From contig NZ_CH672390.1 of assembly GCF_000152865.1 (NCBI RefSeq), positions 2,087,468 through 2,151,467 on the forward strand: a DNA stretch of 64,000 nucleotides, read 5' to 3'. The DNA is from Erythrobacter sp. NAP1 (GTDB lineage: Bacteria > Pseudomonadota > Alphaproteobacteria > Sphingomonadales > Sphingomonadaceae). The translations under genes and the position numbers were made by a program. Below are positions 1 through 64,000 of this stretch, one piece after another (position 1 is the first letter of the stretch; every line of letters starts with the position of its first letter). Below the pieces are notes generated by a model. That model was given only the letters and a program-made list of their open reading frames with translations, was not told where the DNA came from and did not search any database.

Positions 1-153
1 ACAAGCAGCGAGCGCCGTACAGGCAAGCGCTGCGGCAGCGACTTTCCAGACCACAGGCGCCCTTCGGTCGGGACGCGGCGCGACTGGAATCCGCGTGATG
101 CGGACGGGCGAAGACGTGGCTGAAGACGGTGTTAGAGCGGTAGTGCGAGGCAT
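1..153 (-). CDS. Partial hypothetical protein, N-terminus only
   Basis: Only the first 51 codons lie in the window; the gene continues off the left edge. It reads from ATG at 153 into a basic, Pro/Arg/Thr-rich segment, then a hydrophobic stretch (residues about 38-51) containing VWKVAAAALACTALAAC, which looks like an uncleaved anchor or a late signal sequence. An in-frame ATG at 162 is an alternative start, but the purine-rich AGGATGAG lies better placed for the ATG at 153. It is divergent from dapD. Family not recognised. Confidence 0.5.
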   Translation of the reverse strand, partial: MPRTTALTPSSATSSPVRITRIPVAPRPDRRAPVVWKVAAAALACTALAAC

Positions 154-419
154 TGGTCTCATCCTAAACTGCCGGCCCCCTAACGCGAGTGAGCATAGGC
201 ACATGCCTTACCTCTCGGCAAGCGCGGTCTGGACTTCAACGCGAAGAAGCGCCGAATTGGCCCATTCTGCCGTCTGGCACGCTCGCACCTTGCCGCTCGC
301 CTCAGGGCAAGCTAGCAGCTTGGCCGAAACCTTAAGGCGAAACCAACGCTGCTCTTACGCGTTAGCCTTCCAATGCAAGGCGTCCCCTTTTTTGAAAGAG
401 GGCGCGAGCCGGAGACATC
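154..419. other. Intergenic region upstream of dapD
   Basis: About 265 bases between two divergently transcribed genes. I see no convincing gene, repeat or hairpin. It should hold the promoters of the left-edge gene and of dapD, but no clear consensus stands out. The dapD ribosome binding site (CCGGAG) lies just before 420. Confidence 0.5.
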
Positions 420-1256
420 ATGAACGACACCCTCATCAGCCAGATCGAAGCCGCCTGGGAAGAACGCGACACCGTCACTCCCGGTAGCGATGTTCGTCAT
501 GCGGTTGGCGAAGCGCTCGCGCTGCTCGACAGCGGCGAAGTGCGCGTCGCACAGCCTGGCGAAGATGGCACATGGTCGGTGAACCAGTGGCTTAAGAAAG
601 CGGTTCTGCTTTCCTTCCGCCTGCAGGACAACCGCGTCATGGAGCATGGCTCCGCTGGTGAGGCCGCGTTCGACAAGGTGCCGCTCAAATTCGCCGGATG
701 GGGCGCGAACCGCTTCAAGGAAGCCGGTTTCCGTGTGGTCCCGGGCGCAATCGTTCGCCGCGGCAGCCATATTGGCAAAGGCGCGGTGCTGATGCCGAGC
801 TTCGTCAATATCGGCGCCTATGTCGGCGAAGGCACCATGGTCGACACCTGGGCAACCGTGGGCTCGTGCGCGCAGATCGGCAAGAACGTGCACCTGTCAG
901 GCGGCGCCGGCATCGGCGGCGTGCTCGAACCGCTTCAGGCCGAACCGGTCATCATCGGTGACGGCGCATTTATCGGCGCTCGTGCAGAGGTTGCAGAAGG
1001 CGTGCGCGTGGGCGAAGGCGCGGTGCTTTCCATGGGTGTTTATCTCGGCGCATCGACCAAGATCATCGACCGCGCCACCGGCGAAGTGCATCGCGGCGAA
1101 GTGCCGCCCTATGCCGTGGTCGTGCCCGGATCGCTTCCGGGCAAGCCACTTTCCGACGGAACGCCCGGTCCTTCGCTTTATTGCGCGGTGATCGTGAAGA
1201 CCGTCGATGCGCAAACGCGCTCGAAAACCGGGATCAACGAGCTGCTGCGCGACTGA
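420..1256 (+). CDS. dapD: 2,3,4,5-tetrahydropyridine-2,6-dicarboxylate N-succinyltransferase
   Basis: Transfers succinyl from succinyl-CoA to tetrahydrodipicolinate in the succinylase branch of lysine and meso-diaminopimelate synthesis, in the cytoplasm. The 278 residues match the usual DapD length. An N-terminal helical domain (about 1-100) precedes a left-handed beta-helix of hexapeptide repeats (about 105-220) with the family signature [17 protein letters not shown] followed by a Gly-rich [14 protein letters not shown] segment; a short C-terminal domain ends the protein. The ATG at 420 has CCGGAG 6-7 bases upstream. No other dap gene is adjacent, so it appears monocistronic or loosely coupled to the next small gene. 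Confidence 0.96.
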
Positions 1257-1364
1257 TCTCGCCAACACATCATTGCTGCAAAGGATCGCGTGCGGGCTTT
1301 CGCCGCGCGCCGATATGTCCTAGAAGCCGAACGCAAACACGAATTTGGGATTACGGAGTTTTTC

Positions 1365-1526
1365 ATGAGCGAAGTCGACAAAGACGGCCGCATTCACATC
1401 GAAGATGACGACGCACGCGGTGCGCACACCACCGGCTACATGCGCTATGTGCTCGGCATCGGACTGCTGCTTGCCATCATCGCGATGAGCATCATCTGGA
1501 TCATCCCGGCGATCACCGGAGTCTGA
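1365..1526 (+). CDS. Small single-pass membrane protein (53 aa)
   Basis: Acidic N-terminal tail (residues 1-25, with DGRIHIEDDD) followed by one transmembrane helix (about 29-50: VLGIGLLLAIIAMSIIWIIP). An ORF can be extended upstream to 1290, but the ATG at 1365 is preceded by TACGGAG at proper distance and gives a clean acidic tail plus helix. It resembles another tiny membrane protein at 2441 in ending with a single helix ending in an IIP/VVP motif. Function unknown; it sits next to stress-type genes. Confidence 0.6.
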   Translation: MSEVDKDGRIHIEDDDARGAHTTGYMRYVLGIGLLLAIIAMSIIWIIPAITGV

Positions 1527-1544
1527 CAATCCAGCGGGTTCTGT

Positions 1545-1570
1545 GGAACCTAAAGCCCCCCTTGCTCGTA
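1545..1570 (+). promoter_or_regulatory. Candidate EcfG (general stress) promoter
   Basis: GGAAC (1545-1549), 17-base spacer, CGTA (1567-1570). The alphaproteobacterial general-stress sigma factor EcfG recognises GGAAC-N16/17-CGTT; the site differs only at the last -10 base. It lies 32 bases before the start of the DUF2945 gene and would drive the three-gene stress block at 1602-2368. Confidence 0.6.
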
Positions 1571-1601
1571 AGTCTTCCGAACCCCCAATCGGAGACAAAC
1601 A

Positions 1602-1829
1602 ATGAGCAATTCTAACAGCTTCCAGACCGACCAGTACGTCAAGTGGAACTGGGGCAACGGCGAAGGCAAAGGCCAGATCAAGGAACGCTTCGAGCGCGAG
1701 GTGACGCGTACCCTTCAAGGTACCGAAGTCACCAAGGACGGCGACGAGGACAACCCGGCTTACCTCATCAAGCAGGAAGACGGCGACGAAGTCCTCAAGC
1801 GCGGTAGCGAACTCGAAGCACAGGATTGA
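1602..1829 (+). CDS. DUF2945 (HVA1 TUDOR-like) small protein
   Basis: 75-residue cytoplasmic protein with the DUF2945/HVA1 pattern: an early V-K-W-N-W-G motif, a central GTEVTKDGDEDNPAYLIK stretch and a closing DGDEVLKRGSELE. The family forms a small beta-barrel (Tudor-like) of unknown molecular role, often found with stress genes in proteobacteria. Start ATG at 1602 has GGAGAC upstream. It is three bases from the following DUF3008 gene and follows the EcfG-like promoter at 1545. Confidence 0.8.
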   Translation: MSNSNSFQTDQYVKWNWGNGEGKGQIKERFEREVTRTLQGTEVTKDGDEDNPAYLIKQEDGDEVLKRGSELEAQD

Positions 1830-1832
1830 TCC

Positions 1833-2030
1833 ATGCCCAAGGCAAACAGCAAGGCGCAGCAACAGGCTGCGGGCGCCGCGCTTTCTGCCAAGCGCGGTGA
1901 AACCGACAAGTCCGACCTCCAGGGTGCATCGGAAGAGATGTACGAGAGCATGACGGAGGAAGAGCTCGAGGAAATGGCCTCGACGGCTCGCGAAAACCTG
2001 CCCGACACGGCCGATGATGAGGACGATTGA
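1833..2030 (+). CDS. DUF3008 family protein
   Basis: 65-residue, very hydrophilic and probably helical or disordered protein: an Ala/Gln-rich N-terminus (SKAQQQAAGAALSAKRG), a mid motif LQGASEEMYESMTEEELEEM and an acidic tail. This is the layout of DUF3008, small proteins of unknown function common in stress-induced operons. It starts three bases after the DUF2945 stop and overlaps or abuts the DUF3140 gene, so the three are probably co-transcribed. Confidence 0.8.
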   Translation: MPKANSKAQQQAAGAALSAKRGETDKSDLQGASEEMYESMTEEELEEMASTARENLPDTADDEDD

Positions 2031-2032
2031 TC

Positions 2033-2368
2033 GTGGAGCAGGATGAAAAGGACGAGATTTTCGACACGTTTTACGACCGGGTGAACATGCAACCCAAGGA
2101 ACTCGAGGAATGGCTCGAGACCGAGGAATCGAAGTCGGTCGGTGACAATGATGACGGCGAAAGCACCGGGCACAGGTCCGGTCGCCGCATCGTCGAGATC
2201 AAGCGCACGAACAAGGACGATCTCACCGAGAGCCAGTTCGAGCATATGAACAAGGTCGGCAACTACATCAAACGCCACCTCTCGCAGCGCCCCGATGGCG
2301 GTGTCGAGGAGACAGACTGGCGCTATAGCCTGATGAATTGGGGCCATGATCCGCTCAAGGACGATTGA
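2033..2368 (+). CDS. DUF3140 domain protein
   Basis: About 111 residues with the DUF3140 layout: early FDTFYDRVNMQPKELEEWL, central RSGRRIVEIKRTNKDDLTE, and C-terminal MNKVGNYIKRHLSQRP with DWRYSLMNWGHDPLK. Function unknown; the basic/acidic pattern is compatible with nucleic-acid association, which is inference. The GTG at 2033 has GAGGA 6-8 bases upstream; a TTG at 2027 overlapping the previous stop is an alternative. Last gene of the stress-type block. Confidence 0.75.
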   Translation: MEQDEKDEIFDTFYDRVNMQPKELEEWLETEESKSVGDNDDGESTGHRSGRRIVEIKRTNKDDLTESQFEHMNKVGNYIKRHLSQRPDGGVEETDWRYSLMNWGHDPLKDD

Positions 2369-2440
2369 GCCCTTTCAGCGGCAGGGTCGTAACCAATCGA
2401 CTAGTTCAATCGAATTGCTCCTTATTGATAGGAGAATACG

Positions 2441-2623
2441 ATGAATAACGCCCCTGCCCTCACCATGCCGCGCGCCGCTCTTCGCAAGCCGGCGCGCATC
2501 ACCGCTCTCGCTGCACGCGCGGCGCAGGACAATCCAGCGACGCTCACCGTTCTGATGGTCAGCCTGGCGCTGGCGATCTTCCTGATGAGCCTCGCCTGGG
2601 TTGTGCCCGCGCTTTACCTCTAA
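2441..2623 (+). CDS. Small single-pass membrane protein (60 aa)
   Basis: Residues 1-33 are basic and alanine-rich (MPRAALRKPARITALAARAA); residues about 35-58 form one hydrophobic helix ending in WVVPALYL. ATAGGAGAATACG precedes the ATG at 2441, a strong ribosome binding site. It resembles the 53-residue membrane protein at 1365 in its single helix and terminal proline motif, suggesting related small envelope proteins on each side of the stress block. Function unknown. Confidence 0.65.
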   Translation: MNNAPALTMPRAALRKPARITALAARAAQDNPATLTVLMVSLALAIFLMSLAWVVPALYL

Positions 2624-2636
2624 TCCGCTGCTCGGA

Positions 2637-3962
2637 TCAGTCGTCGGTCGGAATCAAGGTCTCGATCGGTGGCTGGCCCGACGCGCGCGCGGCATAGCGT
2701 TCCGCTTCGCGCAGGACGCGCATGGCGTTGCGGCTTGAGATCAGCTCAAGCTCGACCTGCGAATAGCCGCGACGTGACAATTCGGCGAAGAGCTGCGGGT
2801 AGCCGCTGACGTCCTCGAAGCCTTCGGGGCCGGTCGGCATCCCGTCGAAATCGCCGCCAATCCCGATATATTCGACCCCGATGAGATCGCGAATGTGGTC
2901 GATATGATCGGCCATGTGGCTGATCATGGTCGGCGGCATCTCGTTCGCTGCGTCCCATTCCGCCATTGCGCGGGCGACGACGTCGGGCTGCCCGCGGAAC
3001 AGCGAATTCTGGCGGGCCAATTCAGCTTCGCGCTCGGCGAACCATTCGCGCTGTGCGTTGTTGAGGAAGCCGGGCAAACCCACCACCATTACAACCCCCC
3101 CATTGTCAGGCAGGCGCTGGAGCACGCTGTCGGGAACGTTGCGCGCATGGCCATTTACCGCGCGCACGCCCGAGTGGCTGAAGATCACCGGCACGCGCGT
3201 CACGTCGAGCGCGTCATGCATAGTTTTCTCGCTCACATGGCTGAGGTCGACCAGCATGCCCAGTCGGTTCATCTCGCGCACCACGTCCCTGCCGAAATCG
3301 GTGAGGCCGTCATGCTCGGGATCATCGGTCGCGCTGTCGGCCCATGGCGTGTTCGCGCCGTGAGTGAGCGTCATGTAGCGCGCGCCGAGGTCATACATCT
3401 GGCGAAGCACCGCGAGGCTCGACCCGATCGAGTGCCCACCTTCCATGCCCAGCATCGAAGCGATGCGCCCCTCGGCAATCGCGTTCTCGATATCGTCGGC
3501 GGTCTCGGCGAAGGCTAGCTCGCCGGGATAGCGCGCGATCAGACGCTTCATCACGTCGATCTGCTCCATCGTCATCTGCACCGCCTGCGGCTCGGGCAGG
3601 CTCGCTGGCACGTAGACCGACCAGTACTGCGCGCCCACGCGCCCTTCGGCGAGGCGGGCAATGTCGGTGTGCATCGGGTTTCCATCGACTTCCGGTCCGG
3701 TGTCGGTGGTATCGGCGAAGTCGAACGTGTTGATCTGATTGTCGAAGCGGCGGCGCAGCTGGATGGGCACGTCGTTGTGCCCGTCAAACACCGGCGCAAT
3801 TGCGAGCGCTGCCTCGGCGGCTTCGAGCGCCATGTCGTTCTCGATCACGGGAGCGATGTCCTCGGCAACGCTGCCTTCGACATCCTGAGCTTGGGCGGGC
3901 GCGCTCCAGATAAAGGCGATGGCAGCGCAGGCGGCGACGTGGTTAAGCGCTTTGTGTTGCAT
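2637..3962 (-). CDS. Secreted membrane dipeptidase (peptidase M19)
   Basis: 441 residues with a Sec signal peptide (cut near APAQAQ, residue 25-26). The zinc dipeptidase layout of the renal dipeptidase family is visible: DGHNDVP (about residue 60, the HxD zinc pair), MEGGHS (about 172, bridging Glu), MVDLSHVSEKT (about 237) and IFSHSG (about 259), and the late IGGDFDG motif. It should hydrolyse dipeptides, including D-residue-containing ones, in the periplasm. It ends next to the 2441 gene (convergent) and is divergent from the cupin operon. Confidence 0.92.
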   Translation of the reverse strand: MQHKALNHVAACAAIAFIWSAPAQAQDVEGSVAEDIAPVIENDMALEAAEAALAIAPVFDGHNDVPIQLRRRFDNQINTFDFADTTDTGPEVDGNPMHTDIARLAEGRVGAQYWSVYVPASLPEPQAVQMTMEQIDVMKRLIARYPGELAFAETADDIENAIAEGRIASMLGMEGGHSIGSSLAVLRQMYDLGARYMTLTHGANTPWADSATDDPEHDGLTDFGRDVVREMNRLGMLVDLSHVSEKTMHDALDVTRVPVIFSHSGVRAVNGHARNVPDSVLQRLPDNGGVVMVVGLPGFLNNAQREWFAEREAELARQNSLFRGQPDVVARAMAEWDAANEMPPTMISHMADHIDHIRDLIGVEYIGIGGDFDGMPTGPEGFEDVSGYPQLFAELSRRGYSQVELELISSRNAMRVLREAERYAARASGQPPIETLIPTDD

Positions 3963-4012
3963 GAGGCGTAAAACTCCCGATACTTGTGCGCTTCCTTGAG
4001 GGGCGCAAACTC

Positions 4013-4483
4013 ATGACACAGGCGAATAGCGCGGACGCGCTGATCGAACAATTGCAGATGCAGCCGCATCCCGAGGGCGGGTGGTACGCAGAGACGTGGC
4101 GCGCCGATAGCGATGGCTCAGGCCGCGCGCGAGGCACGGCGATCCACTTCTTGCTAAAAGCGGGAGAGGCCTCGCACTGGCACCGCGTCGATGCAGACGA
4201 GATGTGGTTGTGGCAGGGCGGCGACCCGCTTGAACTGGGCATTGCAGGCGGTGACGAAGGGCCTGCGCACTGGCTGCGATTGGGCAGCGACGTGGCGGGC
4301 GGTGAGAAGCTGCAAGGCCTTGTCCCCACGGGTGCATGGCAAGCCGCGCGCCCGGTCGAAGGTCCGGCGGGCTATGCGCTCGTCTCCTGCGTCGTCGTGC
4401 CCGGTTTCGAGTTCGCAGGCTTCGAGCTTGCGCCGCCCGGATGGGCTCCCGGCCAAGAGCTCGACAAGGAGGCGCGCGCATGA
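4013..4483 (+). CDS. DUF985 cupin domain protein
   Basis: 156-residue single-domain cupin of the DUF985 (Cupin_5) type: HPEGGWYAETWR near the start, TAIHFLLKAGEASHWHRVDADEMW in the metal-site strand, and a closing VVPGFEFAGFELA. The His-x-His pair in HWHR and the following Glu are the likely metal ligands. Substrate unknown. GTG at 3986 gives a longer frame, but ATG at 4013 starts where the family begins and has GAGGGG upstream. Its stop overlaps the next start, so it is in an operon with the DoxX-like and DUF3253 genes. Confidence 0.85.
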   Translation: MTQANSADALIEQLQMQPHPEGGWYAETWRADSDGSGRARGTAIHFLLKAGEASHWHRVDADEMWLWQGGDPLELGIAGGDEGPAHWLRLGSDVAGGEKLQGLVPTGAWQAARPVEGPAGYALVSCVVVPGFEFAGFELAPPGWAPGQELDKEARA

Positions 4484-4920
4484 TCATGGGTTTCATCAAG
4501 GCGCTCGCCCGCATCATCCTCGCCGCGTTCTATGCCTTTGCGGGCTACATGCACATCGTGAAGCCCGAGCCGTTCCTTGCGATCATGCCAGAAATGATCC
4601 CTTATCCCGAACAGATCGTGTTCTGGACCGGGATTGCTGAAATCCTTGGCGCGATTGCGCTGATCCAGCCGTTCAATGCACGCCTGAGGCGTATCGGCGG
4701 GATCGGTCTTGCGCTTTACGCGCTGTTCGTGTGGCCCGCCAACATCAACCACTTCGCGATGGACATGGCGCGCGCTGATGGGGGCTTGGGCCTCGAATAC
4801 CACATCCCGCGCATGATCGCGCAGCCGATCATCATTCTGTGGGCGCTGTGGGTCGGCGATGTGCGGATACCGCACCGCAAGGACCTGCCTTGGCGCCGCC
4901 GCAAATATGAGAAGAAATAG
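4480..4920 (+). CDS. DoxX-like integral membrane protein
   Basis: 146 residues with four predicted membrane helices (about 8-25, 48-65, 72-92, 108-125). The N-terminal helix followed by FAGYMHIVKPEPFLAIMP and later WTGIAEILGAIAL is the DoxX-like (DoxX_2) signature. The role of these proteins is generally unclear; some act in redox or oxidative stress handling. ATG at 4480 overlaps the cupin stop (ATGA) and is preceded by AAGGAGG; a longer frame from 4336 is a shadow of the cupin gene. Confidence 0.8.
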   Translation: MIMGFIKALARIILAAFYAFAGYMHIVKPEPFLAIMPEMIPYPEQIVFWTGIAEILGAIALIQPFNARLRRIGGIGLALYALFVWPANINHFAMDMARADGGLGLEYHIPRMIAQPIIILWALWVGDVRIPHRKDLPWRRRKYEKK

Positions 4921-5167
4921 CGAAGCCGCGGCAGCGATCCGAACACTGCTGAGCCAAAGGCGCAAAGTAGCGACGGTCTGCCCCAGCGAAGCCGCGCGCC
5001 TGATCGCTGGTCCCGGCGGAGAATGGCGCGCGCTGATGGAGCCGGTTCACGCAGCAGTCGATGCGATGCACGAAGCGGGCGAAATCACTCTGAGCTGGAA
5101 AGGCAAACGGCTCGCCCGGCGCAGCGGTGCTTATCGCATCGCATTGCCCGGCGAGCCGCCTGAATAA
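4907..5167 (+). CDS. DUF3253 domain protein
   Basis: 86 residues matching DUF3253: IRTLLSQR near the start, TVCPSEAAR (29-37), WRALMEPV and a C-terminal GEITLSWKGKRLARRSGAYRI. The pattern resembles a small winged-helix fold; function unknown. It starts at ATG 4907 inside the DoxX-like gene (14-base overlap), so translational coupling is likely. Third gene of the cupin operon. Confidence 0.8.
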   Translation: MRRNSEAAAAIRTLLSQRRKVATVCPSEAARLIAGPGGEWRALMEPVHAAVDAMHEAGEITLSWKGKRLARRSGAYRIALPGEPPE

Positions 5168-5183
5168 GAAGCGAAGACGCGTC

Positions 5184-5435
5184 TTAGCTGAGGTGCTTCG
5201 AAACAGCAGCCGTCATCTTGAACATCGAGATCTGGTCGTTGCCGATCACCGCGCCAAGCTTCGCGTCGGGATTGATCTGACGCTTGTCCTTCGAATCTTG
5301 AAGGTCATTCGCCTTGATGTATTCCCACACCTTCGAGGTGACCTGTGCGCGGGTCATCGGACCCTTGCCGACCACGTTTTCCAGTTCGCCTGAAAGGTTC
5401 ACTGGTTTCTGCAGTGCGTTGGTTTTGCCAGCCAT
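5184..5435 (-). CDS. SWIB/MDM2 domain protein
   Basis: 83-residue basic protein consisting of one SWIB domain: LSGELENVVGKGPMTRAQVTSKVWEYIKANDLQD, then KRQINPDAKLGAVIG and MFKMTAAVSKHL. SWIB domains are rare in bacteria; stand-alone copies occur in chlamydiae and many proteobacteria, with proposed links to chromatin-like DNA binding. GGGAGAACAACC precedes the ATG at 5435. It lies 27 bases after the PEBP gene on the same strand and is likely co-transcribed. Confidence 0.9.
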   Translation of the reverse strand: MAGKTNALQKPVNLSGELENVVGKGPMTRAQVTSKVWEYIKANDLQDSKDKRQINPDAKLGAVIGNDQISMFKMTAAVSKHLS

Positions 5436-5462
5436 GGTTGTTCTCCCTAATATTTTGGCAGG

Positions 5463-6053
5463 TTATTCGAAATCGTCGTCGTCAATGAAACCGTCATCCG
5501 CCTCAATCCCGGTGAACGGTGCATAGAGCACGGCGCAGCCGGTTATGAAGCCCTTGATGGCGGCCATCACTTCTTCGCGGCTTGCCCCTGGCATGATGGT
5601 CAGCGGCAGGTCGGTCGCGAAAATCTGAAATACATAGTGGCGCGTCTCTCCGACCGGCGGGTCGGGCAGCAGCCATTCGGAATTGCCAAAGGCGTTCTTG
5701 CCGGTGCGAGGCGGCACTTCGCCTTCAAGCAGCTTGCCGCGCTGTCCGGCCAAGCCCCAGACGACCCAGTGGCACGCAGGCTCTGCGCTGTCTGAGGAGG
5801 CATCTTCGACGATGACGATCAATTCCTGCGAACCCGGAGGCGGCGCGGACCATTCCAGCGGGGGCGCAACCGCGTCTTCTTCCTTCGCGGTGAAGCATGG
5901 GTCGAGTTCGTCGCCCGACTTGAAGGCCGGGCTGGTCAGGGCAAAGCCGCCGCGCTCAAGCGTCTTGGCATCGCCCAGGCTTGCGATCGCAAGTCCGGCG
6001 TGGCGCGCTGCAGGCGGCAATTTGGCGGTCAGCCAATCAGGCAGATCGGTCAT
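5463..6053 (-). CDS. YbhB/YbcL family Raf kinase inhibitor-like (PEBP) protein
   Basis: 196 residues with phosphatidylethanolamine-binding protein hallmarks of the bacterial type: LTSPAFKSGDELDPCFT (about 38-54), PPLEWSAPPPGSQELIVIVED (about 62-84), CHWVVWGLAG (about 92-101) and a late RHYVFQIFATDLPL. No signal peptide, so probably cytoplasmic. Biological ligand unknown; YbhB-type proteins bind small anionic ligands. First gene of a two-gene unit with the SWIB protein. Confidence 0.9.
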   Translation of the reverse strand: MTDLPDWLTAKLPPAARHAGLAIASLGDAKTLERGGFALTSPAFKSGDELDPCFTAKEEDAVAPPLEWSAPPPGSQELIVIVEDASSDSAEPACHWVVWGLAGQRGKLLEGEVPPRTGKNAFGNSEWLLPDPPVGETRHYVFQIFATDLPLTIMPGASREEVMAAIKGFITGCAVLYAPFTGIEADDGFIDDDDFE

Positions 6054-6320
6054 GATTCTGTCTTTCCATGTCTAGGTTGCTAGTAGGATAAGGGGGTCAA
6101 AACGAGGGAGCGGGCGTGGATTTGCCCCGGTTTCTGAGGAAAACTTGCAAAATATTGAGCATTTTCAAAGCAAGGGCCCGTTTTGTAGCGGTGGACAAGT
6201 GCGATTTGCGTGTCGAAAACGCTTTGCGAACTTGCCGTTGGCGGGCTGCTCATGCATGCTCTGCGCTCAGGCGTAAACATCAATTGCTACAACTTTTCGG
6301 TCCGGAGTCGCCTTCATTCC

Positions 6321-7775
6321 ATGAAATCTGATGCAAACACCGCGTCCCTTCCTGTCGGGCGCAACGCACTTTCTGCAACTCTCGCGCTGGCGCTAGCTGC
6401 CTGTGGAGGCGGTGGGTCTTCGCCGCCACCAACCGGCGGCCCTACGCCAACCCCGACGCCAAGCGTCGCGACCTGCGCGGTGCAGAACCAGATCGCCTTT
6501 GCCAATGACGTTCTGAACGAATGGTACCTGTTCCCGGACCTGCTCGACAACACGGTCAACGCGGCAGACTTCAACGATGTGCAGAGCTTCCTCGATGCGC
6601 GCGTCGCGCCGGCCCGCGCACAGTCGCGCGACAAGGGCTTTACCTTTGCGACCTCGATCGAAGCCGAAAACGAGCTGATCAATTCCGGCTCAAGCGCAGG
6701 CTTCGGTATTCGTCTTTCCTATGACACGGTGAACGACAGGGTGTTCCTGTTCGAAGCCTTCGAGAACGCGCCCGGCTTTGCCGCCGGAATGGACCGCGGG
6801 ACCGAATTGCTCGCCATCGGGACGACCGCCAACAACCTCGTCTCGGTCAACTCGCTGATGGCATCGGGCGGTCCGCCGGCAGTCATCAACGCGCTTGGGC
6901 CGAGCGATCCGGGCGTCACTCGCGTGATCCGCTTTGCGCAGGTCGATGGCACGGTGATCGAAGCCAGCATCGTCAAGGCCGACTTCAATCTCGATCCCAT
7001 TTCCGACCGCTACGGCGCGCTCATCATCAACGATGGCGGCAAGTCGGTCGGCTATCTCAACTTCCGCACCTTCTTCCCGCAGACCGCCGATGCGCAGCTG
7101 CGCGATGCCTTCCAGCTGTTCAATTCGAACAATGTCGACGAGCTCATCATCGACTTCCGCTACAATGGCGGCGGGCTGGTGTTCCTTGCCAATGTGATCG
7201 GTGACCTTCTGGGCGAAAACCGCGTGGGACAGGTGTGGAGCCGCACGGTTTTGCGCGAATCCAAATCCTCGGAAAACGAAACGCGACTGTTCCAGAACGA
7301 AGTGCAATCGCTTCAGGCTTCCAAGGTCGCGTTCATCACCACCGGCAACACCGCCTCGGCAAGCGAGCTGGTGATCAATTCGATGGTCCCGTATCTCGAC
7401 CCGGCCAATGTCGCGATTGTCGGGCGCAACACCAACGGCAAGCCCGTCGGCCAGTTCGGCTTCGACTTCGAGGAATGTGACCTGCGCATCCGCGCCGTCA
7501 CCTTCCAGACGCTGAATGCCAATGACGAGGGCGAGTACTTCACCGGTCTTGCGAGCACCGTTCCCAACACCTGCCGCGCGGGCGACGACATCTCGGTCCA
7601 GCTCGGCGATCCGGCAGAGGCCTCGATCGCGACCGCGCTCGATTTCCTGTCAGGGCAAAGCTGCACGCCGATCAGCGGCAGCGGAGCGCAAGGCGCGCAG
7701 AGCGTTGGCGGGCTCGAAACACTGCAACCCGAGCGTCCCAACGCAGCGCAGTTCGAAATTCCAGGACTGTTCTAA
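6321..7775 (+). CDS. S41 family peptidase, lipoprotein
   Basis: 484 residues. A lipoprotein signal peptide ends in LALAAC, followed by a Gly/Ser/Pro/Thr linker, so it should be anchored to a membrane facing the periplasm. An N-terminal helical region (about 45-130), a PDZ-like segment (about 130-220) and an S41 (tail-specific/C-terminal processing) protease domain follow: LIIDFRYNGGGLV, then FITTGNTASASELVINSM with the catalytic Ser in the TASASE stretch, and GRNTNGKPVGQ. ATG 6321 is chosen because it gives a standard signal peptide; GTG at 6210 would add 37 residues. Substrate unknown. Confidence 0.88.
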   Translation: MKSDANTASLPVGRNALSATLALALAACGGGGSSPPPTGGPTPTPTPSVATCAVQNQIAFANDVLNEWYLFPDLLDNTVNAADFNDVQSFLDARVAPARAQSRDKGFTFATSIEAENELINSGSSAGFGIRLSYDTVNDRVFLFEAFENAPGFAAGMDRGTELLAIGTTANNLVSVNSLMASGGPPAVINALGPSDPGVTRVIRFAQVDGTVIEASIVKADFNLDPISDRYGALIINDGGKSVGYLNFRTFFPQTADAQLRDAFQLFNSNNVDELIIDFRYNGGGLVFLANVIGDLLGENRVGQVWSRTVLRESKSSENETRLFQNEVQSLQASKVAFITTGNTASASELVINSMVPYLDPANVAIVGRNTNGKPVGQFGFDFEECDLRIRAVTFQTLNANDEGEYFTGLASTVPNTCRAGDDISVQLGDPAEASIATALDFLSGQSCTPISGSGAQGAQSVGGLETLQPERPNAAQFEIPGLF

Positions 7776-7791
7776 AGGCGAACGCCTGCGT

Positions 7792-8175
7792 TCAAGCCGC
7801 GTCTGCACCGCATGGCAATTCGCGCTGCTGAAGCGCGAGTTCGATTACGTCTGCGGGTAAAGCGGGCTTTGGAATGAATGGCACGCCTGCGGCTCGCCCA
7901 ATCGTGGTCTTGCGATCGATAGCACCGGAGTAGATCACGAAAGGAACATCGCGCTTCGCCAATTCGCGCGCCACGGGCGCGCAGGTCTTGCCGACGCCCA
8001 GGTTTACGTCGAGCACGGCAACGTCAGGAGTGAGACCTCTGCTAATCAGGTCAAGCGCCTCTTCTACGCTTAGCGCTGTGGCGACATCGTGCCCGAGCTC
8101 CTGTGCGGCCAATTCAAGGCCCATGAGGACAAGCGGCTCGTCCTCAACAAGTAATATGGAGCAAGGGGTGCTCAC
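7792..8175 (-). CDS. Single-domain response regulator
   Basis: 127-residue CheY-like receiver without an output domain. Visible elements: acidic pocket LLVEDEP (residues 7-13), phosphoacceptor Asp in VAVLDVNL (about 53), conserved Ser in FVIYSGA (about 80) and Lys in PFIPKP (about 100). GTG 8175 overlaps the kinase stop by four bases (GTGA), showing translational coupling; a longer reading to 8229 is a shadow. With the kinase it forms a two-gene unit behind an EcfG-type promoter, so it probably acts in the general stress circuit, as SdrG-type regulators do in sphingomonads (inference). Confidence 0.88.
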   Translation of the reverse strand: MSTPCSILLVEDEPLVLMGLELAAQELGHDVATALSVEEALDLISRGLTPDVAVLDVNLGVGKTCAPVARELAKRDVPFVIYSGAIDRKTTIGRAAGVPFIPKPALPADVIELALQQRELPCGADAA

Positions 8176-8861
8176 CCGACCCTTGCAACCGGAATGCAGA
8201 TCTTCGCCTCCAGCCCCTGATCGGTCCACTCGCGCTCAATCGTGCCGCGCGCTGTTGCAAGCAAACGGTCGACGATTTCGGTTCCGCCGCCAGCGGTAAT
8301 CTCATCGCCGTTGGTGGCTGGGCCGCCGCTCTCACTCCAGATAAGAGTGATCGCTTCGGATTGGCCCCCGCCGGTGTCGCATGACAAACCATCGCAGCAA
8401 CCCGATTTCAGTTTGACCGAAACCGAACCGTCGCCCTTCCAGGCGCCGTGTCTCTTCGCGTTGATTGCAAATTCGTGAAGCACCATGCCAACGAGCGAGA
8501 TGGTAGCACTTGGAGCGCGTATCTTATCGCCTTCGAGGCTAAGCCTTGCGGTCGAGCGCGCATAGGGACGAAGGACAGCTTCGATCGCTTCGCCTATATC
8601 AAAAGCGCCAGTGTGCGATCCTTCGAACGTTGTTTCGTAAGCGCGGCCCAAGGCCTGAATGCGGGCGTTGATATCCGCCGCTTCGGTCGGGATGCCTTTG
8701 ACGCGTCCGGTGATGCTGACGATCGCATTGATAACAGCGAACATGTTTTTGACCCGGTGCGAAAGCTCCCGCTCCATGTCCAGCGCGTAATGCGAGGCGT
8801 CGCCGGGTTTGGACCCGGCGGCGCCAGCTGCGCTGTCTTGAGGTGAGCTTGGAGTCGTCAC
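8172..8861 (-). CDS. Sensorless HWE/HisKA_2-type histidine kinase
   Basis: 229-residue soluble kinase lacking PAS, GAF or membrane segments. The dimerisation/phosphorylation box is ELSHRVKNMFAVINAI (His about residue 34), and the ATPase domain has an N box (VLHEFAINAKRHGAW) and a late G box (AGGGTEIVDRLLATARGT). This matches the HWE/HisKA_2 group that feeds the alphaproteobacterial general stress response. Start is GTG at 8861. With no sensory input domain it probably receives its signal through a partner or acts as a phosphotransfer module. Coupled to the downstream receiver gene. Confidence 0.85.
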   Translation of the reverse strand: MTTPSSPQDSAAGAAGSKPGDASHYALDMERELSHRVKNMFAVINAIVSITGRVKGIPTEAADINARIQALGRAYETTFEGSHTGAFDIGEAIEAVLRPYARSTARLSLEGDKIRAPSATISLVGMVLHEFAINAKRHGAWKGDGSVSVKLKSGCCDGLSCDTGGGQSEAITLIWSESGGPATNGDEITAGGGTEIVDRLLATARGTIEREWTDQGLEAKICIPVARVG

Positions 8862-8941
8862 TTGGTTGTTTCTTCCGTAAATTGTCGGCGTGCAATCGTG
8901 ACTGCGATGCCTGATCCCAAAGAGGTTAGTATTTCGCCTTC

Positions 8942-8966
8942 AACGCGAGGATTGACGCAGGGTTCC
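8942..8966 (-). promoter_or_regulatory. EcfG (general stress) promoter of the kinase/receiver operon
   Basis: On the minus strand: GGAAC (8966-8962), 16-base spacer, CGTT (8945-8942), an exact match to the EcfG consensus GGAAC-N16/17-CGTT of alphaproteobacteria. It points at the histidine kinase GTG about 80 bases downstream, so the kinase/receiver operon is predicted to be induced by the general stress sigma factor. Confidence 0.75.
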
Positions 8967-9123
8967 CGCCGTCACCAATCGAAAATGGAGGAAAATTCTG
9001 CTTTTGCAGATCGCCGGACTCAGCAGTCTACTGTCAACCGCTGATCGCAATGGGAATGACTATTGGTTTTCAATAGCTTGCCGAAATCACTGTCGGCCCC
9101 TTCATGGGACCTCTTGGCACCAG

Positions 9124-9138
9124 TTTGCCAGTGGCAAA
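9124..9138. repeat. 15-bp palindrome TTTGCCA-G-TGGCAAA
   Basis: Perfect 7-bp inverted repeat with one central base in an AT-rich intergenic stretch. The size and symmetry fit a dimeric repressor operator. A one-base centre makes it a poor RNA hairpin (five pairs at best), though a T run follows. It lies downstream of the COG3650-like lipoprotein gene and about 260 bases upstream of the kinase. Confidence 0.4.
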
Positions 9139-9194
9139 TTTTAAGGTTTTCTTAGAGAAGTCGGCTATTTACCCGGTTATTACGCATTGACCGG

Positions 9195-9644
9195 TCAGGG
9201 CATTTGCTCGCCAATGTATGGTTGTGCGCTTGTATATGCGCAGCCGAAATAGGTCTCATCGCCAAGGGCAAAGGTGGCGGTGTAGGGGTAGATGCGGTCG
9301 CTCATCGTGTCGCTGCATTCGCCCGGCGTGAGGGCAAGGCTTGCCGGAGCGCCATCAAGCTCACCGCTCATCCCGATCCCGTTATTGCCTGCAAATCGCG
9401 ATACGGCGAATTCTCTGCCCTCGATGTTCTCGGGCGTCGAATAGGTGGCAATGAACCCGCCCTCGCCGGCTGGCTCGACTTTCACGTTCCAGAACGGTTC
9501 GTTCCCGAGCGCGGTGAGCGTTTCTTCAGGAGCGATCCCGGCAAAGGGCTCGGTATCGCGGGTGATTTCGCCGGGCACATCGCTGCATGCGGCGAGCGCG
9601 AGCGGCAATGCCAGAACGGCGAGCTGAATGGGCCGGGCAATCAT
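9195..9644 (-). CDS. COG3650-like lipoprotein
   Basis: 149 residues; the signal peptide ends at ALAAC (lipobox, Cys about 19). The mature part has LTALGNEPFWNVKVE, a Cys in TPGECSDTMSDR and YTATFALGDETYFGCAY, the pattern of the COG3650 predicted envelope proteins. The two Cys residues may form a disulphide. Function unknown. ATG at 9644 is preferred over the longer frame to 9713 because it starts the signal peptide directly. Confidence 0.75.
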   Translation of the reverse strand: MIARPIQLAVLALPLALAACSDVPGEITRDTEPFAGIAPEETLTALGNEPFWNVKVEPAGEGGFIATYSTPENIEGREFAVSRFAGNNGIGMSGELDGAPASLALTPGECSDTMSDRIYPYTATFALGDETYFGCAYTSAQPYIGEQMP

Positions 9645-9711
9645 GGCGGGCGCTATACCGCAGGGATTTGAAGTGCGAAACCGCCTGCCGGCGACGGGTG
9701 GCTGGTTGCGC

Positions 9712-9747
9712 AAAAAAAGCGGGCCGCTGCACTGTGCAGCGACCCGC
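9712..9747 (-). terminator. Intrinsic terminator after the fasciclin gene
   Basis: On the minus strand a long hairpin (GCGGG...CGCTGC / GCAGCG...CCCGC, loop about 5 bases) is followed directly by seven T residues. It separates the fasciclin lipoprotein gene from the next lipoprotein gene on the same strand. Confidence 0.85.
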
Positions 9748-9779
9748 CCTCATTTGCGTTTCGCAATATGCGGCGCAGA

Positions 9780-10355
9780 TTACTGCGGCATCAGCACGCC
9801 GTCGATCACGTGGATCAGGCCGTTCGATGCTTCAACGTCGGTTGCGGTGACGTTCACGGTCGCGCCGGTGGCATCGGTGAGAACAACGCCGCCATCGACT
9901 AGCGTTGCAGTCAGTTCGCCGCCACCAAGCGTCGGGACCGGGTGGCCTTCTTCGCCAGCTGCTTCGATCATGCCGATCAGCGTTGCGGCATCAACGCGGC
10001 CTTCGACCACGTGGTACTGCAGAATGGCGCCGAGCGTTTCGGTGTCGTTGGTGGTGAGCTCTTCGACGGTGCCTTCGGGCAGTGCGCCGAATGCGTCGTT
10101 GGTCGGTGCGAACACGGTCAGCGGGCCTTCACCCGAAAGCGCGTCACCAAGACCGGCTGCGGTAACGGCTGCAACGAGGGTCGAGAAGGTGGCTTCGTCG
10201 CCCTGTGCAACTTCAACGATGGTGCCCGGAGCGGTTGCTTCTTCGGCCATGGCGGTTTCGTCGGCCATCATCGAATCTTCGGTTTCGGTTTCCGAAGCAC
10301 AGGCGGCAAGAGCAAGCGCGGTGCCTGCAACGAGGCTAAGCTTGATGAATTTCAT
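9780..10355 (-). CDS. Fasciclin (FAS1) domain lipoprotein
   Basis: 191 residues. Signal peptide ends with ALAAC (lipobox); a Glu/Thr-rich acidic linker (about 22-45) precedes one FAS1 domain: FSTLVAAVTAAGLGDALSGE, GPLTVFAPTNDAFGALP, LGAILQYHVVEGRV and the closing ATDVEASNGLIHVIDGVLMP. FAS1 proteins act in cell adhesion or surface interactions. Monocistronic, with a terminator right after the gene. Confidence 0.93.
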   Translation of the reverse strand: MKFIKLSLVAGTALALAACASETETEDSMMADETAMAEEATAPGTIVEVAQGDEATFSTLVAAVTAAGLGDALSGEGPLTVFAPTNDAFGALPEGTVEELTTNDTETLGAILQYHVVEGRVDAATLIGMIEAAGEEGHPVPTLGGGELTATLVDGGVVLTDATGATVNVTATDVEASNGLIHVIDGVLMPQ

Positions 10356-10507
10356 TGGGATCTTCCTCTAGTGATTGAGGTGGGGGAGTGATTTACAAAG
10401 CCGCAAGAATTGTGGCGGCTCTGTGGCAAGATACGCATGAAGGCTTCGGTTGGATCCAAATTCTTTTGAGATCATTTGGAATATGACACACAATCCGGAA
10501 AGCTTCG

Positions 10508-11746
10508 ATGACCTTTACCCCTGACCGCAAGGCTGGTCTTGACCGCCTTGCCGAATTCGCGCCCCGATCCGGCAGCGCCTATGCCAGCAACCGCAATTAC
10601 GATGATGGCGTTCCCGAAGACGGGATGCTTTCCAACGTCTCGCAATTGTCGCCCTGGCTCCACGCCGGCCTTTTGAGCGAACGCGAGGTTATCCTCGCCG
10701 CGCTGAACGAGCATGGCCCCGGCAAGGCGGAAAAGTTCATCGCCGAAGTTTTCTGGCGGGTTTACTTCAAGGGCTACCTCGAACAGCGCCCGAGCGTATG
10801 GGACGCCTACAAACAGGGCCGCGACGGCGCTCTGATCGCGGTCGAGAACAATTCGGGCCTCGCCAAGGTGTACGAGGAAGCCGTCGCAGGCCGCACCGGG
10901 ATCGAGGCATTCGACCAGTGGGTGCGCGAGCTGGTGCAGACCGGCTACCTCCACAACCACGCGCGCATGTGGTTTGCGAGCGTCTGGATATTTACGCTAA
11001 AGCTCGACTGGCAACTTGGCGCAGACTTCTTCCTGCGGCACCTGATGGACGGCGATGCGGCCTCGAACACGCTTTCGTGGCGCTGGGTCGCGGGGCTCCA
11101 TACCAAAGGCAAGAACTACGCCGCGCGCGCATCCAACATCAAACGCTACACCGAGCGCCGCGATGGTGGGCCACTGTCTGCCGAAGGGCTGAACGAAGAC
11201 CCCGAACCGCTGAGCGAGGAGACCGAGCACCAGCGCCAGAAGCTCGACCTGCCGGAAGCACCGCCCGAAGACGCGTTCGACGCGCCCTTCGCGCTGCTCT
11301 TGCACGACGAAGCGGCGAGCCATGTGCCGCTAGACCTGCCCAAGGCTCCTGCTGCGGTGATTGGTGCAGCCCGCCCGAAGGCTCGCTCTACCGGAGAAGT
11401 GGGCGAGCTTGCGGCGAAGTTCGCTACGGGCGCGGTCGAAAACGGTGCGGCCGAGGCGGCGAGCGCGTTCGACTGCCCTGCCCTCACTTGGGAAGCAGGT
11501 GCAAATCTCAAGGACCTGATCAGCGAGGTTGGAGTGGAGCGGCTCGCGGTGCCTTACCTTCCGACCGGATGGACCAGAGATGCGTTGATGCCAGGCATCG
11601 CGCCGCTCGCCGAAGCGGGCAGCACCATCACCCTGCTAGGCGACCTCGACCGCCTGACCTGGCCACACGCGCGCGCCGGGTTTTTCCGGGTGAAGAAGGA
11701 AATTCCCGGCATTCTCGGCGAATTGGGGCTGGCGCCCGGTGACTAG
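10508..11746 (+). CDS. Photolyase/cryptochrome-type FAD protein with rearranged domains
   Basis: 412 residues. Residues about 20-225 are the helical FAD-binding half of photolyases: NVSQLSPWLHAGLLSEREV, EVFWRVYFKGYLEQRP, TGYLHNHARMWFAS, LMDGDAASNTLSWRWVAGLH and the N-x-x-RYT segment. The alpha/beta antenna domain that normally precedes it is absent from the N-terminus. Instead residues about 255-412 look like an alpha/beta domain with photolyase-like pieces (LKDLISEVGVERLAV, YLPTGWTRDAL, LGDLDRLTWP, FFRVKKEIPGIL). DNA repair or light sensing is plausible. Start ATG 10508 has GGAAAG upstream. Confidence 0.8.
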   Translation: MTFTPDRKAGLDRLAEFAPRSGSAYASNRNYDDGVPEDGMLSNVSQLSPWLHAGLLSEREVILAALNEHGPGKAEKFIAEVFWRVYFKGYLEQRPSVWDAYKQGRDGALIAVENNSGLAKVYEEAVAGRTGIEAFDQWVRELVQTGYLHNHARMWFASVWIFTLKLDWQLGADFFLRHLMDGDAASNTLSWRWVAGLHTKGKNYAARASNIKRYTERRDGGPLSAEGLNEDPEPLSEETEHQRQKLDLPEAPPEDAFDAPFALLLHDEAASHVPLDLPKAPAAVIGAARPKARSTGEVGELAAKFATGAVENGAAEAASAFDCPALTWEAGANLKDLISEVGVERLAVPYLPTGWTRDALMPGIAPLAEAGSTITLLGDLDRLTWPHARAGFFRVKKEIPGILGELGLAPGD

Positions 11747-11826
11747 AGCCGCCTTGCCGCATTGATCCTATCGCTGGCACTCTTCACGCGATAACCCTTT
11801 GAAACACGACAAGGGGAGCGAAACGC

Positions 11827-12795
11827 ATGGCTGGTGGACTGGGATTGGCGCTTAGCGGTGGCGGCGCAAAGGGCGCGTATCAAGTCGGCGTGCTGGATGA
11901 ATTGATCCGCGTAAAAGGCGTTGATTTCGAAACGGTGGTCGGCACATCGACCGGCGCGATCCAAGCGGCGGGTGTGGCGCAGGACACGATCCCCGAACTC
12001 GTCGACTTCTGGACCGGGCTCAAGGGGCCCGACGACATCTACAAGAGCCGGGGCGGCCCGATCTGGGCGGTCATCACCGGCAAAAACTCGGTCTACAGCA
12101 CCGGGCCATTGCGCAAGCTCTTGAACGATGCCTTCAAGGACGAGGACATTCGCGCAACCGGCAAGAACCTGCGTCTCGCGGTCGTCAACATCACCACCGG
12201 CGATCTCATCACCGTCGCTGAGAACGCCAACAACATCGCCGACTGGGTCTATGCAAGCTCGGCCCAGCCACCCTTCTTCCCGCCCTTCGAAACGCGCGAT
12301 GCGGGCGGCAAGCTGGAACAGTGGGTCGATGGCGGGGTGAGGGACATCACGCCTTATGATTCCGCCATCCGGCTGCGCCCGCGCGCGATCCTGGTGGTCC
12401 GCGCCGAAGCGCCCTTGCCCAAGACGCACAACGAATATGACAGCATCATCGACATCGGCCTTCGCTCGGTCGAGCTGCTGACGCGAGAGGTTGCCGACAG
12501 CGACCTTGGCAGCATCGAGCTGATCAACGACCTGCTGCGCGCCGAGATGGAACAGCGCCGCGTGCTCGAAGGCCTGCCCCTTTCCCCCGAGCAGGTCGAA
12601 CAGGCGATGGCTCCGATCAAGGCGCGGATCGACCAGTATTTCCTGATCCCGACCATGGTGCTTCAGCCGCCGACCGACCTTTACGAAACGCTCGACTTCA
12701 TTCCGGAGCTTATCGCCCAGAATATCGAGCGCGGCCGCAACGAAGTGCGCTCGCGCTGGAGCGAGATCGCCGCGTTTCTAGGGGTGCCGGAATAG
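11827..12795 (+). CDS. Patatin-like phospholipase
   Basis: 322 residues with the patatin Ser/Asp dyad: oxyanion loop LSGGGAKGAYQVG (residues 9-21), nucleophile elbow GTSTG (about 40-44) and the catalytic Asp in VDGGVRD (about 168). Expected to be an acyl hydrolase acting on phospholipids or related esters. No signal peptide, so cytoplasmic or inner-membrane associated. AAGGGGAGCGAAACGC precedes the ATG. Stands alone between the photolyase gene and the convergent DUF6491 gene. Confidence 0.92.
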   Translation: MAGGLGLALSGGGAKGAYQVGVLDELIRVKGVDFETVVGTSTGAIQAAGVAQDTIPELVDFWTGLKGPDDIYKSRGGPIWAVITGKNSVYSTGPLRKLLNDAFKDEDIRATGKNLRLAVVNITTGDLITVAENANNIADWVYASSAQPPFFPPFETRDAGGKLEQWVDGGVRDITPYDSAIRLRPRAILVVRAEAPLPKTHNEYDSIIDIGLRSVELLTREVADSDLGSIELINDLLRAEMEQRRVLEGLPLSPEQVEQAMAPIKARIDQYFLIPTMVLQPPTDLYETLDFIPELIAQNIERGRNEVRSRWSEIAAFLGVPE

Positions 12796-12798
12796 CGC

Positions 12799-13236
12799 CT
12801 ATTCGCGAGCGCCCGCCCGCGCTCCGGGTTCACCAGCGGTCAGCCTGCGGATCGACTGGATCGTGCAGCGCTGCGGTCCGGTTACGTCCGGCACGATGAC
12901 GTCGATATCAAGCCCGTCGCAAATCCGCCCGACGCCTGTGCGCGTGAAGCGAACTGTCTGCGCCCAGCGCACATCGGGGCAACGCTGCGCAAAAGTAACG
13001 AGGAACGTCTCGCCCGCGCGCACATCGACGAGAATGCTCGTATCGCTGCGCTTGCCTCCTTCGTCCTTGGCAGTGCGGTAGCCGGTAATCTGGCGCTGAT
13101 AGAAACACTCGCGCCCACCCCGTTCGCGCGCAGTCGGCTCATCCGCATCGTCGCCTTGCGCGAGCGCGGGGACGCCTACTGCGAGAGCGGATACAAGGCC
13201 AATGGCCAGCGGAAGTTTGGGATCGGTGACAGCCAT
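12799..13236 (-). CDS. DUF6491 family secreted protein
   Basis: 145 residues with a signal peptide (cut near PALAQG, about 27). The mature domain shows the DUF6491 pattern: REC[F]YQRQITGYR, DTSILVDVRAGETFLVTF, CPDVRWAQTVRF, GRICDGLDIDV and GPQRCTIQSIRRLT, with four conserved-looking Cys. Function unknown; typical of sphingomonad and xanthomonad envelopes. It follows the HEAT-like gene on the same strand with a 50-base gap. Confidence 0.75.
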   Translation of the reverse strand: MAVTDPKLPLAIGLVSALAVGVPALAQGDDADEPTARERGGRECFYQRQITGYRTAKDEGGKRSDTSILVDVRAGETFLVTFAQRCPDVRWAQTVRFTRTGVGRICDGLDIDVIVPDVTGPQRCTIQSIRRLTAGEPGARAGARE

Positions 13237-13286
13237 GCCTCATATCGTTGGCCGAAGCGGCTGAACCTAAGATGGATGCTGCGTGG

Positions 13287-13817
13287 TCATCGCCTGGCGG
13301 CGAGATTGCGGGCCCTCGCCCGGACTGAAGCCCGATCGTCCTTGGCTCCGGCTGCGAGCGCGGTTTCGAAACGGTCGGCAAGGCTCTCATCAGCACGCGC
13401 CAGATGGCCAAGTGCATCAAGCGACCAGGCTCGCACAAAGGGTCGCTCATGCTCCAGCAGCGGCTCAAGCCAGTGCGCAACAAATCCGGTGTGGCGCGGC
13501 GGGATATCCAAAAAACCGATCGACTGACAAAGGTGAAGCTGCGCCGCCCAACCAGTGATGGCGGGTAGAGATGCGACCAGAGCATCGGCCTGCGAGGCGC
13601 TCGCCTTGTGTCCTGCCTCAAGCGCGCTCTTGATGAGCCAGGTTGCACCGGCAGGCACATGGCCTTTGCGCGAACCTGCAAGCTCAATGAGCGCGTCGAA
13701 ATAGTCAGGATCGCGGGAACATGCCGCCTCCGCCTCGCCGAGCAGCGTCACGGATTGCCCGTCATACTCCGCCAGCCGCGCGCGCAGCTGTCTGCGCACA
13801 TCGCTGGCGGATGTCAT
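13287..13817 (-). CDS. HEAT-repeat-like hypothetical protein
   Basis: 176 residues, almost entirely helical, with short repeats such as FVRAWSLDALGHLARAD and SVRARARNLAARR that resemble HEAT-type units, and an earlier GATWLIKSALEAG segment. No catalytic motif. Probably a small protein-interaction scaffold; no named family recognised. It ends two bases before... the gene for the hibernation factor upstream, so both may be in one transcript. Confidence 0.55.
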   Translation of the reverse strand: MTSASDVRRQLRARLAEYDGQSVTLLGEAEAACSRDPDYFDALIELAGSRKGHVPAGATWLIKSALEAGHKASASQADALVASLPAITGWAAQLHLCQSIGFLDIPPRHTGFVAHWLEPLLEHERPFVRAWSLDALGHLARADESLADRFETALAAGAKDDRASVRARARNLAARR

Positions 13818-13819
13818 GA

Positions 13820-14164
13820 TTACATCACCTTGTCGGGACGCGCGTCGTGCTTGTGGCGCGATTCCTTGCCGAAGTGGCGTTCGAGCCGCTGCGAGAGGGT
13901 ATTGGCAGCCTTGCGCGCAGCATCATCGACCTTGTCGGCCTTGCCTGTGACGCCGATGGGCTTCCCGCCGCGCGGGCGCGCTTCGATCACGCAGTGTTTG
14001 TCGTCGGCACCGTGCTTGGAGCCGTTGACGTCCGACACGTGCACTTCGACCCGGGTGAGACGATCCTCGAAGCGGGTAAGCTTTTCGCGCACCATGGCCT
14101 CGATCCGCTCCGAGACGTTCTCGGTGCCCATTACGCTGCTGTCGGAATTGAACTGGAACTGCAT
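13820..14164 (-). CDS. HPF/RaiA-family ribosome-associated protein
   Basis: 114 residues with the fold pattern of ribosome hibernation factors: MQFQFNSDSSVMG at the start, VSERIEAMVREKLTRFEDRLTRVEVHVSD, and KHCVIEARPRGGKPIGV; the rest is a basic tail (LSQRLERHFGKESRHKHD). It likely binds the 30S subunit during stress or stationary phase. AGAGGAGAAAC before the ATG at 14164 decides the start; the longer frame to 14326 is spurious. It is followed after two bases by the HEAT-like gene. Confidence 0.8.
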   Translation of the reverse strand: MQFQFNSDSSVMGTENVSERIEAMVREKLTRFEDRLTRVEVHVSDVNGSKHGADDKHCVIEARPRGGKPIGVTGKADKVDDAARKAANTLSQRLERHFGKESRHKHDARPDKVM

Positions 14165-14220
14165 GAAAGTTTCTCCTCTCTTTCTTGCCCCTGTTGGGAC
14201 TGAATATGGGTGTGACGCTC

Positions 14221-14245
14221 TACAATTGCGAGCAAAATCGGTTCC
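14221..14245 (-). promoter_or_regulatory. Weak EcfG-like promoter of the hibernation-factor gene
   Basis: On the minus strand GGAAC (14245-14241), 16 bases, TGTA (14224-14221). The -35 is perfect and is doubled (GGAACGGAAC), but the -10 has two mismatches to CGTT. It lies about 60 bases before the HPF-like start, and hibernation factors are known general-stress targets, so it is listed with low confidence. Confidence 0.3.
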
Positions 14246-14357
14246 GTTCCGGCGGCTAAATCTGCCTGCCCCGGGGAATATCGGCCAATCGGGCGTAACC
14301 ATCCGGCGCACGCCCACGTAAGGCAATCGAACAGTTTTCCAGGGGAACCTTCACATC

Positions 14358-14957
14358 ATGCACGCAACCTTCAATCGCAACGTGACCATCGTTGCATCGC
14401 TCCTGCTCATCGCGGCTATCACGCAGGCGATCTACACCGCGCTCTACATCGCCGAGATGGACGTGCCGCGTCAGCTCCTGTGGGGCAGCGAGGGCGTGCT
14501 GTTCACGATCCTCGCCGCTTATGCGGGCGCTGCGATGGTGCGTGCGAGCGAATGGCAGGTCGGCTGGTCTGCGATCACGGCCGCTGCAGTGCTTAACGTT
14601 GTGCAGGTCGGCATAGGACTTACGCTTTTCGGCCCCTTCTTCGAAGCGGCAGAGGCTGTTCCCGAGCTTGCTCCCGTTGCAGGCGCGATCGTCGACTATT
14701 CCTTCATGGTCTACAACGCGGCCAAGGTGCTCCTCGCGCTCGCTGCAGTGGTATTTGGCGTTGGCCATTTGAGCGCCGAATCAAAAGCACTTGGCGGCGT
14801 TACAGCGCTGGTTGGTGCGGTCGCGCTTGTGAGCAACGCTTTGAGCCTCGCCCTGGGCCGCGACTTTTCGGGCGAGCTTCCGATTGCAGGCGGTTCGGGC
14901 GTGCTTGCTACGGTGCTGCTGGCGCTGTGCCTCTTCACGCTGCGCAAGAGTGATTGA
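14358..14957 (+). CDS. Multi-pass membrane protein, unknown function
   Basis: 199 residues with five to six membrane helices (about 8-30, 42-63, 70-95, 115-136, 143-165, 175-195). An early helix contains ITQAIYTALYIAEM. No transporter or enzyme motif recognised. ATG 14358 is preceded by GGGGAACC. It ends seven bases from the convergent GST gene and is divergent from the HPF-like gene; it lies a kilobase upstream of thiC, but nothing in the protein suggests thiamine transport. Confidence 0.65.
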   Translation: MHATFNRNVTIVASLLLIAAITQAIYTALYIAEMDVPRQLLWGSEGVLFTILAAYAGAAMVRASEWQVGWSAITAAAVLNVVQVGIGLTLFGPFFEAAEAVPELAPVAGAIVDYSFMVYNAAKVLLALAAVVFGVGHLSAESKALGGVTALVGAVALVSNALSLALGRDFSGELPIAGGSGVLATVLLALCLFTLRKSD

Positions 14958-14963
14958 TGCCGG

Positions 14964-15941
14964 TCACGCGAGGATGCGCATCCAGTCCTCGCCCAGCCAG
15001 CCGCCAGCCGTGTCGCGATCCGCAGGCGCGAGCGCTTCGAAGCGCGTGCGCAGATCGGCAAGGCATTTAGCCTGGTACTTGAAGACCGGCTGGGCGAACT
15101 CGTGTCCCATCGCTGAGAAAGACAACTGCTCTTCACCTGCTGCCAGCGCCTTCGCATTGGCGGCAAGGAAAGGCGCGTAGACCTCTCCAGCCATTTTCAG
15201 GATCGCAAGCGCCGCATCGCTAGGCCCGTCCGACCACTCGCCCTCGATCCCTGACACGTCCTCGAGGTGCATCAGCCAGCGATAGGTATAAGGATACTCG
15301 CTGCGCATCATCGCTTGCGGTGTGGGATCGACCGCCAATTGCGAGAGCTGTCCAAGCAGTCCGAACTCCGCAAGGCTCGGGCGCGATCCGAACAGGAAGA
15401 AGCTGTCGGTGACGTGATCCTCTAGCGCGCTCAGGACCTGCTTCGTCGATGCCTCGATCAGCGCGAAGTTCTCGCGCGTGCAGCCGACCAGCGGCATCCG
15501 CCCCACCTGCCGTTCTCGGAACTCGGCGGCATAGGCGGTGCTTTTTGCAAGGCCGCCCCCTTCGAGCAGGTCGAAGGCCAGCCACTTGCTCATCTGCTCC
15601 TGATCGACTGGATCAAGCCAGCGATATCCGAACATCGCCTTGGTCAGCCATTCATCGGCGAAATCCTCGATCACATGCGCGGCGAAGGCCATAGCTGGAT
15701 CGCCCGGAATGACCGAGCGTTCGCTATGCTCTTCCTCAAGCCGATAGATGAGCGGGGTGGAATCGTTGGCGTAGCCGCCGTCGGGAAATTCCAGCACCGG
15801 GATAACCGGCGCGCGCACATGGCGCTGCGCCTCGCGGGTCGCTGCGCCGCTTTTCCAGACGAAGGGAATGCGCCGATAGCGCAGCAGGCTGCGCATCTTG
15901 ACCGAATAGGGCGAGGCGAGCGCGCCATAGAGCGTATACAT
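14964..15941 (-). CDS. Glutathione S-transferase family protein
   Basis: 325 residues. N-terminal thioredoxin-like domain begins MYTLYGALASPYSVKMRSLLRY and holds the cis-Pro segment APVIPVLEFPDG and the Asp-Ser pair NDSTPLIYRLEE; a long helical C-terminal domain follows (about 90-325, with FFLFGSRPSLAEFGLLGQL). It is longer than the usual 200-230 residues. Probable glutathione-binding enzyme with unknown substrate. Divergent from the TPP riboswitch/thiC unit. Confidence 0.85.
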   Translation of the reverse strand: MYTLYGALASPYSVKMRSLLRYRRIPFVWKSGAATREAQRHVRAPVIPVLEFPDGGYANDSTPLIYRLEEEHSERSVIPGDPAMAFAAHVIEDFADEWLTKAMFGYRWLDPVDQEQMSKWLAFDLLEGGGLAKSTAYAAEFRERQVGRMPLVGCTRENFALIEASTKQVLSALEDHVTDSFFLFGSRPSLAEFGLLGQLSQLAVDPTPQAMMRSEYPYTYRWLMHLEDVSGIEGEWSDGPSDAALAILKMAGEVYAPFLAANAKALAAGEEQLSFSAMGHEFAQPVFKYQAKCLADLRTRFEALAPADRDTAGGWLGEDWMRILA

Positions 15942-15998
15942 CCATTCTCTCCACCAACTGTGCTGGATTCTTTTGTGCCGCTGTTATAGACGCAAGTC

Positions 15999-18036
<2,038 letters not shown>

Positions 18037-18039
18037 GAG

Positions 18040-18606
18040 GTGCCGAGAAAGTCTAACCGACAAAAGATAGAAGACTTTCTAGATGAGCAAGATGAAGGGT
18101 TCCAATGGTACTTTCTTGTCCTGCCGGAATTGCTGGAAAAGATTTCTAGTCGGAATCCTGCGTTAGCTTACACATTTCAGCAACTTGAAGCGGGTCAGCG
18201 TATCGCGCTTTACGCTTTGCTTATGCGAGAGTACCGTACCAACAGCGATATGGCTTGGGACGCAGTTGATCAGATGAAGATTGACCGGGCTGAATATCCT
18301 AAGCATTTTCACCGGATTTCTGGGAAGTCACTGAGCAAGAGAAGTCGTCAATTGATTGCGCCCGCTGAAAAAGTCAGGGACGCGATCATGCACGGCCGCT
18401 ATGAAACATCAGCAGAAATCGAGAAAGCTATCCTACGTTGCCTGCAATACGCGAAGCTTCTTAACGACGAGTTTGAAGCAAAAGTTGGTTTTCGGCCTTT
18501 TGGGAAGTTGCAGGGGGTCACCAGCAAAAAAGGAAAGCCGCAACTTGATGAGCGAATATCTACAGCGGTGCTTCGTGGTTTAGGTTTTGAGGTCGCAATT
18601 GACTAA
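18040..18606 (+). CDS. HEPN-like hypothetical protein in low-GC DNA
   Basis: 188 residues, mostly helical. In the C-terminal half PAEKVRDAIMHGRY has Arg-x4-His, the HEPN ribonuclease motif, followed by a helix EIEKAILRCLQYAKLLNDEF as in many HEPN proteins; the middle has a WDAVDQMKIDRAEYPKHF segment. An RNase or RNA-binding role is inferred. GTG at 18040 begins three bases after the thiC stop and shares its purines with the ribosome binding site, so the exact start is uncertain. GC is clearly below that of thiC, suggesting transfer. Confidence 0.55.
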   Translation: MPRKSNRQKIEDFLDEQDEGFQWYFLVLPELLEKISSRNPALAYTFQQLEAGQRIALYALLMREYRTNSDMAWDAVDQMKIDRAEYPKHFHRISGKSLSKRSRQLIAPAEKVRDAIMHGRYETSAEIEKAILRCLQYAKLLNDEFEAKVGFRPFGKLQGVTSKKGKPQLDERISTAVLRGLGFEVAID

Positions 18607-18625
18607 TTCTGAATTTGATTCCGAA

Positions 18626-19210
18626 TTAACCCATCGCCCTGAACCAATCCCGTAGCGCCAGATGGAGCCTCACGACCTCGTCTTCTGCCAAAGTTTTGCA
18701 ATGCGCGATTGGACCGCGAAGTGTGTTTAAAGTTGAGATCACCTTCTCAAGAGCTTTAATGTTCTGAAAGATGTCTGAAAATGTCTCCCAGTTGGTTTTG
18801 ATTATCTCCCCTAGCTCGCCAAAAGTTGTATAATCGATGAGTTCTTCGGACCTTACGCTGATCCCGGACTCTAGCTCTCTCTTATGCGTCGCTTCAGCAT
18901 GATCTTTCACATTCGGCGGGACAGCTAGGTTCCACCAATCTGTTCCGTGCTGCTCCAGCAATATGTCCGAGATCAGAGTGCGGATCGAATTCTCGAGACA
19001 ATAAAAAACCCGATAGTGGACAGCCATAGCCGCCGCCTCTGAACGGATGGTCGCGTCGAACTGGGGGTAATAAGTCTCGTCAGGCTGGGACACGCTATCT
19101 TCGCCGTGTCCCAAATCTACTTCATGCAGCTTTTCCAAGTGGCGTACGGATGCTTCTATCGCGAGATTGTTCAGACCAAAGAGACGGACGTTTCTATTCG
19201 TCGAAGGCAT
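18626..19210 (-). CDS. Swt1-family HEPN domain protein
   Basis: 194 residues matching the Swt1-type HEPN domain: FYCLENSIRTLISDILLEQHG (about 66-86), DWWNLAVPPNVKDHAE, and a closing TLRGPIAHCKTLAEDEVVRLHLALRDWFR in which Arg-x4-His is the predicted RNase motif. Such domains occur in toxin or phage-defence settings. ATG 19210 lies inside the DUF5343 gene (17-base overlap), so the pair is translationally coupled. Low GC and AT-rich codons compared with neighbours. Confidence 0.7.
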   Translation of the reverse strand: MPSTNRNVRLFGLNNLAIEASVRHLEKLHEVDLGHGEDSVSQPDETYYPQFDATIRSEAAAMAVHYRVFYCLENSIRTLISDILLEQHGTDWWNLAVPPNVKDHAEATHKRELESGISVRSEELIDYTTFGELGEIIKTNWETFSDIFQNIKALEKVISTLNTLRGPIAHCKTLAEDEVVRLHLALRDWFRAMG

Positions 19211-19844
19211 CTAGCAGGTTCTCTCTGAGAGATTTGAAGATAGCATTGAACACGTCAATATTGTCGGTTTCGGGCAGATTCAGATTGATCGTGTAGGAAA
19301 GGCCCAACGCTTTTCGGGCATTGCCCGTCCGACGATATTCAACAAGCGCTTGTGGCGAACCCATTGAAGCCGGTTCTTCTCTATGCTCACTGTGTGAATC
19401 AGGATCAGAGGTCTGAGACGAGTCGAAGTCAGCCAGCGAGTTGCAAGCGGTGAAACTTCCCGTAATCCCTTTAACCGAGGAATCGCTTTTTTCCTTGCCA
19501 GTGACTTCGACGATCAAGTTTTTCAGTTTATCAGGAGTTAGCTCGTAGGCGTATTCATTGCGCTTGAATATCTCTGCGAAACCGTGCTTCATCGCATCTG
19601 CCATTGCAGCACCACTGCTGTCGGCATTGCGAAAACGGCGATATAAATCTGTGGGACGTCCGTCAGATTCTAAGAATCCCATTCTTTTTAGAAATGGAAT
19701 GAAGGGTTTCGCGCTGCCAGAACCGTAACCCAGCACTGTCGATTGGAAATCTTGTGTGTAGCGATCCGGAACCTTCGCCTCTTGAATCTTGGCGAAGATT
19801 TTCGAAATAAGCCCGGTGGAATTCATATATGGCGGCAGAGCCAT
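19194..19844 (-). CDS. DUF5343 domain protein
   Basis: 216 residues. The first 130 match DUF5343: LPPYMNSTGLISKIFAKI, TVLGYGSGSAKPFIPFLKRMGFL, and PTDLYRRFRNADSSGAAMA, a winged-helix-like arrangement. A Ser/Asp/Glu-rich linker follows, and the C-terminus has a LSYTINLNLPETDNIDVFNAIFKSL segment that resembles the strand/helix ends of DUF5343 partners. ATG 19844 follows GGAGGGCAAA at ideal spacing; upstream ATG at 19856 is less likely. It is operonic with the Swt1-HEPN gene; the pair is a candidate toxin/antitoxin or defence module. Confidence 0.7.
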   Translation of the reverse strand: MALPPYMNSTGLISKIFAKIQEAKVPDRYTQDFQSTVLGYGSGSAKPFIPFLKRMGFLESDGRPTDLYRRFRNADSSGAAMADAMKHGFAEIFKRNEYAYELTPDKLKNLIVEVTGKEKSDSSVKGITGSFTACNSLADFDSSQTSDPDSHSEHREEPASMGSPQALVEYRRTGNARKALGLSYTINLNLPETDNIDVFNAIFKSLRENLLDAFDE

Positions 19845-19984
19845 TTTGCCCTCCATTCATCTTAGCCAAGATTGCTAGTAAGCGCCTTCATTTGGCCTGA
19901 CGTCAATGGGCTGGCGCTGGTCCTCCACAACTCATCTTGCCCTTCCAAGTTTGCCGGCAGAAACGGATGGTGCAGTCGCGTGAG

Positions 19985-20440
19985 CTAACCCCGCCCCATC
20001 CCCACCATCACCCGGTCCAGCGCCTGCAGGAAGTTCGACCGATCCGCCTTCCTAAACGGCGGCGGGCCTCCACCGACCCCGTCCATCCCGGCGCGCAGGT
20101 CTTCCATTATCGCGCGGGTTGCGATGGCGCTGCCGATGCTGGCGGCGTCGAATTCGCGGCCGTCGTGTTTCAGCACGCGCGCGCCTGCTTTGAGGCAGCG
20201 CTCGGCCAGCAGGATGTCGCCGGTCACCACCACGCTGCGGTCGTCGGCATGCTCCGCGATCCAGTCATCCGCCGCGTCGAAGCCGTCGCTCACCACCACC
20301 CGCTTCACCCGCTCGCTCACCGGCACGCGGAGGGGCGAGTTGCTCACCACGCGGACCTCGGCCTTGAACCTGTCCGCCACGCGGTACACTTCGTCCTTCA
20401 CCGGGCAGGCGTCGGCATCAACAAGGATGGTGATCGTCAT
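19985..20440 (-). CDS. yaiI: YaiI/YqxD family protein (DUF188)
   Basis: 151 residues: ILVDADACPVKDEV at the start (acidic residues resembling a PIN-like nuclease pocket), VVVSDGFDAADDWIAEHA, VVTGDILLAERCLKAGA and a C-terminal GPPPFRKADRSNFLQALDR, all family hallmarks. PIN-like, so a nuclease role has been proposed but not settled. GC returns to the genome average here, between two low-GC blocks. Confidence 0.9.
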   Translation of the reverse strand: MTITILVDADACPVKDEVYRVADRFKAEVRVVSNSPLRVPVSERVKRVVVSDGFDAADDWIAEHADDRSVVVTGDILLAERCLKAGARVLKHDGREFDAASIGSAIATRAIMEDLRAGMDGVGGGPPPFRKADRSNFLQALDRVMVGMGRG

Positions 20441-20709
20441 GGGAGCACGCCTTAACCCACGGGCATGCCGGAATCCAGAAACGCAGCTGCCCCGCGAACA
20501 ATAATTAGCTATCCGCGCAATTCCATGCTACAGCCTCCGCGCTGACGTCGGAATTTGCGACGGAACTTGAAATTTGCGCTCCGCCGTCTGGTTCTTCGAA
20601 CCCCCGGCGTTAACCGGACGACGACTTCCTTTCATCTGAACGAATTGACGCACGACCTTGCCGCATGTCGCGGTGAGGCAACCCCAACGTTCTTGAAAGG
20701 AACGATATT

Positions 20710-20925
20710 ATGTCCAGCAAAACTGGCTCCGTAAAATTCTTCAACGCCGACAAGGGCTATGGCTTCATCCAGCCCGACGACGGTTCGGCCGACAGCTTCG
20801 TGCACATCAGCGCGGTGCAGGCCGCCGGCATGCAGACGCTCGATAAGGAACAGCGTCTCAACTACGAAGTCGAGACCGGCCGCAATGGCAAGGAAAGCGC
20901 CGTAAACCTTTCGGCAGCGGACTGA
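20710..20925 (+). CDS. Cold-shock protein (CspA family)
   Basis: 71-residue cold-shock domain with RNP1 (KGYGFIQP, residues 17-24) and RNP2 (SFVHISAV, about 33-40). Binds single-stranded RNA and DNA as a chaperone. A leader of up to about 200 bases separates it from the preceding gene, in line with the long 5' UTRs of csp genes. GAAAGGAACGATATT precedes the ATG, and a strong terminator follows. Confidence 0.95.
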   Translation: MSSKTGSVKFFNADKGYGFIQPDDGSADSFVHISAVQAAGMQTLDKEQRLNYEVETGRNGKESAVNLSAAD

Positions 20926-20933
20926 CGAACATG

Positions 20934-20968
20934 CGCAGCGCGGAACATCATGCTCCGCGCTGCGTTTT
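20934..20968 (+). terminator. Intrinsic terminator after the cold-shock gene
   Basis: Eleven-pair stem CGCAGCGCGGA / TCCGCGCTGCG with a nine-base loop, followed by TTTT. It starts eight bases after the csp stop codon. Confidence 0.9.
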
Positions 20969-21008
20969 AACCGCTCAGTACTTTTCCCGATACCGAAAGG
21001 CAGACCAC

Positions 21009-21224
21009 ATGGCGCAGACTTACGAATTCTATATCGAGCGTGCGGGCGAATCCGCGAAGGCTGCGAAGGAAGCGGTTCTGCAGAATGTGCGCGAGCGGGA
21101 ACTGCGCTCTGAGCAGCATTGGCTCGGCCTTGCCGAGCGTACCCGCGCAGGCAAGATCGCCCGCGAAAAGGCCGACGCTGCACGCATGGCCAAGCGCGAG
21201 GCGGAAGCCGCCCTCAGGAACTGA
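21009..21224 (+). CDS. Small charged helical protein, unknown function
   Basis: 71 residues, Ala/Glu/Arg/Lys-rich and predicted to be one or two long helices (possibly a coiled coil) after a short start MAQTYEFYIERAGESA. No family recognised. GAAAGGCAGACCAC before the ATG at 21009 supports this start over the longer frame from 20931, which begins inside the terminator of the cold-shock gene. Confidence 0.55.
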   Translation: MAQTYEFYIERAGESAKAAKEAVLQNVRERELRSEQHWLGLAERTRAGKIAREKADAARMAKREAEAALRN

Positions 21225-21277
21225 CACCCATGCGGTGAGCATGTATGGTCCCTTCCCGACAACAGGGAGGACCAGCC

Positions 21278-21778
21278 ATGCTCAGATCAGTCACTTTGCT
21301 CGCCGCAGCCGCGGCTTTGAGCGCAGCCACCACCAGCCCCGCGCTCGCCGATGCGCATGTCGAGGCAGGCGCCGAGGCGACCTCATCCGAAAAGCGCACC
21401 ATCATGCCCGAGGACCCGGGCGCGCGCGCTTTTCTTGAGCAGTTCGGCTTTTCCGAAGCGGTGATCCACGGCGACACCGTCTACCTATCCGGCGTGATCC
21501 TCGGTCCCCCGCAAGAGGGCGAGACGCAGGAAGAGGCGTTCGACCGCACGTTTCAGTATATCGGCGGCATCCTCGAGCGCGCCGGATCGAGCTGGGGCGA
21601 CGTGCTCGACATCACCACCTACCACACCGACATAGACGCCTCGATGCCCGCGCTCGCCGCGGTGAAGAACCGCTACGTCAAAGCCCCCTTCCCCGCCTGG
21701 ACCGCGATCGACGTGGACCGCCTCTATGCGCCCGAGGGCGTGGTGGAGATCAAGATTACGGCTCGCAGATCAGACTGA
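21278..21778 (+). CDS. Secreted RidA/Rid-family protein
   Basis: 166 residues with a Sec signal peptide (cut near PALADA, about 25). The remainder is a Rid/YjgF-like domain: VIHGDTVYLSGVILGP, FQYIGGILERAGSSWGDVLDITTY and a closing PAWTAIDVDRLYAPEGVVEIKITA that includes the usual substrate-site Arg. Periplasmic Rid proteins are less common than the cytoplasmic enamine deaminases; the substrate is unknown. GGGAGGACCAGCC gives a good ribosome site for the ATG at 21278. Confidence 0.85.
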   Translation: MLRSVTLLAAAAALSAATTSPALADAHVEAGAEATSSEKRTIMPEDPGARAFLEQFGFSEAVIHGDTVYLSGVILGPPQEGETQEEAFDRTFQYIGGILERAGSSWGDVLDITTYHTDIDASMPALAAVKNRYVKAPFPAWTAIDVDRLYAPEGVVEIKITARRSD

Positions 21779-21865
21779 AGCTTGTCGATCAAAGAGTTAA
21801 AGGGATTGACGGCAAATCTAATACTCACAAGTAAAGAAGCCTGATTTCTGCTGCGGAGATGTTGT

Positions 21866-23182
21866 TTGATTGAACAGGGCGATCGAGAAGAACTAGATCT
21901 TGATGACGACATTGTCGGCGAAATCGAGATTGATTTTGCGAATGACGAAATAGAGCGAGGCGCGATAGGCCAACTCAAAGAACGTTGCGACGCTGCGGAC
22001 ATTGAAGTGCGCGAGCGAGAATTCGAAGATGGAGAGAAGCTCCTCAGTATCTTGCTGCCCCGCGGCAGAAATACTCGGGCAGTCCCTGCGAGCGGGGGGC
22101 GTGCCGATAAACTCCTAGAAATCAAATTTGAAAAGTATGTTTTCTTAGAAGGGTTCGATGCAGTTTGTTGTTACAATGAGCAGACTATTGAAGCCTTAGT
22201 CAGAGGCTATCCGATCCCTGCCGCATTGAACAGATTCATCGAGCTAGCTTCGCAAGAAGATGACAAGTCGTCCGCAATCGTCCTCGAAGGGGACGCCCCA
22301 TCAGGAGCACCGGTCGCATCTCTTGGAAGAGTTTCTAACGACCTAGCAGTCCTTCTTGGGGCAAGATACCTTTCGCGTTCAATTAGCCTTAAAATTCAAG
22401 GTGGAGGCTTCACCAATCAGGAGGAGGCGCGAGCTCTACTAAGAAAGCTTGCTGATAGCATAGGTTTTCAAATGGACCTTCAGTATGGCACTGGCTTCAG
22501 TCTTATCCAAGAAAGGAACAGGAGGTTTATTTCCAGGCGTCGAAGGCCTGATCGTGACGCGAAGATTAAGTTTCCGACCCACGAGTACGAAGCGGCCCCC
22601 ATGTCGCTTTACTGGTACGCTAGAGACGCGCGCGGACTGCCGCTGCTTCGCTTCCTTGGCCTCTATCAGTGTATTGAGTATTTCTTTCCGACCTATTCTG
22701 AGTCGGAGGCCAAAAGACGGCTTGGTCTGATTTTGAAGGATCCATCATTCAGAACCGATAGAGATAGTGATCTCGCCCGGCTCTTAACGGCGATGAAGCT
22801 GAGTAGAAATGGCTTTGGCGACGAACGTTCTCAACTACGCGCCGTCTTCGATGCATGTATTGATCCCGATGAGTTGAGAGAGTTCATAGCTTCAACTAGT
22901 GGCTTGCAAGATCACCTGAGCTCAAAAAGCAAGAAGATGAATATTCACAAAGTACCCACCGCAAACACAAACCTCGACCTCAGGAATGACGTAGCGACGC
23001 GTATATACGATATTAGATGCAAAATTGTTCATACAAAAGATGATGATCATCCAGATGGTCGGGGCATGATATTACCATTCAGTGAGGAGGCGGAGACCTT
23101 AGAGTTCGATAACCTTCTACTCGAATTTTTGGCTCAGAAGGTGTTGATAAGCTCTAGCGTGCCAATCCGTTTCTCAGTTTAA
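21866..23182 (+). CDS. Large HEPN-like protein in low-GC DNA
   Basis: 438 residues, predicted cytoplasmic. The N-terminal 200 residues have mixed alpha/beta content with no known motif; a Trp/Tyr-rich middle (MSLYWYARDARGLPLLRFLGLYQCIEYFFP) follows; the C-terminus has RIYDIRCKIVHTKDD, with the Arg-x4-His HEPN motif typical of YxxRNxIVH proteins. TTG 21866 is the likely start, with GGAG eight bases upstream. Codon use and GC are unlike the flanks, marking it as acquired. Candidate defence gene. Confidence 0.6.
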   Translation: MIEQGDREELDLDDDIVGEIEIDFANDEIERGAIGQLKERCDAADIEVREREFEDGEKLLSILLPRGRNTRAVPASGGRADKLLEIKFEKYVFLEGFDAVCCYNEQTIEALVRGYPIPAALNRFIELASQEDDKSSAIVLEGDAPSGAPVASLGRVSNDLAVLLGARYLSRSISLKIQGGGFTNQEEARALLRKLADSIGFQMDLQYGTGFSLIQERNRRFISRRRRPDRDAKIKFPTHEYEAAPMSLYWYARDARGLPLLRFLGLYQCIEYFFPTYSESEAKRRLGLILKDPSFRTDRDSDLARLLTAMKLSRNGFGDERSQLRAVFDACIDPDELREFIASTSGLQDHLSSKSKKMNIHKVPTANTNLDLRNDVATRIYDIRCKIVHTKDDDHPDGRGMILPFSEEAETLEFDNLLLEFLAQKVLISSSVPIRFSV

Positions 23183-23246
23183 GCCTTTAACCCGCCTGCC
23201 AATACCCCACTTTCCTACACCGCCAATTTCTGCCTTAACCTCGCAG

Positions 23247-23584
23247 ATGGCATCCTCCCCCCCCCTCCCCACTCGCCCTCGCTTCAACCTGACACCACCC
23301 GCTGGACCGGCGCCAAGGCTGCCGCGTTCCTCAAGGCGCTTGCTCGCAGCGGGAAGGTTGCGCCTGCGGCTCGCAGCGTGGGGATGAGCCGGCAGGCGGC
23401 TTATCCGTTGCGGGCGCGGGCTCCGGGGTTTGCGAAGTTCTGGGACTTGGCGATGGAGGAGGCGGCGCAGCGCAGGGCTTCGGCGCGAAAGCCCAAGCGC
23501 GTGCATCCGCTGCTCTCGCGCGCGCCGGTCGATCTTGCTGCGGGTGCCATGCGGGAGGATGACAGTTATGCGCCCCATGGGTGA
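23247..23584 (+). pseudogene. Small helix-turn-helix protein gene, frameshifted at a C9 run
   Basis: A clear reading (codons from 23282) gives WTGAKAAAFLKALA, VAPAARSVGMSRQAAY and LRARAPGFAKFWDLAMEE, the layout of short sphingomonad helix-turn-helix proteins. That frame has no ATG, GTG or TTG between the previous stop and residue GMSRQAAY. An ATG at 23247 opens one frame away; nine C residues (23257-23265) lie between, and one extra C would join them. It is therefore a pseudogene, a phase-variable gene or a sequencing error. The C-terminal end runs into the repeat array. Confidence 0.6.
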
Positions 23585-23700
23585 CACTCTGGCCCGCCTC
23601 AGCGCGACACTTTGCCGCCGATGGGTGACACTTTGCGGCCCCTTGGTGACGCTTTGGCGGCCAAGGTCACACTTTTGGCGGGGCACGGTGACACATGGGC
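23581..23700. repeat. Six phased GTGACACTTTG-like direct repeats
   Basis: Units begin at 23581, 23604, 23625, 23646, 23666 and 23688 (GTGACACTCTG, GCGACACTTTG, GTGACACTTTG, GTGACGCTTTG, GTCACACTTTTG, GTGACACATGG), spaced 20-23 bp, about two helical turns. Spacers contain GGCGGCC-like sequence. Units are degenerate and no spacers are conserved in length, so this is not a CRISPR array. It lies directly after the broken helix-turn-helix gene. Confidence 0.7.
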
Positions 23701-23713
23701 CGTTTTTGCCCCT

Positions 23714-23734
23714 GGACCGTGTAACATGCGGTCC
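23714..23734. repeat. 21-bp palindromic element, copy 1
   Basis: GGACCG-TGTAACATG-CGGTCC: six-base perfect arms around a nine-base centre. An identical 21-bp copy lies at 46261-46281 and sequence just outside is also similar (TTGC-CC before, A after). Exact conservation at two intergenic sites 22 kb apart suggests a regulator operator or a small dispersed repeat. Here it sits about 20 bases beyond the stop codon of the MBL lipoprotein gene. Confidence 0.65.
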
Positions 23735-23752
23735 ACTTCGTGAGGAAAACGC

Positions 23753-24673
23753 TCACTCGACAGGCACGATCTCCACCATCTGGCCGACCTCGGTGAAGAA
23801 GGGGCGCTCGCCCCTAGCAAGGTAGCCGGGCGCCTCGATTGGCACGTGCATGGCGACGGCGGCATGGGCGTTGAAGGTCTCGTCCAGCAGCGCGTCGAAG
23901 CCGCCTTGCGCATAGTGCCAGTAGGGGACCATGGCGAGGCTGGTGCGCCGGGCCTGAAGGAAGGCGGTGAGGGCCTCGTAGTGCTCGGAAGCCGGGTCCG
24001 CGTCGCCAAGGTGCATGACGCGTGCCGACAGGCCCTCGCCAGCCGGAGCGGAGACGCGGAAGGTGATGTTGTGGACCTCTGCGTGCCGGTCGGGCCAGCC
24101 GGAATGCGGGGAGCGGAAGGCCTCGATGGTGGCGCCCGCGATTGCGATGGCCTCGGCCGCCTCGCCATTGGCAAGCTCGATGGTGCGGATGCGCTCGGCG
24201 AGCGCTTCGTCCCAGCCGGGCGCCTCGCGCATGCGGTCAAGCGCCTGTGCGGGTGCGACCATGACGAGGTCGGCCTGGGCGGCGAGCATGGCGGTCAGCT
24301 GCTCCTCGGAGAAGTGGTCGCCGTGGGCGTGGCTGACGAAGACGGCGGCGACGCCATCGTAGGGGGGCGCTCCGGTGACGAGCGCCTCGACCAACTCGGG
24401 CGGCGGCACTTCGAAGGTGCCCCAGTGGTCGTCATAGAGCGGGTCGAACAGGAGCTTGACCGGGCGGGTGCCTGCGGTGTCCCCGCGTTCAAGGTCGCCG
24501 CCAAGCTCGGCCATGACGCCTGCGTTGAGGATCGCGGTGGCGGTGTTGGGATTGGGGCCGGTGGCGAGCTCGGTCGGTGGGGCGACGGTGTCATTGGGTG
24601 CCTCGGCGCAGGAAGGGAGCGCCATGATGGCGGCGAGCGGCAGGGCGGAAAGGAGTAGCTGTGATGCACGAAT
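23753..24673 (-). CDS. MBL-fold metallohydrolase lipoprotein with probable ATT start
   Basis: 306 residues if begun at ATT 24673; 290 if begun at ATG 24625. The ATT start gives a full lipoprotein signal peptide ending in LPSC and has AAGGAG six bases upstream, whereas the ATG start would delete the charged and hydrophobic parts. The metallo-beta-lactamase fold shows a LLFDPLYDDHW strand, the HxHxDH motif in SHAHGDHFS, a later RSPHSGWPDRHAEVHN and VMHLGDADP. Related to UlaG/RomA-like periplasmic hydrolases; substrate unknown. Convergent with nothing; ends beside the 21-bp palindrome. Confidence 0.75.
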   Translation of the reverse strand: MRASQLLLSALPLAAIMALPSCAEAPNDTVAPPTELATGPNPNTATAILNAGVMAELGGDLERGDTAGTRPVKLLFDPLYDDHWGTFEVPPPELVEALVTGAPPYDGVAAVFVSHAHGDHFSEEQLTAMLAAQADLVMVAPAQALDRMREAPGWDEALAERIRTIELANGEAAEAIAIAGATIEAFRSPHSGWPDRHAEVHNITFRVSAPAGEGLSARVMHLGDADPASEHYEALTAFLQARRTSLAMVPYWHYAQGGFDALLDETFNAHAAVAMHVPIEAPGYLARGERPFFTEVGQMVEIVPVE

Positions 24674-24800
24674 GAACGGCTCCTTCGCAGACGGGCGGGG
24701 TAGGTTGCGAGCCTAGCACAGCGGGCGCGGCTGCCAACTGGCTCGGAAGTGGAGGCAGTTGCACGGGTCTGCTGTGGCGGCGTGTGGCAGGTGAGCGCGC

Positions 24801-26375
24801 ATGGTCCAGCCTTGCAACTCTCACCGCCGCCTTGGCTTTGCGCTCGCAGCGCTCGCCGCCGGCACCGCTCTTCATGCGCCCGCCAAGGCGGACGCCACCG
24901 CATCGTGCAACGTTGCAAGGGGGGCGGACTTCATCCTCCTCACCAGCGACGACAGTCTCGAATGCGGGGAGAACGCGGATGCCGACGGGGCGAATGCGAC
25001 AGCCGCCGGGAACGACGCGGTCGCCAGCGGGGACCTCAGCCTTGCGGTGGGCGATAGCGCCAGCGCAGCAGGGGACCGCGGGACGGCCGTGGGCCAGTTC
25101 GCGCAGGCAGGCAGCGTGAGCACCGATGCAAGCGCCAGCGCCTTCGGCCAGTCGGCACAGGCCACCGCCAGCGGGGCGACCGCTTTGGGCGCAGGCTCGG
25201 ATGCGACGGCGAGCAATGCGATCGCGATCGGCATCCTCTCGGTCGCCAGCGCCAGTGACACGGTCGCAGCGGGACGGCTTGCTCAGGCAAGCGCGGCGGA
25301 AGCCATCGCGATCGGCAAGTCGTCGAACGCATCGGGATTGGCTGCGATTGCGCTTGGCTCGGGGACCAGCGTCGCCGGGGCGAGAGCCGTTGCGATCGGC
25401 GACCTTGCCAACGCTCAAGGAGATGGCGGCGTGGCCCTTGGCGCAGGCGCGATTGCGCAAGGGCTCAACACCACCGCCATCGGCACCGGCGCGCAGGCCA
25501 TCCGCGCAGAGGCGCTCGCTATCGGAACGGGAGCCGTCGCATTCGACTTCAACAACGTCGCGATCGGGACGGGCGCACAATCGACAGCGCTCAACTCTAC
25601 TGCCTTCGGGAACAGGGCGCGGGCCACCGGGACCAGCTCGGGTGCGTTCGGACAGGAAGCTCAGGCGACCGGCACCTTCTCGACCACCACGGGCACTGCC
25701 TCGGTCGCGGCGGGACTGTCGAGCGCGGCTTACGGTGTGCTTGCAAGCGCGGTGGGCGATCAGGCGACGGCGCTCGGCGCCAACGCTTCGGCCAGCGCAG
25801 CGCGCGCGACGGCCATCGGGCAAGGAGCAGTGGCGGCCAACGCTGGTTCCACCGCCGTAGGTCAGGGAGCGGTGACGACAGCGGACAACCAGGTCGTGCT
25901 CGGCGGCGTGAGCACCTCGGTCAAGCTGGGTGACATCGCGGCAAGCACCGCAGCGCAGGTCGGACCGGTCGATGTCGTGACGGTGGATGCAAATGGCACG
26001 CTTGGCCGAGAAGAGGTGGTCAGCCCTCTCGCGGTCGAGAACGTACGGGTTGCGGTGAACTCGCTCGCCATGGTCTCGGATCGCCAGTTCGAGGCGCTAA
26101 CCTCGCGCGTTGCAGGCCTAGAATTCGCGCTCGAGGATCTGGACGAGCGCACCAGCGGAGGGATAGCCGCTGCGATGGCGATGGGTGGTGCAATGGTAGT
26201 GCCCGATTCCACCATCTCGCTCAGCGCAAATGTCTCGACCTATCAGGGCGAAGAGGGCTTCTCAGGCGCAGTCTCCGCGCGGCTAGGCGAGCGGCTCTAC
26301 GTCTCGGCCGCCATCGCCGGGTCGAGCGCGCCAGACAGCACTGGTGGCCGTGTCGGGGTGGCGTTCGGATTCTGA
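24801..26375 (+). CDS. YadA-like trimeric autotransporter adhesin
   Basis: 524 residues. A signal peptide (cut near PAKADA, about 31) is followed by a head of YadA-type 14-residue repeats (about 60-370; repeated motif like ATALGAGSDATASNAIAIG with SxAxG and A-x-A spacing). A short neck and linker (about 375-455, ADNQVVLGGVSTSVKLGDIA) leads to the C-terminal membrane anchor (about 460-524) ending in VGVAFGF, the terminal Phe of outer-membrane barrels. Expected to trimerise and bind surfaces. The coiled-coil stalk is very short. AGGTGAG precedes the ATG. Confidence 0.9.
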   Translation: MVQPCNSHRRLGFALAALAAGTALHAPAKADATASCNVARGADFILLTSDDSLECGENADADGANATAAGNDAVASGDLSLAVGDSASAAGDRGTAVGQFAQAGSVSTDASASAFGQSAQATASGATALGAGSDATASNAIAIGILSVASASDTVAAGRLAQASAAEAIAIGKSSNASGLAAIALGSGTSVAGARAVAIGDLANAQGDGGVALGAGAIAQGLNTTAIGTGAQAIRAEALAIGTGAVAFDFNNVAIGTGAQSTALNSTAFGNRARATGTSSGAFGQEAQATGTFSTTTGTASVAAGLSSAAYGVLASAVGDQATALGANASASAARATAIGQGAVAANAGSTAVGQGAVTTADNQVVLGGVSTSVKLGDIAASTAAQVGPVDVVTVDANGTLGREEVVSPLAVENVRVAVNSLAMVSDRQFEALTSRVAGLEFALEDLDERTSGGIAAAMAMGGAMVVPDSTISLSANVSTYQGEEGFSGAVSARLGERLYVSAAIAGSSAPDSTGGRVGVAFGF

Positions 26376-26388
26376 GGGCTTGTGCACC

Positions 26389-27375
26389 CTAGCGGTCCGC
26401 TACAACGCCATCGACGAGGCAATGACGGTCGCCTCGACGCGCGACGTGAAAGCCGCGCTCGGCGACAAGCGCGCTTTCGGCGCTTTGCGGCTCACGGATG
26501 GGGTTGGTGTGATTGTAGTGGATGAAGTGAACCTTGGCGCGCTCGGCCTCGGGCAGATGGGCCAGTCGCTCCATGGTTGAGCTGACGCGCGGGTGCGGAA
26601 TGGCGCTCATATCCCTTCCGGGCAGTTCGTTATCGTCGAAGAAGGTCGCATCGACGAAAGCGAAATCGACCCGCGCGATCAAGGCCTCGAGGCTGTCCCC
26701 GCTCATCTCCTCCCACTCGTCCCAGCTGTCGAGATCGGGTATGAAAACGACGCGCTTGCCGGTGCTGGACATCTGAAAGCCAACCGTCTCTGAGTATTCA
26801 TCGCGGTGCGGAACGCGCATGGGCGTGACGCTGAAGTTGTCGGACAGTTTGACGGGCTGCTCATCGGCGAGCTCGACCAGATCGATGTTACCGAACTCTA
26901 CGAGCTGGCTCCAAGGGCCGTTCACGCGAAGGAACTGCGCCATACGAGGCATCGCGAATACACGCTGCCCATCGGCGCCTGCGCTTTCAACGCCGAACTG
27001 CGCAAGGCCAAGATAGTGCCCGATGTGAGCGTGCGTCACGAACACTGCATCAAGCCCCAGACTGCCCGGCGTGCTGGCGTCGCCTGCCTCGATCCGGTCC
27101 AGCGCATGAACCTGCTCCGTAATGGCAGGCGTTGCCTCGAAGAGGTATCGCTGGCCCGCAGCCCGGTCGACTATGCCAAGCGCGGTCGGCAACAAGGGCG
27201 GAGCCTCATCCAAAGGATTGCCAAGCTGAGGCGCCCCTGCATCCTGTCCCGCGCCCAGCACCACCAGTTCGAGAGCACATGTCGGTTCCTGATGCCCATC
27301 AGAAACGGTTGCCGATGAAGTGGCCGATGCCGCGCTGACAATTGCGGCGAGCGCCGCCAGCGGACGCAGGATCAT
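26389..27375 (-). CDS. PqqB-like MBL-fold hydrolase, secreted
   Basis: 328 residues with a signal peptide (cut about residue 22). PqqB-like features: LVVLGAGQDAGAPQLGNP at the start of the fold, VTHAHIGHYLGLAQFG metal motif, VVFIPDLDSWDEWEE, and FVDATFFDDNELPGRDM, then HFIHYNHTNP. PqqB homologues in non-PQQ gene settings are probably generic MBL hydrolases; no pqqA/C/D/E genes are here. Its ATG overlaps the amidohydrolase stop (ATGA), so both act in one operon, possibly on a common substrate. Confidence 0.8.
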   Translation of the reverse strand: MILRPLAALAAIVSAASATSSATVSDGHQEPTCALELVVLGAGQDAGAPQLGNPLDEAPPLLPTALGIVDRAAGQRYLFEATPAITEQVHALDRIEAGDASTPGSLGLDAVFVTHAHIGHYLGLAQFGVESAGADGQRVFAMPRMAQFLRVNGPWSQLVEFGNIDLVELADEQPVKLSDNFSVTPMRVPHRDEYSETVGFQMSSTGKRVVFIPDLDSWDEWEEMSGDSLEALIARVDFAFVDATFFDDNELPGRDMSAIPHPRVSSTMERLAHLPEAERAKVHFIHYNHTNPIREPQSAESALVAERGFHVARRGDRHCLVDGVVADR

Positions 27376-28703
27376 TCGATCACGCGACCGCGCACCATCA
27401 CCCAGTCGACATTTTCAAGCACCGTTGCATCGGCAATCGGATTGCCATCGACCGCGATGATGTCGGCTGAATAGCCTGGTGTCAGCTGACCGATCTGGTC
27501 GCTCATCCCGAGAATGTCGGCAGCGACGGTGGTGGCGCTGGCAAGAGCTTCGCGGCTCGACATTCCGCCGCGCATCATGAGGCCGAACTCGCCAGCGTTG
27601 AGACCGTGCGGGAAAACGCCCGCATCGGTCCCGAATGCGATCCTCACGCCGTTTGCACGGGCGCGCTCGATGATAGTGTCGGCGACCTTGGCGACCTCGC
27701 GGATCTTGGCTTCGACCACCGGAGTGTAGAAGCCCTTGCCAAGGTTCTGGCGGATGCCGTCAAAGGCCATCAGGGTCGGCACGAGCGTGGTGCCGCTCTC
27801 ATTCATCGCCTGAGCGGCGGCATCGTCGATATAGGTTCCGTGCTCGATCGTATGAACACCGGCGCGGGCTGCAGCCTCAATCCCGCGAGCGCCGTGTGCG
27901 TGCGCCGCGACTTTCAGGCCGAGGCTCTCTGCCGTATCGACGATCGCCTTCATCTCCTCGTCCGAGAAATGCGCTTCGAGCCCGCGCCCCTGTTGCGAGA
28001 GGACGCCGCCGGTCGCGGTGATCTTGATGAGATCGGCACCGTACTGCGAGGCGAGCCGGACCTTTGATGCGCACTCGACCGGACCGGTGCAGGTAAAGCC
28101 TGAATCGAGCACATCATTCACATGCTCGACAAAGCCATTGGTGTCGCCATGCCCGCCGATGATCGAGATGGTGCGAGCGCTGGTGACGACGCGCGGTCCG
28201 GGCGCAAGCCCCTCTGCGGTTGCACGGCGAAGCATCTGTGTCACTTGATCGGTGCGCGAACCGAGATCGCGCACGGTGGTAAAGCCCGCGAGCGCGGTGA
28301 TGCGCGCATTCTTGGCAGCGATCAGTGTGAAGTATTCAGGCGGGGTCGTCGCTGCCCGCCAGAATTCACCCGACGGATCGCCAGAAAGGTGAGTGTGCAG
28401 GTCGATCAGGCCGGGCAACACGGTCTTGTCGGACAGATCGACATAGTCCCACACCCATTCGCCCGCCTCATTCGTGGCTGCTGCTTCGTAGCCGCGCGCC
28501 TGATCGCTGTCCGAAGCAACGATGTCGTGGATGCGACCGTCCTTCACGATAATATAGCTGGGCCCTGACGGCTCGCTCGCCGCATCGGTGATGACGCTGC
28601 CAGCATCGATCAGCGTTTCGGCAAAGGCCGGCGACGCGGCCATCGTCGCGAGGCCCACGGCGGTTCCTACAAGCGCGCTCCGAATGGTCTTGAGCAGTCC
28701 CAT
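27372..28703 (-). CDS. Secreted amidohydrolase (imidazolonepropionase/prolidase-like)
   Basis: 443 residues with a signal peptide (cut near PAFAET). Binuclear amidohydrolase motifs: VLPGLIDLHTHLSGDP (HxH), the Lys/Glu of DLIKITATGGV, VAAHAHGARGIEAA (His), IEHGTY (His) and AFGTDAGVFPHG (Asp). This subgroup is usually annotated as Xaa-Pro dipeptidase-like or carboxypeptidase; substrates of homologues are N-acyl or peptide bonds. GGGAGAGAGAT precedes ATG 28703. Operonic with the PqqB-like hydrolase. Confidence 0.88.
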   Translation of the reverse strand: MGLLKTIRSALVGTAVGLATMAASPAFAETLIDAGSVITDAASEPSGPSYIIVKDGRIHDIVASDSDQARGYEAAATNEAGEWVWDYVDLSDKTVLPGLIDLHTHLSGDPSGEFWRAATTPPEYFTLIAAKNARITALAGFTTVRDLGSRTDQVTQMLRRATAEGLAPGPRVVTSARTISIIGGHGDTNGFVEHVNDVLDSGFTCTGPVECASKVRLASQYGADLIKITATGGVLSQQGRGLEAHFSDEEMKAIVDTAESLGLKVAAHAHGARGIEAAARAGVHTIEHGTYIDDAAAQAMNESGTTLVPTLMAFDGIRQNLGKGFYTPVVEAKIREVAKVADTIIERARANGVRIAFGTDAGVFPHGLNAGEFGLMMRGGMSSREALASATTVAADILGMSDQIGQLTPGYSADIIAVDGNPIADATVLENVDWVMVRGRVIE

Positions 28704-28867
28704 ATCTCTCTCCCTGCTTCTCTTGATCCCCGAAATGCAGGTGATGCCGCTGTCCAGCCGTGCTGACAACCCCTGCCCGTTAAGCGCGCTCGACATTTGC
28801 GATTCATCCGGTGGTCGCTATTACGGCGCGCATTGTCTGGAATTTGAGAGGACTGTACGACAAACCC

Positions 28868-30940
28868 ATGAACCGACTGACCGTTGCTACCGCCGCGCTG
28901 TTCGCGACCGCTTCGCTGACCGCCACCGCACATGCCCGCCCGATGACTCCCGAAGACGTCGCTAAGATCGAAAGCGTTGGCGCCATCGCCATTTCGCCCG
29001 ACGGCACGCGCATCGCCTACACCACCGGCAGCCTGCCCGACGTCACCGAAGGCGAGGACAATGGTGGATTCAAGTCGCAGCTCAGCATTGCCACCGGCCC
29101 CGATATCGCGCGCCAATTCCTGCCCGAAGACGTGTCGCCGGGCGATGTTTCGTTCTCGCCCGATGGCCGGATGCTCACCTTCACCTGGTCGAAGGATGAC
29201 GAGGACACCGCCGTTTGGGGCGTGCCTGTCGATGGCGGCACCTACATGAAACTCGCTGCGGTCAAGGACAGCGGCGTTCGCGATTACCGCTTCAGCCCGG
29301 ATGGCCGCACGATCTACATGATGGTCGGCCCGGCCAAGGACGAACAGCGCGAGGCGCAAGCCAAGGGCGGCTTCACGAGCAAGGTTTACGAGGAAGAATT
29401 CCGCCCTGCTCGCATGTTCGCCGCAAACATCATGATGGATGGCGAGATCGACGAGGAGCCGCGTGAGATCGCGCTGCCTGGCTACGTCTCGGCATTCGAC
29501 ATCGCGCCTGACGGATCGTTCGGCATCATCGAGACAACGCCGACCCCGCTGGTCGACGACAGCTACACCTCAAAGCGGGTGAACGTCATCGACCTTGCAA
29601 GCGGCGATGTGCGCGCGGTTGTAGAAACGCCGGGCAAGCTCGGCGACGTCGAGATTTCGCCGGATGGGTCGCAGCTTTCGCTGATTGCTGGGGTCGACAT
29701 GAACGATCCGGCTGCAACGACGCTGCACCTCGTCGATACAGCCACTGGCGATTTTCGCGCAATCAACGCGGGCGAGCCGCTTGCCACTGTCGATGCTGAA
29801 TGGCTGTCCGACGGACGACTGATGACGGTCGTGCACCGCGGTGTTCAGTCCGAGGTGCACGTCCACAATGCCGATGGCACCCTCGCTGAAGTCATCGATC
29901 CGGGCGAGCTGATCCTCACCGGGGTCGAAGCAGCAGGCGACCACGTCGCCTTCACCGCCAATGCCCCGCAACATCCGACCGAGCTCTTCGTCTGGAACAA
30001 CGGCGCTTTCGAACGCTGGACCGAGCATAATGAGTGGCTGTCCGAGATCACCTTCGGCGAACAGCGCGCCTACACCTTCACCGCGACCGACGGCCAGGAA
30101 GTCGAAGGCGTGCTGATCCTGCCGGTCGGCGGCGTTCCCGAAGGCGGCGCCCCGACGATCATGAATGTCCATGGCGGGCCGGAAGCGCACGATTCGAACG
30201 GCTGGCAGACCGCCTATTCGAAGCCGGGCCATGTTGCCGCGGGTCAGGGCTATGCCGTGTTCCTGCCGAACTATCGCGGCTCGACCGGCTATGGCACCGC
30301 TTTCTCGAAGCAGCACCAGGGCCGCTACACCGACCCGGAATTCCGCGACATCGTCGATGCGAAGAATGCGCTTGCCGCTGACGGCATCACCGATCCCGAT
30401 CGCACCGGCATCACCGGCGGATCGTATGGCGGTTATGCAAGCGCCTGGGGTGCGACCTACTATTCGGCTGAGTTCGCAGCGAGCGTCATGTTCGTCGGCA
30501 TCTCGGACCAGATCAGCAAGTTCGGCACCACCGACATCCCTTACGAGATGTACAACGTTCACAGTCTCGCATGGCCGTGGGACAACTGGCAGAAGATGCT
30601 TGAGGTTTCGCCGATCTACTACACCGACCGTGCTGAAACCCCGCTGCTGATCATGCACGGCGAAGAAGACACGCGCGTCGATCCGTCTCAGTCGATGGAG
30701 CTTTATCGCTTCATCAAGGTGCGTAAGCCCGACACGCCGCTGCGTCTCGTGTTCTTCCCTGGCGAAGGGCACGGCAACCGGATGGCTTCGCACCGCTATG
30801 ACTATAACCTGCGCATGATGGAATGGTTCGACACCTATCTGAAGACCGGCGACCGCGACGCTGAAATGCCGCCTGCGCGCCCGCAACTGGCCGAAGGCGC
30901 CAAGGGCGCTAGTGCTGAAGAGGACGACAGCGAGGACTGA
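28868..30940 (+). CDS. S9 family prolyl oligopeptidase/dipeptidyl aminopeptidase
   Basis: 690 residues with a signal peptide (cut near AHARPM, about 21). A beta-propeller (about 30-400) with WD-like FSPDGR repeats precedes the hydrolase domain with the catalytic Ser in GGSYGGYAS, the Asp in MHGEEDTRVDPSQS and the His in GEGHGNR. Expected to cleave oligopeptides in the periplasm. Divergent from the amidohydrolase/PqqB-like operon and followed by a strong terminator. The neighbouring secreted hydrolases suggest a peptide-scavenging region. Confidence 0.93.
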   Translation: MNRLTVATAALFATASLTATAHARPMTPEDVAKIESVGAIAISPDGTRIAYTTGSLPDVTEGEDNGGFKSQLSIATGPDIARQFLPEDVSPGDVSFSPDGRMLTFTWSKDDEDTAVWGVPVDGGTYMKLAAVKDSGVRDYRFSPDGRTIYMMVGPAKDEQREAQAKGGFTSKVYEEEFRPARMFAANIMMDGEIDEEPREIALPGYVSAFDIAPDGSFGIIETTPTPLVDDSYTSKRVNVIDLASGDVRAVVETPGKLGDVEISPDGSQLSLIAGVDMNDPAATTLHLVDTATGDFRAINAGEPLATVDAEWLSDGRLMTVVHRGVQSEVHVHNADGTLAEVIDPGELILTGVEAAGDHVAFTANAPQHPTELFVWNNGAFERWTEHNEWLSEITFGEQRAYTFTATDGQEVEGVLILPVGGVPEGGAPTIMNVHGGPEAHDSNGWQTAYSKPGHVAAGQGYAVFLPNYRGSTGYGTAFSKQHQGRYTDPEFRDIVDAKNALAADGITDPDRTGITGGSYGGYASAWGATYYSAEFAASVMFVGISDQISKFGTTDIPYEMYNVHSLAWPWDNWQKMLEVSPIYYTDRAETPLLIMHGEEDTRVDPSQSMELYRFIKVRKPDTPLRLVFFPGEGHGNRMASHRYDYNLRMMEWFDTYLKTGDRDAEMPPARPQLAEGAKGASAEEDDSED

Positions 30941-30963
30941 TCGCCGTCGAAGTCAGATAAAGG

Positions 30964-30990
30964 AAGGGCCGCCCGGCTAGGCGGCCCTTT
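30964..30990 (+). terminator. Intrinsic terminator after the S9 peptidase gene
   Basis: Ten-pair stem AAGGGCCGCC / GGCGGCCCTT with loop CGGCTA, followed by T and a T-rich stretch. It may also serve the convergent MipA/OmpV gene in the other direction because the stem is symmetrical. Confidence 0.85.
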
Positions 30991-31035
30991 CGCCTTTTGA
31001 GCTCAAGCAAATCGGCCCGGAAGGGCGCTCACAGA

Positions 31036-32034
31036 TTAGAACGTGTACCCAAGCCCGATGCCGCCGATGAACTGGTTGGCGCTGCCACGGTCTACGGTGA
31101 ACGGGGTGTCAGCGGCATCGCCTACAAGCCGCGTGTAGCCAGCGACGGTGTAAATGTTCAGGCCGCCGTTCAAAGCATTGCCATCGAGGTCGAAGGTGAG
31201 GATCGCGATTGAACCGACGCTGTTCAGCCCGCCATCGGCGGTAAACTCGGCAAGCCCCGTCGCTGCCGCATCGGCGGGCGTGACGGTGTAATAATAGTCG
31301 GCAAAGTCATCGTCGACGAAGCTTGCATTGACGCTCAATTGCAGGGCGGCGCTGTTCCCGAACGGCCTGAAATAGCTGATACCGGGTTCGAACAGCATGC
31401 CGTTATGTGCATCGAGAACATCCCAGCGAACCTGCGCGTTGAGGGTGATACTGTCGCGCTCTGCGAAGATCCCGGGAAAGCTCACGCCGCCATTGACGCC
31501 CACTTCGATTGCCACATCGAGCTCGGTTGCAAGCTCGACCACCTCGTCTTCGATCTGGTTTGCCCGGTCATTGCGAAAACGGAAGGACGGGCCGAACGAG
31601 AAGCTTGTCTCGGGCGGCATCAGCGAAGGGCCCTGTGAAAGCAGGTCGAGATTGAAGCCGGGACCGTTCGGGCTGATCCCGACACCGGCCACGCGCCCGA
31701 CAATCAGCGGTAGCGGGAAAACGACGTAATCGTCCGATCCCGAATAGCTTGGAACAAGCCCTGCCCCGATCCCCACGGTCGCCCATGTTTCGTCGAATAC
31801 GAACTTGAATGGCGCAACGCCCGACGGCGGGCCGCTCGTCACTGGCCCCTGGGGTGGACGCTCCTGCTGGGGAACACCCTCAGCGCTTTCTGGTGCGGTA
31901 TCTTCTGGCTCGCTGGCAGCATCGGCAAGGTCGAAACCGGTCAGATCATCGCCAGTTTCGGCCGCCGCAGGGGCCGCAAAGAGGGCCGAAAGCGCGAGAG
32001 CGGGTACAGCGAGCATTCGGGGAGCGGGGTACAA
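31036..32034 (-). CDS. MipA/OmpV family outer membrane protein
   Basis: 332 residues from TTG 32034, which has GGAG six bases upstream and gives a complete signal peptide (cut near APAAAETG). ATG 32016 would start too late for a normal signal sequence. After an acidic Pro-rich linker the barrel carries the MipA/OmpV pattern: TWATVGIGAGLVPSYSGSDDYVVFPLP and a late FIGGIGLGYTF end with terminal Phe. Members act as scaffolds for peptidoglycan synthesis or as porins. It is divergent from crtY, sharing a 180-base upstream region. Confidence 0.85.
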   Translation of the reverse strand: MYPAPRMLAVPALALSALFAAPAAAETGDDLTGFDLADAASEPEDTAPESAEGVPQQERPPQGPVTSGPPSGVAPFKFVFDETWATVGIGAGLVPSYSGSDDYVVFPLPLIVGRVAGVGISPNGPGFNLDLLSQGPSLMPPETSFSFGPSFRFRNDRANQIEDEVVELATELDVAIEVGVNGGVSFPGIFAERDSITLNAQVRWDVLDAHNGMLFEPGISYFRPFGNSAALQLSVNASFVDDDFADYYYTVTPADAAATGLAEFTADGGLNSVGSIAILTFDLDGNALNGGLNIYTVAGYTRLVGDAADTPFTVDRGSANQFIGGIGLGYTF

Positions 32035-32215
32035 GGGTGTCTCCAGTCGGGGATAGGGTGTAGAGTGCGCGCGAGAATTGATGCACACAATGCACTTAGA
32101 GGCGAGCGGTTCCGGTTGCATGACACCCCGAGCACACCGTGCGCAAGGCCTGCCGGGATCAAAATCCAGCGCGTCATTGCCCCTGCCCTCACCAGCGCCT
32201 AGGGCCTTGAAACAG

Positions 32216-33493
32216 ATGAGCGACTCACAATTCGATTGCGTCATTGTTGGCGGAGGCCTTGCTGGCGGGCTGATCGCGCTTGCGCTGCACAAGGCGCGGC
32301 CCAATTATCGCATCGCCCTCGTCGAAGCGGGTCGCGTGGTGGGCGGCAACCATCGCTGGAGCTGGTTCGACAGCGACCTTTCCGCGAAGGGCCGCGAATT
32401 GCTCTCCGCCTTTCGTCAAACCGGCTGGGACGACGGATATGAGGTCCGCTTTCCAAAGTATCGCCGCAAGCTCAAGACGGCCTACCGTTCAATGGCATCG
32501 GCCGATTTCCATGAAGGGCTTTTGCGCGAACTGCCTGAAAGCGCGCTTTATCTTGGTCGCAAGGCGGTGGGTCTCGATGCGAGCGGCGTCGATCTTGCGG
32601 CGCCAGAATTCGGAGAACCCGAGCGACTCAATGCGCGCAGCGTGATCGACTGCCGCAGCTTCAAGCCGAGCCCGCATCTCAATGGTGGCTGGCAGGTCTT
32701 TCTTGGCCGCCACATCCGTTTGAGCGAACCGCACGGGCAGGAGCGTCCGGTAATCATGGATGCGACGGTCGACCAGCATGCGCCGCATGGCAACGGTTCG
32801 GCCTATCGGTTCGTCTATGTCCTGCCATTGGGCGCGCACGACGTCTTCCTCGAAGATACCTATTACGCCGACGATCCGATGCTCGATCGCAGCGCGCTGT
32901 CGGGCCGGATCGATCAATATGCCAGCAAACACGGTTGGCAGGATGGCGCAATCGTTGGACACGAGGCAGGCGTGCTCCCGGTCCTGACCGGCGGTGATTT
33001 CTCAGCCTATCAGGATACTATCCGCATTCCTGGCGTCGCAGTTGCGGGCGCTCGCGGCGGCTTCACTCACCCGCTGACCAGCTACACGATGTGTGTCGCG
33101 GTTGAAAATGCGCTCGCAGTTGCTGACAACGCCGATCTTTCGGGTGAGCAACTCGCAGCTTTGTTCGAGGTTCGCGCACGCCGCCACTGGCGCAAGACCG
33201 GCTATTATCGCCTGCTCGCCCGCTTCCTGTTCTTCGCCGCCCGGCCAGAGCGGCGGGTCAAGGTCTTTCAGCGCTTCTACCGGCTGCGCGAAGGGCTGAT
33301 CGAACGCTTTTACGCGGCCCGCTCAAATCCTTTTGACAAGGTCCGCGTCCTGTGGGGCGAGCCTCCCGTACCTATCCCAAGCGCGATCACCGCCATGTTT
33401 AAACGCGGCGCGCCTCTCAAAACAGATGCGCAAACGGAGTTTGGACACTCTGAGTTTGCACAAAACGAAATTCCAGCGGAGAATGAGGCATGA
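32216..33493 (+). CDS. crtY: Lycopene beta-cyclase
   Basis: 425 residues. N-terminal FAD/NAD(P)-binding motif VIVGGGLAGGLIALAL (residues 9-24) then GGNHRWSWFDSDL, characteristic of bacterial CrtY, and later VLPVLTGGDF and GARGGFTHPLTSYTM segments. It cyclises both ends of lycopene to beta-carotene at the inner membrane. ATG 32216 is in the family position. The stop overlaps the crtI start by four bases (ATGA). First gene of the carotenoid operon, preceding crtI, two short genes and crtB. Confidence 0.95.
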   Translation: MSDSQFDCVIVGGGLAGGLIALALHKARPNYRIALVEAGRVVGGNHRWSWFDSDLSAKGRELLSAFRQTGWDDGYEVRFPKYRRKLKTAYRSMASADFHEGLLRELPESALYLGRKAVGLDASGVDLAAPEFGEPERLNARSVIDCRSFKPSPHLNGGWQVFLGRHIRLSEPHGQERPVIMDATVDQHAPHGNGSAYRFVYVLPLGAHDVFLEDTYYADDPMLDRSALSGRIDQYASKHGWQDGAIVGHEAGVLPVLTGGDFSAYQDTIRIPGVAVAGARGGFTHPLTSYTMCVAVENALAVADNADLSGEQLAALFEVRARRHWRKTGYYRLLARFLFFAARPERRVKVFQRFYRLREGLIERFYAARSNPFDKVRVLWGEPPVPIPSAITAMFKRGAPLKTDAQTEFGHSEFAQNEIPAENEA

Positions 33494-35079
33494 ACGTCAA
33501 TTCGACTATCCAGGGCGGGCTTGACCTCAACCCGCCATCGGGCCGCGAAAAAGGCATCAATCCGGCTATGGCCGAAAAGTATGCAGGCAAGCGCGCCTGC
33601 GTCATCGGTGCGGGCTTTGGCGGGATGGCGCTTGCGATCCGGCTGCAATCGCATGGTATCGAGACAACGGTCGTGGAAGCGCGCGATAAGCCCGGTGGCC
33701 GCGCCTATTTCTGGGACAAAGAAGGCTTCACCTTCGACGCTGGCCCGACCGTCATCACCGACCCGCCGTGCCTGAAGGAGCTGTGGGAACTGACCGGCCA
33801 CGACATTGCCGAAGATGTCGAGCTGATGAAGGTCATGCCCTTCTATCGCCTCAACTGGCCGGACGGCACAAACTTCGATTATTCGAACGACGAGGAACAG
33901 CTCGCCGCTGAAATCGCCAAGCTGAACCCCGATGACGTGGTCGGCTATCAGCGCTTCCTCGAATATTCGGCGGAAGTCTACGAAGAAGGCTATCTCAAGC
34001 TTGGCACTGTGCCGTTCCTCGATTTCAAGTCGATGCTGAAAGCCGCGCCTGCCCTCATCAAGAAGCAGGCCTGGCGCAGCGTCTACGACATGGTGTCGAA
34101 ATACATCAAAAGCGAAAAGCTGCGCGAAGCATTCAGCTTCCACACGCTGCTTGTCGGCGGAAGCCCGATGAAGACGTCGAGCATTTATGCGCTGATCCAC
34201 AAGCTTGAGAAAGATGGGGGCGTCTGGTGGGCACGCGGCGGGACCAACCGCCTGATCGCCGGCATGGTGCGACACTTCGAGCGCCTCGGCGGCACAATGC
34301 GCGTCGGCGATCCGGTGGTTCAGGTTCACACGATCGGCACTCGCGCGAGCGAGGTCGAAACCAAGTCGGGGTGGAAGGAACGCTTCGATGCGGTCGCCTC
34401 GAACGCCGACATCATGCACTCCTACAAGGACCTGCTCTCAGGTTCGGAGCGTGGCCCCAAATACGCAAAGTCGCTCGCGCGCAAGAGCTACAGCCCGTCG
34501 TTGTTCGTGGTGCATTTCGGGCTTGAGGGAACGTGGCCGGGCATCCCGCACCACATGATCCTGTTCGGCCCGCGCTATCACGGGCTTGTCGACGACATCT
34601 ACAAGCACGGTGTGCTGCCGCAGGATTTCTCGATCTATCTGCACCACCCGACCGTCACCGACCCGAGCATGGCACCGCAGGGCAAGAGCACGTTCTACGC
34701 GCTTGTCCCCGTCGCTCACATGGGCAAGCTTGCGGTTGATTGGGACGCGGTTGGCCCGCAGCTTGAAAAGGCGATCCTCGATGAAATCGGGCGCCGCCTG
34801 ATCCCTGACATCCACGACCGGATCGTCACCAAGTTCAGCTACGCACCCAAGGATTTCAAGCAGGACCTTTCCGCCCATATGGGCAGCGCCTTCAGCCTTG
34901 AACCGGTCCTGTGGCAGAGCGCTTACTTGCGCGGCCACAACCGCGACGACGTGATCGAGAATTTCTATCTCGTCGGCGCAGGCACCCATCCAGGCGCAGG
35001 CATTCCGGGCGTGGTCGGCAGCGCGAAGGCTACGGCAGGTATTGTGCTGGAGGACTTGGCCGCTAAAGCGACCGCATGA
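33490..35079 (+). CDS. crtI: Phytoene desaturase
   Basis: 529 residues. FAD-binding motif VIGAGFGGMALAIRLQ (about 38-53), GGRAYFWDKEGFTFDAGPTVITDP and the C-terminal LVGAGTHPGAGIPGVVGSAK are the CrtI hallmarks. It introduces four double bonds into phytoene to give lycopene. The start at 33490 overlaps the crtY stop; a later ATG at about 33568 would remove a Pro-rich 26-residue extension. Its stop overlaps the next gene by four bases (ATGA). Confidence 0.96.
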   Translation: MNVNSTIQGGLDLNPPSGREKGINPAMAEKYAGKRACVIGAGFGGMALAIRLQSHGIETTVVEARDKPGGRAYFWDKEGFTFDAGPTVITDPPCLKELWELTGHDIAEDVELMKVMPFYRLNWPDGTNFDYSNDEEQLAAEIAKLNPDDVVGYQRFLEYSAEVYEEGYLKLGTVPFLDFKSMLKAAPALIKKQAWRSVYDMVSKYIKSEKLREAFSFHTLLVGGSPMKTSSIYALIHKLEKDGGVWWARGGTNRLIAGMVRHFERLGGTMRVGDPVVQVHTIGTRASEVETKSGWKERFDAVASNADIMHSYKDLLSGSERGPKYAKSLARKSYSPSLFVVHFGLEGTWPGIPHHMILFGPRYHGLVDDIYKHGVLPQDFSIYLHHPTVTDPSMAPQGKSTFYALVPVAHMGKLAVDWDAVGPQLEKAILDEIGRRLIPDIHDRIVTKFSYAPKDFKQDLSAHMGSAFSLEPVLWQSAYLRGHNRDDVIENFYLVGAGTHPGAGIPGVVGSAKATAGIVLEDLAAKATA

Positions 35080-35510
35080 ACCTTGTCAATGCAGTGAATG
35101 ATAGCTGGGCCTGGACGGGTATCTCGATCAACCGAATCCGCGCCCAAAGTCCGATGGGTCATCTCGTTGTCTCTGATCGCGAGGAGCAGTTCTTCTATCT
35201 CGATCCCGATGGAATGGCGGTGATCGCGCTCGGTAGCAACGACCAAGCCCAAACACATCTCCGCACTGATGAGGCCAAGGAGCTTTGGTTCGGTGGCGAG
35301 CTATACTCGAAGGCGCTCGAGCGATTGGGCGAACCGCCGCAAGGCTATGTTCTCAATCTGGAATTGCCTGCCATGATCGAAGGGCGTTACTCGCCAGAAA
35401 ACATGTGGACTTGGCCACTCGAAGAGCTGATCCGTGTGACCGGCGACGTGGCTCGTCAGATAAGCGACCTGCCAGACGGAGCGCAGGTGGAATTGGAAGT
35501 GACCGACTGA
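35076..35510 (+). CDS. DUF1851 / T6SS immunity Tdi1-like protein
   Basis: 144 residues. N-terminal DSWAWTGISINRI followed by SPMGHLVVSDREEQFFYLDPD and a C-terminal PLEELIRVTGDVARQISDLPDGAQVELEV match DUF1851, the domain of the type VI secretion immunity protein Tdi1. Outside T6SS loci the domain's role is not clear. ATG 35076 overlaps crtI (ATGA) and the gene ends one base before LOG, so it is translated from the carotenoid mRNA. It has no toxin partner in view, so it may be an orphan immunity gene or a domain of different function. Confidence 0.65.
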   Translation: MNLVNAVNDSWAWTGISINRIRAQSPMGHLVVSDREEQFFYLDPDGMAVIALGSNDQAQTHLRTDEAKELWFGGELYSKALERLGEPPQGYVLNLELPAMIEGRYSPENMWTWPLEELIRVTGDVARQISDLPDGAQVELEVTD

Positions 35511-35511
35511 C

Positions 35512-36093
35512 ATGAAACGCCTCGCCATCTATTGCGGCTCCGCCACCCCTGCCGATCCGCGCTATATCGAACTCGCCGAAGATGTCGGCGCTGCCCTCGC
35601 CCAGCGCGGGATCGGGGTTGTCTATGGTGGCGGAAGGCTCGGGCTGATGGGCGCGGTGGCCAAGGGCGCCTTGCAGGAGGGCGGCGAGGTGATCGGGGTG
35701 ATACCTGAGGCGCTCGCCAATTCCGAAGTTGCCAACAACGACTGCACCGAGCTTCACACCGTTCGCGGCATGCATGAGCGCAAGCAGAAGTTCACCGACC
35801 TCTCGGACGGCTTCGTCACGATCCCGGGCGGAGTGGGAACGATGGACGAGCTCTGGGAAGCAATGAGCTGGGCGCAGCTTGGCTATCATCAGGACCCTGT
35901 TGGTCTGCTCAACGCCTTCGGCTTTTACGACGACCTCATCAAGTTCAACGCTCGCATGGCGGACGTCGGCTTCGTCCGCCCTGCCCACCAGAATATCCTG
36001 ATCCATGCAGATCGCCTGCCCGATCTGCTCGACAAGATGGCGGCCTACAAACCGCACACCCCGATCTTCAAGATGAAAGCCGAAGATTTGTGA
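35512..36093 (+). CDS. LOG family (TIGR00730) Rossmann-fold protein
   Basis: 193 residues: YCGSATPADPRY, GIGVVYGGGRLGLMGAVA and the key PGGVGTMDELWEAMSW motif (PGGxGTxxE) of lonely-guy proteins, which release cytokinin bases or other nucleobases from nucleoside monophosphates. In bacteria the physiological nucleotide is often unknown. It sits between the DUF1851 gene (one-base gap) and crtB (GTGA overlap). Confidence 0.93.
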   Translation: MKRLAIYCGSATPADPRYIELAEDVGAALAQRGIGVVYGGGRLGLMGAVAKGALQEGGEVIGVIPEALANSEVANNDCTELHTVRGMHERKQKFTDLSDGFVTIPGGVGTMDELWEAMSWAQLGYHQDPVGLLNAFGFYDDLIKFNARMADVGFVRPAHQNILIHADRLPDLLDKMAAYKPHTPIFKMKAEDL

Positions 36094-37100
36094 GCACCAA
36101 GCCGCGCCCGCTTTTCCTGAAGGACCGGCGGGATACGCCCAACGTCCCCGGCGGCGGGCGCAAACGCGAGGCATTGGTCGAAAAGTCCCGGATCGCAATT
36201 CGCGAAGGCTCGCACAGCTTTCATGCGGCCGCGCGCCTGTTCGACAAGACCACGCGTGAACGCGCATGGCTGCTCTACGCATGGTGCCGCAGATGCGATG
36301 ACATTGCCGACAATCAGCACATGGGCGGTGAGCTCGGCGATCAGTCAAACGCCGAAGATCGCCTCAAGTCCATCCGTCTGCTGACACGCCGCGCACTCGA
36401 TGGCCTTCCCACCGCCGATCCTGCTTTTGATGCTTTCGGCTTGGTCGCTGCCGAAGTTGGCCTGACCGAACAGATGGCCGAAGACGTCATCGCAGGCTTT
36501 CAGCTCGATGCCGCAGACTGGCGGCCTCGCACCGAGGCCGACATGATGCGCTATTGCTACCACGTGGCTGGCGCGGTCGGGGTGATGATGGCGGTTGTTA
36601 TGGGGGTGGACCCCAAGGACAAGGACACGCTCGACCGGGCCAACGATCTGGGCCTGGCGTTTCAGCTCTCGAACATCGCCCGCGATATTGTCGAGGATGA
36701 TGCCGCGGGCCGCTGTTACCTCCCTGAAATGTGGCTGGTGGAGCAGGACATCGAACCCGGCCAGCACACGAAGCCGCACCACCGCGAGGAACTTGCCGAA
36801 ATGGCAGCGCGCCTCGTCGATCTTGTCGAAAAGCACGAGGCCGCCGCCCGCGTTGGCGCAGCACGCTTACCTTTTCGCAGCCGCTGGGCGGTACTCTCGG
36901 CAGCGCGTATTTACGGCGCGATCGGGCGCAAGGTCAGGAAGCGCGGTATCGAGGCTTGGAATTCGCGCACATACGTCCCGCGCTGGGAAAAGGCGTGGTA
37001 CGGCGTGCGCGGTTTCGTCTCGGCTGTCATCAATCGCCCGCACGAGCCTGATCAGCCAATCGACTGGGGTATCGCGGATTATCGACCCGATCCGGCTTGA
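36090..37100 (+). CDS. crtB: Phytoene synthase
   Basis: 336 residues from GTG 36090. Squalene/phytoene synthase features: HSFHAAARLFDKTTRE, the first Asp-rich motif CDDIADNQ (about 69-76), and a second GLAFQLSNIARDIVEDDAAG with CYLP. It joins two geranylgeranyl diphosphates into phytoene, supplying CrtI and CrtY. The GTG overlaps the LOG stop by four bases. Last gene of the crt block; an NTF2-like gene follows 33 bases later. Confidence 0.95.
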   Translation: MSTKPRPLFLKDRRDTPNVPGGGRKREALVEKSRIAIREGSHSFHAAARLFDKTTRERAWLLYAWCRRCDDIADNQHMGGELGDQSNAEDRLKSIRLLTRRALDGLPTADPAFDAFGLVAAEVGLTEQMAEDVIAGFQLDAADWRPRTEADMMRYCYHVAGAVGVMMAVVMGVDPKDKDTLDRANDLGLAFQLSNIARDIVEDDAAGRCYLPEMWLVEQDIEPGQHTKPHHREELAEMAARLVDLVEKHEAAARVGAARLPFRSRWAVLSAARIYGAIGRKVRKRGIEAWNSRTYVPRWEKAWYGVRGFVSAVINRPHEPDQPIDWGIADYRPDPA

Positions 37101-37133
37101 AGCGCGCGCGCTTGCGGCGTAGCGCTGCGAGGC

Positions 37134-37604
37134 ATGAGAGGATTTCACACAATCGCTGCCAGTGCACTTGCGCTCGTCGCCACTCCGGCGCTTGCCGAAG
37201 CTCATGACGAAGCCGCGGGTCCCGAGGCCGCCGTCACCGCATTCATGACCGCTTTTGACGCGCAGGATGCAGAGGCAATGCGCGCTCATATCATCGAGGG
37301 CACAAGCGTCACCGTGATCGAAGAACGTGAAGGTGAGGACCGCGTGCGCGCCGTCCCGCTCGACGGCCTGGTTGCAACCATCGCAGCTTCGCAAAACGAT
37401 CTAGCAGAGCCGATTTGGAATTTGCGCTCGGTCGAAGACGGCCCGGTTGCGACCGTGCTCGCCGATTACGAATTCCTCGTCGATGGAGAGCGCTCGCATT
37501 GCGGGACCAACATCCTCAACCTCGTGCGGGTCGAAGGCGTGTGGAAAATCGCCGGGATTGCTTATTCGCACCGTGAAGAAGGCTGCGAAGGAGCGCCGCA
37601 ATGA
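37134..37604 (+). CDS. Secreted NTF2/SnoaL-like protein
   Basis: 156 residues with a signal peptide (cut near PALAEA, about 22). The mature domain fits the NTF2-like fold used by DUF4440/SnoaL-like proteins: EAAVTAFMTAFDAQDAEAM, then HIIEGTSVTVI, and ending HCGTNILNLVRVEGVWKIAGIAY. Cys in both HCGTN and EEGCEG may pair. Function unknown. Its stop overlaps the biotin carboxylase start (ATGA). Confidence 0.7.
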   Translation: MRGFHTIAASALALVATPALAEAHDEAAGPEAAVTAFMTAFDAQDAEAMRAHIIEGTSVTVIEEREGEDRVRAVPLDGLVATIAASQNDLAEPIWNLRSVEDGPVATVLADYEFLVDGERSHCGTNILNLVRVEGVWKIAGIAYSHREEGCEGAPQ

Positions 37605-39469
37605 TCTCCAAGCTTCTCATCGCCAATCGCGGCGAAATTGCCTGTCGCATCATGCGCACGGCCCGCGAAATGGGCGTGGCAACGGTTGCGGTCTATTCGG
37701 ACGCCGATGCCAAGGCGCTGCATGTGCGCATGGCTGACGAGGCGGTGCATATCGGCGCCTCGCCTGCTGCCGAGAGCTATCTGGTCGGCGAGAAGATCAT
37801 CTCGGCGGCAAAGGAGACGGGCGCTGAGGCGATCCATCCGGGCTACGGCTTCCTGTCGGAAAACGCCGGGTTCGCGCAGGCCGTGATCGATGCCGGGCTG
37901 ATCTGGGTTGGCCCCAAGCCTGAAAGCATCGAGGCAATGGGCCTGAAGGACGCCGCCAAGGAACGCATGATCGCAGCCGGTGTGCCCGTTACACCCGGCT
38001 ATCTTGGCGAGGACCAGTCCGTTGAACGGCTCACCAAAGAAGCGGGCGACATCGGCTATCCTGTGCTGATCAAGGCGGTCGCGGGCGGCGGCGGCAAGGG
38101 GATGCGCAAGGTCGATGCTGCGGCGGATTTCGAAGCCGCGCTCGAAAGCTGTCGGCGCGAGGCCAAGGCGAGCTTCTCCAATGACGAGGTGCTGCTCGAA
38201 AAGTGGATCACCTCACCCCGCCATATCGAAGTGCAGGTGTTCGGCGACAGCCACGGCAACGTCGTCCACCTCTTCGAGCGCGACTGCTCGCTCCAACGCC
38301 GTCACCAGAAGGTGATCGAGGAAGCCCCCGCCCCCGGCATGGACGAGGCGACCCGCGAGGAAATCTGCGCCGCCGCCGTGCGCGCCGCGAAGGCGGTCGA
38401 TTACGAGGGCGCAGGCACGATCGAATTCATCGCCGACGCCAGCGAAGGCCTGCGCGCCGACCGCATCTTCTTCATGGAAATGAACACGCGCCTTCAGGTG
38501 GAGCATCCGGTGACCGAAGAAATCACCGGAGTGGATCTGGTGGAGTGGCAGCTGCGCGTGGCGAGCGGCGAGGCGATTCCGCTGACACAGGATGAACTCA
38601 GCATCGACGGCCACGCCATTGAGGCGCGGCTCTACGCAGAAGACCCAGCGACCGATTTCCTCCCCTCGACCGGCCCGCTCGACCATTTCGACTTGGGCGA
38701 AGAGGGGCGGATCGAAACCGGGGTCGAACAGGGCGACGAGATTTCCCCATTTTACGACCCGATGGTCGCCAAGCTGATCGCGTGGGGTGAGGACCGGGAC
38801 GAAGCGATAGACCTGCTCGCCGACATTGCAGAAGAGGTCGAGGTCTGGCCGGTGCGCACCAATGCTGGTTTTATCGCGCGCGCCCTGCTCGACGATGATT
38901 TTGTCGACGCAAATCTCGAAACCGGGTTCATTGCGCGCAAGATGGACACGCTCGTTCCCGATCCCTTGCCGAGCGATGCGGCCTGGCAGACGGCGAGCGA
39001 GTTTGCGCTTCTTGCCGCCAGCGAAGACCACGAAAACCTGCCCACTGGCCTGCGTCTTAATGCTGCGCCGCGTCTGTCGGTGCACCTCGCCCATAAGGGC
39101 GAGGGCCGTGATGTCCCGGTGACCGGAGCAGACGCGGATATCGAGGCAACGGGCATTGTCGATGGCGAGCGTGTGCTCCTGTTTTCGTCGGGACAGGCCT
39201 TCGAATTTGAAACCGCCGTGAGAGGCTCAGGCCACGCTTCCGCTGCAGACGGCGCGATCCTGGCGCCGATGCCGGGCAAGGTCATCGCGGTTGACGTCTC
39301 CGAAGGCGACGCAGTCACCGCTGGCCAGCGCCTGATGGTGCTTGAGGCGATGAAGATGGAGCACGCCCTCACCGCGCCCTTCGACGGGACTGTCACCGGC
39401 CTCGAAGCGAGCGTCGGCGGACAGGTGCAGGTCGAAGCGGTCCTCTGTGTGGTGGAGCCTTCGGAGTGA
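37601..39469 (+). CDS. Acyl-CoA carboxylase alpha subunit (biotin carboxylase + BCCP)
   Basis: 622 residues. Biotin carboxylase domain (1-450): KLLIANRGEIACRIMRTA, ATP-grasp VLIKAVAGGGGKGMRKV (GGGGKGM), RDCSLQRRHQKVIEEAP and MNTRLQVEHPVTEE. A linker (about 450-545) precedes the C-terminal biotinyl domain with VLEAMKMEH (biotin Lys about residue 589). Partner of the carboxyltransferase at 39612. The substrate (propionyl-, methylcrotonyl- or another acyl-CoA) cannot be assigned by eye; propionyl-CoA would fit the valine pathway 10 kb away. Confidence 0.93.
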   Translation: MISKLLIANRGEIACRIMRTAREMGVATVAVYSDADAKALHVRMADEAVHIGASPAAESYLVGEKIISAAKETGAEAIHPGYGFLSENAGFAQAVIDAGLIWVGPKPESIEAMGLKDAAKERMIAAGVPVTPGYLGEDQSVERLTKEAGDIGYPVLIKAVAGGGGKGMRKVDAAADFEAALESCRREAKASFSNDEVLLEKWITSPRHIEVQVFGDSHGNVVHLFERDCSLQRRHQKVIEEAPAPGMDEATREEICAAAVRAAKAVDYEGAGTIEFIADASEGLRADRIFFMEMNTRLQVEHPVTEEITGVDLVEWQLRVASGEAIPLTQDELSIDGHAIEARLYAEDPATDFLPSTGPLDHFDLGEEGRIETGVEQGDEISPFYDPMVAKLIAWGEDRDEAIDLLADIAEEVEVWPVRTNAGFIARALLDDDFVDANLETGFIARKMDTLVPDPLPSDAAWQTASEFALLAASEDHENLPTGLRLNAAPRLSVHLAHKGEGRDVPVTGADADIEATGIVDGERVLLFSSGQAFEFETAVRGSGHASAADGAILAPMPGKVIAVDVSEGDAVTAGQRLMVLEAMKMEHALTAPFDGTVTGLEASVGGQVQVEAVLCVVEPSE

Positions 39470-39482
39470 TCCGGGTTTCCTT

Positions 39483-39602
39483 GTCATTGCGAGGAGGCGC
39501 AGGCGACGCGGCAATCCATGGACCAATTCTTGCCCGACACAATTGCCGTTGTTGTGGCCGCGATGAGTCGTCCATGGCTTGCTTCGCTACGCTCGCAATG
39601 AC
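39483..39602. repeat. 120-bp MITE-like inverted repeat
   Basis: Terminal inverted repeat GTCATTGCGAG (39483-39493) and CTCGCAATGAC (39592-39602). The inner arms also pair: GCAATCCATGGAC on the left against GTCCATGGCTTGC on the right, with a GC-rich centre. The whole 120 bases can fold into a long stem. This type of TCATTGCGAG repeat is widespread in alphaproteobacterial genomes as dispersed intergenic repeats. It separates the two carboxylase subunit genes and ends ten bases before the second start. Confidence 0.8.
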
Positions 39603-39611
39603 GAGATAGAG

Positions 39612-41162
39612 ATGGGTTGGGAAAAAGAACTCGAAGAACTGCGCCAGCGCGAAGCCTTCGCCGATCAGATGGGCGGCACGGACAAGGTCGCCAAGCAGCA
39701 TGGTCGTGGCAAGATGGATGCGCGCGCGCGGCTCGATGCGATATGCGATCCGGGTTCCTTCCGCGAAATCGGCAAGATCGCAGGTAAGGGCCATTACGAC
39801 GAAAACGGCGACCTGACCGGCGTCACCCCTGCCCCGTTCCTCTTCGGCAAGGCCACGATCAATGGTCGCCCGGTGGTCGCCACCGCGGACGACTTCACCA
39901 TTCGCGGCGGCGCAGCAGACGCCGGGATCGCGCGCAAGATGGTGCAGGCCGAGACCATGGCGAACGAACTCAAGCTGCCAATCATCCGCATGATCGACGG
40001 CACGGGCGGCGGGGGTTCGGTCAAGACCCTCGAACAAATCGGCGCGACCTACATTCCGGCGGTCCCGGGTTGGGGGGCCGTGGTTGAAAATCTCGACACA
40101 GTGCCGGTGGTCGCGCTTGCTCTTGGGCCCACGGCCGGCCTTGGCGCGGCGCGGACGGTCGCCAGCCACTATTCGATCATGGTGCGCGGACTATCGCAAT
40201 TGTTTGCCGCTGGCCCTGCCGTGGTCGACGGCCTCGGCGCAGCATACAAGAGCGCCGAGGACCACCAGCAAGCAAAAGAAGAGCTTGGCGGCGTCGACAT
40301 TCACACGCGCAACGGCGTGGTCGATGACGAAGTCGCAAGCGAGGCCGAGGCTTTCGCCCGCGCGCGCTACTTCCTCTCCTTCATGCCCGAACATGTCGGC
40401 CAGCTTGCCCGCCGCGCTGAGAACACCGACCCGGTGGACCGCCGCGAAGAGGCGCTGCTCAGCCTTGTCCCGCGCGATCCACGCCAAGTCTATTCCATGA
40501 GGCAGGCGATGGAGATGGTGCTCGACCAGGGCACTGTTTTCGAGATCGGCAAGAACTGGGGACGCGCCGCCATCACCGCCTTTGCCCGGCTCGATGGCTG
40601 GCCGGTTGCGGTGGTCGCGAGTGATCCCAGCTATCTGGGCGGCTCTTGGGAGGCAAAGACCAGCGAGAAGGTCGAGCGTTTCGTTAAGCTCGCCGATCAA
40701 TTCCGCCTGCCTATCGTTCACCTCGTCGACAATCCCGGGTTCATGATCGGACGCGAGGCGGAAGTAGCGGGGACAATCCGCTACGGCGTGCAGGCGATGA
40801 ACGCGATCTACAAGGCGAGCGTGCCACTGGCGAGCATCGTCTTGCGCCGTGCCTACGGCATTGCGGGCAGCGCGATGAGCAATGCCGAGCGCTTCCAATA
40901 TCGCTTCTGCTGGCCGAGCGGAGACTGGGGAAGCCTGCCCATCGCAGGCGGGATCGAGGTCGCTTACAAGTCCGAGCTCGAAGCGTCGCAAGACCCCGAA
41001 GCCGAACTCGCCGCGATCCGCGAAAGGCTGGCGAAAGTCACCTCGCCGTTCCGCTCAGCCGAGCGTTTCAATGTCGAGGATATCATCGACCCGCGCGATA
41101 CGCGGCCATTGCTGTGCGAATTTGCGCAGCTTGCATGGCGCAAGCTTGAGGCGGAGGCCTAG
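39612..41162 (+). CDS. Acyl-CoA carboxylase beta subunit (carboxyltransferase)
   Basis: 516 residues. Carboxyltransferase domains of the crotonase fold: REIGKIAGKGHYDENG and FTIRGGAADAGIARKMVQAE in the N half, IRMIDGTGGGGSVKTLEQ, and in the C half PYVGSWEAK-like LGGSWEAKTSEKV, IVHLVDNPGFMIGREAE and YGIAGSAMSN. The N half binds the acyl-CoA and the C half carboxybiotin. ATG 39612 replaces a longer frame from 39579 that runs through the inverted repeat. The ribosome site GAGATAGAG abuts the start, just past the repeat. Confidence 0.92.
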   Translation: MGWEKELEELRQREAFADQMGGTDKVAKQHGRGKMDARARLDAICDPGSFREIGKIAGKGHYDENGDLTGVTPAPFLFGKATINGRPVVATADDFTIRGGAADAGIARKMVQAETMANELKLPIIRMIDGTGGGGSVKTLEQIGATYIPAVPGWGAVVENLDTVPVVALALGPTAGLGAARTVASHYSIMVRGLSQLFAAGPAVVDGLGAAYKSAEDHQQAKEELGGVDIHTRNGVVDDEVASEAEAFARARYFLSFMPEHVGQLARRAENTDPVDRREEALLSLVPRDPRQVYSMRQAMEMVLDQGTVFEIGKNWGRAAITAFARLDGWPVAVVASDPSYLGGSWEAKTSEKVERFVKLADQFRLPIVHLVDNPGFMIGREAEVAGTIRYGVQAMNAIYKASVPLASIVLRRAYGIAGSAMSNAERFQYRFCWPSGDWGSLPIAGGIEVAYKSELEASQDPEAELAAIRERLAKVTSPFRSAERFNVEDIIDPRDTRPLLCEFAQLAWRKLEAEA

Positions 41163-42415
41163 GCTTCCTTCGCGCCCAGTCCCATTTCAGGCTCGGGCGG
41201 ACCAAACAGCTTGCCCTTTTCGCTGAACAGGACGAGCGCAAGGCAGGCGAGCCCGGCGGCCAGTAGCGAAAGCGCGAGTGGCTGCGGTGTGCCGTCATAG
41301 GCGTAGCCCACCGCTGCGCCCAACAGGGCCGCGACAGTCAGGCGGATAAAGCCGTGAACCGAGCTTGCCGCACCTGCGATGTCGAAAAACGGGTTCATCG
41401 CGATTGAACCGAAATTACTGCCGATAAAGCCGAGCAGCATCATGTTGATCGCCATCAGCGGCACGAATTGCCACAGGGTCTCGTTTGGCTGGAAAGCGAA
41501 ATAGACCTGCAGGCTGGCAACGAAGATGAAGGTGAGCAGCGCGGTATGGCTCACGCGGCGCGCGCCGAAACGCTCCACAATGCGCGAGTTCGACCAGCTG
41601 GCGAATGCCATCGAGCCTGCGCAGATCCCGAATATGATCGGGAAAAGATCCGGCGCACCGAAGCTTTCGGAGATGAGCTGCTGCGAGGAATTGATGAAGC
41701 CAAACAGTGCCCCGAAGACGAGCGAAGATCCGATTACGTAACCGATAATGCTCGGCATGCTCACCGCGCGCAGCATGTTGCCGCCGATCACGCGGGGGCG
41801 GATTTCCTGACGGTTCTCTTCGGTGAGGCTTTCCGGCAGGCGGAAATAGACCCATGCTCCGATGATGAGCCCCTGAAGCGCCATCGCGCCGAAGATCATG
41901 CGCCAGTCGCCGATAAGCAGGATAACCTCACCGATGCTGGGGGCGATGGCGGGGACCATCAGGAAGATCACGAAAATCAGGCTCATCATGCGCGCCATCT
42001 TGTCGCCGCCCACCCGGTCGCGAATGATCGCCGGCGGCAGAGCGACAATGCCCGCACCGAAAAAGCCCTGCGCCGCACGAACGGCGATCAATGCCTCGTA
42101 AGTGGTCACAAGTGCGCTTGCGATGGAAAGGACAATATAGACAGCGATCGACCCAAGGAGGATCGGGCGGCGACCAAACCGGTCCGCCAATGCGCCGGGG
42201 ATTAGCGCCCCGATGCCCGCGGTCAGCAGGTAGACGCCGACCACGAACTGACGATCATTGCCTTGGACGGACAGCGACACCGCAAGCTCGTCAAGCGCAG
42301 GCAGGATCGCGTCGATCCCGAACGCCTGGAGCGCCATGAGCAGGGCCATCATCCAGATCATCTCGGTCTCGCCGAGACGTTTGGTGGGCGCAGAGATGGG
42401 GGCAGCGGTTGCCAT
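41159..42415 (-). CDS. Bcr/CflA family MFS drug-efflux transporter
   Basis: 418 residues, about twelve membrane helices. Motifs fit the Bcr/CflA group: DRQFVVGVYLLTAGIGALIPG then GALADRFGRRPILL (the motif A loop between helices 2 and 3) and DRVGGDKMARMMSLIFVIFLMVP. Predicted proton-driven export of drugs or small metabolites. GGGAGCGGCA precedes the ATG at 42415. Its stop overlaps the convergent carboxylase gene by four bases, and it is divergent from dinB. Confidence 0.85.
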   Translation of the reverse strand: MATAAPISAPTKRLGETEMIWMMALLMALQAFGIDAILPALDELAVSLSVQGNDRQFVVGVYLLTAGIGALIPGALADRFGRRPILLGSIAVYIVLSIASALVTTYEALIAVRAAQGFFGAGIVALPPAIIRDRVGGDKMARMMSLIFVIFLMVPAIAPSIGEVILLIGDWRMIFGAMALQGLIIGAWVYFRLPESLTEENRQEIRPRVIGGNMLRAVSMPSIIGYVIGSSLVFGALFGFINSSQQLISESFGAPDLFPIIFGICAGSMAFASWSNSRIVERFGARRVSHTALLTFIFVASLQVYFAFQPNETLWQFVPLMAINMMLLGFIGSNFGSIAMNPFFDIAGAASSVHGFIRLTVAALLGAAVGYAYDGTPQPLALSLLAAGLACLALVLFSEKGKLFGPPEPEMGLGAKEA

Positions 42416-42483
42416 TGCCGCTCCCTTGCCCTGAGGCTCACCCGATGACCACTGTTCTTTTCGCATATGCACAAAATCGCTGT

Positions 42484-42498
42484 GTTCGCGGAAAGTTC
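42484..42498 (+). promoter_or_regulatory. LexA (SOS) box upstream of dinB
   Basis: GTTC-GCGGAAA-GTTC, exactly the alphaproteobacterial LexA consensus GTTC-N7-GTTC, 46 bases upstream of the dinB start and within the shared region with the MFS gene. DinB would be induced by DNA damage. Confidence 0.85.
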
Positions 42499-42543
42499 CA
42501 GCAATGCTTTCTTCGCAGCAATGAAGCGACTATTTCGTGAGGC

Positions 42544-43695
42544 ATGTCCGAAGACCCCTCCAACGATGCAGAAGACGAGGCCGAAGCCTCGGGCAGCGGA
42601 GGGCTGCGCAAGATCATTCACGTCGACATGGACGCCTTCTTCGCGAGCGTCGAACAGCGCGACGATCCGGAATTGCGCGGAAAGCCGGTGGCCGTCGGAG
42701 GATCAGGCGGACGCGGCGTGGTGGCTGCGGCAAGTTATGAAGCCCGCAAGTTCGGGGTGCGCAGCGCCATGCCATCGGTCACGGCCAAGCGGCTGTGCCC
42801 CGACCTGATCTTCGTGCGCCACCGCTTCGATGCCTACAAGGAAGCGAGCCGCCAGATCCGCCGCATCTTCGAGCACCACACGCCGCATGTCGAACCGCTT
42901 AGCCTCGACGAGGCCTATCTCGACGTGACCGAAGACCGGCTCGGCATCGGCAGCGCGACCCGGATCGCTGAACTCATCCGACAGGAAATCCGCGCGAAGA
43001 CCAAGCTGACGGCGAGTGCGGGGGTGAGCTACAACAAGTTCCTCGCAAAACTGGCTAGCGACCAGAACAAGCCGAACGGATTGTGTGTCATACGTCCGGG
43101 TCAGGGCGCTGACTTCGTGGCCGGCCTGCCGATCCGGCGTTTTCATGGCGTGGGGCCAAAGGCCGAGGAGAAGATGAAACGCCTAGGCATCGAAACGGGC
43201 GCCGATCTTGCTGCAAAGGACATCGAGTTCCTGCGCGCCAATTTCGGCTCCTTCGCCGACTACCTCTACCGCGCCGCGCGTGGGATCGACCTGCGCCCGG
43301 TGCGCGCGCACCGCGTCCGCAAGTCGGTCGGTGGGGAGCGCACTTTCAGCGAGGATATCTCAAGCGGGGCGGCGCTGCGCGACACGTTGGAGAACATCAT
43401 CGAGATCGTCTGGGGCCGGATCGAGAATGCCTCCAAAGACGACAAGCCCACTCGCGGGCGCACAATCACTCTCAAGGTGAAGTTCACCGATTTCCAGATC
43501 ATGTCGCGCGCGAAGTCAGTCCCGCACTGGATCGAGGACAAGCAGGAGTTTGCCCGCCTGTCGCGCGAACTGCTCGAAGAAGCGCTGCCACTTCCGATGC
43601 CGATCCGGTTGATGGGACTGACGCTGAGCAATCTTGAAGGCGCGCAGGATCGCGGCAAGGAGCAACGCGAGGACGCGCAGCTCAGCCTGCTATAG
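42544..43695 (+). CDS. dinB: DNA polymerase IV
   Basis: 383 residues: Y-family polymerase with palm acidic motifs VDMDAFFASVEQRDDP (about 26-41) and SLDEAYLDVTE (about 120-130), AGVSYNKFLAKLASDQNKPNG, thumb HhH FHGVGPKAEEKM and a little-finger domain to about 370. Error-prone lesion bypass; predicted to bind the beta clamp through the C-terminal QLSLL. GTGAGGC precedes the ATG. LexA box upstream. Confidence 0.96.
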   Translation: MSEDPSNDAEDEAEASGSGGLRKIIHVDMDAFFASVEQRDDPELRGKPVAVGGSGGRGVVAAASYEARKFGVRSAMPSVTAKRLCPDLIFVRHRFDAYKEASRQIRRIFEHHTPHVEPLSLDEAYLDVTEDRLGIGSATRIAELIRQEIRAKTKLTASAGVSYNKFLAKLASDQNKPNGLCVIRPGQGADFVAGLPIRRFHGVGPKAEEKMKRLGIETGADLAAKDIEFLRANFGSFADYLYRAARGIDLRPVRAHRVRKSVGGERTFSEDISSGAALRDTLENIIEIVWGRIENASKDDKPTRGRTITLKVKFTDFQIMSRAKSVPHWIEDKQEFARLSRELLEEALPLPMPIRLMGLTLSNLEGAQDRGKEQREDAQLSLL

Positions 43696-43698
43696 CGA

Positions 43699-44196
43699 TC
43701 ACTTTCGGTTGCCCGCCTTCCACTGCTCGATCCGCCTGCGAGTGACTCGCCCTAGAGGCTCGGGAAGCGAGTGGGAGGGGAAAAAGCGCGCATCAACGAC
43801 TTCCCTTCCATCCGGCTTGGGCCGCGTATCGCAGATCGCGTGAAACAGGTACGCGGTGTGAGGAGAACCTGAGATGCTCTCGGTCAAGGCACCCAGCGTC
43901 TCGATTTCGGCAAGCGCAATGCCGACTTCTTCCATCACTTCGCGGCGCGCGCCTTCCTCCGGGTCTTCGCCGCGCTTGATCCCTCCACCGGGAAGCGCCC
44001 AGACGTCAGGGCCATAAGAGTGCTTGAGCAACAGGATATCGCCGGAAAGGTTGGTGACGATCACGCTTGTCCCGGCAATCGGTGCGCCTGAAAACTTGCG
44101 CCATCTGTGTCGAACCGAATGAGCGATCGGGAGCAAGGCCCGGTGCAGTGGCTTAGGTAGCAGGCGCTCTGCAATGCTCGCGATCAGGTGAAGCAT
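43699..44196 (-). CDS. Nudix hydrolase
   Basis: 165 residues with a perfect Nudix box: ALPGGGIKRGEDPEEGARRE and VMEEVGI (Gx5Ex7REUxEExGU, about 77-99). The N-terminus (to about 40) is basic and may be membrane-proximal. Hydrolyses nucleoside diphosphates linked to another group; the precise substrate is unknown. It starts inside the last codons of pgl (13-base overlap), so the two are co-translated. Confidence 0.92.
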   Translation of the reverse strand: MLHLIASIAERLLPKPLHRALLPIAHSVRHRWRKFSGAPIAGTSVIVTNLSGDILLLKHSYGPDVWALPGGGIKRGEDPEEGARREVMEEVGIALAEIETLGALTESISGSPHTAYLFHAICDTRPKPDGREVVDARFFPSHSLPEPLGRVTRRRIEQWKAGNRK

Positions 44197-44822
44197 GTCA
44201 CCGGAATACCTCTGGTCTTTGCTGCACCAAGGAGGCGCGCGATCGGCAGGTCGTTTTCTCCCGCCACCGCAGCTTGGAAGACTGCAGCCTTCTCAGCAGA
44301 TCCGCCAAGGGTAAGCACCACTTGCCGCGTCATGAGAAGCGCAGGCAGTGTCAGCGTGATCCGGTCGAAAGGCGCGTTTGCTGGCAACGGATCAGGCGTG
44401 ATGCGGCGGATGGCCTGTGCATCGTCCACCTGCGGGTCGGTGTTTGGGAAGAGCGAGGCGATATGGCCGTCCGCTCCCATGCCGAGCCAGGTCAACGCAA
44501 ACTCAGGCACCTTCTCAAGATCGCCGAGCGCAGTGATGCCCGCGCCGGTCGGTTGGAGAAGTGCGCGCATTTTGCCCGTGTTGGATGCCTCATGATCCTC
44601 CGGCACGATGCGATCATCATTGGGAATGAAATTGGCGCGCTCCCAGGACGGCCCCGGATCGGCCGCGATCAACCCTTCGAGGATCGGAAAAGGCGTCGAT
44701 CCGCCAGGCATGGTGATGAAATAGCCGCCCTCGTGGGCGGCCTCAGCGGCAGCCATGCACTCGCCAAGCCATTGGGCGATTGCTTGGTTGTCAGCGCCTT
44801 CGATGATGTCGATCGTGCTCAT
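44184..44822 (-). CDS. pgl: 6-phosphogluconolactonase
   Basis: 212 residues of the SOL/DevB type: MPGGSTPFPILEGL at the active site, FIPNDDRIVPEDHEASN, and the family signature TWLGMGADGHIASLFPNTD. Hydrolyses 6-phosphogluconolactone in the oxidative pentose phosphate and Entner-Doudoroff routes. KDPG aldolase lies 3 kb away on the same strand. ATG 44822 is preferred over a longer frame to 44855 that would run into the dps terminator. Upstream ribosome site is weak. Confidence 0.9.
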   Translation of the reverse strand: MSTIDIIEGADNQAIAQWLGECMAAAEAAHEGGYFITMPGGSTPFPILEGLIAADPGPSWERANFIPNDDRIVPEDHEASNTGKMRALLQPTGAGITALGDLEKVPEFALTWLGMGADGHIASLFPNTDPQVDDAQAIRRITPDPLPANAPFDRITLTLPALLMTRQVVLTLGGSAEKAAVFQAAVAGENDLPIARLLGAAKTRGIPVTCFT

Positions 44823-44836
44823 CGCACCCGCATAGC

Positions 44837-44869
44837 AAAAGGGCCGCTCCCGCAAAGCGGAAACGGCCC
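44837..44869 (-). terminator. Intrinsic terminator after dps
   Basis: On the minus strand a 13-base arm GGGCCGTTTCCGC pairs with GCGGGAGCGGCCC (two internal mismatches), followed by TTTT. It separates dps from pgl on the same strand. Confidence 0.8.
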
Positions 44870-44892
44870 AGTATTCGCATGAGTGCCGAGAA

Positions 44893-45372
44893 TTACGCGG
44901 CCGTCGGCTCTTCGCCCAGGATTGAGCTCAGGAACCACACGCGCTCTTCGGCCATGTCGGTCCAGTCGTCGATGAGGCCATCGGTTGCATTGTCACCGGC
45001 GTCTTCCGCGAGCGGCTTCATGCCCTTGAGGCGGTCGACCATTTTCTTGTTGTCGTCGCGAAGTTCGCGAACCATCGCGTCGGGATCGAGGCTGGCTGAG
45101 TCCTGATCCTTGATGTTGGTGTGCTTGGTGATCGAGCCGATCGAAGTCAGCGTTTCGCCGCCAATCTTGCGCACGCGCTCACCAATCCCATCGATCTGGT
45201 CGCGGATTTCGATGGCCTGTTCGTCAAACAGCAGGTGCAGGTCGCGGAAGCGCGGGCCCTTGATATGCCAGTGGAAATTCTTCGACTTGGTGTAGAGCGC
45301 AAAGTGGTCTGCCAGCAGTCCATTGAGCTCGGTGATGAGTGCGGTTTTCGAATTGTCGTTCGTGTCTGCCAT
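44893..45372 (-). CDS. dps: Dps family ferritin-like DNA-protection protein
   Basis: 159-residue four-helix ferritin-like protein: ADHFALYTKSKNFHWHIKGPRF and DLHLLFDEQAIEIRDQIDGIGERV hold the inter-subunit ferroxidase ligands (His in HWH, D/E in FDEQAIE). It stores iron, detoxifies peroxide and compacts DNA in starvation. CTAGGAGAAACC precedes the ATG at 45372. A 15-bp palindrome at 45396 and a degenerate GGAAA-N16-AGTT lie upstream; the latter is too poor to name as an EcfG promoter. Confidence 0.95.
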   Translation of the reverse strand: MADTNDNSKTALITELNGLLADHFALYTKSKNFHWHIKGPRFRDLHLLFDEQAIEIRDQIDGIGERVRKIGGETLTSIGSITKHTNIKDQDSASLDPDAMVRELRDDNKKMVDRLKGMKPLAEDAGDNATDGLIDDWTDMAEERVWFLSSILGEEPTAA

Positions 45373-45395
45373 CGGGGGTTTCTCCTAATTTATAA

Positions 45396-45410
45396 TGCGA
45401 ACTGTTCGCA
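45396..45410. promoter_or_regulatory. 15-bp palindrome TGCGAA-CTG-TTCGCA upstream of dps
   Basis: Perfect six-base arms around CTG, 25-40 bases before the dps start and beside a TATAAT/ATTATA tract. Position and symmetry fit an operator for a dimeric regulator (peroxide or iron responsive, for example), but no family consensus is matched. Confidence 0.5.
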
Positions 45411-45501
45411 AAGCATCGCTTTCCGAATGTTACACTCAACCAACCCGCGAACTGCGAAATCGTTTCGAGAAATCGGCAATCAGCCTGATCGCCTTAATCG
45501 A

Positions 45502-46065
45502 TCACAAGAATGTGTAACGAGCATTCAACCCGATCATGAGCGCTGCAAGAAAAGAACACACAGCGAGCCCCATGCGCAGAGCCCGCAAAGGGAACTTCTG
45601 CAGTCGATCAAGGCCCAGACCCCATCCAAGCCCAACCGCCGCAACTCCTCCAACGGCTCCGCCAAGCAATGCGGTCGTCGGGTAGATCGCCCAGGCAGCG
45701 AGCGCAAAGATCACGAACCGCGCAGCGTCTCCAATCTGGCGAAACACAAGCACCGCTCCGATTGCGACATAGGAGCGGGTCGGCTCTTTCATGCGCTTAA
45801 GCTTGACCGGCCACGCCAGTTCGAAAGCCGCGAGCGCGAGCGCGAAAGCAACCAGCATCTCCGCAGCGCGCCGTGGCAGGATGGCAGCGATGCTCGCGCC
45901 CGCATAAGCCATCACCGCAGCGCTCGCGATGGCGCATGCGCCGGCGATCAAGAGCAGTGGTACGTTTCGGTCAAGCTGCGACGAAAAGATCGCGACAATG
46001 CTCTGCTCTCGCCCGCCGAAAGCTATCACGAAAGTGAGGATCATGGCTAGAAGAAAGGCGTCCAT
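45502..46065 (-). CDS. TMEM165/GDT1 (UPF0016)-like membrane protein, degenerate motifs
   Basis: 187 residues, six membrane helices in two related halves. UPF0016 cation transporters carry E-x-G-D-(K/R)-(S/T) in each half. Here the first half has FGGREQSIVAIF where the motif should be, and the second FRQIGDAARFVIFAL retains only IGD. The two-half layout and helix order support the family, but loss of the acidic signature raises doubt about Mn/Ca transport. No ribosome-site oddity. Upstream lies the 21-bp palindrome region. Confidence 0.55.
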   Translation of the reverse strand: MDAFLLAMILTFVIAFGGREQSIVAIFSSQLDRNVPLLLIAGACAIASAAVMAYAGASIAAILPRRAAEMLVAFALALAAFELAWPVKLKRMKEPTRSYVAIGAVLVFRQIGDAARFVIFALAAWAIYPTTALLGGAVGGVAAVGLGWGLGLDRLQKFPLRALRMGLAVCSFLAALMIGLNARYTFL

Positions 46066-46362
46066 GCGAGAGCTCTAGCATTGTTGCCGGGGTGCGCCAG
46101 TCGCTTGGCAAGACGCGGTGCGCGCTTCCTTTACAAGGTCCACGAAAAGCGTCGTTTTCCTACTCGCCCACATTGCGTTAAGGGTCTCGCTATGCCTTGG
46201 TTTTCCGCCAATTTTGCCCGACTGTCACTCGCCTTGGGGAAGGCGGGTATTTTGCGTCCAGGACCGTGTAACATGCGGTCCATGTTGCACTATCTCATGC
46301 CGCTAGCCATGACCGGCTATGGCGCGTAGGCAAAGCCAGATACCAACAGGGAGAGGCGAGCG
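46066..46362. other. Intergenic region upstream of the SDR gene
   Basis: Just under 300 bases between divergent genes. The only structure I see is the 21-bp palindrome at 46261-46281; short plus-strand frames here have no family features. It should hold the promoters of both flanking genes. Confidence 0.5.
46261..46281. repeat. 21-bp palindromic element, copy 2
   Basis: Identical to 23714-23734: GGACCG-TGTAACATG-CGGTCC. Preceded by TTTTGCGTCCA and followed by ATG. It lies about 80 bases upstream of the SDR start and would be well placed as an operator of that gene. Confidence 0.65.
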
Positions 46363-47157
46363 ATGAAACTCGAAACGGGAATGGCAGCAGTTGTAACGGG
46401 CGGCGCATCAGGACTTGGCCGGGCGAGCGCTGCAGCACTTGCCGAAGCCGGGCTCAAGGTGGCGATCTTCGATATCAATGATGAGGCGGGTGAAGAACAC
46501 GCTGCCGCGATCGGCGGGACTTTCCACCATGTCGACATCATGGATGAGGACAGCGTCGAAGCCGGTTTCGCAGCCGCTCGCGCAGCCAATGGTCAGGAAC
46601 GGGTGACAGTGCACTGCGCCATGGCATCCAAGCGTGGCAAGACGCTTGGCTGGGACAAGGAAAAGGGTGGATATAAGCGCCTGCCGACAGAAGACTACGC
46701 GTTCGGCGCCGAAGGCATTCTGGTCGCGAGCTACCGGGTCGCGAGCATCTCGGCTCTCGGGATGGCCAATTCAGAGCCTTTGAATGACGATGGGGAGCGC
46801 GGGTCGATCACGCTGACGGCCAGCGTAGCGGCGCAGGATGGCCAGATCGGACAAGTCATCTATGGATCATGCAAATCCGGGGTAAACGGCTTGGTGCTCC
46901 CGATGGCCCGTGACCTGATGGACCTTGGCATCCGGGTGAACTCGGTCATGCCCGGCATATTCGCGACTCCGCTGATGCTCGGGATGAAGGATCGCAATCC
47001 GCAGATGTGGGACCAACTCAACGCGAGCGTCCCTTTCCCCAAGCGGCTTGGCGAGCCTGAAGAGTTTGCATCGCTGATCTGCGAGATTGCGCGCAACTCC
47101 TACATCAACGGTCACCAGTTCCGCCTTGATGGCGCCATCAGGATGCCGCCGAAATAG
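46363..47157 (+). CDS. SDR family oxidoreductase (3-hydroxyacyl-CoA dehydrogenase-like)
   Basis: 264 residues. Rossmann TGGASGLGRASA (about 12-23), Asp in FDINDE for NAD preference, and Tyr-x3-Lys in IYGSCKSG (about 167-171). The end SYINGHQFRLDGAIRMPPK fits HSD17B10-like type II 3-hydroxyacyl-CoA dehydrogenases of branched-chain breakdown. It carries an unusual insertion around 95-110 (GWDKEKGGYKRL). GGGAGAGGCGAGCG precedes the ATG. An upstream 21-bp palindrome may regulate it. Confidence 0.85.
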   Translation: MKLETGMAAVVTGGASGLGRASAAALAEAGLKVAIFDINDEAGEEHAAAIGGTFHHVDIMDEDSVEAGFAAARAANGQERVTVHCAMASKRGKTLGWDKEKGGYKRLPTEDYAFGAEGILVASYRVASISALGMANSEPLNDDGERGSITLTASVAAQDGQIGQVIYGSCKSGVNGLVLPMARDLMDLGIRVNSVMPGIFATPLMLGMKDRNPQMWDQLNASVPFPKRLGEPEEFASLICEIARNSYINGHQFRLDGAIRMPPK

Positions 47158-47176
47158 GAGCGCTGCTGACAGGGCG

Positions 47177-47250
47177 TGGAGCGGGTGAAGGGAATCGAAC
47201 CCTCGTCTTAAGCTTGGGAAGCTCCTGCTCTACCATTGAGCTACACCCGC
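47177..47250 (-). tRNA. tRNA-Gly (anticodon CCC)
   Basis: On the minus strand the cloverleaf begins GCGGGTGTAGCTCAATGGTA, has the anticodon loop TTCCCAA (anticodon CCC), the T loop GGTTCGATTCC and an acceptor ending CACCCGC. The discriminator T and CCA end are encoded (47180-47177). All four arms pair, the first pair of the anticodon stem being weak. Confidence 0.93.
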
Positions 47251-47312
47251 ATGTCTCGAACGCTGTCGCGGTGGTGCCAATGTCCCCGCTATCGCTGCGC
47301 GTCAATGGGAAA

Positions 47313-47951
47313 TCAGCGCGCGCCTTTCGCGATCGCGAGAGCCTCAGCGGCGAGCGCGGTCACTTCATCGAAACGGCCTTGAGCCACAGCATCCTTGGGC
47401 GTGAGCCAGCTCCCACCGCAGGCGATGACGCTAGGCACACCGAGGAACTCGGCAAGGTTGCTGGCCGAGACGCCGCCGGTCGGCATGAAACGCATGGCCT
47501 GAAACACCGATGAGAACGCCTTGAGCATAGGCACCCCGCCTGCAAGGCTGGCCGGGAAGAACTTCACTTCTCTCAGGCCCATCGCATAAGCGCGCTGAAC
47601 CTCGCCAGCAGTCATCGTGCCGGGAAAGATCGGGACCCCTTCGGCAAGGCAATACTCTGCGATCTCGTCGACCAGACCGGGGCAAACGATGAACTGGGCA
47701 CCGCTTGCGAGGACCGACTTCGCCTGATCAAGCGTGAGCACAGTGCCCGCGCCGACGACAAGATCGTCCGTCTGGTCAATGATGGCTTCCATACCCGCCT
47801 GCGCATTCGCGCTGCGCATCACCACCTCGATCACGCTAAGACCACCGGCGGCAACGGCCCGCGTGATCTCGACCGCCTTTGCAGCGTCATCCTCGGCAAT
47901 GAGAGGCACGACAGGCGCCGCTTCAAGTCGCGTGGTAAGGTCAGTGCTCAA
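47313..47951 (-). CDS. eda: KDPG/KHG aldolase
   Basis: 212 residues: VVPLIAEDDAAKAVEI, IEVVMRSANA (catalytic Glu region), VVGAGTVLT, FIVCPGLVDEIA, PIFPGTMTAGE and VKFFPASLAGG with the Schiff-base Lys (about 132), then FMPTGGVS. Cleaves 2-keto-3-deoxy-6-phosphogluconate in the Entner-Doudoroff pathway. The start is TTG 47951 with AGGAGACC about eight bases upstream. Monocistronic between tRNA-Gly and mmsA. Confidence 0.94.
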   Translation of the reverse strand: MSTDLTTRLEAAPVVPLIAEDDAAKAVEITRAVAAGGLSVIEVVMRSANAQAGMEAIIDQTDDLVVGAGTVLTLDQAKSVLASGAQFIVCPGLVDEIAEYCLAEGVPIFPGTMTAGEVQRAYAMGLREVKFFPASLAGGVPMLKAFSSVFQAMRFMPTGGVSASNLAEFLGVPSVIACGGSWLTPKDAVAQGRFDEVTALAAEALAIAKGAR

Positions 47952-48133
47952 TGCCGGTCTCCTGATGTGTTATGCCCCGCGATAGAAAGTTTTGGCCGCG
48001 CCAGCAATCACGCGACGAATGCGTCACGAGGAAAGCTCTACGCGCACGATTTTGCATACTCGCGACCATGCTCTTGCAACGCGTCAAACGCCGCGTCATG
48101 TGAGGCGCAACTGGAGAGGAGTTTCAAGTAACC

Positions 48134-49627
48134 ATGCGTCAGGTTGACCATTTTATCGTAGGCGAGCGCCCAGCCCCTACCCGCAAGGCAAATGTCTGGA
48201 ACCCGTCGACCGGCGAAGTTCAGGCCGAAGTCGCACTGGGTGACCGCGACCTCCTCGAACGCGTGGTTGCGACCGCCAAGGAAGTGCAGCCAGCCTGGGC
48301 GGCGACCAATCCGCAAAAACGCGCCCGCGTCATGTTCCGGTTCAAGGAACTGATCGAGGCGAACATGCAGGAATTGGCAGAGCTCCTGTCCTCCGAGCAT
48401 GGCAAGGTCGTCGATGACGCGAAAGGGGATGTGCAACGCGGGCTCGAAGTCATCGAGTTTGCCTGCGGCATCCCGCAGGTCCTGAAAGGGGAATACACGC
48501 AGGGCGCTGGGCCCGGCATTGATGTCTATTCGATGCGCCAACCCCTTGGCATTGGTGCGGGCATCACACCGTTCAATTTTCCTGCGATGATCCCGATGTG
48601 GATGTTCGGCATGGCCATTGCCGCTGGCAACGCCTTCATCCTGAAACCCTCCGAGCGCGATCCGTCCGTTCCGGTTCGCCTCGCCGAACTGTTTGTCGAG
48701 GCAGGCGCTCCCGAAGGACTGCTTCAGGTAGTCCACGGCGACAAGGAGATGGTCGATGCCATGATTGAGCATCCCGACATTCCCGCAATCAGCTTTGTCG
48801 GCTCTTCGGACATCGCACACTACATCTACCGTCGCGGCGCCGAATTCCACAAGCGCGTTCAGGCCTTTGGCGGCGCCAAAAACCACGGCATCGTGATGCC
48901 TGACGCTGACCTCGACCAGGTCGTCAACGACCTGTCCGGTGCTGCGTTTGGTTCAGCCGGCGAGCGTTGCATGGCTCTGCCTGTCGTCGTTCCAGTCGGC
49001 GATGAGACCGCCGACAAGCTGCGCGAAAAACTGATCCCCGCAATCAACGCACTCCGCGTCGGCGTCTCTACCGATCCCGATGCGCACTATGGTCCCGTTG
49101 TCACGCCGCAGCACAAGGAGCGGATCGAGCAGTGGATCACCACGGCAGAGCGTGAAGGCGGCGAAATCGTAGTCGACGGTCGCGGTTTCTCGCTCCAGGG
49201 CCATGAGAATGGCTTCTTCGTCGGCCCGACCCTGATCGACCACGTGACGCCGAACATGTCGTCCTACAAGGAAGAGATTTTCGGACCCGTCTTGCAAATC
49301 GTGCGCGCCAAGGACTTCGAAGAGGCCGTGCGCCTCCCGAGCGAGCACCAATACGGAAACGGCGTCGCCATCTTCACGCGCAACGGCCACGCGGCGCGAG
49401 AGTTCGCGAGCCGGGTCAATGTCGGGATGGTCGGCGTGAACGTTCCGATCCCGGTGCCGGTCAGCTACCACACATTTGGTGGCTGGAAACGCTCGGGCTT
49501 TGGCGACATCGACCAGTACGGCACCGAGGGCCTGCAATTCTGGACCAAGAAGAAGAAGATCACCCAACGCTGGCCCGATGGCGGCGGCGACGGATCGAAC
49601 GCCTTCATCATTCCGACGATGGGATGA
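48134..49627 (+). CDS. mmsA: CoA-acylating methylmalonate-semialdehyde dehydrogenase
   Basis: 497 residues of the aldehyde dehydrogenase fold: GAGITPFNFPAMIPMWMFGM (substrate pocket), FVGSSDIAHYIYRRG, nucleophile Cys in SAGERCMALPV (about 283), and late VPVSYHTFGGWKRSGFGD. Converts methylmalonate (and malonate) semialdehyde plus CoA to propionyl-CoA (or acetyl-CoA) in valine and inositol breakdown. GAGAGGAG precedes the ATG. Its stop overlaps the next lipoprotein gene. Works with mmsB at 54809. Confidence 0.96.
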   Translation: MRQVDHFIVGERPAPTRKANVWNPSTGEVQAEVALGDRDLLERVVATAKEVQPAWAATNPQKRARVMFRFKELIEANMQELAELLSSEHGKVVDDAKGDVQRGLEVIEFACGIPQVLKGEYTQGAGPGIDVYSMRQPLGIGAGITPFNFPAMIPMWMFGMAIAAGNAFILKPSERDPSVPVRLAELFVEAGAPEGLLQVVHGDKEMVDAMIEHPDIPAISFVGSSDIAHYIYRRGAEFHKRVQAFGGAKNHGIVMPDADLDQVVNDLSGAAFGSAGERCMALPVVVPVGDETADKLREKLIPAINALRVGVSTDPDAHYGPVVTPQHKERIEQWITTAEREGGEIVVDGRGFSLQGHENGFFVGPTLIDHVTPNMSSYKEEIFGPVLQIVRAKDFEEAVRLPSEHQYGNGVAIFTRNGHAAREFASRVNVGMVGVNVPIPVPVSYHTFGGWKRSGFGDIDQYGTEGLQFWTKKKKITQRWPDGGGDGSNAFIIPTMG

Positions 49628-50100
49628 CGGCAATGCGGACCGCTCTCGTCTTGGTCAGTGCATTCGCGCTTGCTGCTTGCGGCAGCGATCCGGCCCCGAA
49701 TGAACCTGAAGCCGTCGAAACCCCGATGCCGGTCGAACCTGATGGAGGGATTGGCGATGGAGCCGGTCCGCTACCCGAGGACGTTCTCGCAAATCGCATC
49801 CCCACGCGCTTTCATGGCGCATGGGACTACGTCGGCGGCACATGCGACCTTGCCTCTGACATGCGCATGGAGATCAGCGGCAGCGAGATTCTGTTCTACG
49901 AATCGGTCGGGATCGTCACCGCAGCCGAAGCTGCAGGCGATGCGGTCATCGTCGATCTCGCTATGGAAGGCGAAGGCGAAACCTGGCAGCAGCGCACCCA
50001 GCTCATGATCGAGGGTCAAGGAAGCGATGAGCGGCTGCTCACTTCCGATGGCGATCTGCCTCCCACCGTTGACGAGCATCCAAGCAAACGCTGCCCATAG
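49624..50100 (+). CDS. Hypothetical lipoprotein
   Basis: 158 residues: signal peptide ending FALAACG (lipobox), a Pro/Glu-rich linker, and a domain with FHGAWDYVGGTCDLASDMRM and a later SKRCP, with Cys pairs that may bond. No family recognised. ATG 49624 overlaps the mmsA stop (ATGA-like); ATG 49633 would also give a complete signal peptide. Same strand as mmsA, so possibly co-transcribed. Confidence 0.6.
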   Translation: MTAMRTALVLVSAFALAACGSDPAPNEPEAVETPMPVEPDGGIGDGAGPLPEDVLANRIPTRFHGAWDYVGGTCDLASDMRMEISGSEILFYESVGIVTAAEAAGDAVIVDLAMEGEGETWQQRTQLMIEGQGSDERLLTSDGDLPPTVDEHPSKRCP

Positions 50101-50131
50101 TAAAACTGCATGGCATGAAGGGGTTATTGTG

Positions 50132-50443
50132 ATGAGAAAGACGATCGCGGCGATTGGATTTTTCTCTCTGCTCTCCGGCTGCGCCACAATGACGGAGCAA
50201 CCGCCCGCTTCATCGCCGGAACCGCTGCGCCCGCCTGCGGGGAATTGCGATGCCTCAGCTGTGCAAAGCTATGTGGGCGAGATGGCTAACCAGCAAAGCG
50301 GCATTGCCATTCGATCTGCCAGCGGCGCGCGCGCCCTTCGTTGGGGGCCGCCTGACAGTGCCTGGACGATGGATTACCGCGATGACCGTGTGAATGTTCG
50401 CTACGACACGAACATGGTTATCACAGCGATCACCTGCGGATAG
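50132..50443 (+). CDS. I78 family peptidase inhibitor, lipoprotein
   Basis: 103 residues: signal peptide with lipobox LLSGC, Pro-rich linker and an I78-like inhibitor domain: CDASAVQSYVG, IRSASGARALRWGPPDSAWTMDYRDDRVNVRYD and a closing AITCG. The two Cys probably bond. Likely inhibits an envelope serine protease. ATG 50132 follows GTTATTGTG; earlier frames overlap the previous gene. Confidence 0.8.
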   Translation: MRKTIAAIGFFSLLSGCATMTEQPPASSPEPLRPPAGNCDASAVQSYVGEMANQQSGIAIRSASGARALRWGPPDSAWTMDYRDDRVNVRYDTNMVITAITCG

Positions 50444-50453
50444 GGCGTCGACA

Positions 50454-50840
50454 ATGCCGACCCGTCATCGCACCACTTCCGGATCACCATACGAAGCACA
50501 ATTCGGTTTTTGCCGCGCGGTGCGCCAAGGCAACCGGATCATTGTCGCAGGAACCGGTCCGATTGAAGAGGATGGCTCGACAACGCCAGGCGGCGCAGCT
50601 CAACAGGCCGCGCGTTGCTGCGAACTGATTGTTGCTGCAATCGAGGAACTGGGCGGTTCGGCACGCGACGTTGTCCGTACCCGGATGCTGCTTACCGATT
50701 TCGAGGATCAGGAAGCTGTGGGCGCGGTTCACGCGCGCTTCTTCGGAGATGCAAAGCCTGCTGCGACCATGGCGGGCGTTTCGTGGTTGTGCCGGAAAGA
50801 ATGGAAAGTAGAGATCGAAGCCGAAGCGCTACTTGATTGA
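50454..50840 (+). CDS. RidA family protein
   Basis: 128 residues: YEAQFGFCRAVRQGNRIIVAGTGPI, QAARCCELIVAAIEELGGSARDVVRTRMLLTD and KVEIEAEALLD, with the substrate-site Arg in VRTRMLL. Hydrolyses reactive enamine/imine intermediates in the Rid model. No signal peptide, unlike the Rid protein at 21278. It follows the I78 gene by ten bases, so these small genes may share a transcript downstream of mmsA. Confidence 0.88.
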   Translation: MPTRHRTTSGSPYEAQFGFCRAVRQGNRIIVAGTGPIEEDGSTTPGGAAQQAARCCELIVAAIEELGGSARDVVRTRMLLTDFEDQEAVGAVHARFFGDAKPAATMAGVSWLCRKEWKVEIEAEALLD

Positions 50841-50844
50841 TGCC

Positions 50845-51252
50845 TTAGGCTACGATCCTCAGTTCAGGCGCCCGAAAATGCGCCGAGACGAGCGCTTGCC
50901 GAACCCGTTCCATCAGCTCTGTCGTCGTCTCGATACGAACGAGTTCTTCGTTTGAGATTATCACCTCAGGATACTCGTCACCCGTATCGATTGCGATCGT
51001 TGGCAAGGCAATCCGGTGACCGGAAAAGGTTTCTTCGAAGTCATCCTTGTGATGAAAAACCACCTCCATCGGCAAGCTATCTAGGAACCGTCGCCATTCG
51101 TTGTGCATCAAGACGGCACCATAGGTTATCGCGCAGAGCGAGCACGGATAGGTCTTGGGAGAAGCGATCTTCCAGACCGCATCCTTAAGCGCGTTTATGA
51201 TGCCGCTGTCAGCGTTGTAGACGAGCAGCAGACGAGTTCGCTTTTGGGTCAT
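50845..51252 (-). CDS. Conserved hypothetical protein with CxxC
   Basis: 135 residues. Begins TQKRTRLLLVYNADSGIINALKD and carries KTYPCSLCAITYG (CxxC, about 46-49), FLDSLPMEVVFHHKDDF and YPEVIISNEEL. The strand/helix order is reminiscent of thioredoxin-like or ATPase-like folds, but no named family is recognised. ATG 51252 is taken over the 51279 frame. Converges with the RidA gene and is divergent from the acyl-CoA dehydrogenase. Confidence 0.55.
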   Translation of the reverse strand: MTQKRTRLLLVYNADSGIINALKDAVWKIASPKTYPCSLCAITYGAVLMHNEWRRFLDSLPMEVVFHHKDDFEETFSGHRIALPTIAIDTGDEYPEVIISNEELVRIETTTELMERVRQALVSAHFRAPELRIVA

Positions 51253-51389
51253 ATGGAAAGATACGTCGCCATCGCACAATTAGTTACATGATTGCGTGAT
51301 TTTTGCACTGAGCGCGCGAAAAGAACCACTCTGAGCTCTTGCGCGGATCGCACTTTTCTAAGCCGCGCTCAGGGGCTAAATGGCCTCCC

Positions 51390-52535
51390 ATGACAGGACA
51401 ATTTGCACTCACCGACGACCAGCTCGCGATCCAGGAAATGGCGCAGCGCTTCACCGCCGACAACATCACGCCGCATGCAGGCGAATGGGACGAGAAGCAC
51501 ATCTTCCCTATCGATACAATCAAGCAGAGCGCCGAACTCGGCTTTGGCGCGATCTACGTGTCGGAGGAAAGCGGCGGAATTGGCCTTGGACGCCTTGAGG
51601 CGGCTCTGATCATGGAAGCCATGGCCTATGGCTGCCCGTCGACCAGTGCCTTCATCTCGATCCACAACATGGCCGCATGGATGATCGACCGCTTCGGATC
51701 GCAGACGGTGAAGGACAAGTATCTTCCCGATCTCGTGGGAATGGACAAGATCGCAAGCTACTGTCTGACCGAACCGTCGAGCGGCTCTGATGCAGCAGCG
51801 CTCAAGACCACGGCCAAGCGCGACGGCGACCACTACATTCTCAACGGCACCAAACAGTTTATTTCCGGCGCAGGCTCGAATGAGGTCTATGTCGCGATGG
51901 TACGCACCGGCGAAGACGGGCCGAAAGGCATCACATGCATGGTGATCGAGAAGGACTTCGAAGGCGTTAGCTTTGGAGCGAATGAGAAGAAGCTTGGCTG
52001 GCACTCGCAGCCCACGGCACAGCTTATCCTTGAGGACGTTCGTGTGCCGGTCGAAAACCTCGTCGGCGGCGAAGGCGAAGGCTTCCGCATTGCGATGATG
52101 GGCCTCGACGGTGGGCGCCTCAACATCGGCGCGTGCTCGCTCGGCGGTGCACAACGCTGCCTGGATGAAGCGGTCCGTTACACAAAGGAACGCTCGCAGT
52201 TCGGCAAGCCGGTGGCCGAATTCCAGAACACCCAGTTCACCCTCGCCGACATGGCGACCGATCTCGAGGCGGCCCGCGCGCTTCTCTACCTCGCAGCAGC
52301 GAAGGTCACGGAAAACGCGCCCGACAAGACTCGCTTCTCCGCTATGGCAAAGCGGCTCGCGACCGACAACGGTTCGTCCGTGGTCGACCGCGCGCTGCAA
52401 CTGCATGGGGGCTACGGCTACCTTCAGGACTACCCTATCGAGCGTTTCTGGCGCGACCTGCGCGTGCACTCGATCCTTGAGGGCACCAACCAGATCATGC
52501 GAATGGTCGTGGGCCGTGACCTGCTGCGTCAGTGA
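51390..52535 (+). CDS. Acyl-CoA dehydrogenase (isobutyryl-CoA dehydrogenase-like)
   Basis: 381 residues. YCLTEPSSGSDAAALKTTA and the later RSQFGKPVAEFQNTQFTLADM are family signatures; HGGYGYLQDYPIERFWRDLRV with catalytic Glu in ILEGTNQIMRMVV are at the C-terminus. Oxidises isobutyryl-CoA to methacrylyl-CoA with FAD by context, as it begins the valine operon. ATG 51390 starts the domain; the longer frame to 51339 is unlikely. The stop overlaps the VOC gene start (GTGA). Confidence 0.9.
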   Translation: MTGQFALTDDQLAIQEMAQRFTADNITPHAGEWDEKHIFPIDTIKQSAELGFGAIYVSEESGGIGLGRLEAALIMEAMAYGCPSTSAFISIHNMAAWMIDRFGSQTVKDKYLPDLVGMDKIASYCLTEPSSGSDAAALKTTAKRDGDHYILNGTKQFISGAGSNEVYVAMVRTGEDGPKGITCMVIEKDFEGVSFGANEKKLGWHSQPTAQLILEDVRVPVENLVGGEGEGFRIAMMGLDGGRLNIGACSLGGAQRCLDEAVRYTKERSQFGKPVAEFQNTQFTLADMATDLEAARALLYLAAAKVTENAPDKTRFSAMAKRLATDNGSSVVDRALQLHGGYGYLQDYPIERFWRDLRVHSILEGTNQIMRMVVGRDLLRQ

Positions 52536-52924
52536 CCACGCTAAGCCTAGCGACGGTCACTCTCGTCGTCCCGCAATATGATGCCGGCATAGCGTTCTAT
52601 TGTGGCCGGCTCGGCTTCGAGCTGGCTCAGGATACCGATCTGGGCCATGGAAAGCGCTGGGTTGTCGTCACTCCGAGCCGAGGCGCTCGGCTGCTTCTCG
52701 CCAAGGCATCGGGCGACGACCAGCTCGCGGCGATCGGGAATCAAGCCGGAGGGAGAGTTGCCTTCTTCCTCGAAACCGACAACTTCACAAAGACTTACGA
52801 GCATTTCTCGCGCGCAGAGGTAAATTTCCTCGAACAGCCGCGCGAAGAACCCTATGGCAAGGTGGTTGTCTTTAGCGATCCGTTTGGAAATCGCTGGGAC
52901 CTGATAGAACCGAAAGACACATGA
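52532..52924 (+). CDS. VOC (glyoxalase/bleomycin resistance) family protein
   Basis: 130 residues with the VOC fold: LATVTLVVPQYDAGIAFYCGRLGFELAQDTDLG, ARLLLAKASGDDQLA and VVVFSDPFGNRWDLIEP. Metal ligands His/Glu of glyoxalases are partly present (Glu in LIEP). It sits inside the valine operon with GTGA and ATGA junctions on both sides; a role in the pathway is not documented, so possibly an aldehyde-detoxifying or lactoylglutathione-type enzyme. Confidence 0.85.
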   Translation: MTTLSLATVTLVVPQYDAGIAFYCGRLGFELAQDTDLGHGKRWVVVTPSRGARLLLAKASGDDQLAAIGNQAGGRVAFFLETDNFTKTYEHFSRAEVNFLEQPREEPYGKVVVFSDPFGNRWDLIEPKDT

Positions 52925-53979
52925 TGACCGACGACGTCCTCATCCACACCAACGGCCCAATCGGCCACATCTCTTTGAACCGACCCAAGGCGCTTCATGC
53001 GCTCACTCTCGATATGTGCCACGCGATGAGCGCGGCTCTGTCTGAGTGGGCAAAGGATGACGCGATTGAAGCCGTTATCCTCGACCATCACGAAGGGCGA
53101 GGCTTTTGCGCAGGCGGTGACATCAATCTGCTGCGCGAATCCGCCCTGAATGATGGCGGCGTCAGTGGTCGAAAGTTCTTCCACGACGAATACCAATTGA
53201 ACCATCAAATGTTCACCTACGAAAAGCCGATCGTCGCTTTCATGGATGGGATCACGATGGGCGGCGGCGTCGGTATCGCACTTCCCTGCAAATTCCGTGT
53301 CGCGACCGAGAACACGCGTTTTGCCATGCCGGAAACAGGTATTGGTCTGTTTCCCGATGTTGGCGGCGGTTGGTACCTCTCGCGCCTGGGCGGCCGCTTG
53401 GGCCAGTTTCTCGCACTGACCGGAGCAAGGCTGGACGGCGCAGAAACGCTGTGGACCGGGCTCGCCACGCATTACGTGCCCAGCGACATGCTCGAAGACA
53501 TCAAGGCCCGCATTGTTGAGCGTCCGGGCCGCATCTCTGGTATCTTGTCCGAACCTGTCGGCACTCCTCCCGAGGCTCGGATCGAGAAAAACGCGCTCAA
53601 GATCGCCAAGCACTTCGCCAGCGACACCTATGAGGACATTCTGGCGAGCCTCGAAGCTGCGATCGAAGACGGCGATGACTGGGCGCAAAAAGAACGCGAC
53701 ACGCTTGGCACCAAGAGTCCGCAGACCTGCAAGGTCGCGCTTCGCCAGCTTGCAACCAGTGCGACACTCACTGATTTTGCCGACAACATGGCGATGGAAT
53801 ATCGCATCGGCAGCCGCGTTCTGGTGCGCCCGGATTTTGCCGAGGGCGTGCGCGCGGTGATCGTCGACAAGACACACGACCCCAAGTGGGATCCCGCCAC
53901 ACCTGAGGATACGAGCGAGGAACTGATCGACAGCATTTTCGCTCCGCTTCCGGCTGATGAAGAATGGAAACCCCTCTAA
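52921..53979 (+). CDS. 3-hydroxyisobutyryl-CoA hydrolase
   Basis: 352 residues of the crotonase fold: RPKALHALTLDMCHAM, GFCAGGDINLLRE (oxyanion Gly), VAFMDGITMGGGVGIALP and FAMPETGIGLFPDVGGGWYLSRL. Length and the PETGIGLFPDVGG motif identify HIBCH rather than a hydratase. Releases 3-hydroxyisobutyrate from its CoA ester. ATG 52921 (or 52924) overlaps the VOC stop; the gene runs into the enoyl-CoA hydratase start. Confidence 0.92.
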   Translation: MMTDDVLIHTNGPIGHISLNRPKALHALTLDMCHAMSAALSEWAKDDAIEAVILDHHEGRGFCAGGDINLLRESALNDGGVSGRKFFHDEYQLNHQMFTYEKPIVAFMDGITMGGGVGIALPCKFRVATENTRFAMPETGIGLFPDVGGGWYLSRLGGRLGQFLALTGARLDGAETLWTGLATHYVPSDMLEDIKARIVERPGRISGILSEPVGTPPEARIEKNALKIAKHFASDTYEDILASLEAAIEDGDDWAQKERDTLGTKSPQTCKVALRQLATSATLTDFADNMAMEYRIGSRVLVRPDFAEGVRAVIVDKTHDPKWDPATPEDTSEELIDSIFAPLPADEEWKPL

Positions 53980-54785
53980 TGACTGAGACCCAAGGCTACG
54001 AAACGATCCAGATTGAGACTAACGCCCATGGCACCAAGGGCGTCACGCTGATCACGCTCGATCGTCCCAAGGCACTCAACGCGCTCAATTCCAAGGTGCT
54101 TGATGAGCTTATGTGCGCCTTTGCCGGTTATCAGGCGGACGATAGCCAGCTTTGTGCCGTTATCACTGGCTCGGGCGACAAAGCATTTGCAGCAGGCGCT
54201 GACATCAAGGAAATGTCAGAAAAGCCCGCTTCCGACTTCTATCTCGACGACTTCTTCTCGCCGTGGACCTCCGAAATCGTAAAGAAGACTCGCAAGCCTT
54301 GGATTGCCGCGGTCAACGGGTTTGCACTTGGCGGCGGGTGCGAGCTTGCGATGATGGCAGACTTCATCATCGCTTCGGACAACGCCAAGTTCGGACAGCC
54401 CGAAATCAAGCTCGGAGTTGCTCCGGGCATGGGCGGCTCACAGCGTCTTACCCGCGCAATCGGCAAGTCCAAGTCCATGGAAATGTGCCTGACCGGCCGC
54501 ATGATGAGCGCGGAGGAAGCAGAGCGTGCAAACCTCGTCGTGCGCGTGGTGTCTCAGGCTGATTTGCTCGCCGAGACGCTCAAGACGGCAGCAACAATCG
54601 CCAGCATGCCGCCTATGGCAGCCATCGCGAACAAAGAGATGGTGAATGCCGCGTTTGAAACGACGCTCGACCAGGGCCTGATCATGGAGCGCCGCATCTT
54701 CCAGATCCTCACCGCAAGCGAGGATAAGGCAGAAGGCATGGCAGCTTTCATCGAAAAGCGCGAAGGAAACTGGAAAGGGCGCTAA
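53979..54785 (+). CDS. Enoyl-CoA hydratase (methacrylyl-CoA hydratase)
   Basis: 268 residues: ITLDRPKALNALNSKVLDEL, AFAAGADIKEMSEK (oxyanion), VNGFALGGGCELAMMADFI and GQPEIKLGVAPGMGGSQRLTR with the catalytic Glu pair. Hydrates methacrylyl-CoA (and other short enoyl-CoAs). It starts at ATG overlapping the HIBCH stop by one base (TAATG). Confidence 0.92.
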   Translation: MTETQGYETIQIETNAHGTKGVTLITLDRPKALNALNSKVLDELMCAFAGYQADDSQLCAVITGSGDKAFAAGADIKEMSEKPASDFYLDDFFSPWTSEIVKKTRKPWIAAVNGFALGGGCELAMMADFIIASDNAKFGQPEIKLGVAPGMGGSQRLTRAIGKSKSMEMCLTGRMMSAEEAERANLVVRVVSQADLLAETLKTAATIASMPPMAAIANKEMVNAAFETTLDQGLIMERRIFQILTASEDKAEGMAAFIEKREGNWKGR

Positions 54786-54808
54786 GCCCAAACCAGCGGG
54801 AGAGAGAC

Positions 54809-55678
54809 ATGACGATCGCATTCATCGGCCTCGGCAATATGGGCGGCGGGATGGCCGCGAACCTTGTGAAGGCTGGCCACCACGTGCGAGCCTTTGACCT
54901 CAGCGAAGACGCACTAGGCGCGGCGAAGGACGCTGGTTGCGAAACCTTCACCAGCGCGCGCGAGGCAGTTGAAGGTGTCGACGCGGTCGTCTCGATGCTG
55001 CCCAATGGTGCGATCGTCAAAAGCGTCTACCTCAACGACGTAATCGGTCATGCGCCCCACGCTGCGACCCTGATCGACTGTTCCACTATCGACGTTGCCA
55101 CCGCGCGAGAAGTGGCTGATGCCGCTCATGCCGAGGGCTACAAGATGGTCGACGCGCCCGTCTCTGGCGGTATTGCAGCGGCCAATGGCGGAACCCTGAC
55201 CTTCATGGTCGGAGGCGAACATCATGCATTCGAAGCCGCAGAGCCGATCCTTTCGGCCATGGGCAAGGCAGTTATCCACGCAGGCAGCGTGGGAGCGGGC
55301 CAGACCGCCAAGATTTGCAACAACATGCTGCTTGCTATCACGATGATCGGCACGTCCGAGGCAATGAAGATGGCTGAAAAACTCGGCCTTGATCCGCAGA
55401 AATTCTACGAGATCAGCTCGCAATCCTCCGGCTACAACTGGTCGCTCAATGCTTACACGCCGCTGCCCGGCGTGGGCGTCGAAAGCCCCGCGGACAACGA
55501 CTACAAAGGCGGCTTTGCAACCCCTTTGATGGTCAAGGACCTGCGGCTCGCGATGGAGGCTGCAGAGACTGCCGATGCAGCTGTCCCGCTTGGCTCGCGC
55601 GCGGCTGCGCTCTACGAGGATTTTCTCGGGGCAGGCAACGAAGCCCTCGATTTCTCGGCGATCATCAAGACCTATTGA
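54809..55678 (+). CDS. mmsB: 3-hydroxyisobutyrate dehydrogenase
   Basis: 289 residues: Rossmann IAFIGLGNMGGGMAANLVKAGH, VDAPVSGGIAAANGGTLTFMVGG with the substrate-site SGG, and GAGQTAKICNNMLLAITM with catalytic Lys (about 171). Converts 3-hydroxyisobutyrate to methylmalonate semialdehyde, feeding MmsA. GGGAGAGAGAC precedes the ATG. Last gene of the valine operon; it overlaps the convergent Nmad3 gene by 14 bases. Confidence 0.95.
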   Translation: MTIAFIGLGNMGGGMAANLVKAGHHVRAFDLSEDALGAAKDAGCETFTSAREAVEGVDAVVSMLPNGAIVKSVYLNDVIGHAPHAATLIDCSTIDVATAREVADAAHAEGYKMVDAPVSGGIAAANGGTLTFMVGGEHHAFEAAEPILSAMGKAVIHAGSVGAGQTAKICNNMLLAITMIGTSEAMKMAEKLGLDPQKFYEISSQSSGYNWSLNAYTPLPGVGVESPADNDYKGGFATPLMVKDLRLAMEAAETADAAVPLGSRAAALYEDFLGAGNEALDFSAIIKTY

Positions 55679-56390
55679 TCTCTTCGATCACGCTCTCAAG
55701 CCATTCGCGCGGCGCCTTACGGCGACCAATATCGGCGACGAATTCCTGACCGCGTGCAACGCTTTTTAGCCTGCCGCCACGCAGCCACCGATCTGCTCGG
55801 TCGTGATAGGATAAGCCGCCACGCTTAAGCCACTCGGGTCGGTGCCAGAGGCTTGGCGGACCGTCCGGCACCGTCAGGCGCAGCGCATCACTTGCAATGT
55901 TCGCCTGCCTCCCCTCACCGCGCCAGATTACATCGTTGCGATGATGGAGCGCCAATGCGTGCGGGTGAGCTATGTCGGTGAGCTCGTCAGGAACCTGTTG
56001 GGTCAGGGGAACAACTTCCGCAACCCGAAGGTAGCCAAAAATCCTGTGGTGAGGTTCACGCGTCTGCTCATCTGCAAACAGTCCGAAAAACACGAAAACA
56101 TCGCCCAAAGTGACGCCCTGGCGCTCAAGATGCGTTTGCGCTGCGCCGCATTGCCCGAAGACACAGGTTCCATCTGCCAGAAACATCGGATCGTGGTGGC
56201 ACAGGTCACTTGCGCCCAGTTTCCCGCGGCTTGCCGTTTTTGCCAGCGAGGCAAGCCCAAGATCGCCATAAGTCGTCTTGCTCGCAGCTCCTGCCGGGAT
56301 GGGCAAGCTGACCGGCCTGCCTCCGACAATCGGTGACGGACCGCCCCCGGCGCTGGAATCGAACCCCTTGCGTGAGAAGATGATGCGCAT
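55665..56390 (-). CDS. Nmad3-like nucleotide-modification-associated protein
   Basis: 241 residues. MRIIFSRKGFDSSAGGGPSP and LPIPAGAASKTTYGDLGL match the nucleotide modification associated domain 3 start; later HHDPMFLADGTCVFGQCGAA, FVFFGLFADE and a basic end PREWLESVIEEI. The family is predicted from gene-context work to accompany base-modification systems, but here there are no such neighbours. AAGGGGCGGCC precedes the ATG at 56390; the longer frame to 57278 only shadows the opposite gene. Confidence 0.65.
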   Translation of the reverse strand: MRIIFSRKGFDSSAGGGPSPIVGGRPVSLPIPAGAASKTTYGDLGLASLAKTASRGKLGASDLCHHDPMFLADGTCVFGQCGAAQTHLERQGVTLGDVFVFFGLFADEQTREPHHRIFGYLRVAEVVPLTQQVPDELTDIAHPHALALHHRNDVIWRGEGRQANIASDALRLTVPDGPPSLWHRPEWLKRGGLSYHDRADRWLRGGRLKSVARGQEFVADIGRRKAPREWLESVIEEINRS

Positions 56391-56480
56391 GGCCGCCCCT
56401 TTGCCACGCGACAAAAAGTTGCACAAACGAACGCTTTCCTTGCTTTGCGCACAAGTCCGAATGGCGCTAAAGGCGCGGCC

Positions 56481-57290
56481 ATGACACAGGAAAACAAAAT
56501 CACCGCGCTCATCATGGCTGGCAAGCGTTCGGGCCGCCTCGACCCGCTCGCGGCCAATGCAGGCGTTTCGCAAAAAGCGGTCGTGCCGGTGCTCGGCGTT
56601 CCGATGGTTGAGCGCGTGGTCCAGCAGGTTGCTGCGTGCGAGCTGATTGGCGACATTCGCATCGTCGCGCACGAACCCGATGAAATTGCAGCGCTCCCGA
56701 CCATCGCTGCGCTGCTGGATGAGGGGCGCCTCAAGTTCGCCGAAGGCAAGTTCAACATCGTCGACAGCGTAATTTCCGGCGCGGAAGACGTGACCTTCCC
56801 GATGCTCATCACGACCGCAGACAACTGCCTCGTGACGCCAGAAGGCTACAGCGAGTTCATCACCAAGTGCCTCGCCAAAGAGGCGGGTGCCGCAGCGGGA
56901 CTCGCGCGAAAGGAAGACGTCATCGCGGCCGACCCGGAGGGGCAGAAAAAGTTCTACCAGTTCCGCGACGGAGGATTCTCCAACTGCAACCTCTATTGGC
57001 TGGGCAGCGAGAAGGCACTGAGCGCGGCCGAGATCATGCGCGGCGGCGGTCAATTCGTGAAATTCCCGAGCCGCATCATCAAGGCGTTTGGCCTCATGAA
57101 CCTTATCCGGTTCCGCCTTGGCACCGGTTCGAAAGAGAAGCTTTTCGAGCAGGCATCGGGCCGCTTCGGGGTAAAGCTTGTGCCAGTCGAGCTTTCGAAT
57201 GGGCAGTACGCCATCGACGTCGACAACCAGCGCACCTTTGACGTGACAGAGCGTCTTTTGCGAAAGCGCGGGGAGCAAGAAGCGGCCTAA
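56481..57290 (+). CDS. NTP transferase (MobA-like nucleotidyltransferase)
   Basis: 269 residues. ALIMAGKRSGRLDPLA (nucleotide-binding loop, about 9-24), QKAVVPVLGVPMVERVV and ITTADNCLVTPEGY (acidic metal site) show the MobA-like NTP transferase fold. It activates a sugar or alcohol phosphate with CTP or another NTP; substrate unknown. ATG 56481 is 91 bases past the divergent Nmad3 start. Eighteen bases from the flippase gene, so it probably supplies an activated building block for the exported product. Confidence 0.75.
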   Translation: MTQENKITALIMAGKRSGRLDPLAANAGVSQKAVVPVLGVPMVERVVQQVAACELIGDIRIVAHEPDEIAALPTIAALLDEGRLKFAEGKFNIVDSVISGAEDVTFPMLITTADNCLVTPEGYSEFITKCLAKEAGAAAGLARKEDVIAADPEGQKKFYQFRDGGFSNCNLYWLGSEKALSAAEIMRGGGQFVKFPSRIIKAFGLMNLIRFRLGTGSKEKLFEQASGRFGVKLVPVELSNGQYAIDVDNQRTFDVTERLLRKRGEQEAA

Positions 57291-57308
57291 GCGCCGGATG
57301 ATGCGCAG

Positions 57309-58604
57309 ATGAAGCGTCTTTTCACCAATATGGGCTGGCTGCTCGGTGGGCGCGGCATCAATGCGGTCCTGAGCCTCGTCTACCTCGCCTTGGCGACGCG
57401 GACGCTGGGGCTCGAGGGTTTCGGCTATTTCGCGGCAATCGTCGCGTTGGGGCAGGCGGTAACCGGGCTCGCGAATTTCCAGACCTGGCAGTTTATCGTG
57501 CGCTGGGGAGCCAATGGCGAAGGGGCGAGCGAGGCGACCGGCTTCGCTATCGCGCTCGACACACTCTCAGTGATCATGGGGACGGTTTTCGCCGCCCTGC
57601 TGGTCTGGAGCGCACCCTTGTGGCTTCCGCTCCCACAAGAGCTGCTGTGGCTTACGTTCGGCTATTGTGTCGTGTCGCTGCTCTCGATCCGCACCACACC
57701 AACCGGGCTGTTGAGGCTGCGGTTCAAATACGCGACTGCAACCGCAGCAGAAGCGGTGCAGCCGATTATCAGGGCAAGCGGCGCTGTCCTTGCATGGCTT
57801 TTCATGCCGACAGTCACCGGCTTCATTCTAGCTTACGCTGTATCGGAGGTGGCCGTCGCCGTTGCGCTATGGGTCGCGGCGGCCCGGGCCGAGCGGATCG
57901 ACCTTAGCGCGTACAGCTTCACCCGCATTCCTGCCAAGCACAAGGACGCCTGGCGTTTCGTGTGGTCTACCAACATGTCGGGCAGCCTCACCATCGCTGG
58001 CAAGCAGGTGATCATCCTGTTGGTCGGAACCTTTGGCGGTGCCGCACTGCTCGGGGGATTCCGCGTGGCGAGCCAGCTGGGTCAAGCGCTGGTTGAACTT
58101 GCCAAGACTATCTCGAAAGCGATCCTGCCAGAGCTTGTTCATGCGAAGGATGACGCGCTATATATGGCTCGGCGAATGGCAAACATCGCTCTGATCGGCG
58201 GTGTGCTGGCGGTGCTTGTTGCGCTGTTCTTTGGCCGTTGGGGCCTTGATCTGCTAGCAGGCGGGGAATTCAACGGGTTCTATTGGGCTATGGTCATTCT
58301 GGCGATTGCCGGCGCGGTTGAGCTGGTCGGTGCGAGCCTCGAATCGCTGCTCGTGTCGGCGGGACGTGCGGGCACGGCATTCGTGGTGCGCGCGGTCCCG
58401 ACTATTCTAGCGCTATTGCTGCTAGACGTGGCAATCGACTGGAACGGCGCCAAAGGCGCGGCCTTCGCGGTGTTGGGTTCCAGCTCGCTTGCGGTGATCG
58501 GCTTTTACGTCGCTATCCTTAACATGCAGCAGATCCGGATTACGCTTGAACCTGACGAGGGCGCAGAAATCCCGCCCTCGCCCAGCTCCGGCTCTGATTC
58601 CTGA
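57309..58604 (+). CDS. Oligosaccharide flippase (Wzx-like/MATE-fold)
   Basis: 431 residues with about twelve membrane helices beginning FTNMGWLLGGRGINAVLSLVYLALATRTLG, a pattern typical of polysaccharide-biosynthesis (MurJ/Wzx-like) flippases. It should move a lipid-linked sugar across the inner membrane. It follows the NTP transferase and ends one base before the convergent gcvPB. No glycosyltransferases lie in the window. Confidence 0.8.
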   Translation: MKRLFTNMGWLLGGRGINAVLSLVYLALATRTLGLEGFGYFAAIVALGQAVTGLANFQTWQFIVRWGANGEGASEATGFAIALDTLSVIMGTVFAALLVWSAPLWLPLPQELLWLTFGYCVVSLLSIRTTPTGLLRLRFKYATATAAEAVQPIIRASGAVLAWLFMPTVTGFILAYAVSEVAVAVALWVAAARAERIDLSAYSFTRIPAKHKDAWRFVWSTNMSGSLTIAGKQVIILLVGTFGGAALLGGFRVASQLGQALVELAKTISKAILPELVHAKDDALYMARRMANIALIGGVLAVLVALFFGRWGLDLLAGGEFNGFYWAMVILAIAGAVELVGASLESLLVSAGRAGTAFVVRAVPTILALLLLDVAIDWNGAKGAAFAVLGSSSLAVIGFYVAILNMQQIRITLEPDEGAEIPPSPSSGSDS

Positions 58605-60173
58605 TCAGCCCTCGGGCTCTTGCCAAGAAAGCTTCGGCTTACGCGCGGCTGCCGTCTCATCGAGCCGGCGACGCGGCGCATAATAGGGCGCCTGCTTCAA
58701 TGTTTCATCGCCGGCCTTCGCACGCTCAGCAACGCTGCGGATAGCGGTGATGAACTGATCGATCGCGGCCTTGCTTTCCGTTTCGGTCGGCTCGATCAGC
58801 ATCGCGCCATGAACCACAAGCGGGAAATAGACCGTCATCGGATGGTAACCCTCGTCGATCAGGCCCTTTGCAAGATCGAGTGTGGTGAGGCCGTTTTCGA
58901 AGCCTTTGTCACCGAACAGTGCCTCGTGCATGCACGGGCCGCTATCCGCAAACGGTGCGTAGAGCGAGCCCTCTAGATTGCGCAGAATGTAGTTGGCATT
59001 GAGCACGGCATCCTCGGCAACTTGCTTGAGACCGTCTGCGCCGTGGCTGAGCATGTAGGTGAGAGCGCGGGTGAACATGCCCATCTGACCGTGAAATGCG
59101 GTCATCCGGCCAAAAGTCTGCCCGCGCGATTCCTCGCGCGCTTCCTCTTCGACAAGCTCATAGGTGCCGTCTTCGTGCTTGCGGACGAATGGCAAGGGCG
59201 CGAAGGGTTCCAGCGCCTCCGAGAATACGACCGGACCTGAGCCTGGTCCACCGCCGCCATGCGGGGTCGAGAAAGTCTTGTGCAGGTTAATGTGCATCGC
59301 ATCGACGCCGAGATCGCCCGGACGCACGCGCCCGACAATCGCGTTGAAGTTCGCGCCATCGCAATAGACGTATCCACCTGCTTCGTGGACCGCATCGGCG
59401 ATCTCTCTGAAGTCCTTTTCGAACAGGCCGCAAGTATTGGGATTGGTGATCATCACCGCCGCGACGTCCGGCCCCAGGCGCTCCTTGAGCTTGGCTACGT
59501 CAACGCGGCCCTCTTCGGTCGCGGGGATATCTTCAACGCGGTAGCCAGCGAACGCCGCCGTGGCAGGGTTGGTGCCATGAGCGCTCTCAGGAACCAGCAC
59601 AACTTCGCGAGCGTCGCCTCGTGCCTCATGTGCAGCGCGGATGGCAAGGATGCCGCACAATTCGCCGTGAGCGCCCGCCTTCGGGCTCATCGCCACGGCA
59701 GGCATCCCGGTGAGGGTCTTTAGCCAGTCGCCCAACTCGTAGATCACTTCCAGCGCGCCCTGCACGCTGTTCTGCGGTGCGAGCGGGTGAATATCGGCGT
59801 AGCCGGGCAGCCGCGCCATTTTCTCGTTCAGGCGCGGATTGTGCTTCATCGTGCAGCTGCCGAGCGGAAAGAAGCCGAGGTCGATCCCGTAATTTTGACG
59901 GCTGAGGCGCGTGTAATGACGCACCGTTTCAGGCTCGGTAAGGCCGACGAGACCGATTGGCTCGGAACGCGTGAGCGAGCCGAGACGCGAGGGCGCTTCG
60001 GGATCGATCTCGGGCAGATCGACGCCGGTCGTTTCGGTGTGTCCGATCTCGAAGATCAGCGGTTCTTCGAGCATCAGCGCGCGATTGCCGGTCGTGGTTT
60101 CGGGACCGTTGTGCAGGCCATCTTCAGCGACGGTCATTTCGGGCTTCCAGCCAGATTTGTTAGGCGCGTTCAT
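58605..60173 (-). CDS. gcvPB: Glycine dehydrogenase (decarboxylating) subunit 2
   Basis: 522 residues of the split P-protein. The PLP-binding Lys lies in [25 protein letters not shown] (about 275-300); [21 protein letters not shown] is an N-terminal signature. Decarboxylates glycine and transfers the aminomethyl group to GcvH lipoyl. Overlaps gcvPA by four bases (ATGA). Last gene of the gcv operon. Confidence 0.96.
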
Positions 60174-61546
60174 TGTGCGACCTCCTTCACGCTGGCTTCG
60201 AGCTCTCGGGCGAGCGTCTCGATGTCTTCTTCGGTTGTGGTTTCGGTCACTGCGACCAGCAGCGCGTGTTCAAGCGCCTCGACACCCGGATAGAGCCTCC
60301 CAAGCGAAACGCCGCCAAGGACGCCACGATCGGCCAGATCACGCACAATCTCGCGTGCAGGCTTGCCATCGAGCATGAGCGTGAATTCATTGAAGAACGC
60401 ATTGTTCAGCAGCTTGACGCCGGGCACCTTCTCCAAGCGGTCAGCCGCAAGGCAAGCAAGGCGGTGGTTCTCGGCAGCGAGTTCGCGCAGCCCCTTTTCG
60501 CCAAGCAATGTCATGTGAACACTGAATGCGAGCGCGCACAATCCGCTGTTGGTGCAGATGTTCGAAGTCGCCTTTTCGCGCCGGATATGCTGCTCACGGG
60601 TGGACAAGGTCAGAACGAAGCCGCGCTTGCCTTCTGCATCGGTCGTTTCACCGCACAGGCGTCCGGGCATCTGGCGCACATGATTGGGATCGCGGACGGC
60701 GAAGAGACCGAGGTAGGGTCCGCCAAACTGCAGTCCGACGCCGATCGACTGGCCCTCGCCCACGACGATGTCAGCACCCATTTCGCCCGGAGCCTTGATC
60801 GCGCCAAGAGCTACGGGCTCGGTGTTAACCACAACCAGCAGCGCGCCCACCGCATGGGCTGCTTCGGCGACAGGCGTCAGATCGCTGATCCGGCCTAGAA
60901 TATCAGGGTACTGGACGACCACGCAGGCGGTGTCTTCGTCGATCCGCGCGGTAAGGCCATCAAGGTCGGGCTCGGGCTGGATCGCCGGGGCACTGTCGGC
61001 GATCACATCGCCCGTGAAGTGCGCCATGGTGCGCACGACTTCGGAATAGTGCGGATGCAGTGCGCCCGAAAGAACCGCGCGCTTCTTGCGGGTGACGCGG
61101 GTCGCCATCGCAACAGCCTCCCAGCACGCAGTCGAACCGTCATAAAGCGAGGCATTGGCTACAGCGCAGCCGTAGAGCCGAGCCACCTGGCTCTGAAACT
61201 CGAACAGCATCTGCAGCGTGCCCTGCGCGATTTCGGGCTGATAAGGTGTGTAGGCCGTCAGGAACTCGCCGCGCTGAATGATGTGATCGACGCTGGCCGG
61301 TATATGGTGACGATACGCGCCTGCCCCGAGGAAGAAAGGCGCATCGCCCGCCGCAAGGTTCTTGGCCGCGCGCGCCTTCATGTGGCGTTCGACCGCCATC
61401 TCGCTTGCATGCATCGGCAGATCGCGGATCGGACCGTCAAGCCGGGCCACTTCGGGCACGTCTACGAAAAGGTCGTCGATCGAATCCGCGCCAATCTTGG
61501 CGAGCATTTCGGTGCGGTCGGTGTCAGTGAGCGGGAGGTAGCGCAT
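60170..61546 (-). CDS. gcvPA: Glycine dehydrogenase (decarboxylating) subunit 1
   Basis: 458 residues: [19 protein letters not shown] start, [39 protein letters not shown] and [15 protein letters not shown], all of the alpha subunit of the two-part P-protein. Forms the heterotetramer with GcvPB. It follows gcvH by 43 bases and leads straight into gcvPB. Confidence 0.96.
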
Positions 61547-61589
61547 GGGGGGAATTCCTCAGGTGAGCCTAACGGCTCGGGTCACACGG

Positions 61590-61961
61590 TCACAGGCTGT
61601 CTACGAAAGCCTTGTAGCCCTTTTCATCCATCAGGCCTTCGAGCTCGGAATTGTCGCCGATCGTCATGCGAAAGAACCAGCCTTCCTCTTCGGGCGATGA
61701 ATTGACGAGCGCAGGGTCTTCTTCGAGGGCGCCGTTGGTCTCGGTCACTTCGCCCGATATCGGAGCGTAGACATCACTCGCCGCCTTGACGCTCTCGACC
61801 ACTGCCGCATCGCCGCCCTTGTCGAGCATCGTGCCGACGTCGGGCAATTCGACAAAGACGATATCGCCCAGCTGTTCCTGAGCGTAGTCGGTGATGCCAA
61901 CCGTGGCGCTCTCGCCCTCGACATCGATCCATTCGTGTTCATCGGTAAAATAGCGCGGCAT
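61590..61961 (-). CDS. gcvH: Glycine cleavage system H protein
   Basis: 123 residues with the lipoyl domain: [33 protein letters not shown] and the lipoyl-Lys in [19 protein letters not shown] (Lys about 64). Carries the aminomethyl group between P and T proteins. Three bases after gcvT; strong operon. Confidence 0.97.
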
Positions 61962-61964
61962 AGG

Positions 61965-63134
61965 TCAGTTTCCCCTGAAGTAGCGATGCGGGACAAACGG
62001 CATTGGTGTTACGGATGCCGGAAGGCGGCGGTTGCGAACTTCGCATTCCAATTCGGTGCCGGGCGCGGCGAGCACCGCGTCGACGAAAGCCATGGCGATA
62101 GGATGGCCAAGCGTCGGTGAAAAACCGCCGCTGGTGACGATTCCGACTTTCTGGTCGCCGTGGAAGACTACGGCGCCCTCACGTGCCGGCAGACGTCCGT
62201 CAAGTTTCAGGCCCACGCGGCGCTGGGCGAGCGTGCCAGCCTCGAGGTCGGCAAGCCGCCCTGCGACCGCCATGTGCCCGGCATACCCGCCGATCTCGCG
62301 GCGCTTCTTCGACAGCGCGAATGTCAGATCTGCAGTGACCGGATCGGTGTCGGTGGTCAGATCGTGGCCATAGAGCGGAAGACCGGCTTCAAGGCGAAGG
62401 CTGTCACGCGCGCCGAGACCGGCGGGCTTGACCCGCTCATCGGCCACGAGCGCGTCAGCAAGGGCAGCAACCTTGTCTTCGTGGACAGCGATCTCGAAAC
62501 CGTCTTCGCCGGTATAGCCAGCGCGGCTGACCCAGATGTGGCCACCGTCCCATTCGAAGAGGCCAGCGGTCATAAAGGTCAGTGCGCCGGTCCCGGGGAC
62601 CAGCTCCTCAAGCACAGCTCCGGCCTTCGGTCCTTGCAAGGCAAGCAGAGCAAAATCATCGAAGTGAGTGAGCGTTACGTCGTCATCAAGATGTTCGCGA
62701 AGGTGAGCGATGTCGTCCCACTTGCAAGCCCCATTGACCACGAGCGCGAGGTGCGGGCCGGTGTTGGTCACCATCAGGTCATCAATGATCCCGCCCGCTT
62801 CGGTCAGGAGAAACGAGTAGCGCATCTTGCCGGGCTTCAAGTTGGTGATCGCGCCGGGCAGCAGCTTTTCGAGTTCGCGCGCGGCTAGCGTGGGATCATC
62901 CTGCGGAGACTTGAGAGCAAGCTGACCCATATGCGAGACGTCGAACAGGCTCGCGCTGTTTCGCGTCCATTCATGCTCGGCGACGATGCCTTCATACTGG
63001 ATCGGCATCTCATAGCCCGCAAAGGGCACCATGCGTGCGCCGCGTTCGCGATGCCACGCATCAAGAGGCAAGGTCCCCAACGGGATTTCCTCAGGCAATT
63101 CTTCTTCGCTCAAATCAGGTCCCCGAACAGGCAA
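61965..63134 (-). CDS. gcvT: Glycine cleavage system T protein (aminomethyltransferase)
   Basis: 389 residues: FAGYEMPIQYEGIVAEHEWTRNSASLFDVSHMGQ, YTGEDGFEIAVHEDKV and LRLEAGLPLYGHDL motifs of the folate-binding T protein. Makes methylenetetrahydrofolate and ammonia. The start is TTG 63134 with CGGAG seven bases upstream, a second in-frame TTG 21 bases on being an alternative; no ATG fits. It leads the gcvT-H-PA-PB operon beneath the glycine riboswitch. Confidence 0.94.
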   Translation of the reverse strand: MPVRGPDLSEEELPEEIPLGTLPLDAWHRERGARMVPFAGYEMPIQYEGIVAEHEWTRNSASLFDVSHMGQLALKSPQDDPTLAARELEKLLPGAITNLKPGKMRYSFLLTEAGGIIDDLMVTNTGPHLALVVNGACKWDDIAHLREHLDDDVTLTHFDDFALLALQGPKAGAVLEELVPGTGALTFMTAGLFEWDGGHIWVSRAGYTGEDGFEIAVHEDKVAALADALVADERVKPAGLGARDSLRLEAGLPLYGHDLTTDTDPVTADLTFALSKKRREIGGYAGHMAVAGRLADLEAGTLAQRRVGLKLDGRLPAREGAVVFHGDQKVGIVTSGGFSPTLGHPIAMAFVDAVLAAPGTELECEVRNRRLPASVTPMPFVPHRYFRGN

Positions 63135-63481
63135 TCAAACGCTCCGAATTGAAGCGAGTTCCTGCCCCCTCTGTCGGGTAAACCTGAGAGCTTAGCCGCG
63201 GCCAATAGTGCGCAGCATTCCCCTTCGGTGGCGACGAACCAATGCGGTCCGCAGCGCTTTCCAGAGTGCCTATGCCTTTTCGCGGTCCATTTGCCTGAGA
63301 GTTTCCGGGGCGGTTGCTCCTTCGGCGCCGGATCCGGGCTTAGCCGGGACCAGTCTCTCCCGCGAAAGACGCCGGAATCACTCCCGGCAGGCGCGCTCTA
63401 TGTTGCGGATGCGAAAAGAAGCGTCAATCGCCGGATTGATCATTGGGCAAATAATTATGCACAAAGTGCGCAATCAGGGTT
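63135..63481. other. Intergenic leader of the gcv operon
   Basis: About 350 bases without a gene. Most of it is the tandem glycine riboswitch (63165-63365); 63366-63481 is the likely promoter part, containing an A/T-rich stretch near 63410-63465 but no consensus I can assign with confidence. Confidence 0.6.
63165..63365 (-). promoter_or_regulatory. Tandem glycine riboswitch
   Basis: Two aptamers on the minus strand. First (63365-63281): GGGAGAGAC, GCCGAAGGAGCAA, CTCTCAGGCAAA and GGACCGCG. Second (63266-63165): TCTGGAAAGC, ACCGAAGGGGAA, CTCTCAGG and CGACAGAGGGG. A linker of about 14 bases joins them. This is the classic activating glycine riboswitch in front of gcvT. Confidence 0.93.
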
Positions 63482-63847
63482 TCAACCTTGCGCGCAGGCC
63501 CCGGCGGTAAGCGTGTATTGCTCTCCGTTCGCCTCGGTCACGTCAACGGTCGCACACCAGCTTTCGGCGAAGCTCGTTTTCAGCCTTGAAAGCACATGCC
63601 TCTCGCCGGCATTGACGCTGGTGCTTCCAGCATGGCGAGCGGTCGAGGAACCTGTGAGCTTGAGCTTGTAGTCGACCTTCTGACTGGTTGCGGAATCGGC
63701 GATGAGCTCGATTTCTACGCTGCCCGCCTGTTCCGCCACCTCAAGCGTCAGCGCCCTGTCCTGGTCTCCCATGCTCTTCGCTCCTGCAACGCTACCGACA
63801 GCCAGCAAGGGCAGAAGCGCGAGCAATCGGATTTGCGGATTGCGCAT
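63482..63847 (-). CDS. Secreted CsgH-like protein (possible curli factor)
   Basis: 121 residues with a signal peptide (cut near SVAGAKS). The mature domain is a beta-rich unit: VEIELIADSATSQKVDYKLKL, STARHAGSTSVNAGERHVLSRL and WCATVDVTEANGEQYTLTAGAC, with two Cys. This resembles CsgH, the alphaproteobacterial curli-assembly inhibitor. ATG 63847 starts the signal peptide; TTG 63862 is an alternative. It follows the right-edge gene with a gap of about 11 bases. Confidence 0.5.
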   Translation of the reverse strand: MRNPQIRLLALLPLLAVGSVAGAKSMGDQDRALTLEVAEQAGSVEIELIADSATSQKVDYKLKLTGSSTARHAGSTSVNAGERHVLSRLKTSFAESWCATVDVTEANGEQYTLTAGACAQG

Positions 63848-63858
63848 CAAGCCTAGCC

Positions 63859-64000
63859 TCAATTGCCGCCCAGCTGCGTGACAATTGCGTTCACCACAGC
63901 CTGGGTTTCTGGCGAGAGACCGTCGACGCCATCGCCTTCTGCTGCGGTCGCTTGCGCATCGCTCAGCGTTTGTTGGCTGAGCGCAACCGATGCAACGGCT
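63859..64000 (-). CDS. Partial protein, C-terminus only
   Basis: The last 46 codons of a gene that continues off the right edge; ends LSPETQAVVNAIVTQLGGN. Hydrophilic, Ala/Gln/Thr-rich, no motif. It precedes the CsgH-like gene on the same strand and is probably in its operon. If the CsgH reading is right, this could be another curli gene, but the fragment itself does not show this. Confidence 0.5.
   Translation of the reverse strand, partial: AVASVALSQQTLSDAQATAAEGDGVDGLSPETQAVVNAIVTQLGGN

Follow-up and report, generated by a model that had tools for sequence, protein, structure and literature searches.

A probable NewPHL-type photolyase with inverted domain order encoded in Erythrobacter sp. 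NAP1

Results

The gene and its surroundings

The window, by which we mean the whole analyzed stretch of 64,000 nucleotides, lies in the genome of Erythrobacter sp. NAP1 (3.27 Mb, two contigs). It contains an intact, complete open reading frame with an ATG start that encodes a protein of 412 amino acids. The features of the gene and its product are as follows.

10466..10494, + strand: upstream match to a sigma-70-like promoter (9/12 positions, by consensus only)
10508..11746, + strand: complete ORF, probable NewPHL-type photolyase with inverted domain order (from end-to-end homologues)
10508..11206, + strand: FAD-binding, all-helical catalytic half, residues 1-233 (Z 15.5 to 1iqr; phmmer to 1tez, E 3e-17)
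10736..11164, + strand: Pfam FAD_binding_7 (PF03441), residues 77-219, profile positions 1-140 of 203 (E 4.2e-23)
10745..10759, + strand: E80..W83-R84, aligned to the EL-WRE stretch of class I photolyases (108/108 members; 1tez alignment)
10955..10972, + strand: N150-H-A-R153-M154-W155, aligned to HN-RM of class I photolyases (N, R, and M in 108/108)
11048..11086, + strand: D181..N187..W191-R-W193, FAD site motif (D181, N187, W191, and W193 in 108/108)
11207..11284, + strand: linker, residues 234-259, mostly coil in the AlphaFold model
11285..11728, + strand: C-terminal alpha/beta domain ("Z-domain"), residues 260-407, best explained as a relocated antenna-type domain (models, structure and profile comparison)

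The gene is adjoined by a divergent gene for a fasciclin-domain protein (9780-10355, - strand) and by a gene for a patatin-like protein (11827-12795, + strand). Among the best 80 of at least 590 loci that encode a relative, the fasciclin neighbor is kept in only four and the patatin neighbor in only two, so there is no conserved partner that would speak for an operon. Matches to the LexA box at up to one mismatch were not in excess in the window (25 found, 25 expected), and none falls between 8440 and 11994.

The same genome has two further photolyase-family genes (C1:1319792-1321150, - strand, and C1:1645367-1646032, + strand), one of them classical and the other PhrB-like, the latter with PF04244 and, as judged by eye, Fe-S-type cysteines. 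With the gene studied here the genome therefore encodes at least three kinds of photolyase. The sole match in the genome to PF00875, the family of the usual antenna domain, is the separate classical photolyase.

The catalytic half

Residues 5-200 of the protein were aligned by phmmer to residues 207-400 of the photolyase 1tez (E 3e-17), and structure comparison matched residues 1-233 to the helical half of photolyases, the best being 1iqr (Z 15.5, rmsd 2.5, 212 residues aligned). When the whole model was compared, 48 of the 50 rows listed ended by residue 241. By phmmer, Pfam, and structure comparison alike the helical half comes first in the protein, with no alpha/beta domain in front of it, and PF00875 had no match in the 412 residues. 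An earlier note made from the sequence had placed the FAD-binding half of a photolyase at the N-terminus and had regarded the N-terminal alpha/beta half as missing, and on both counts we agree with it.

Conservation was examined in a family alignment of 108 members, made up of the 28 sequences of alignment A1 and the best 80 of at least 590 named loci. Residues E80, W83, R84, W138, N150, R153, M154, W160, D181, N187, W191, and W193 are invariant in all 108 members, and W168 is kept in 107. By alignment with class I photolyases, E80 and W83 correspond to the lesion-facing Glu and Trp, N187 to the Asn facing the flavin, and W191 to the inner Trp of the relay that carries the electron; W191 and W168 stand where class I has its two inner relay tryptophans. 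These roles are those of the residues in E. coli and Anacystis photolyase. The position of the outermost relay Trp is occupied by V112 here and by L or V in 78 of the 108 members, unlike in class I photolyases, which keep this third Trp (1tez alignment). As the only Cys of the protein is at position 323, it carries no Fe-S cluster. According to PMC12083526, NewPHLs keep an Asn near the flavin.

The match to PF03441 stops at profile position 140 of 203, and the AlphaFold model shows a helix at residues 208-214 and then coil as far as residue 253. On these grounds the window protein has either lost the usual C-terminal end of its FAD half or keeps it in shortened form.

Fold of the C-terminal domain

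AlphaFold modeled the whole protein from 28 sequences with a pLDDT of 95.5 and a pTM of 0.93, and residues 250-412 alone from 98 sequences with a pLDDT of 96.2. In the models the C-terminal domain is of the alpha/beta type, in which helices and five short strands alternate, and so has the Rossmann-like fold that the earlier note had expected there.

Searches with the domain on its own gave little. No family in Pfam or NCBIfam matched residues 246-412 up to E 10, and an hmmsearch of PDB sequences with the C-terminal domain (alignment A2) returned 11 sequences up to E 10, with no photolyases among them. Foldseek against the PDB found nothing below E 0.001, the best match being 2iel (E 0.009) and the first photolyase, 3umv, standing at rank 7 (E 0.072).

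The structure comparison of the domain re-examined the first 1000 Foldseek hits, of which 50 rows were shown. Photolyases and cryptochromes make up 17 of these 50 rows (Z 5.4-7.6) and align over 140-153 of 163 residues, the last helices included, vs. at most 134 residues for the other families in the rows shown. In four of the photolyase rows the alignment does not leave the N-terminal domain of the matched chain: 1owl (Z 7.1, rmsd 3.6, 145 residues aligned), 3umv (Z 6.6, 150 aligned), 4cdn (Z 6.3, 148 aligned), and 6kx8 (Z 6.0, 140 aligned). In the remaining 13 the aligned part of the chain extends to residues 262-291, beyond the N-terminal domain. The highest Z of all belonged to 3fg9, a universal stress protein (Z 8.5, 115 aligned). 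A Z below 8 may reflect a common arrangement only, so the structure rows alone are no proof of antenna identity.

Inverted and split relatives

Inverted proteins with a Fe-S-type cysteine pattern, as judged by eye, are encoded on Deinococcus plasmids, and a further inverted set is encoded in genomes that belong to the same phylum as Frigoribacterium (Actinomycetota). The C-terminal alpha/beta domain of these Deinococcus and Actinomycetota proteins is homologous to the antenna domain.

The two halves were also found as separate genes. On a plasmid of Deinococcus sp. QL22 (locus L184), genes at 896-1669 and 1666-2187, which overlap by 4 bases, encode a 257-residue FAD half and, as a 173-residue "hypothetical protein", the alpha/beta half, an arrangement to be compared with phr4/phr5 of marine Synechococcus. 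A second pair, in the alphaproteobacterial genome G162 (locus L042, 1402-2256 and 965-1405, both on the - strand), likewise overlaps by 4 bases and encodes a 284-residue FAD half with Fe-S-type cysteines and a 146-residue alpha/beta half with a GTG start. A plasmid of Persicobacter psychrovividus (locus L141) carries an ORF for an inverted-type photolyase at 2926-4101 and, directly after it, an ORF at 4034-5557 whose product by eye resembles a classical-order photolyase or cryptochrome.

Profile comparison of the C-terminal domain with antenna domains

Compared directly by hhalign, the C-terminal domain of the window family matched the classical antenna domains weakly (P 0.019-0.055). The alignment covers residues 281-351, LKDLISEVGVERLAV included, in the antenna register. 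Its score was reached four times in 120 column shuffles and nine times in 120 block shuffles; this direct match was unconvincing against the shuffles and was dropped as a sequence proof. Against the Actinomycetota group P was 0.071, and of 120 shuffles of each kind, 6 by column and 32 by block scored as well.

A bridge profile was made of five sequences, namely the C-terminal domains of three inverted Deinococcus proteins and the separate alpha/beta ORFs of the two split pairs. It matched the classical antenna domains over 132 columns (probability 95.3, E 2.2e-8) and the Actinomycetota C-terminal domains at E 1.9e-40, and the control match to the classical FAD half had an E of 0.42. The window-family domain in turn matched the bridge over 130 columns, with residues 260-401 in order (P 1e-4, probability 57.8; P 2.9e-4 and probability 40.5 with insertions removed), and as good a score was obtained by none of 100 column shuffles and one of 100 block shuffles. 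This alignment was unguided, and in it the four stretches that the earlier note had named do occur in the order of the antenna domain.

Control profiles matched the window-family domain over much shorter lengths: 30 columns for stress proteins (P 0.024; 21 of 25 loci entered) and 65 columns for PPAT (P 0.071; 20 of 25 loci entered, with one excluded for a stop codon). The classical antenna domains themselves reach a P of 1.5e-4 with stress proteins, over 76 columns, and a P of about 1e-4 alone is therefore not specific. What counts for antenna homology is the length of the alignment and the chain of matches, and on these the C-terminal domain is best explained, from profiles and models, as a relocated antenna domain that is linked to the classical ones through the bridge family, its direct match being weak. 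The profile link of the domain to the antenna family was weak in the direct comparison (P 0.019) and stronger by way of the bridge (P 1e-4). Of the circular permutation proposed in the earlier note, the move of an antenna-type domain to the C-terminus is supported; the permutation is not a pure one, as the FAD half has a C-terminal end that is reduced or missing.

Distribution and phylogeny

Of the 147 genomes of the order, 20 encode an end-to-end relative, the NAP1 genome counted, with a stop codon listed within the match in one (G131); the other 76 matching genomes of the order had the FAD half or part thereof only. In the scan of the phylum, 12 of 299 genomes (that of NAP1 included) had such a relative, one of which matched only to residue 334. 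At least 590 stretches of named genomes encode a relative, and the best 80 of these, which were kept, belong by their titles to Alphaproteobacteria, with some Gammaproteobacteria and some Actinomycetota. The closest relatives among the matches listed are from Erythrobacter and Porphyrobacter, at up to 67% identity. Two scans of viral contigs confirmed no relative.

Trees of the FAD half were built without class II, animal-type, and plant members. The initial sample was later superseded; a 72% identity filter had reduced its 108 family members to 68 and its 28 classical sequences to 19, and two classical sequences had been added. In the following tree the family was reduced, mostly at random, to 33 rows, and two loci labeled PhrB (L035 and L039) fell in the classical group and were excluded from the later tree. 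That later tree used 13 PF04244 proteins as the PhrB type and left out 4 of 17 PhrB, 16 of 33 family, and 5 of 20 classical rows. The window protein was placed in a NewPHL-like group with support of 100/99 (family samples of 33 and of 17 rows), and Roseobacteraceae relatives, among the matches listed, clustered with it; the proteins of Dinoroseobacter shibae and Methylobacterium mesophilicum, which mark the NewPHL cluster, were absent from the best 80 named loci. In the tree with the 13 PhrB-type proteins the classical and NewPHL-like groups were joined with support of 95/91, and as a consequence domain order changes twice on that tree; a single change sufficed in 3% of 200 bootstrap trees. 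A single clade of all 38 inverted rows was not rejected (p-AU 0.438).

Discussion

The gene very probably encodes a NewPHL-type (short photolyase-like) CPD photolyase, in which a helical FAD half is followed by a relocated alpha/beta domain of the antenna type. The N-terminal helical half would bind FAD and the UV lesion and, in blue or near-UV light, the reduced FAD would donate an electron, upon which the cyclobutane pyrimidine dimer would split and the electron return. By analogy, the substrate is most likely a CPD in single-stranded DNA. We infer both that this particular protein repairs DNA and the docking of its C-terminal domain, which most likely closes the FAD site. The abstract of Emmerich 2020 reportedly has the C-terminal domain seal the FAD site. 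The literature describes CPD repair activity and a preference for single-stranded DNA in relatives.

The alternative that bears most on the C-terminal domain is that it is another Rossmann-like domain, of the universal-stress-protein or nucleotidyltransferase type, which was recruited independently behind the catalytic half. That 3fg9 heads the structure list, that the direct antenna match reaches only P 0.019, and that the hhalign probability to the bridge is only 57.8 all speak for such a recruitment. We nevertheless consider it unlikely: among the 50 rows shown, the 17 photolyases and cryptochromes align over 140-153 residues and no other family over more than 134, and the bridge links the full length of the domain to the antenna whereas the stress-protein and PPAT profiles cover 30 and 65 columns only.

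The protein might instead be a photoreceptor, a bacterial cryptochrome, and not a repair enzyme; cryptochromes belong to the same fold family, and the genome has both a classical photolyase and a PhrB-like protein besides. None of the 108 relatives differs at the lesion-facing E80, W83, N150, or M154, however, and we regard a photoreceptor as quite improbable. The absence of the usual N-terminal half could also be read as the mark of a truncated or decayed photolyase gene, or of an assembly artifact, but the chance of this is close to nil: the same end-to-end architecture recurs in the 20 genomes of the order and in the best 80 of at least 590 named loci, with the active-site residues conserved, and these conserved relatives refute it.

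A NewPHL-type photolyase thus being the preferred reading, the protein can be set beside the systems already known. It shares with class I CPD photolyases, such as E. coli PhrB and the Anacystis enzyme, the fold of the FAD half, at 24-30% identity in structure alignments; in class I the alpha/beta domain is in front and the C-terminal end is longer, whereas here the domain is behind and the end is shorter. The SPL of Xu et al. 2021 is reportedly an inverted photolyase with Fe-S-type cysteines. The window protein has the same inverted order as the Fe-S-type photolyases (that SPL, and Phr4/Phr5 and Phr6 of marine cyanobacteria), but it has one Cys (323) where the Fe-S type has four, and it belongs to a separate group in the FAD-half tree.

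By their description, the NewPHLs are closest. As described in PMC9426592 and PMC13274461, NewPHL (Emmerich et al., 2020) has the FAD half first and an extra C-terminal domain, lacks Fe-S cysteines, and has a conserved Asn at the flavin (N187 here, 108/108 in the window family); by description we found no defining difference. Phr7 of Prochlorococcus, as described in PMC9426592, similarly combines an N-terminal FAD domain with a C-terminal "Z-domain" and has no Fe-S cysteines; it is from another phylum. The same papers also name NewPHLs/SPLs with an "inverted domain topology" (PMC13274461), describe photolyases with a "reverse domain order" (PMC9426592), and already list a NewPHL of Erythrobacter litoralis, Q2N8F4, with A8LJA9 and M7YZC8 as further accessions (PMC13274461). 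The window protein is therefore nothing unusual within a class already described, its gene being chromosomal, and its inverted topology is not new.

The domain order bears on the history of the family. Short photolyases are said, in PMC9649867, to lack the alpha/beta domain, and a tree rooted on them to need the fewest changes. The relatives examined here suggest that the domain is carried at the other end rather than lacking. It is possible, although less likely than not, that the "short" photolyases, proposed as primitive ancestors, carry the domain behind the FAD half or in a neighboring gene, that the halves were once separate genes that fused either way, that the order changed more than once, and that the inverted order is at least as old as the textbook order. 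The split gene pairs suggest how both domain orders could have arisen. If the domain has moved and is not absent, simplicity is no argument for short photolyases being ancestral, and the window protein, as a further member of a known group, helps to show that this half has moved and is not missing.
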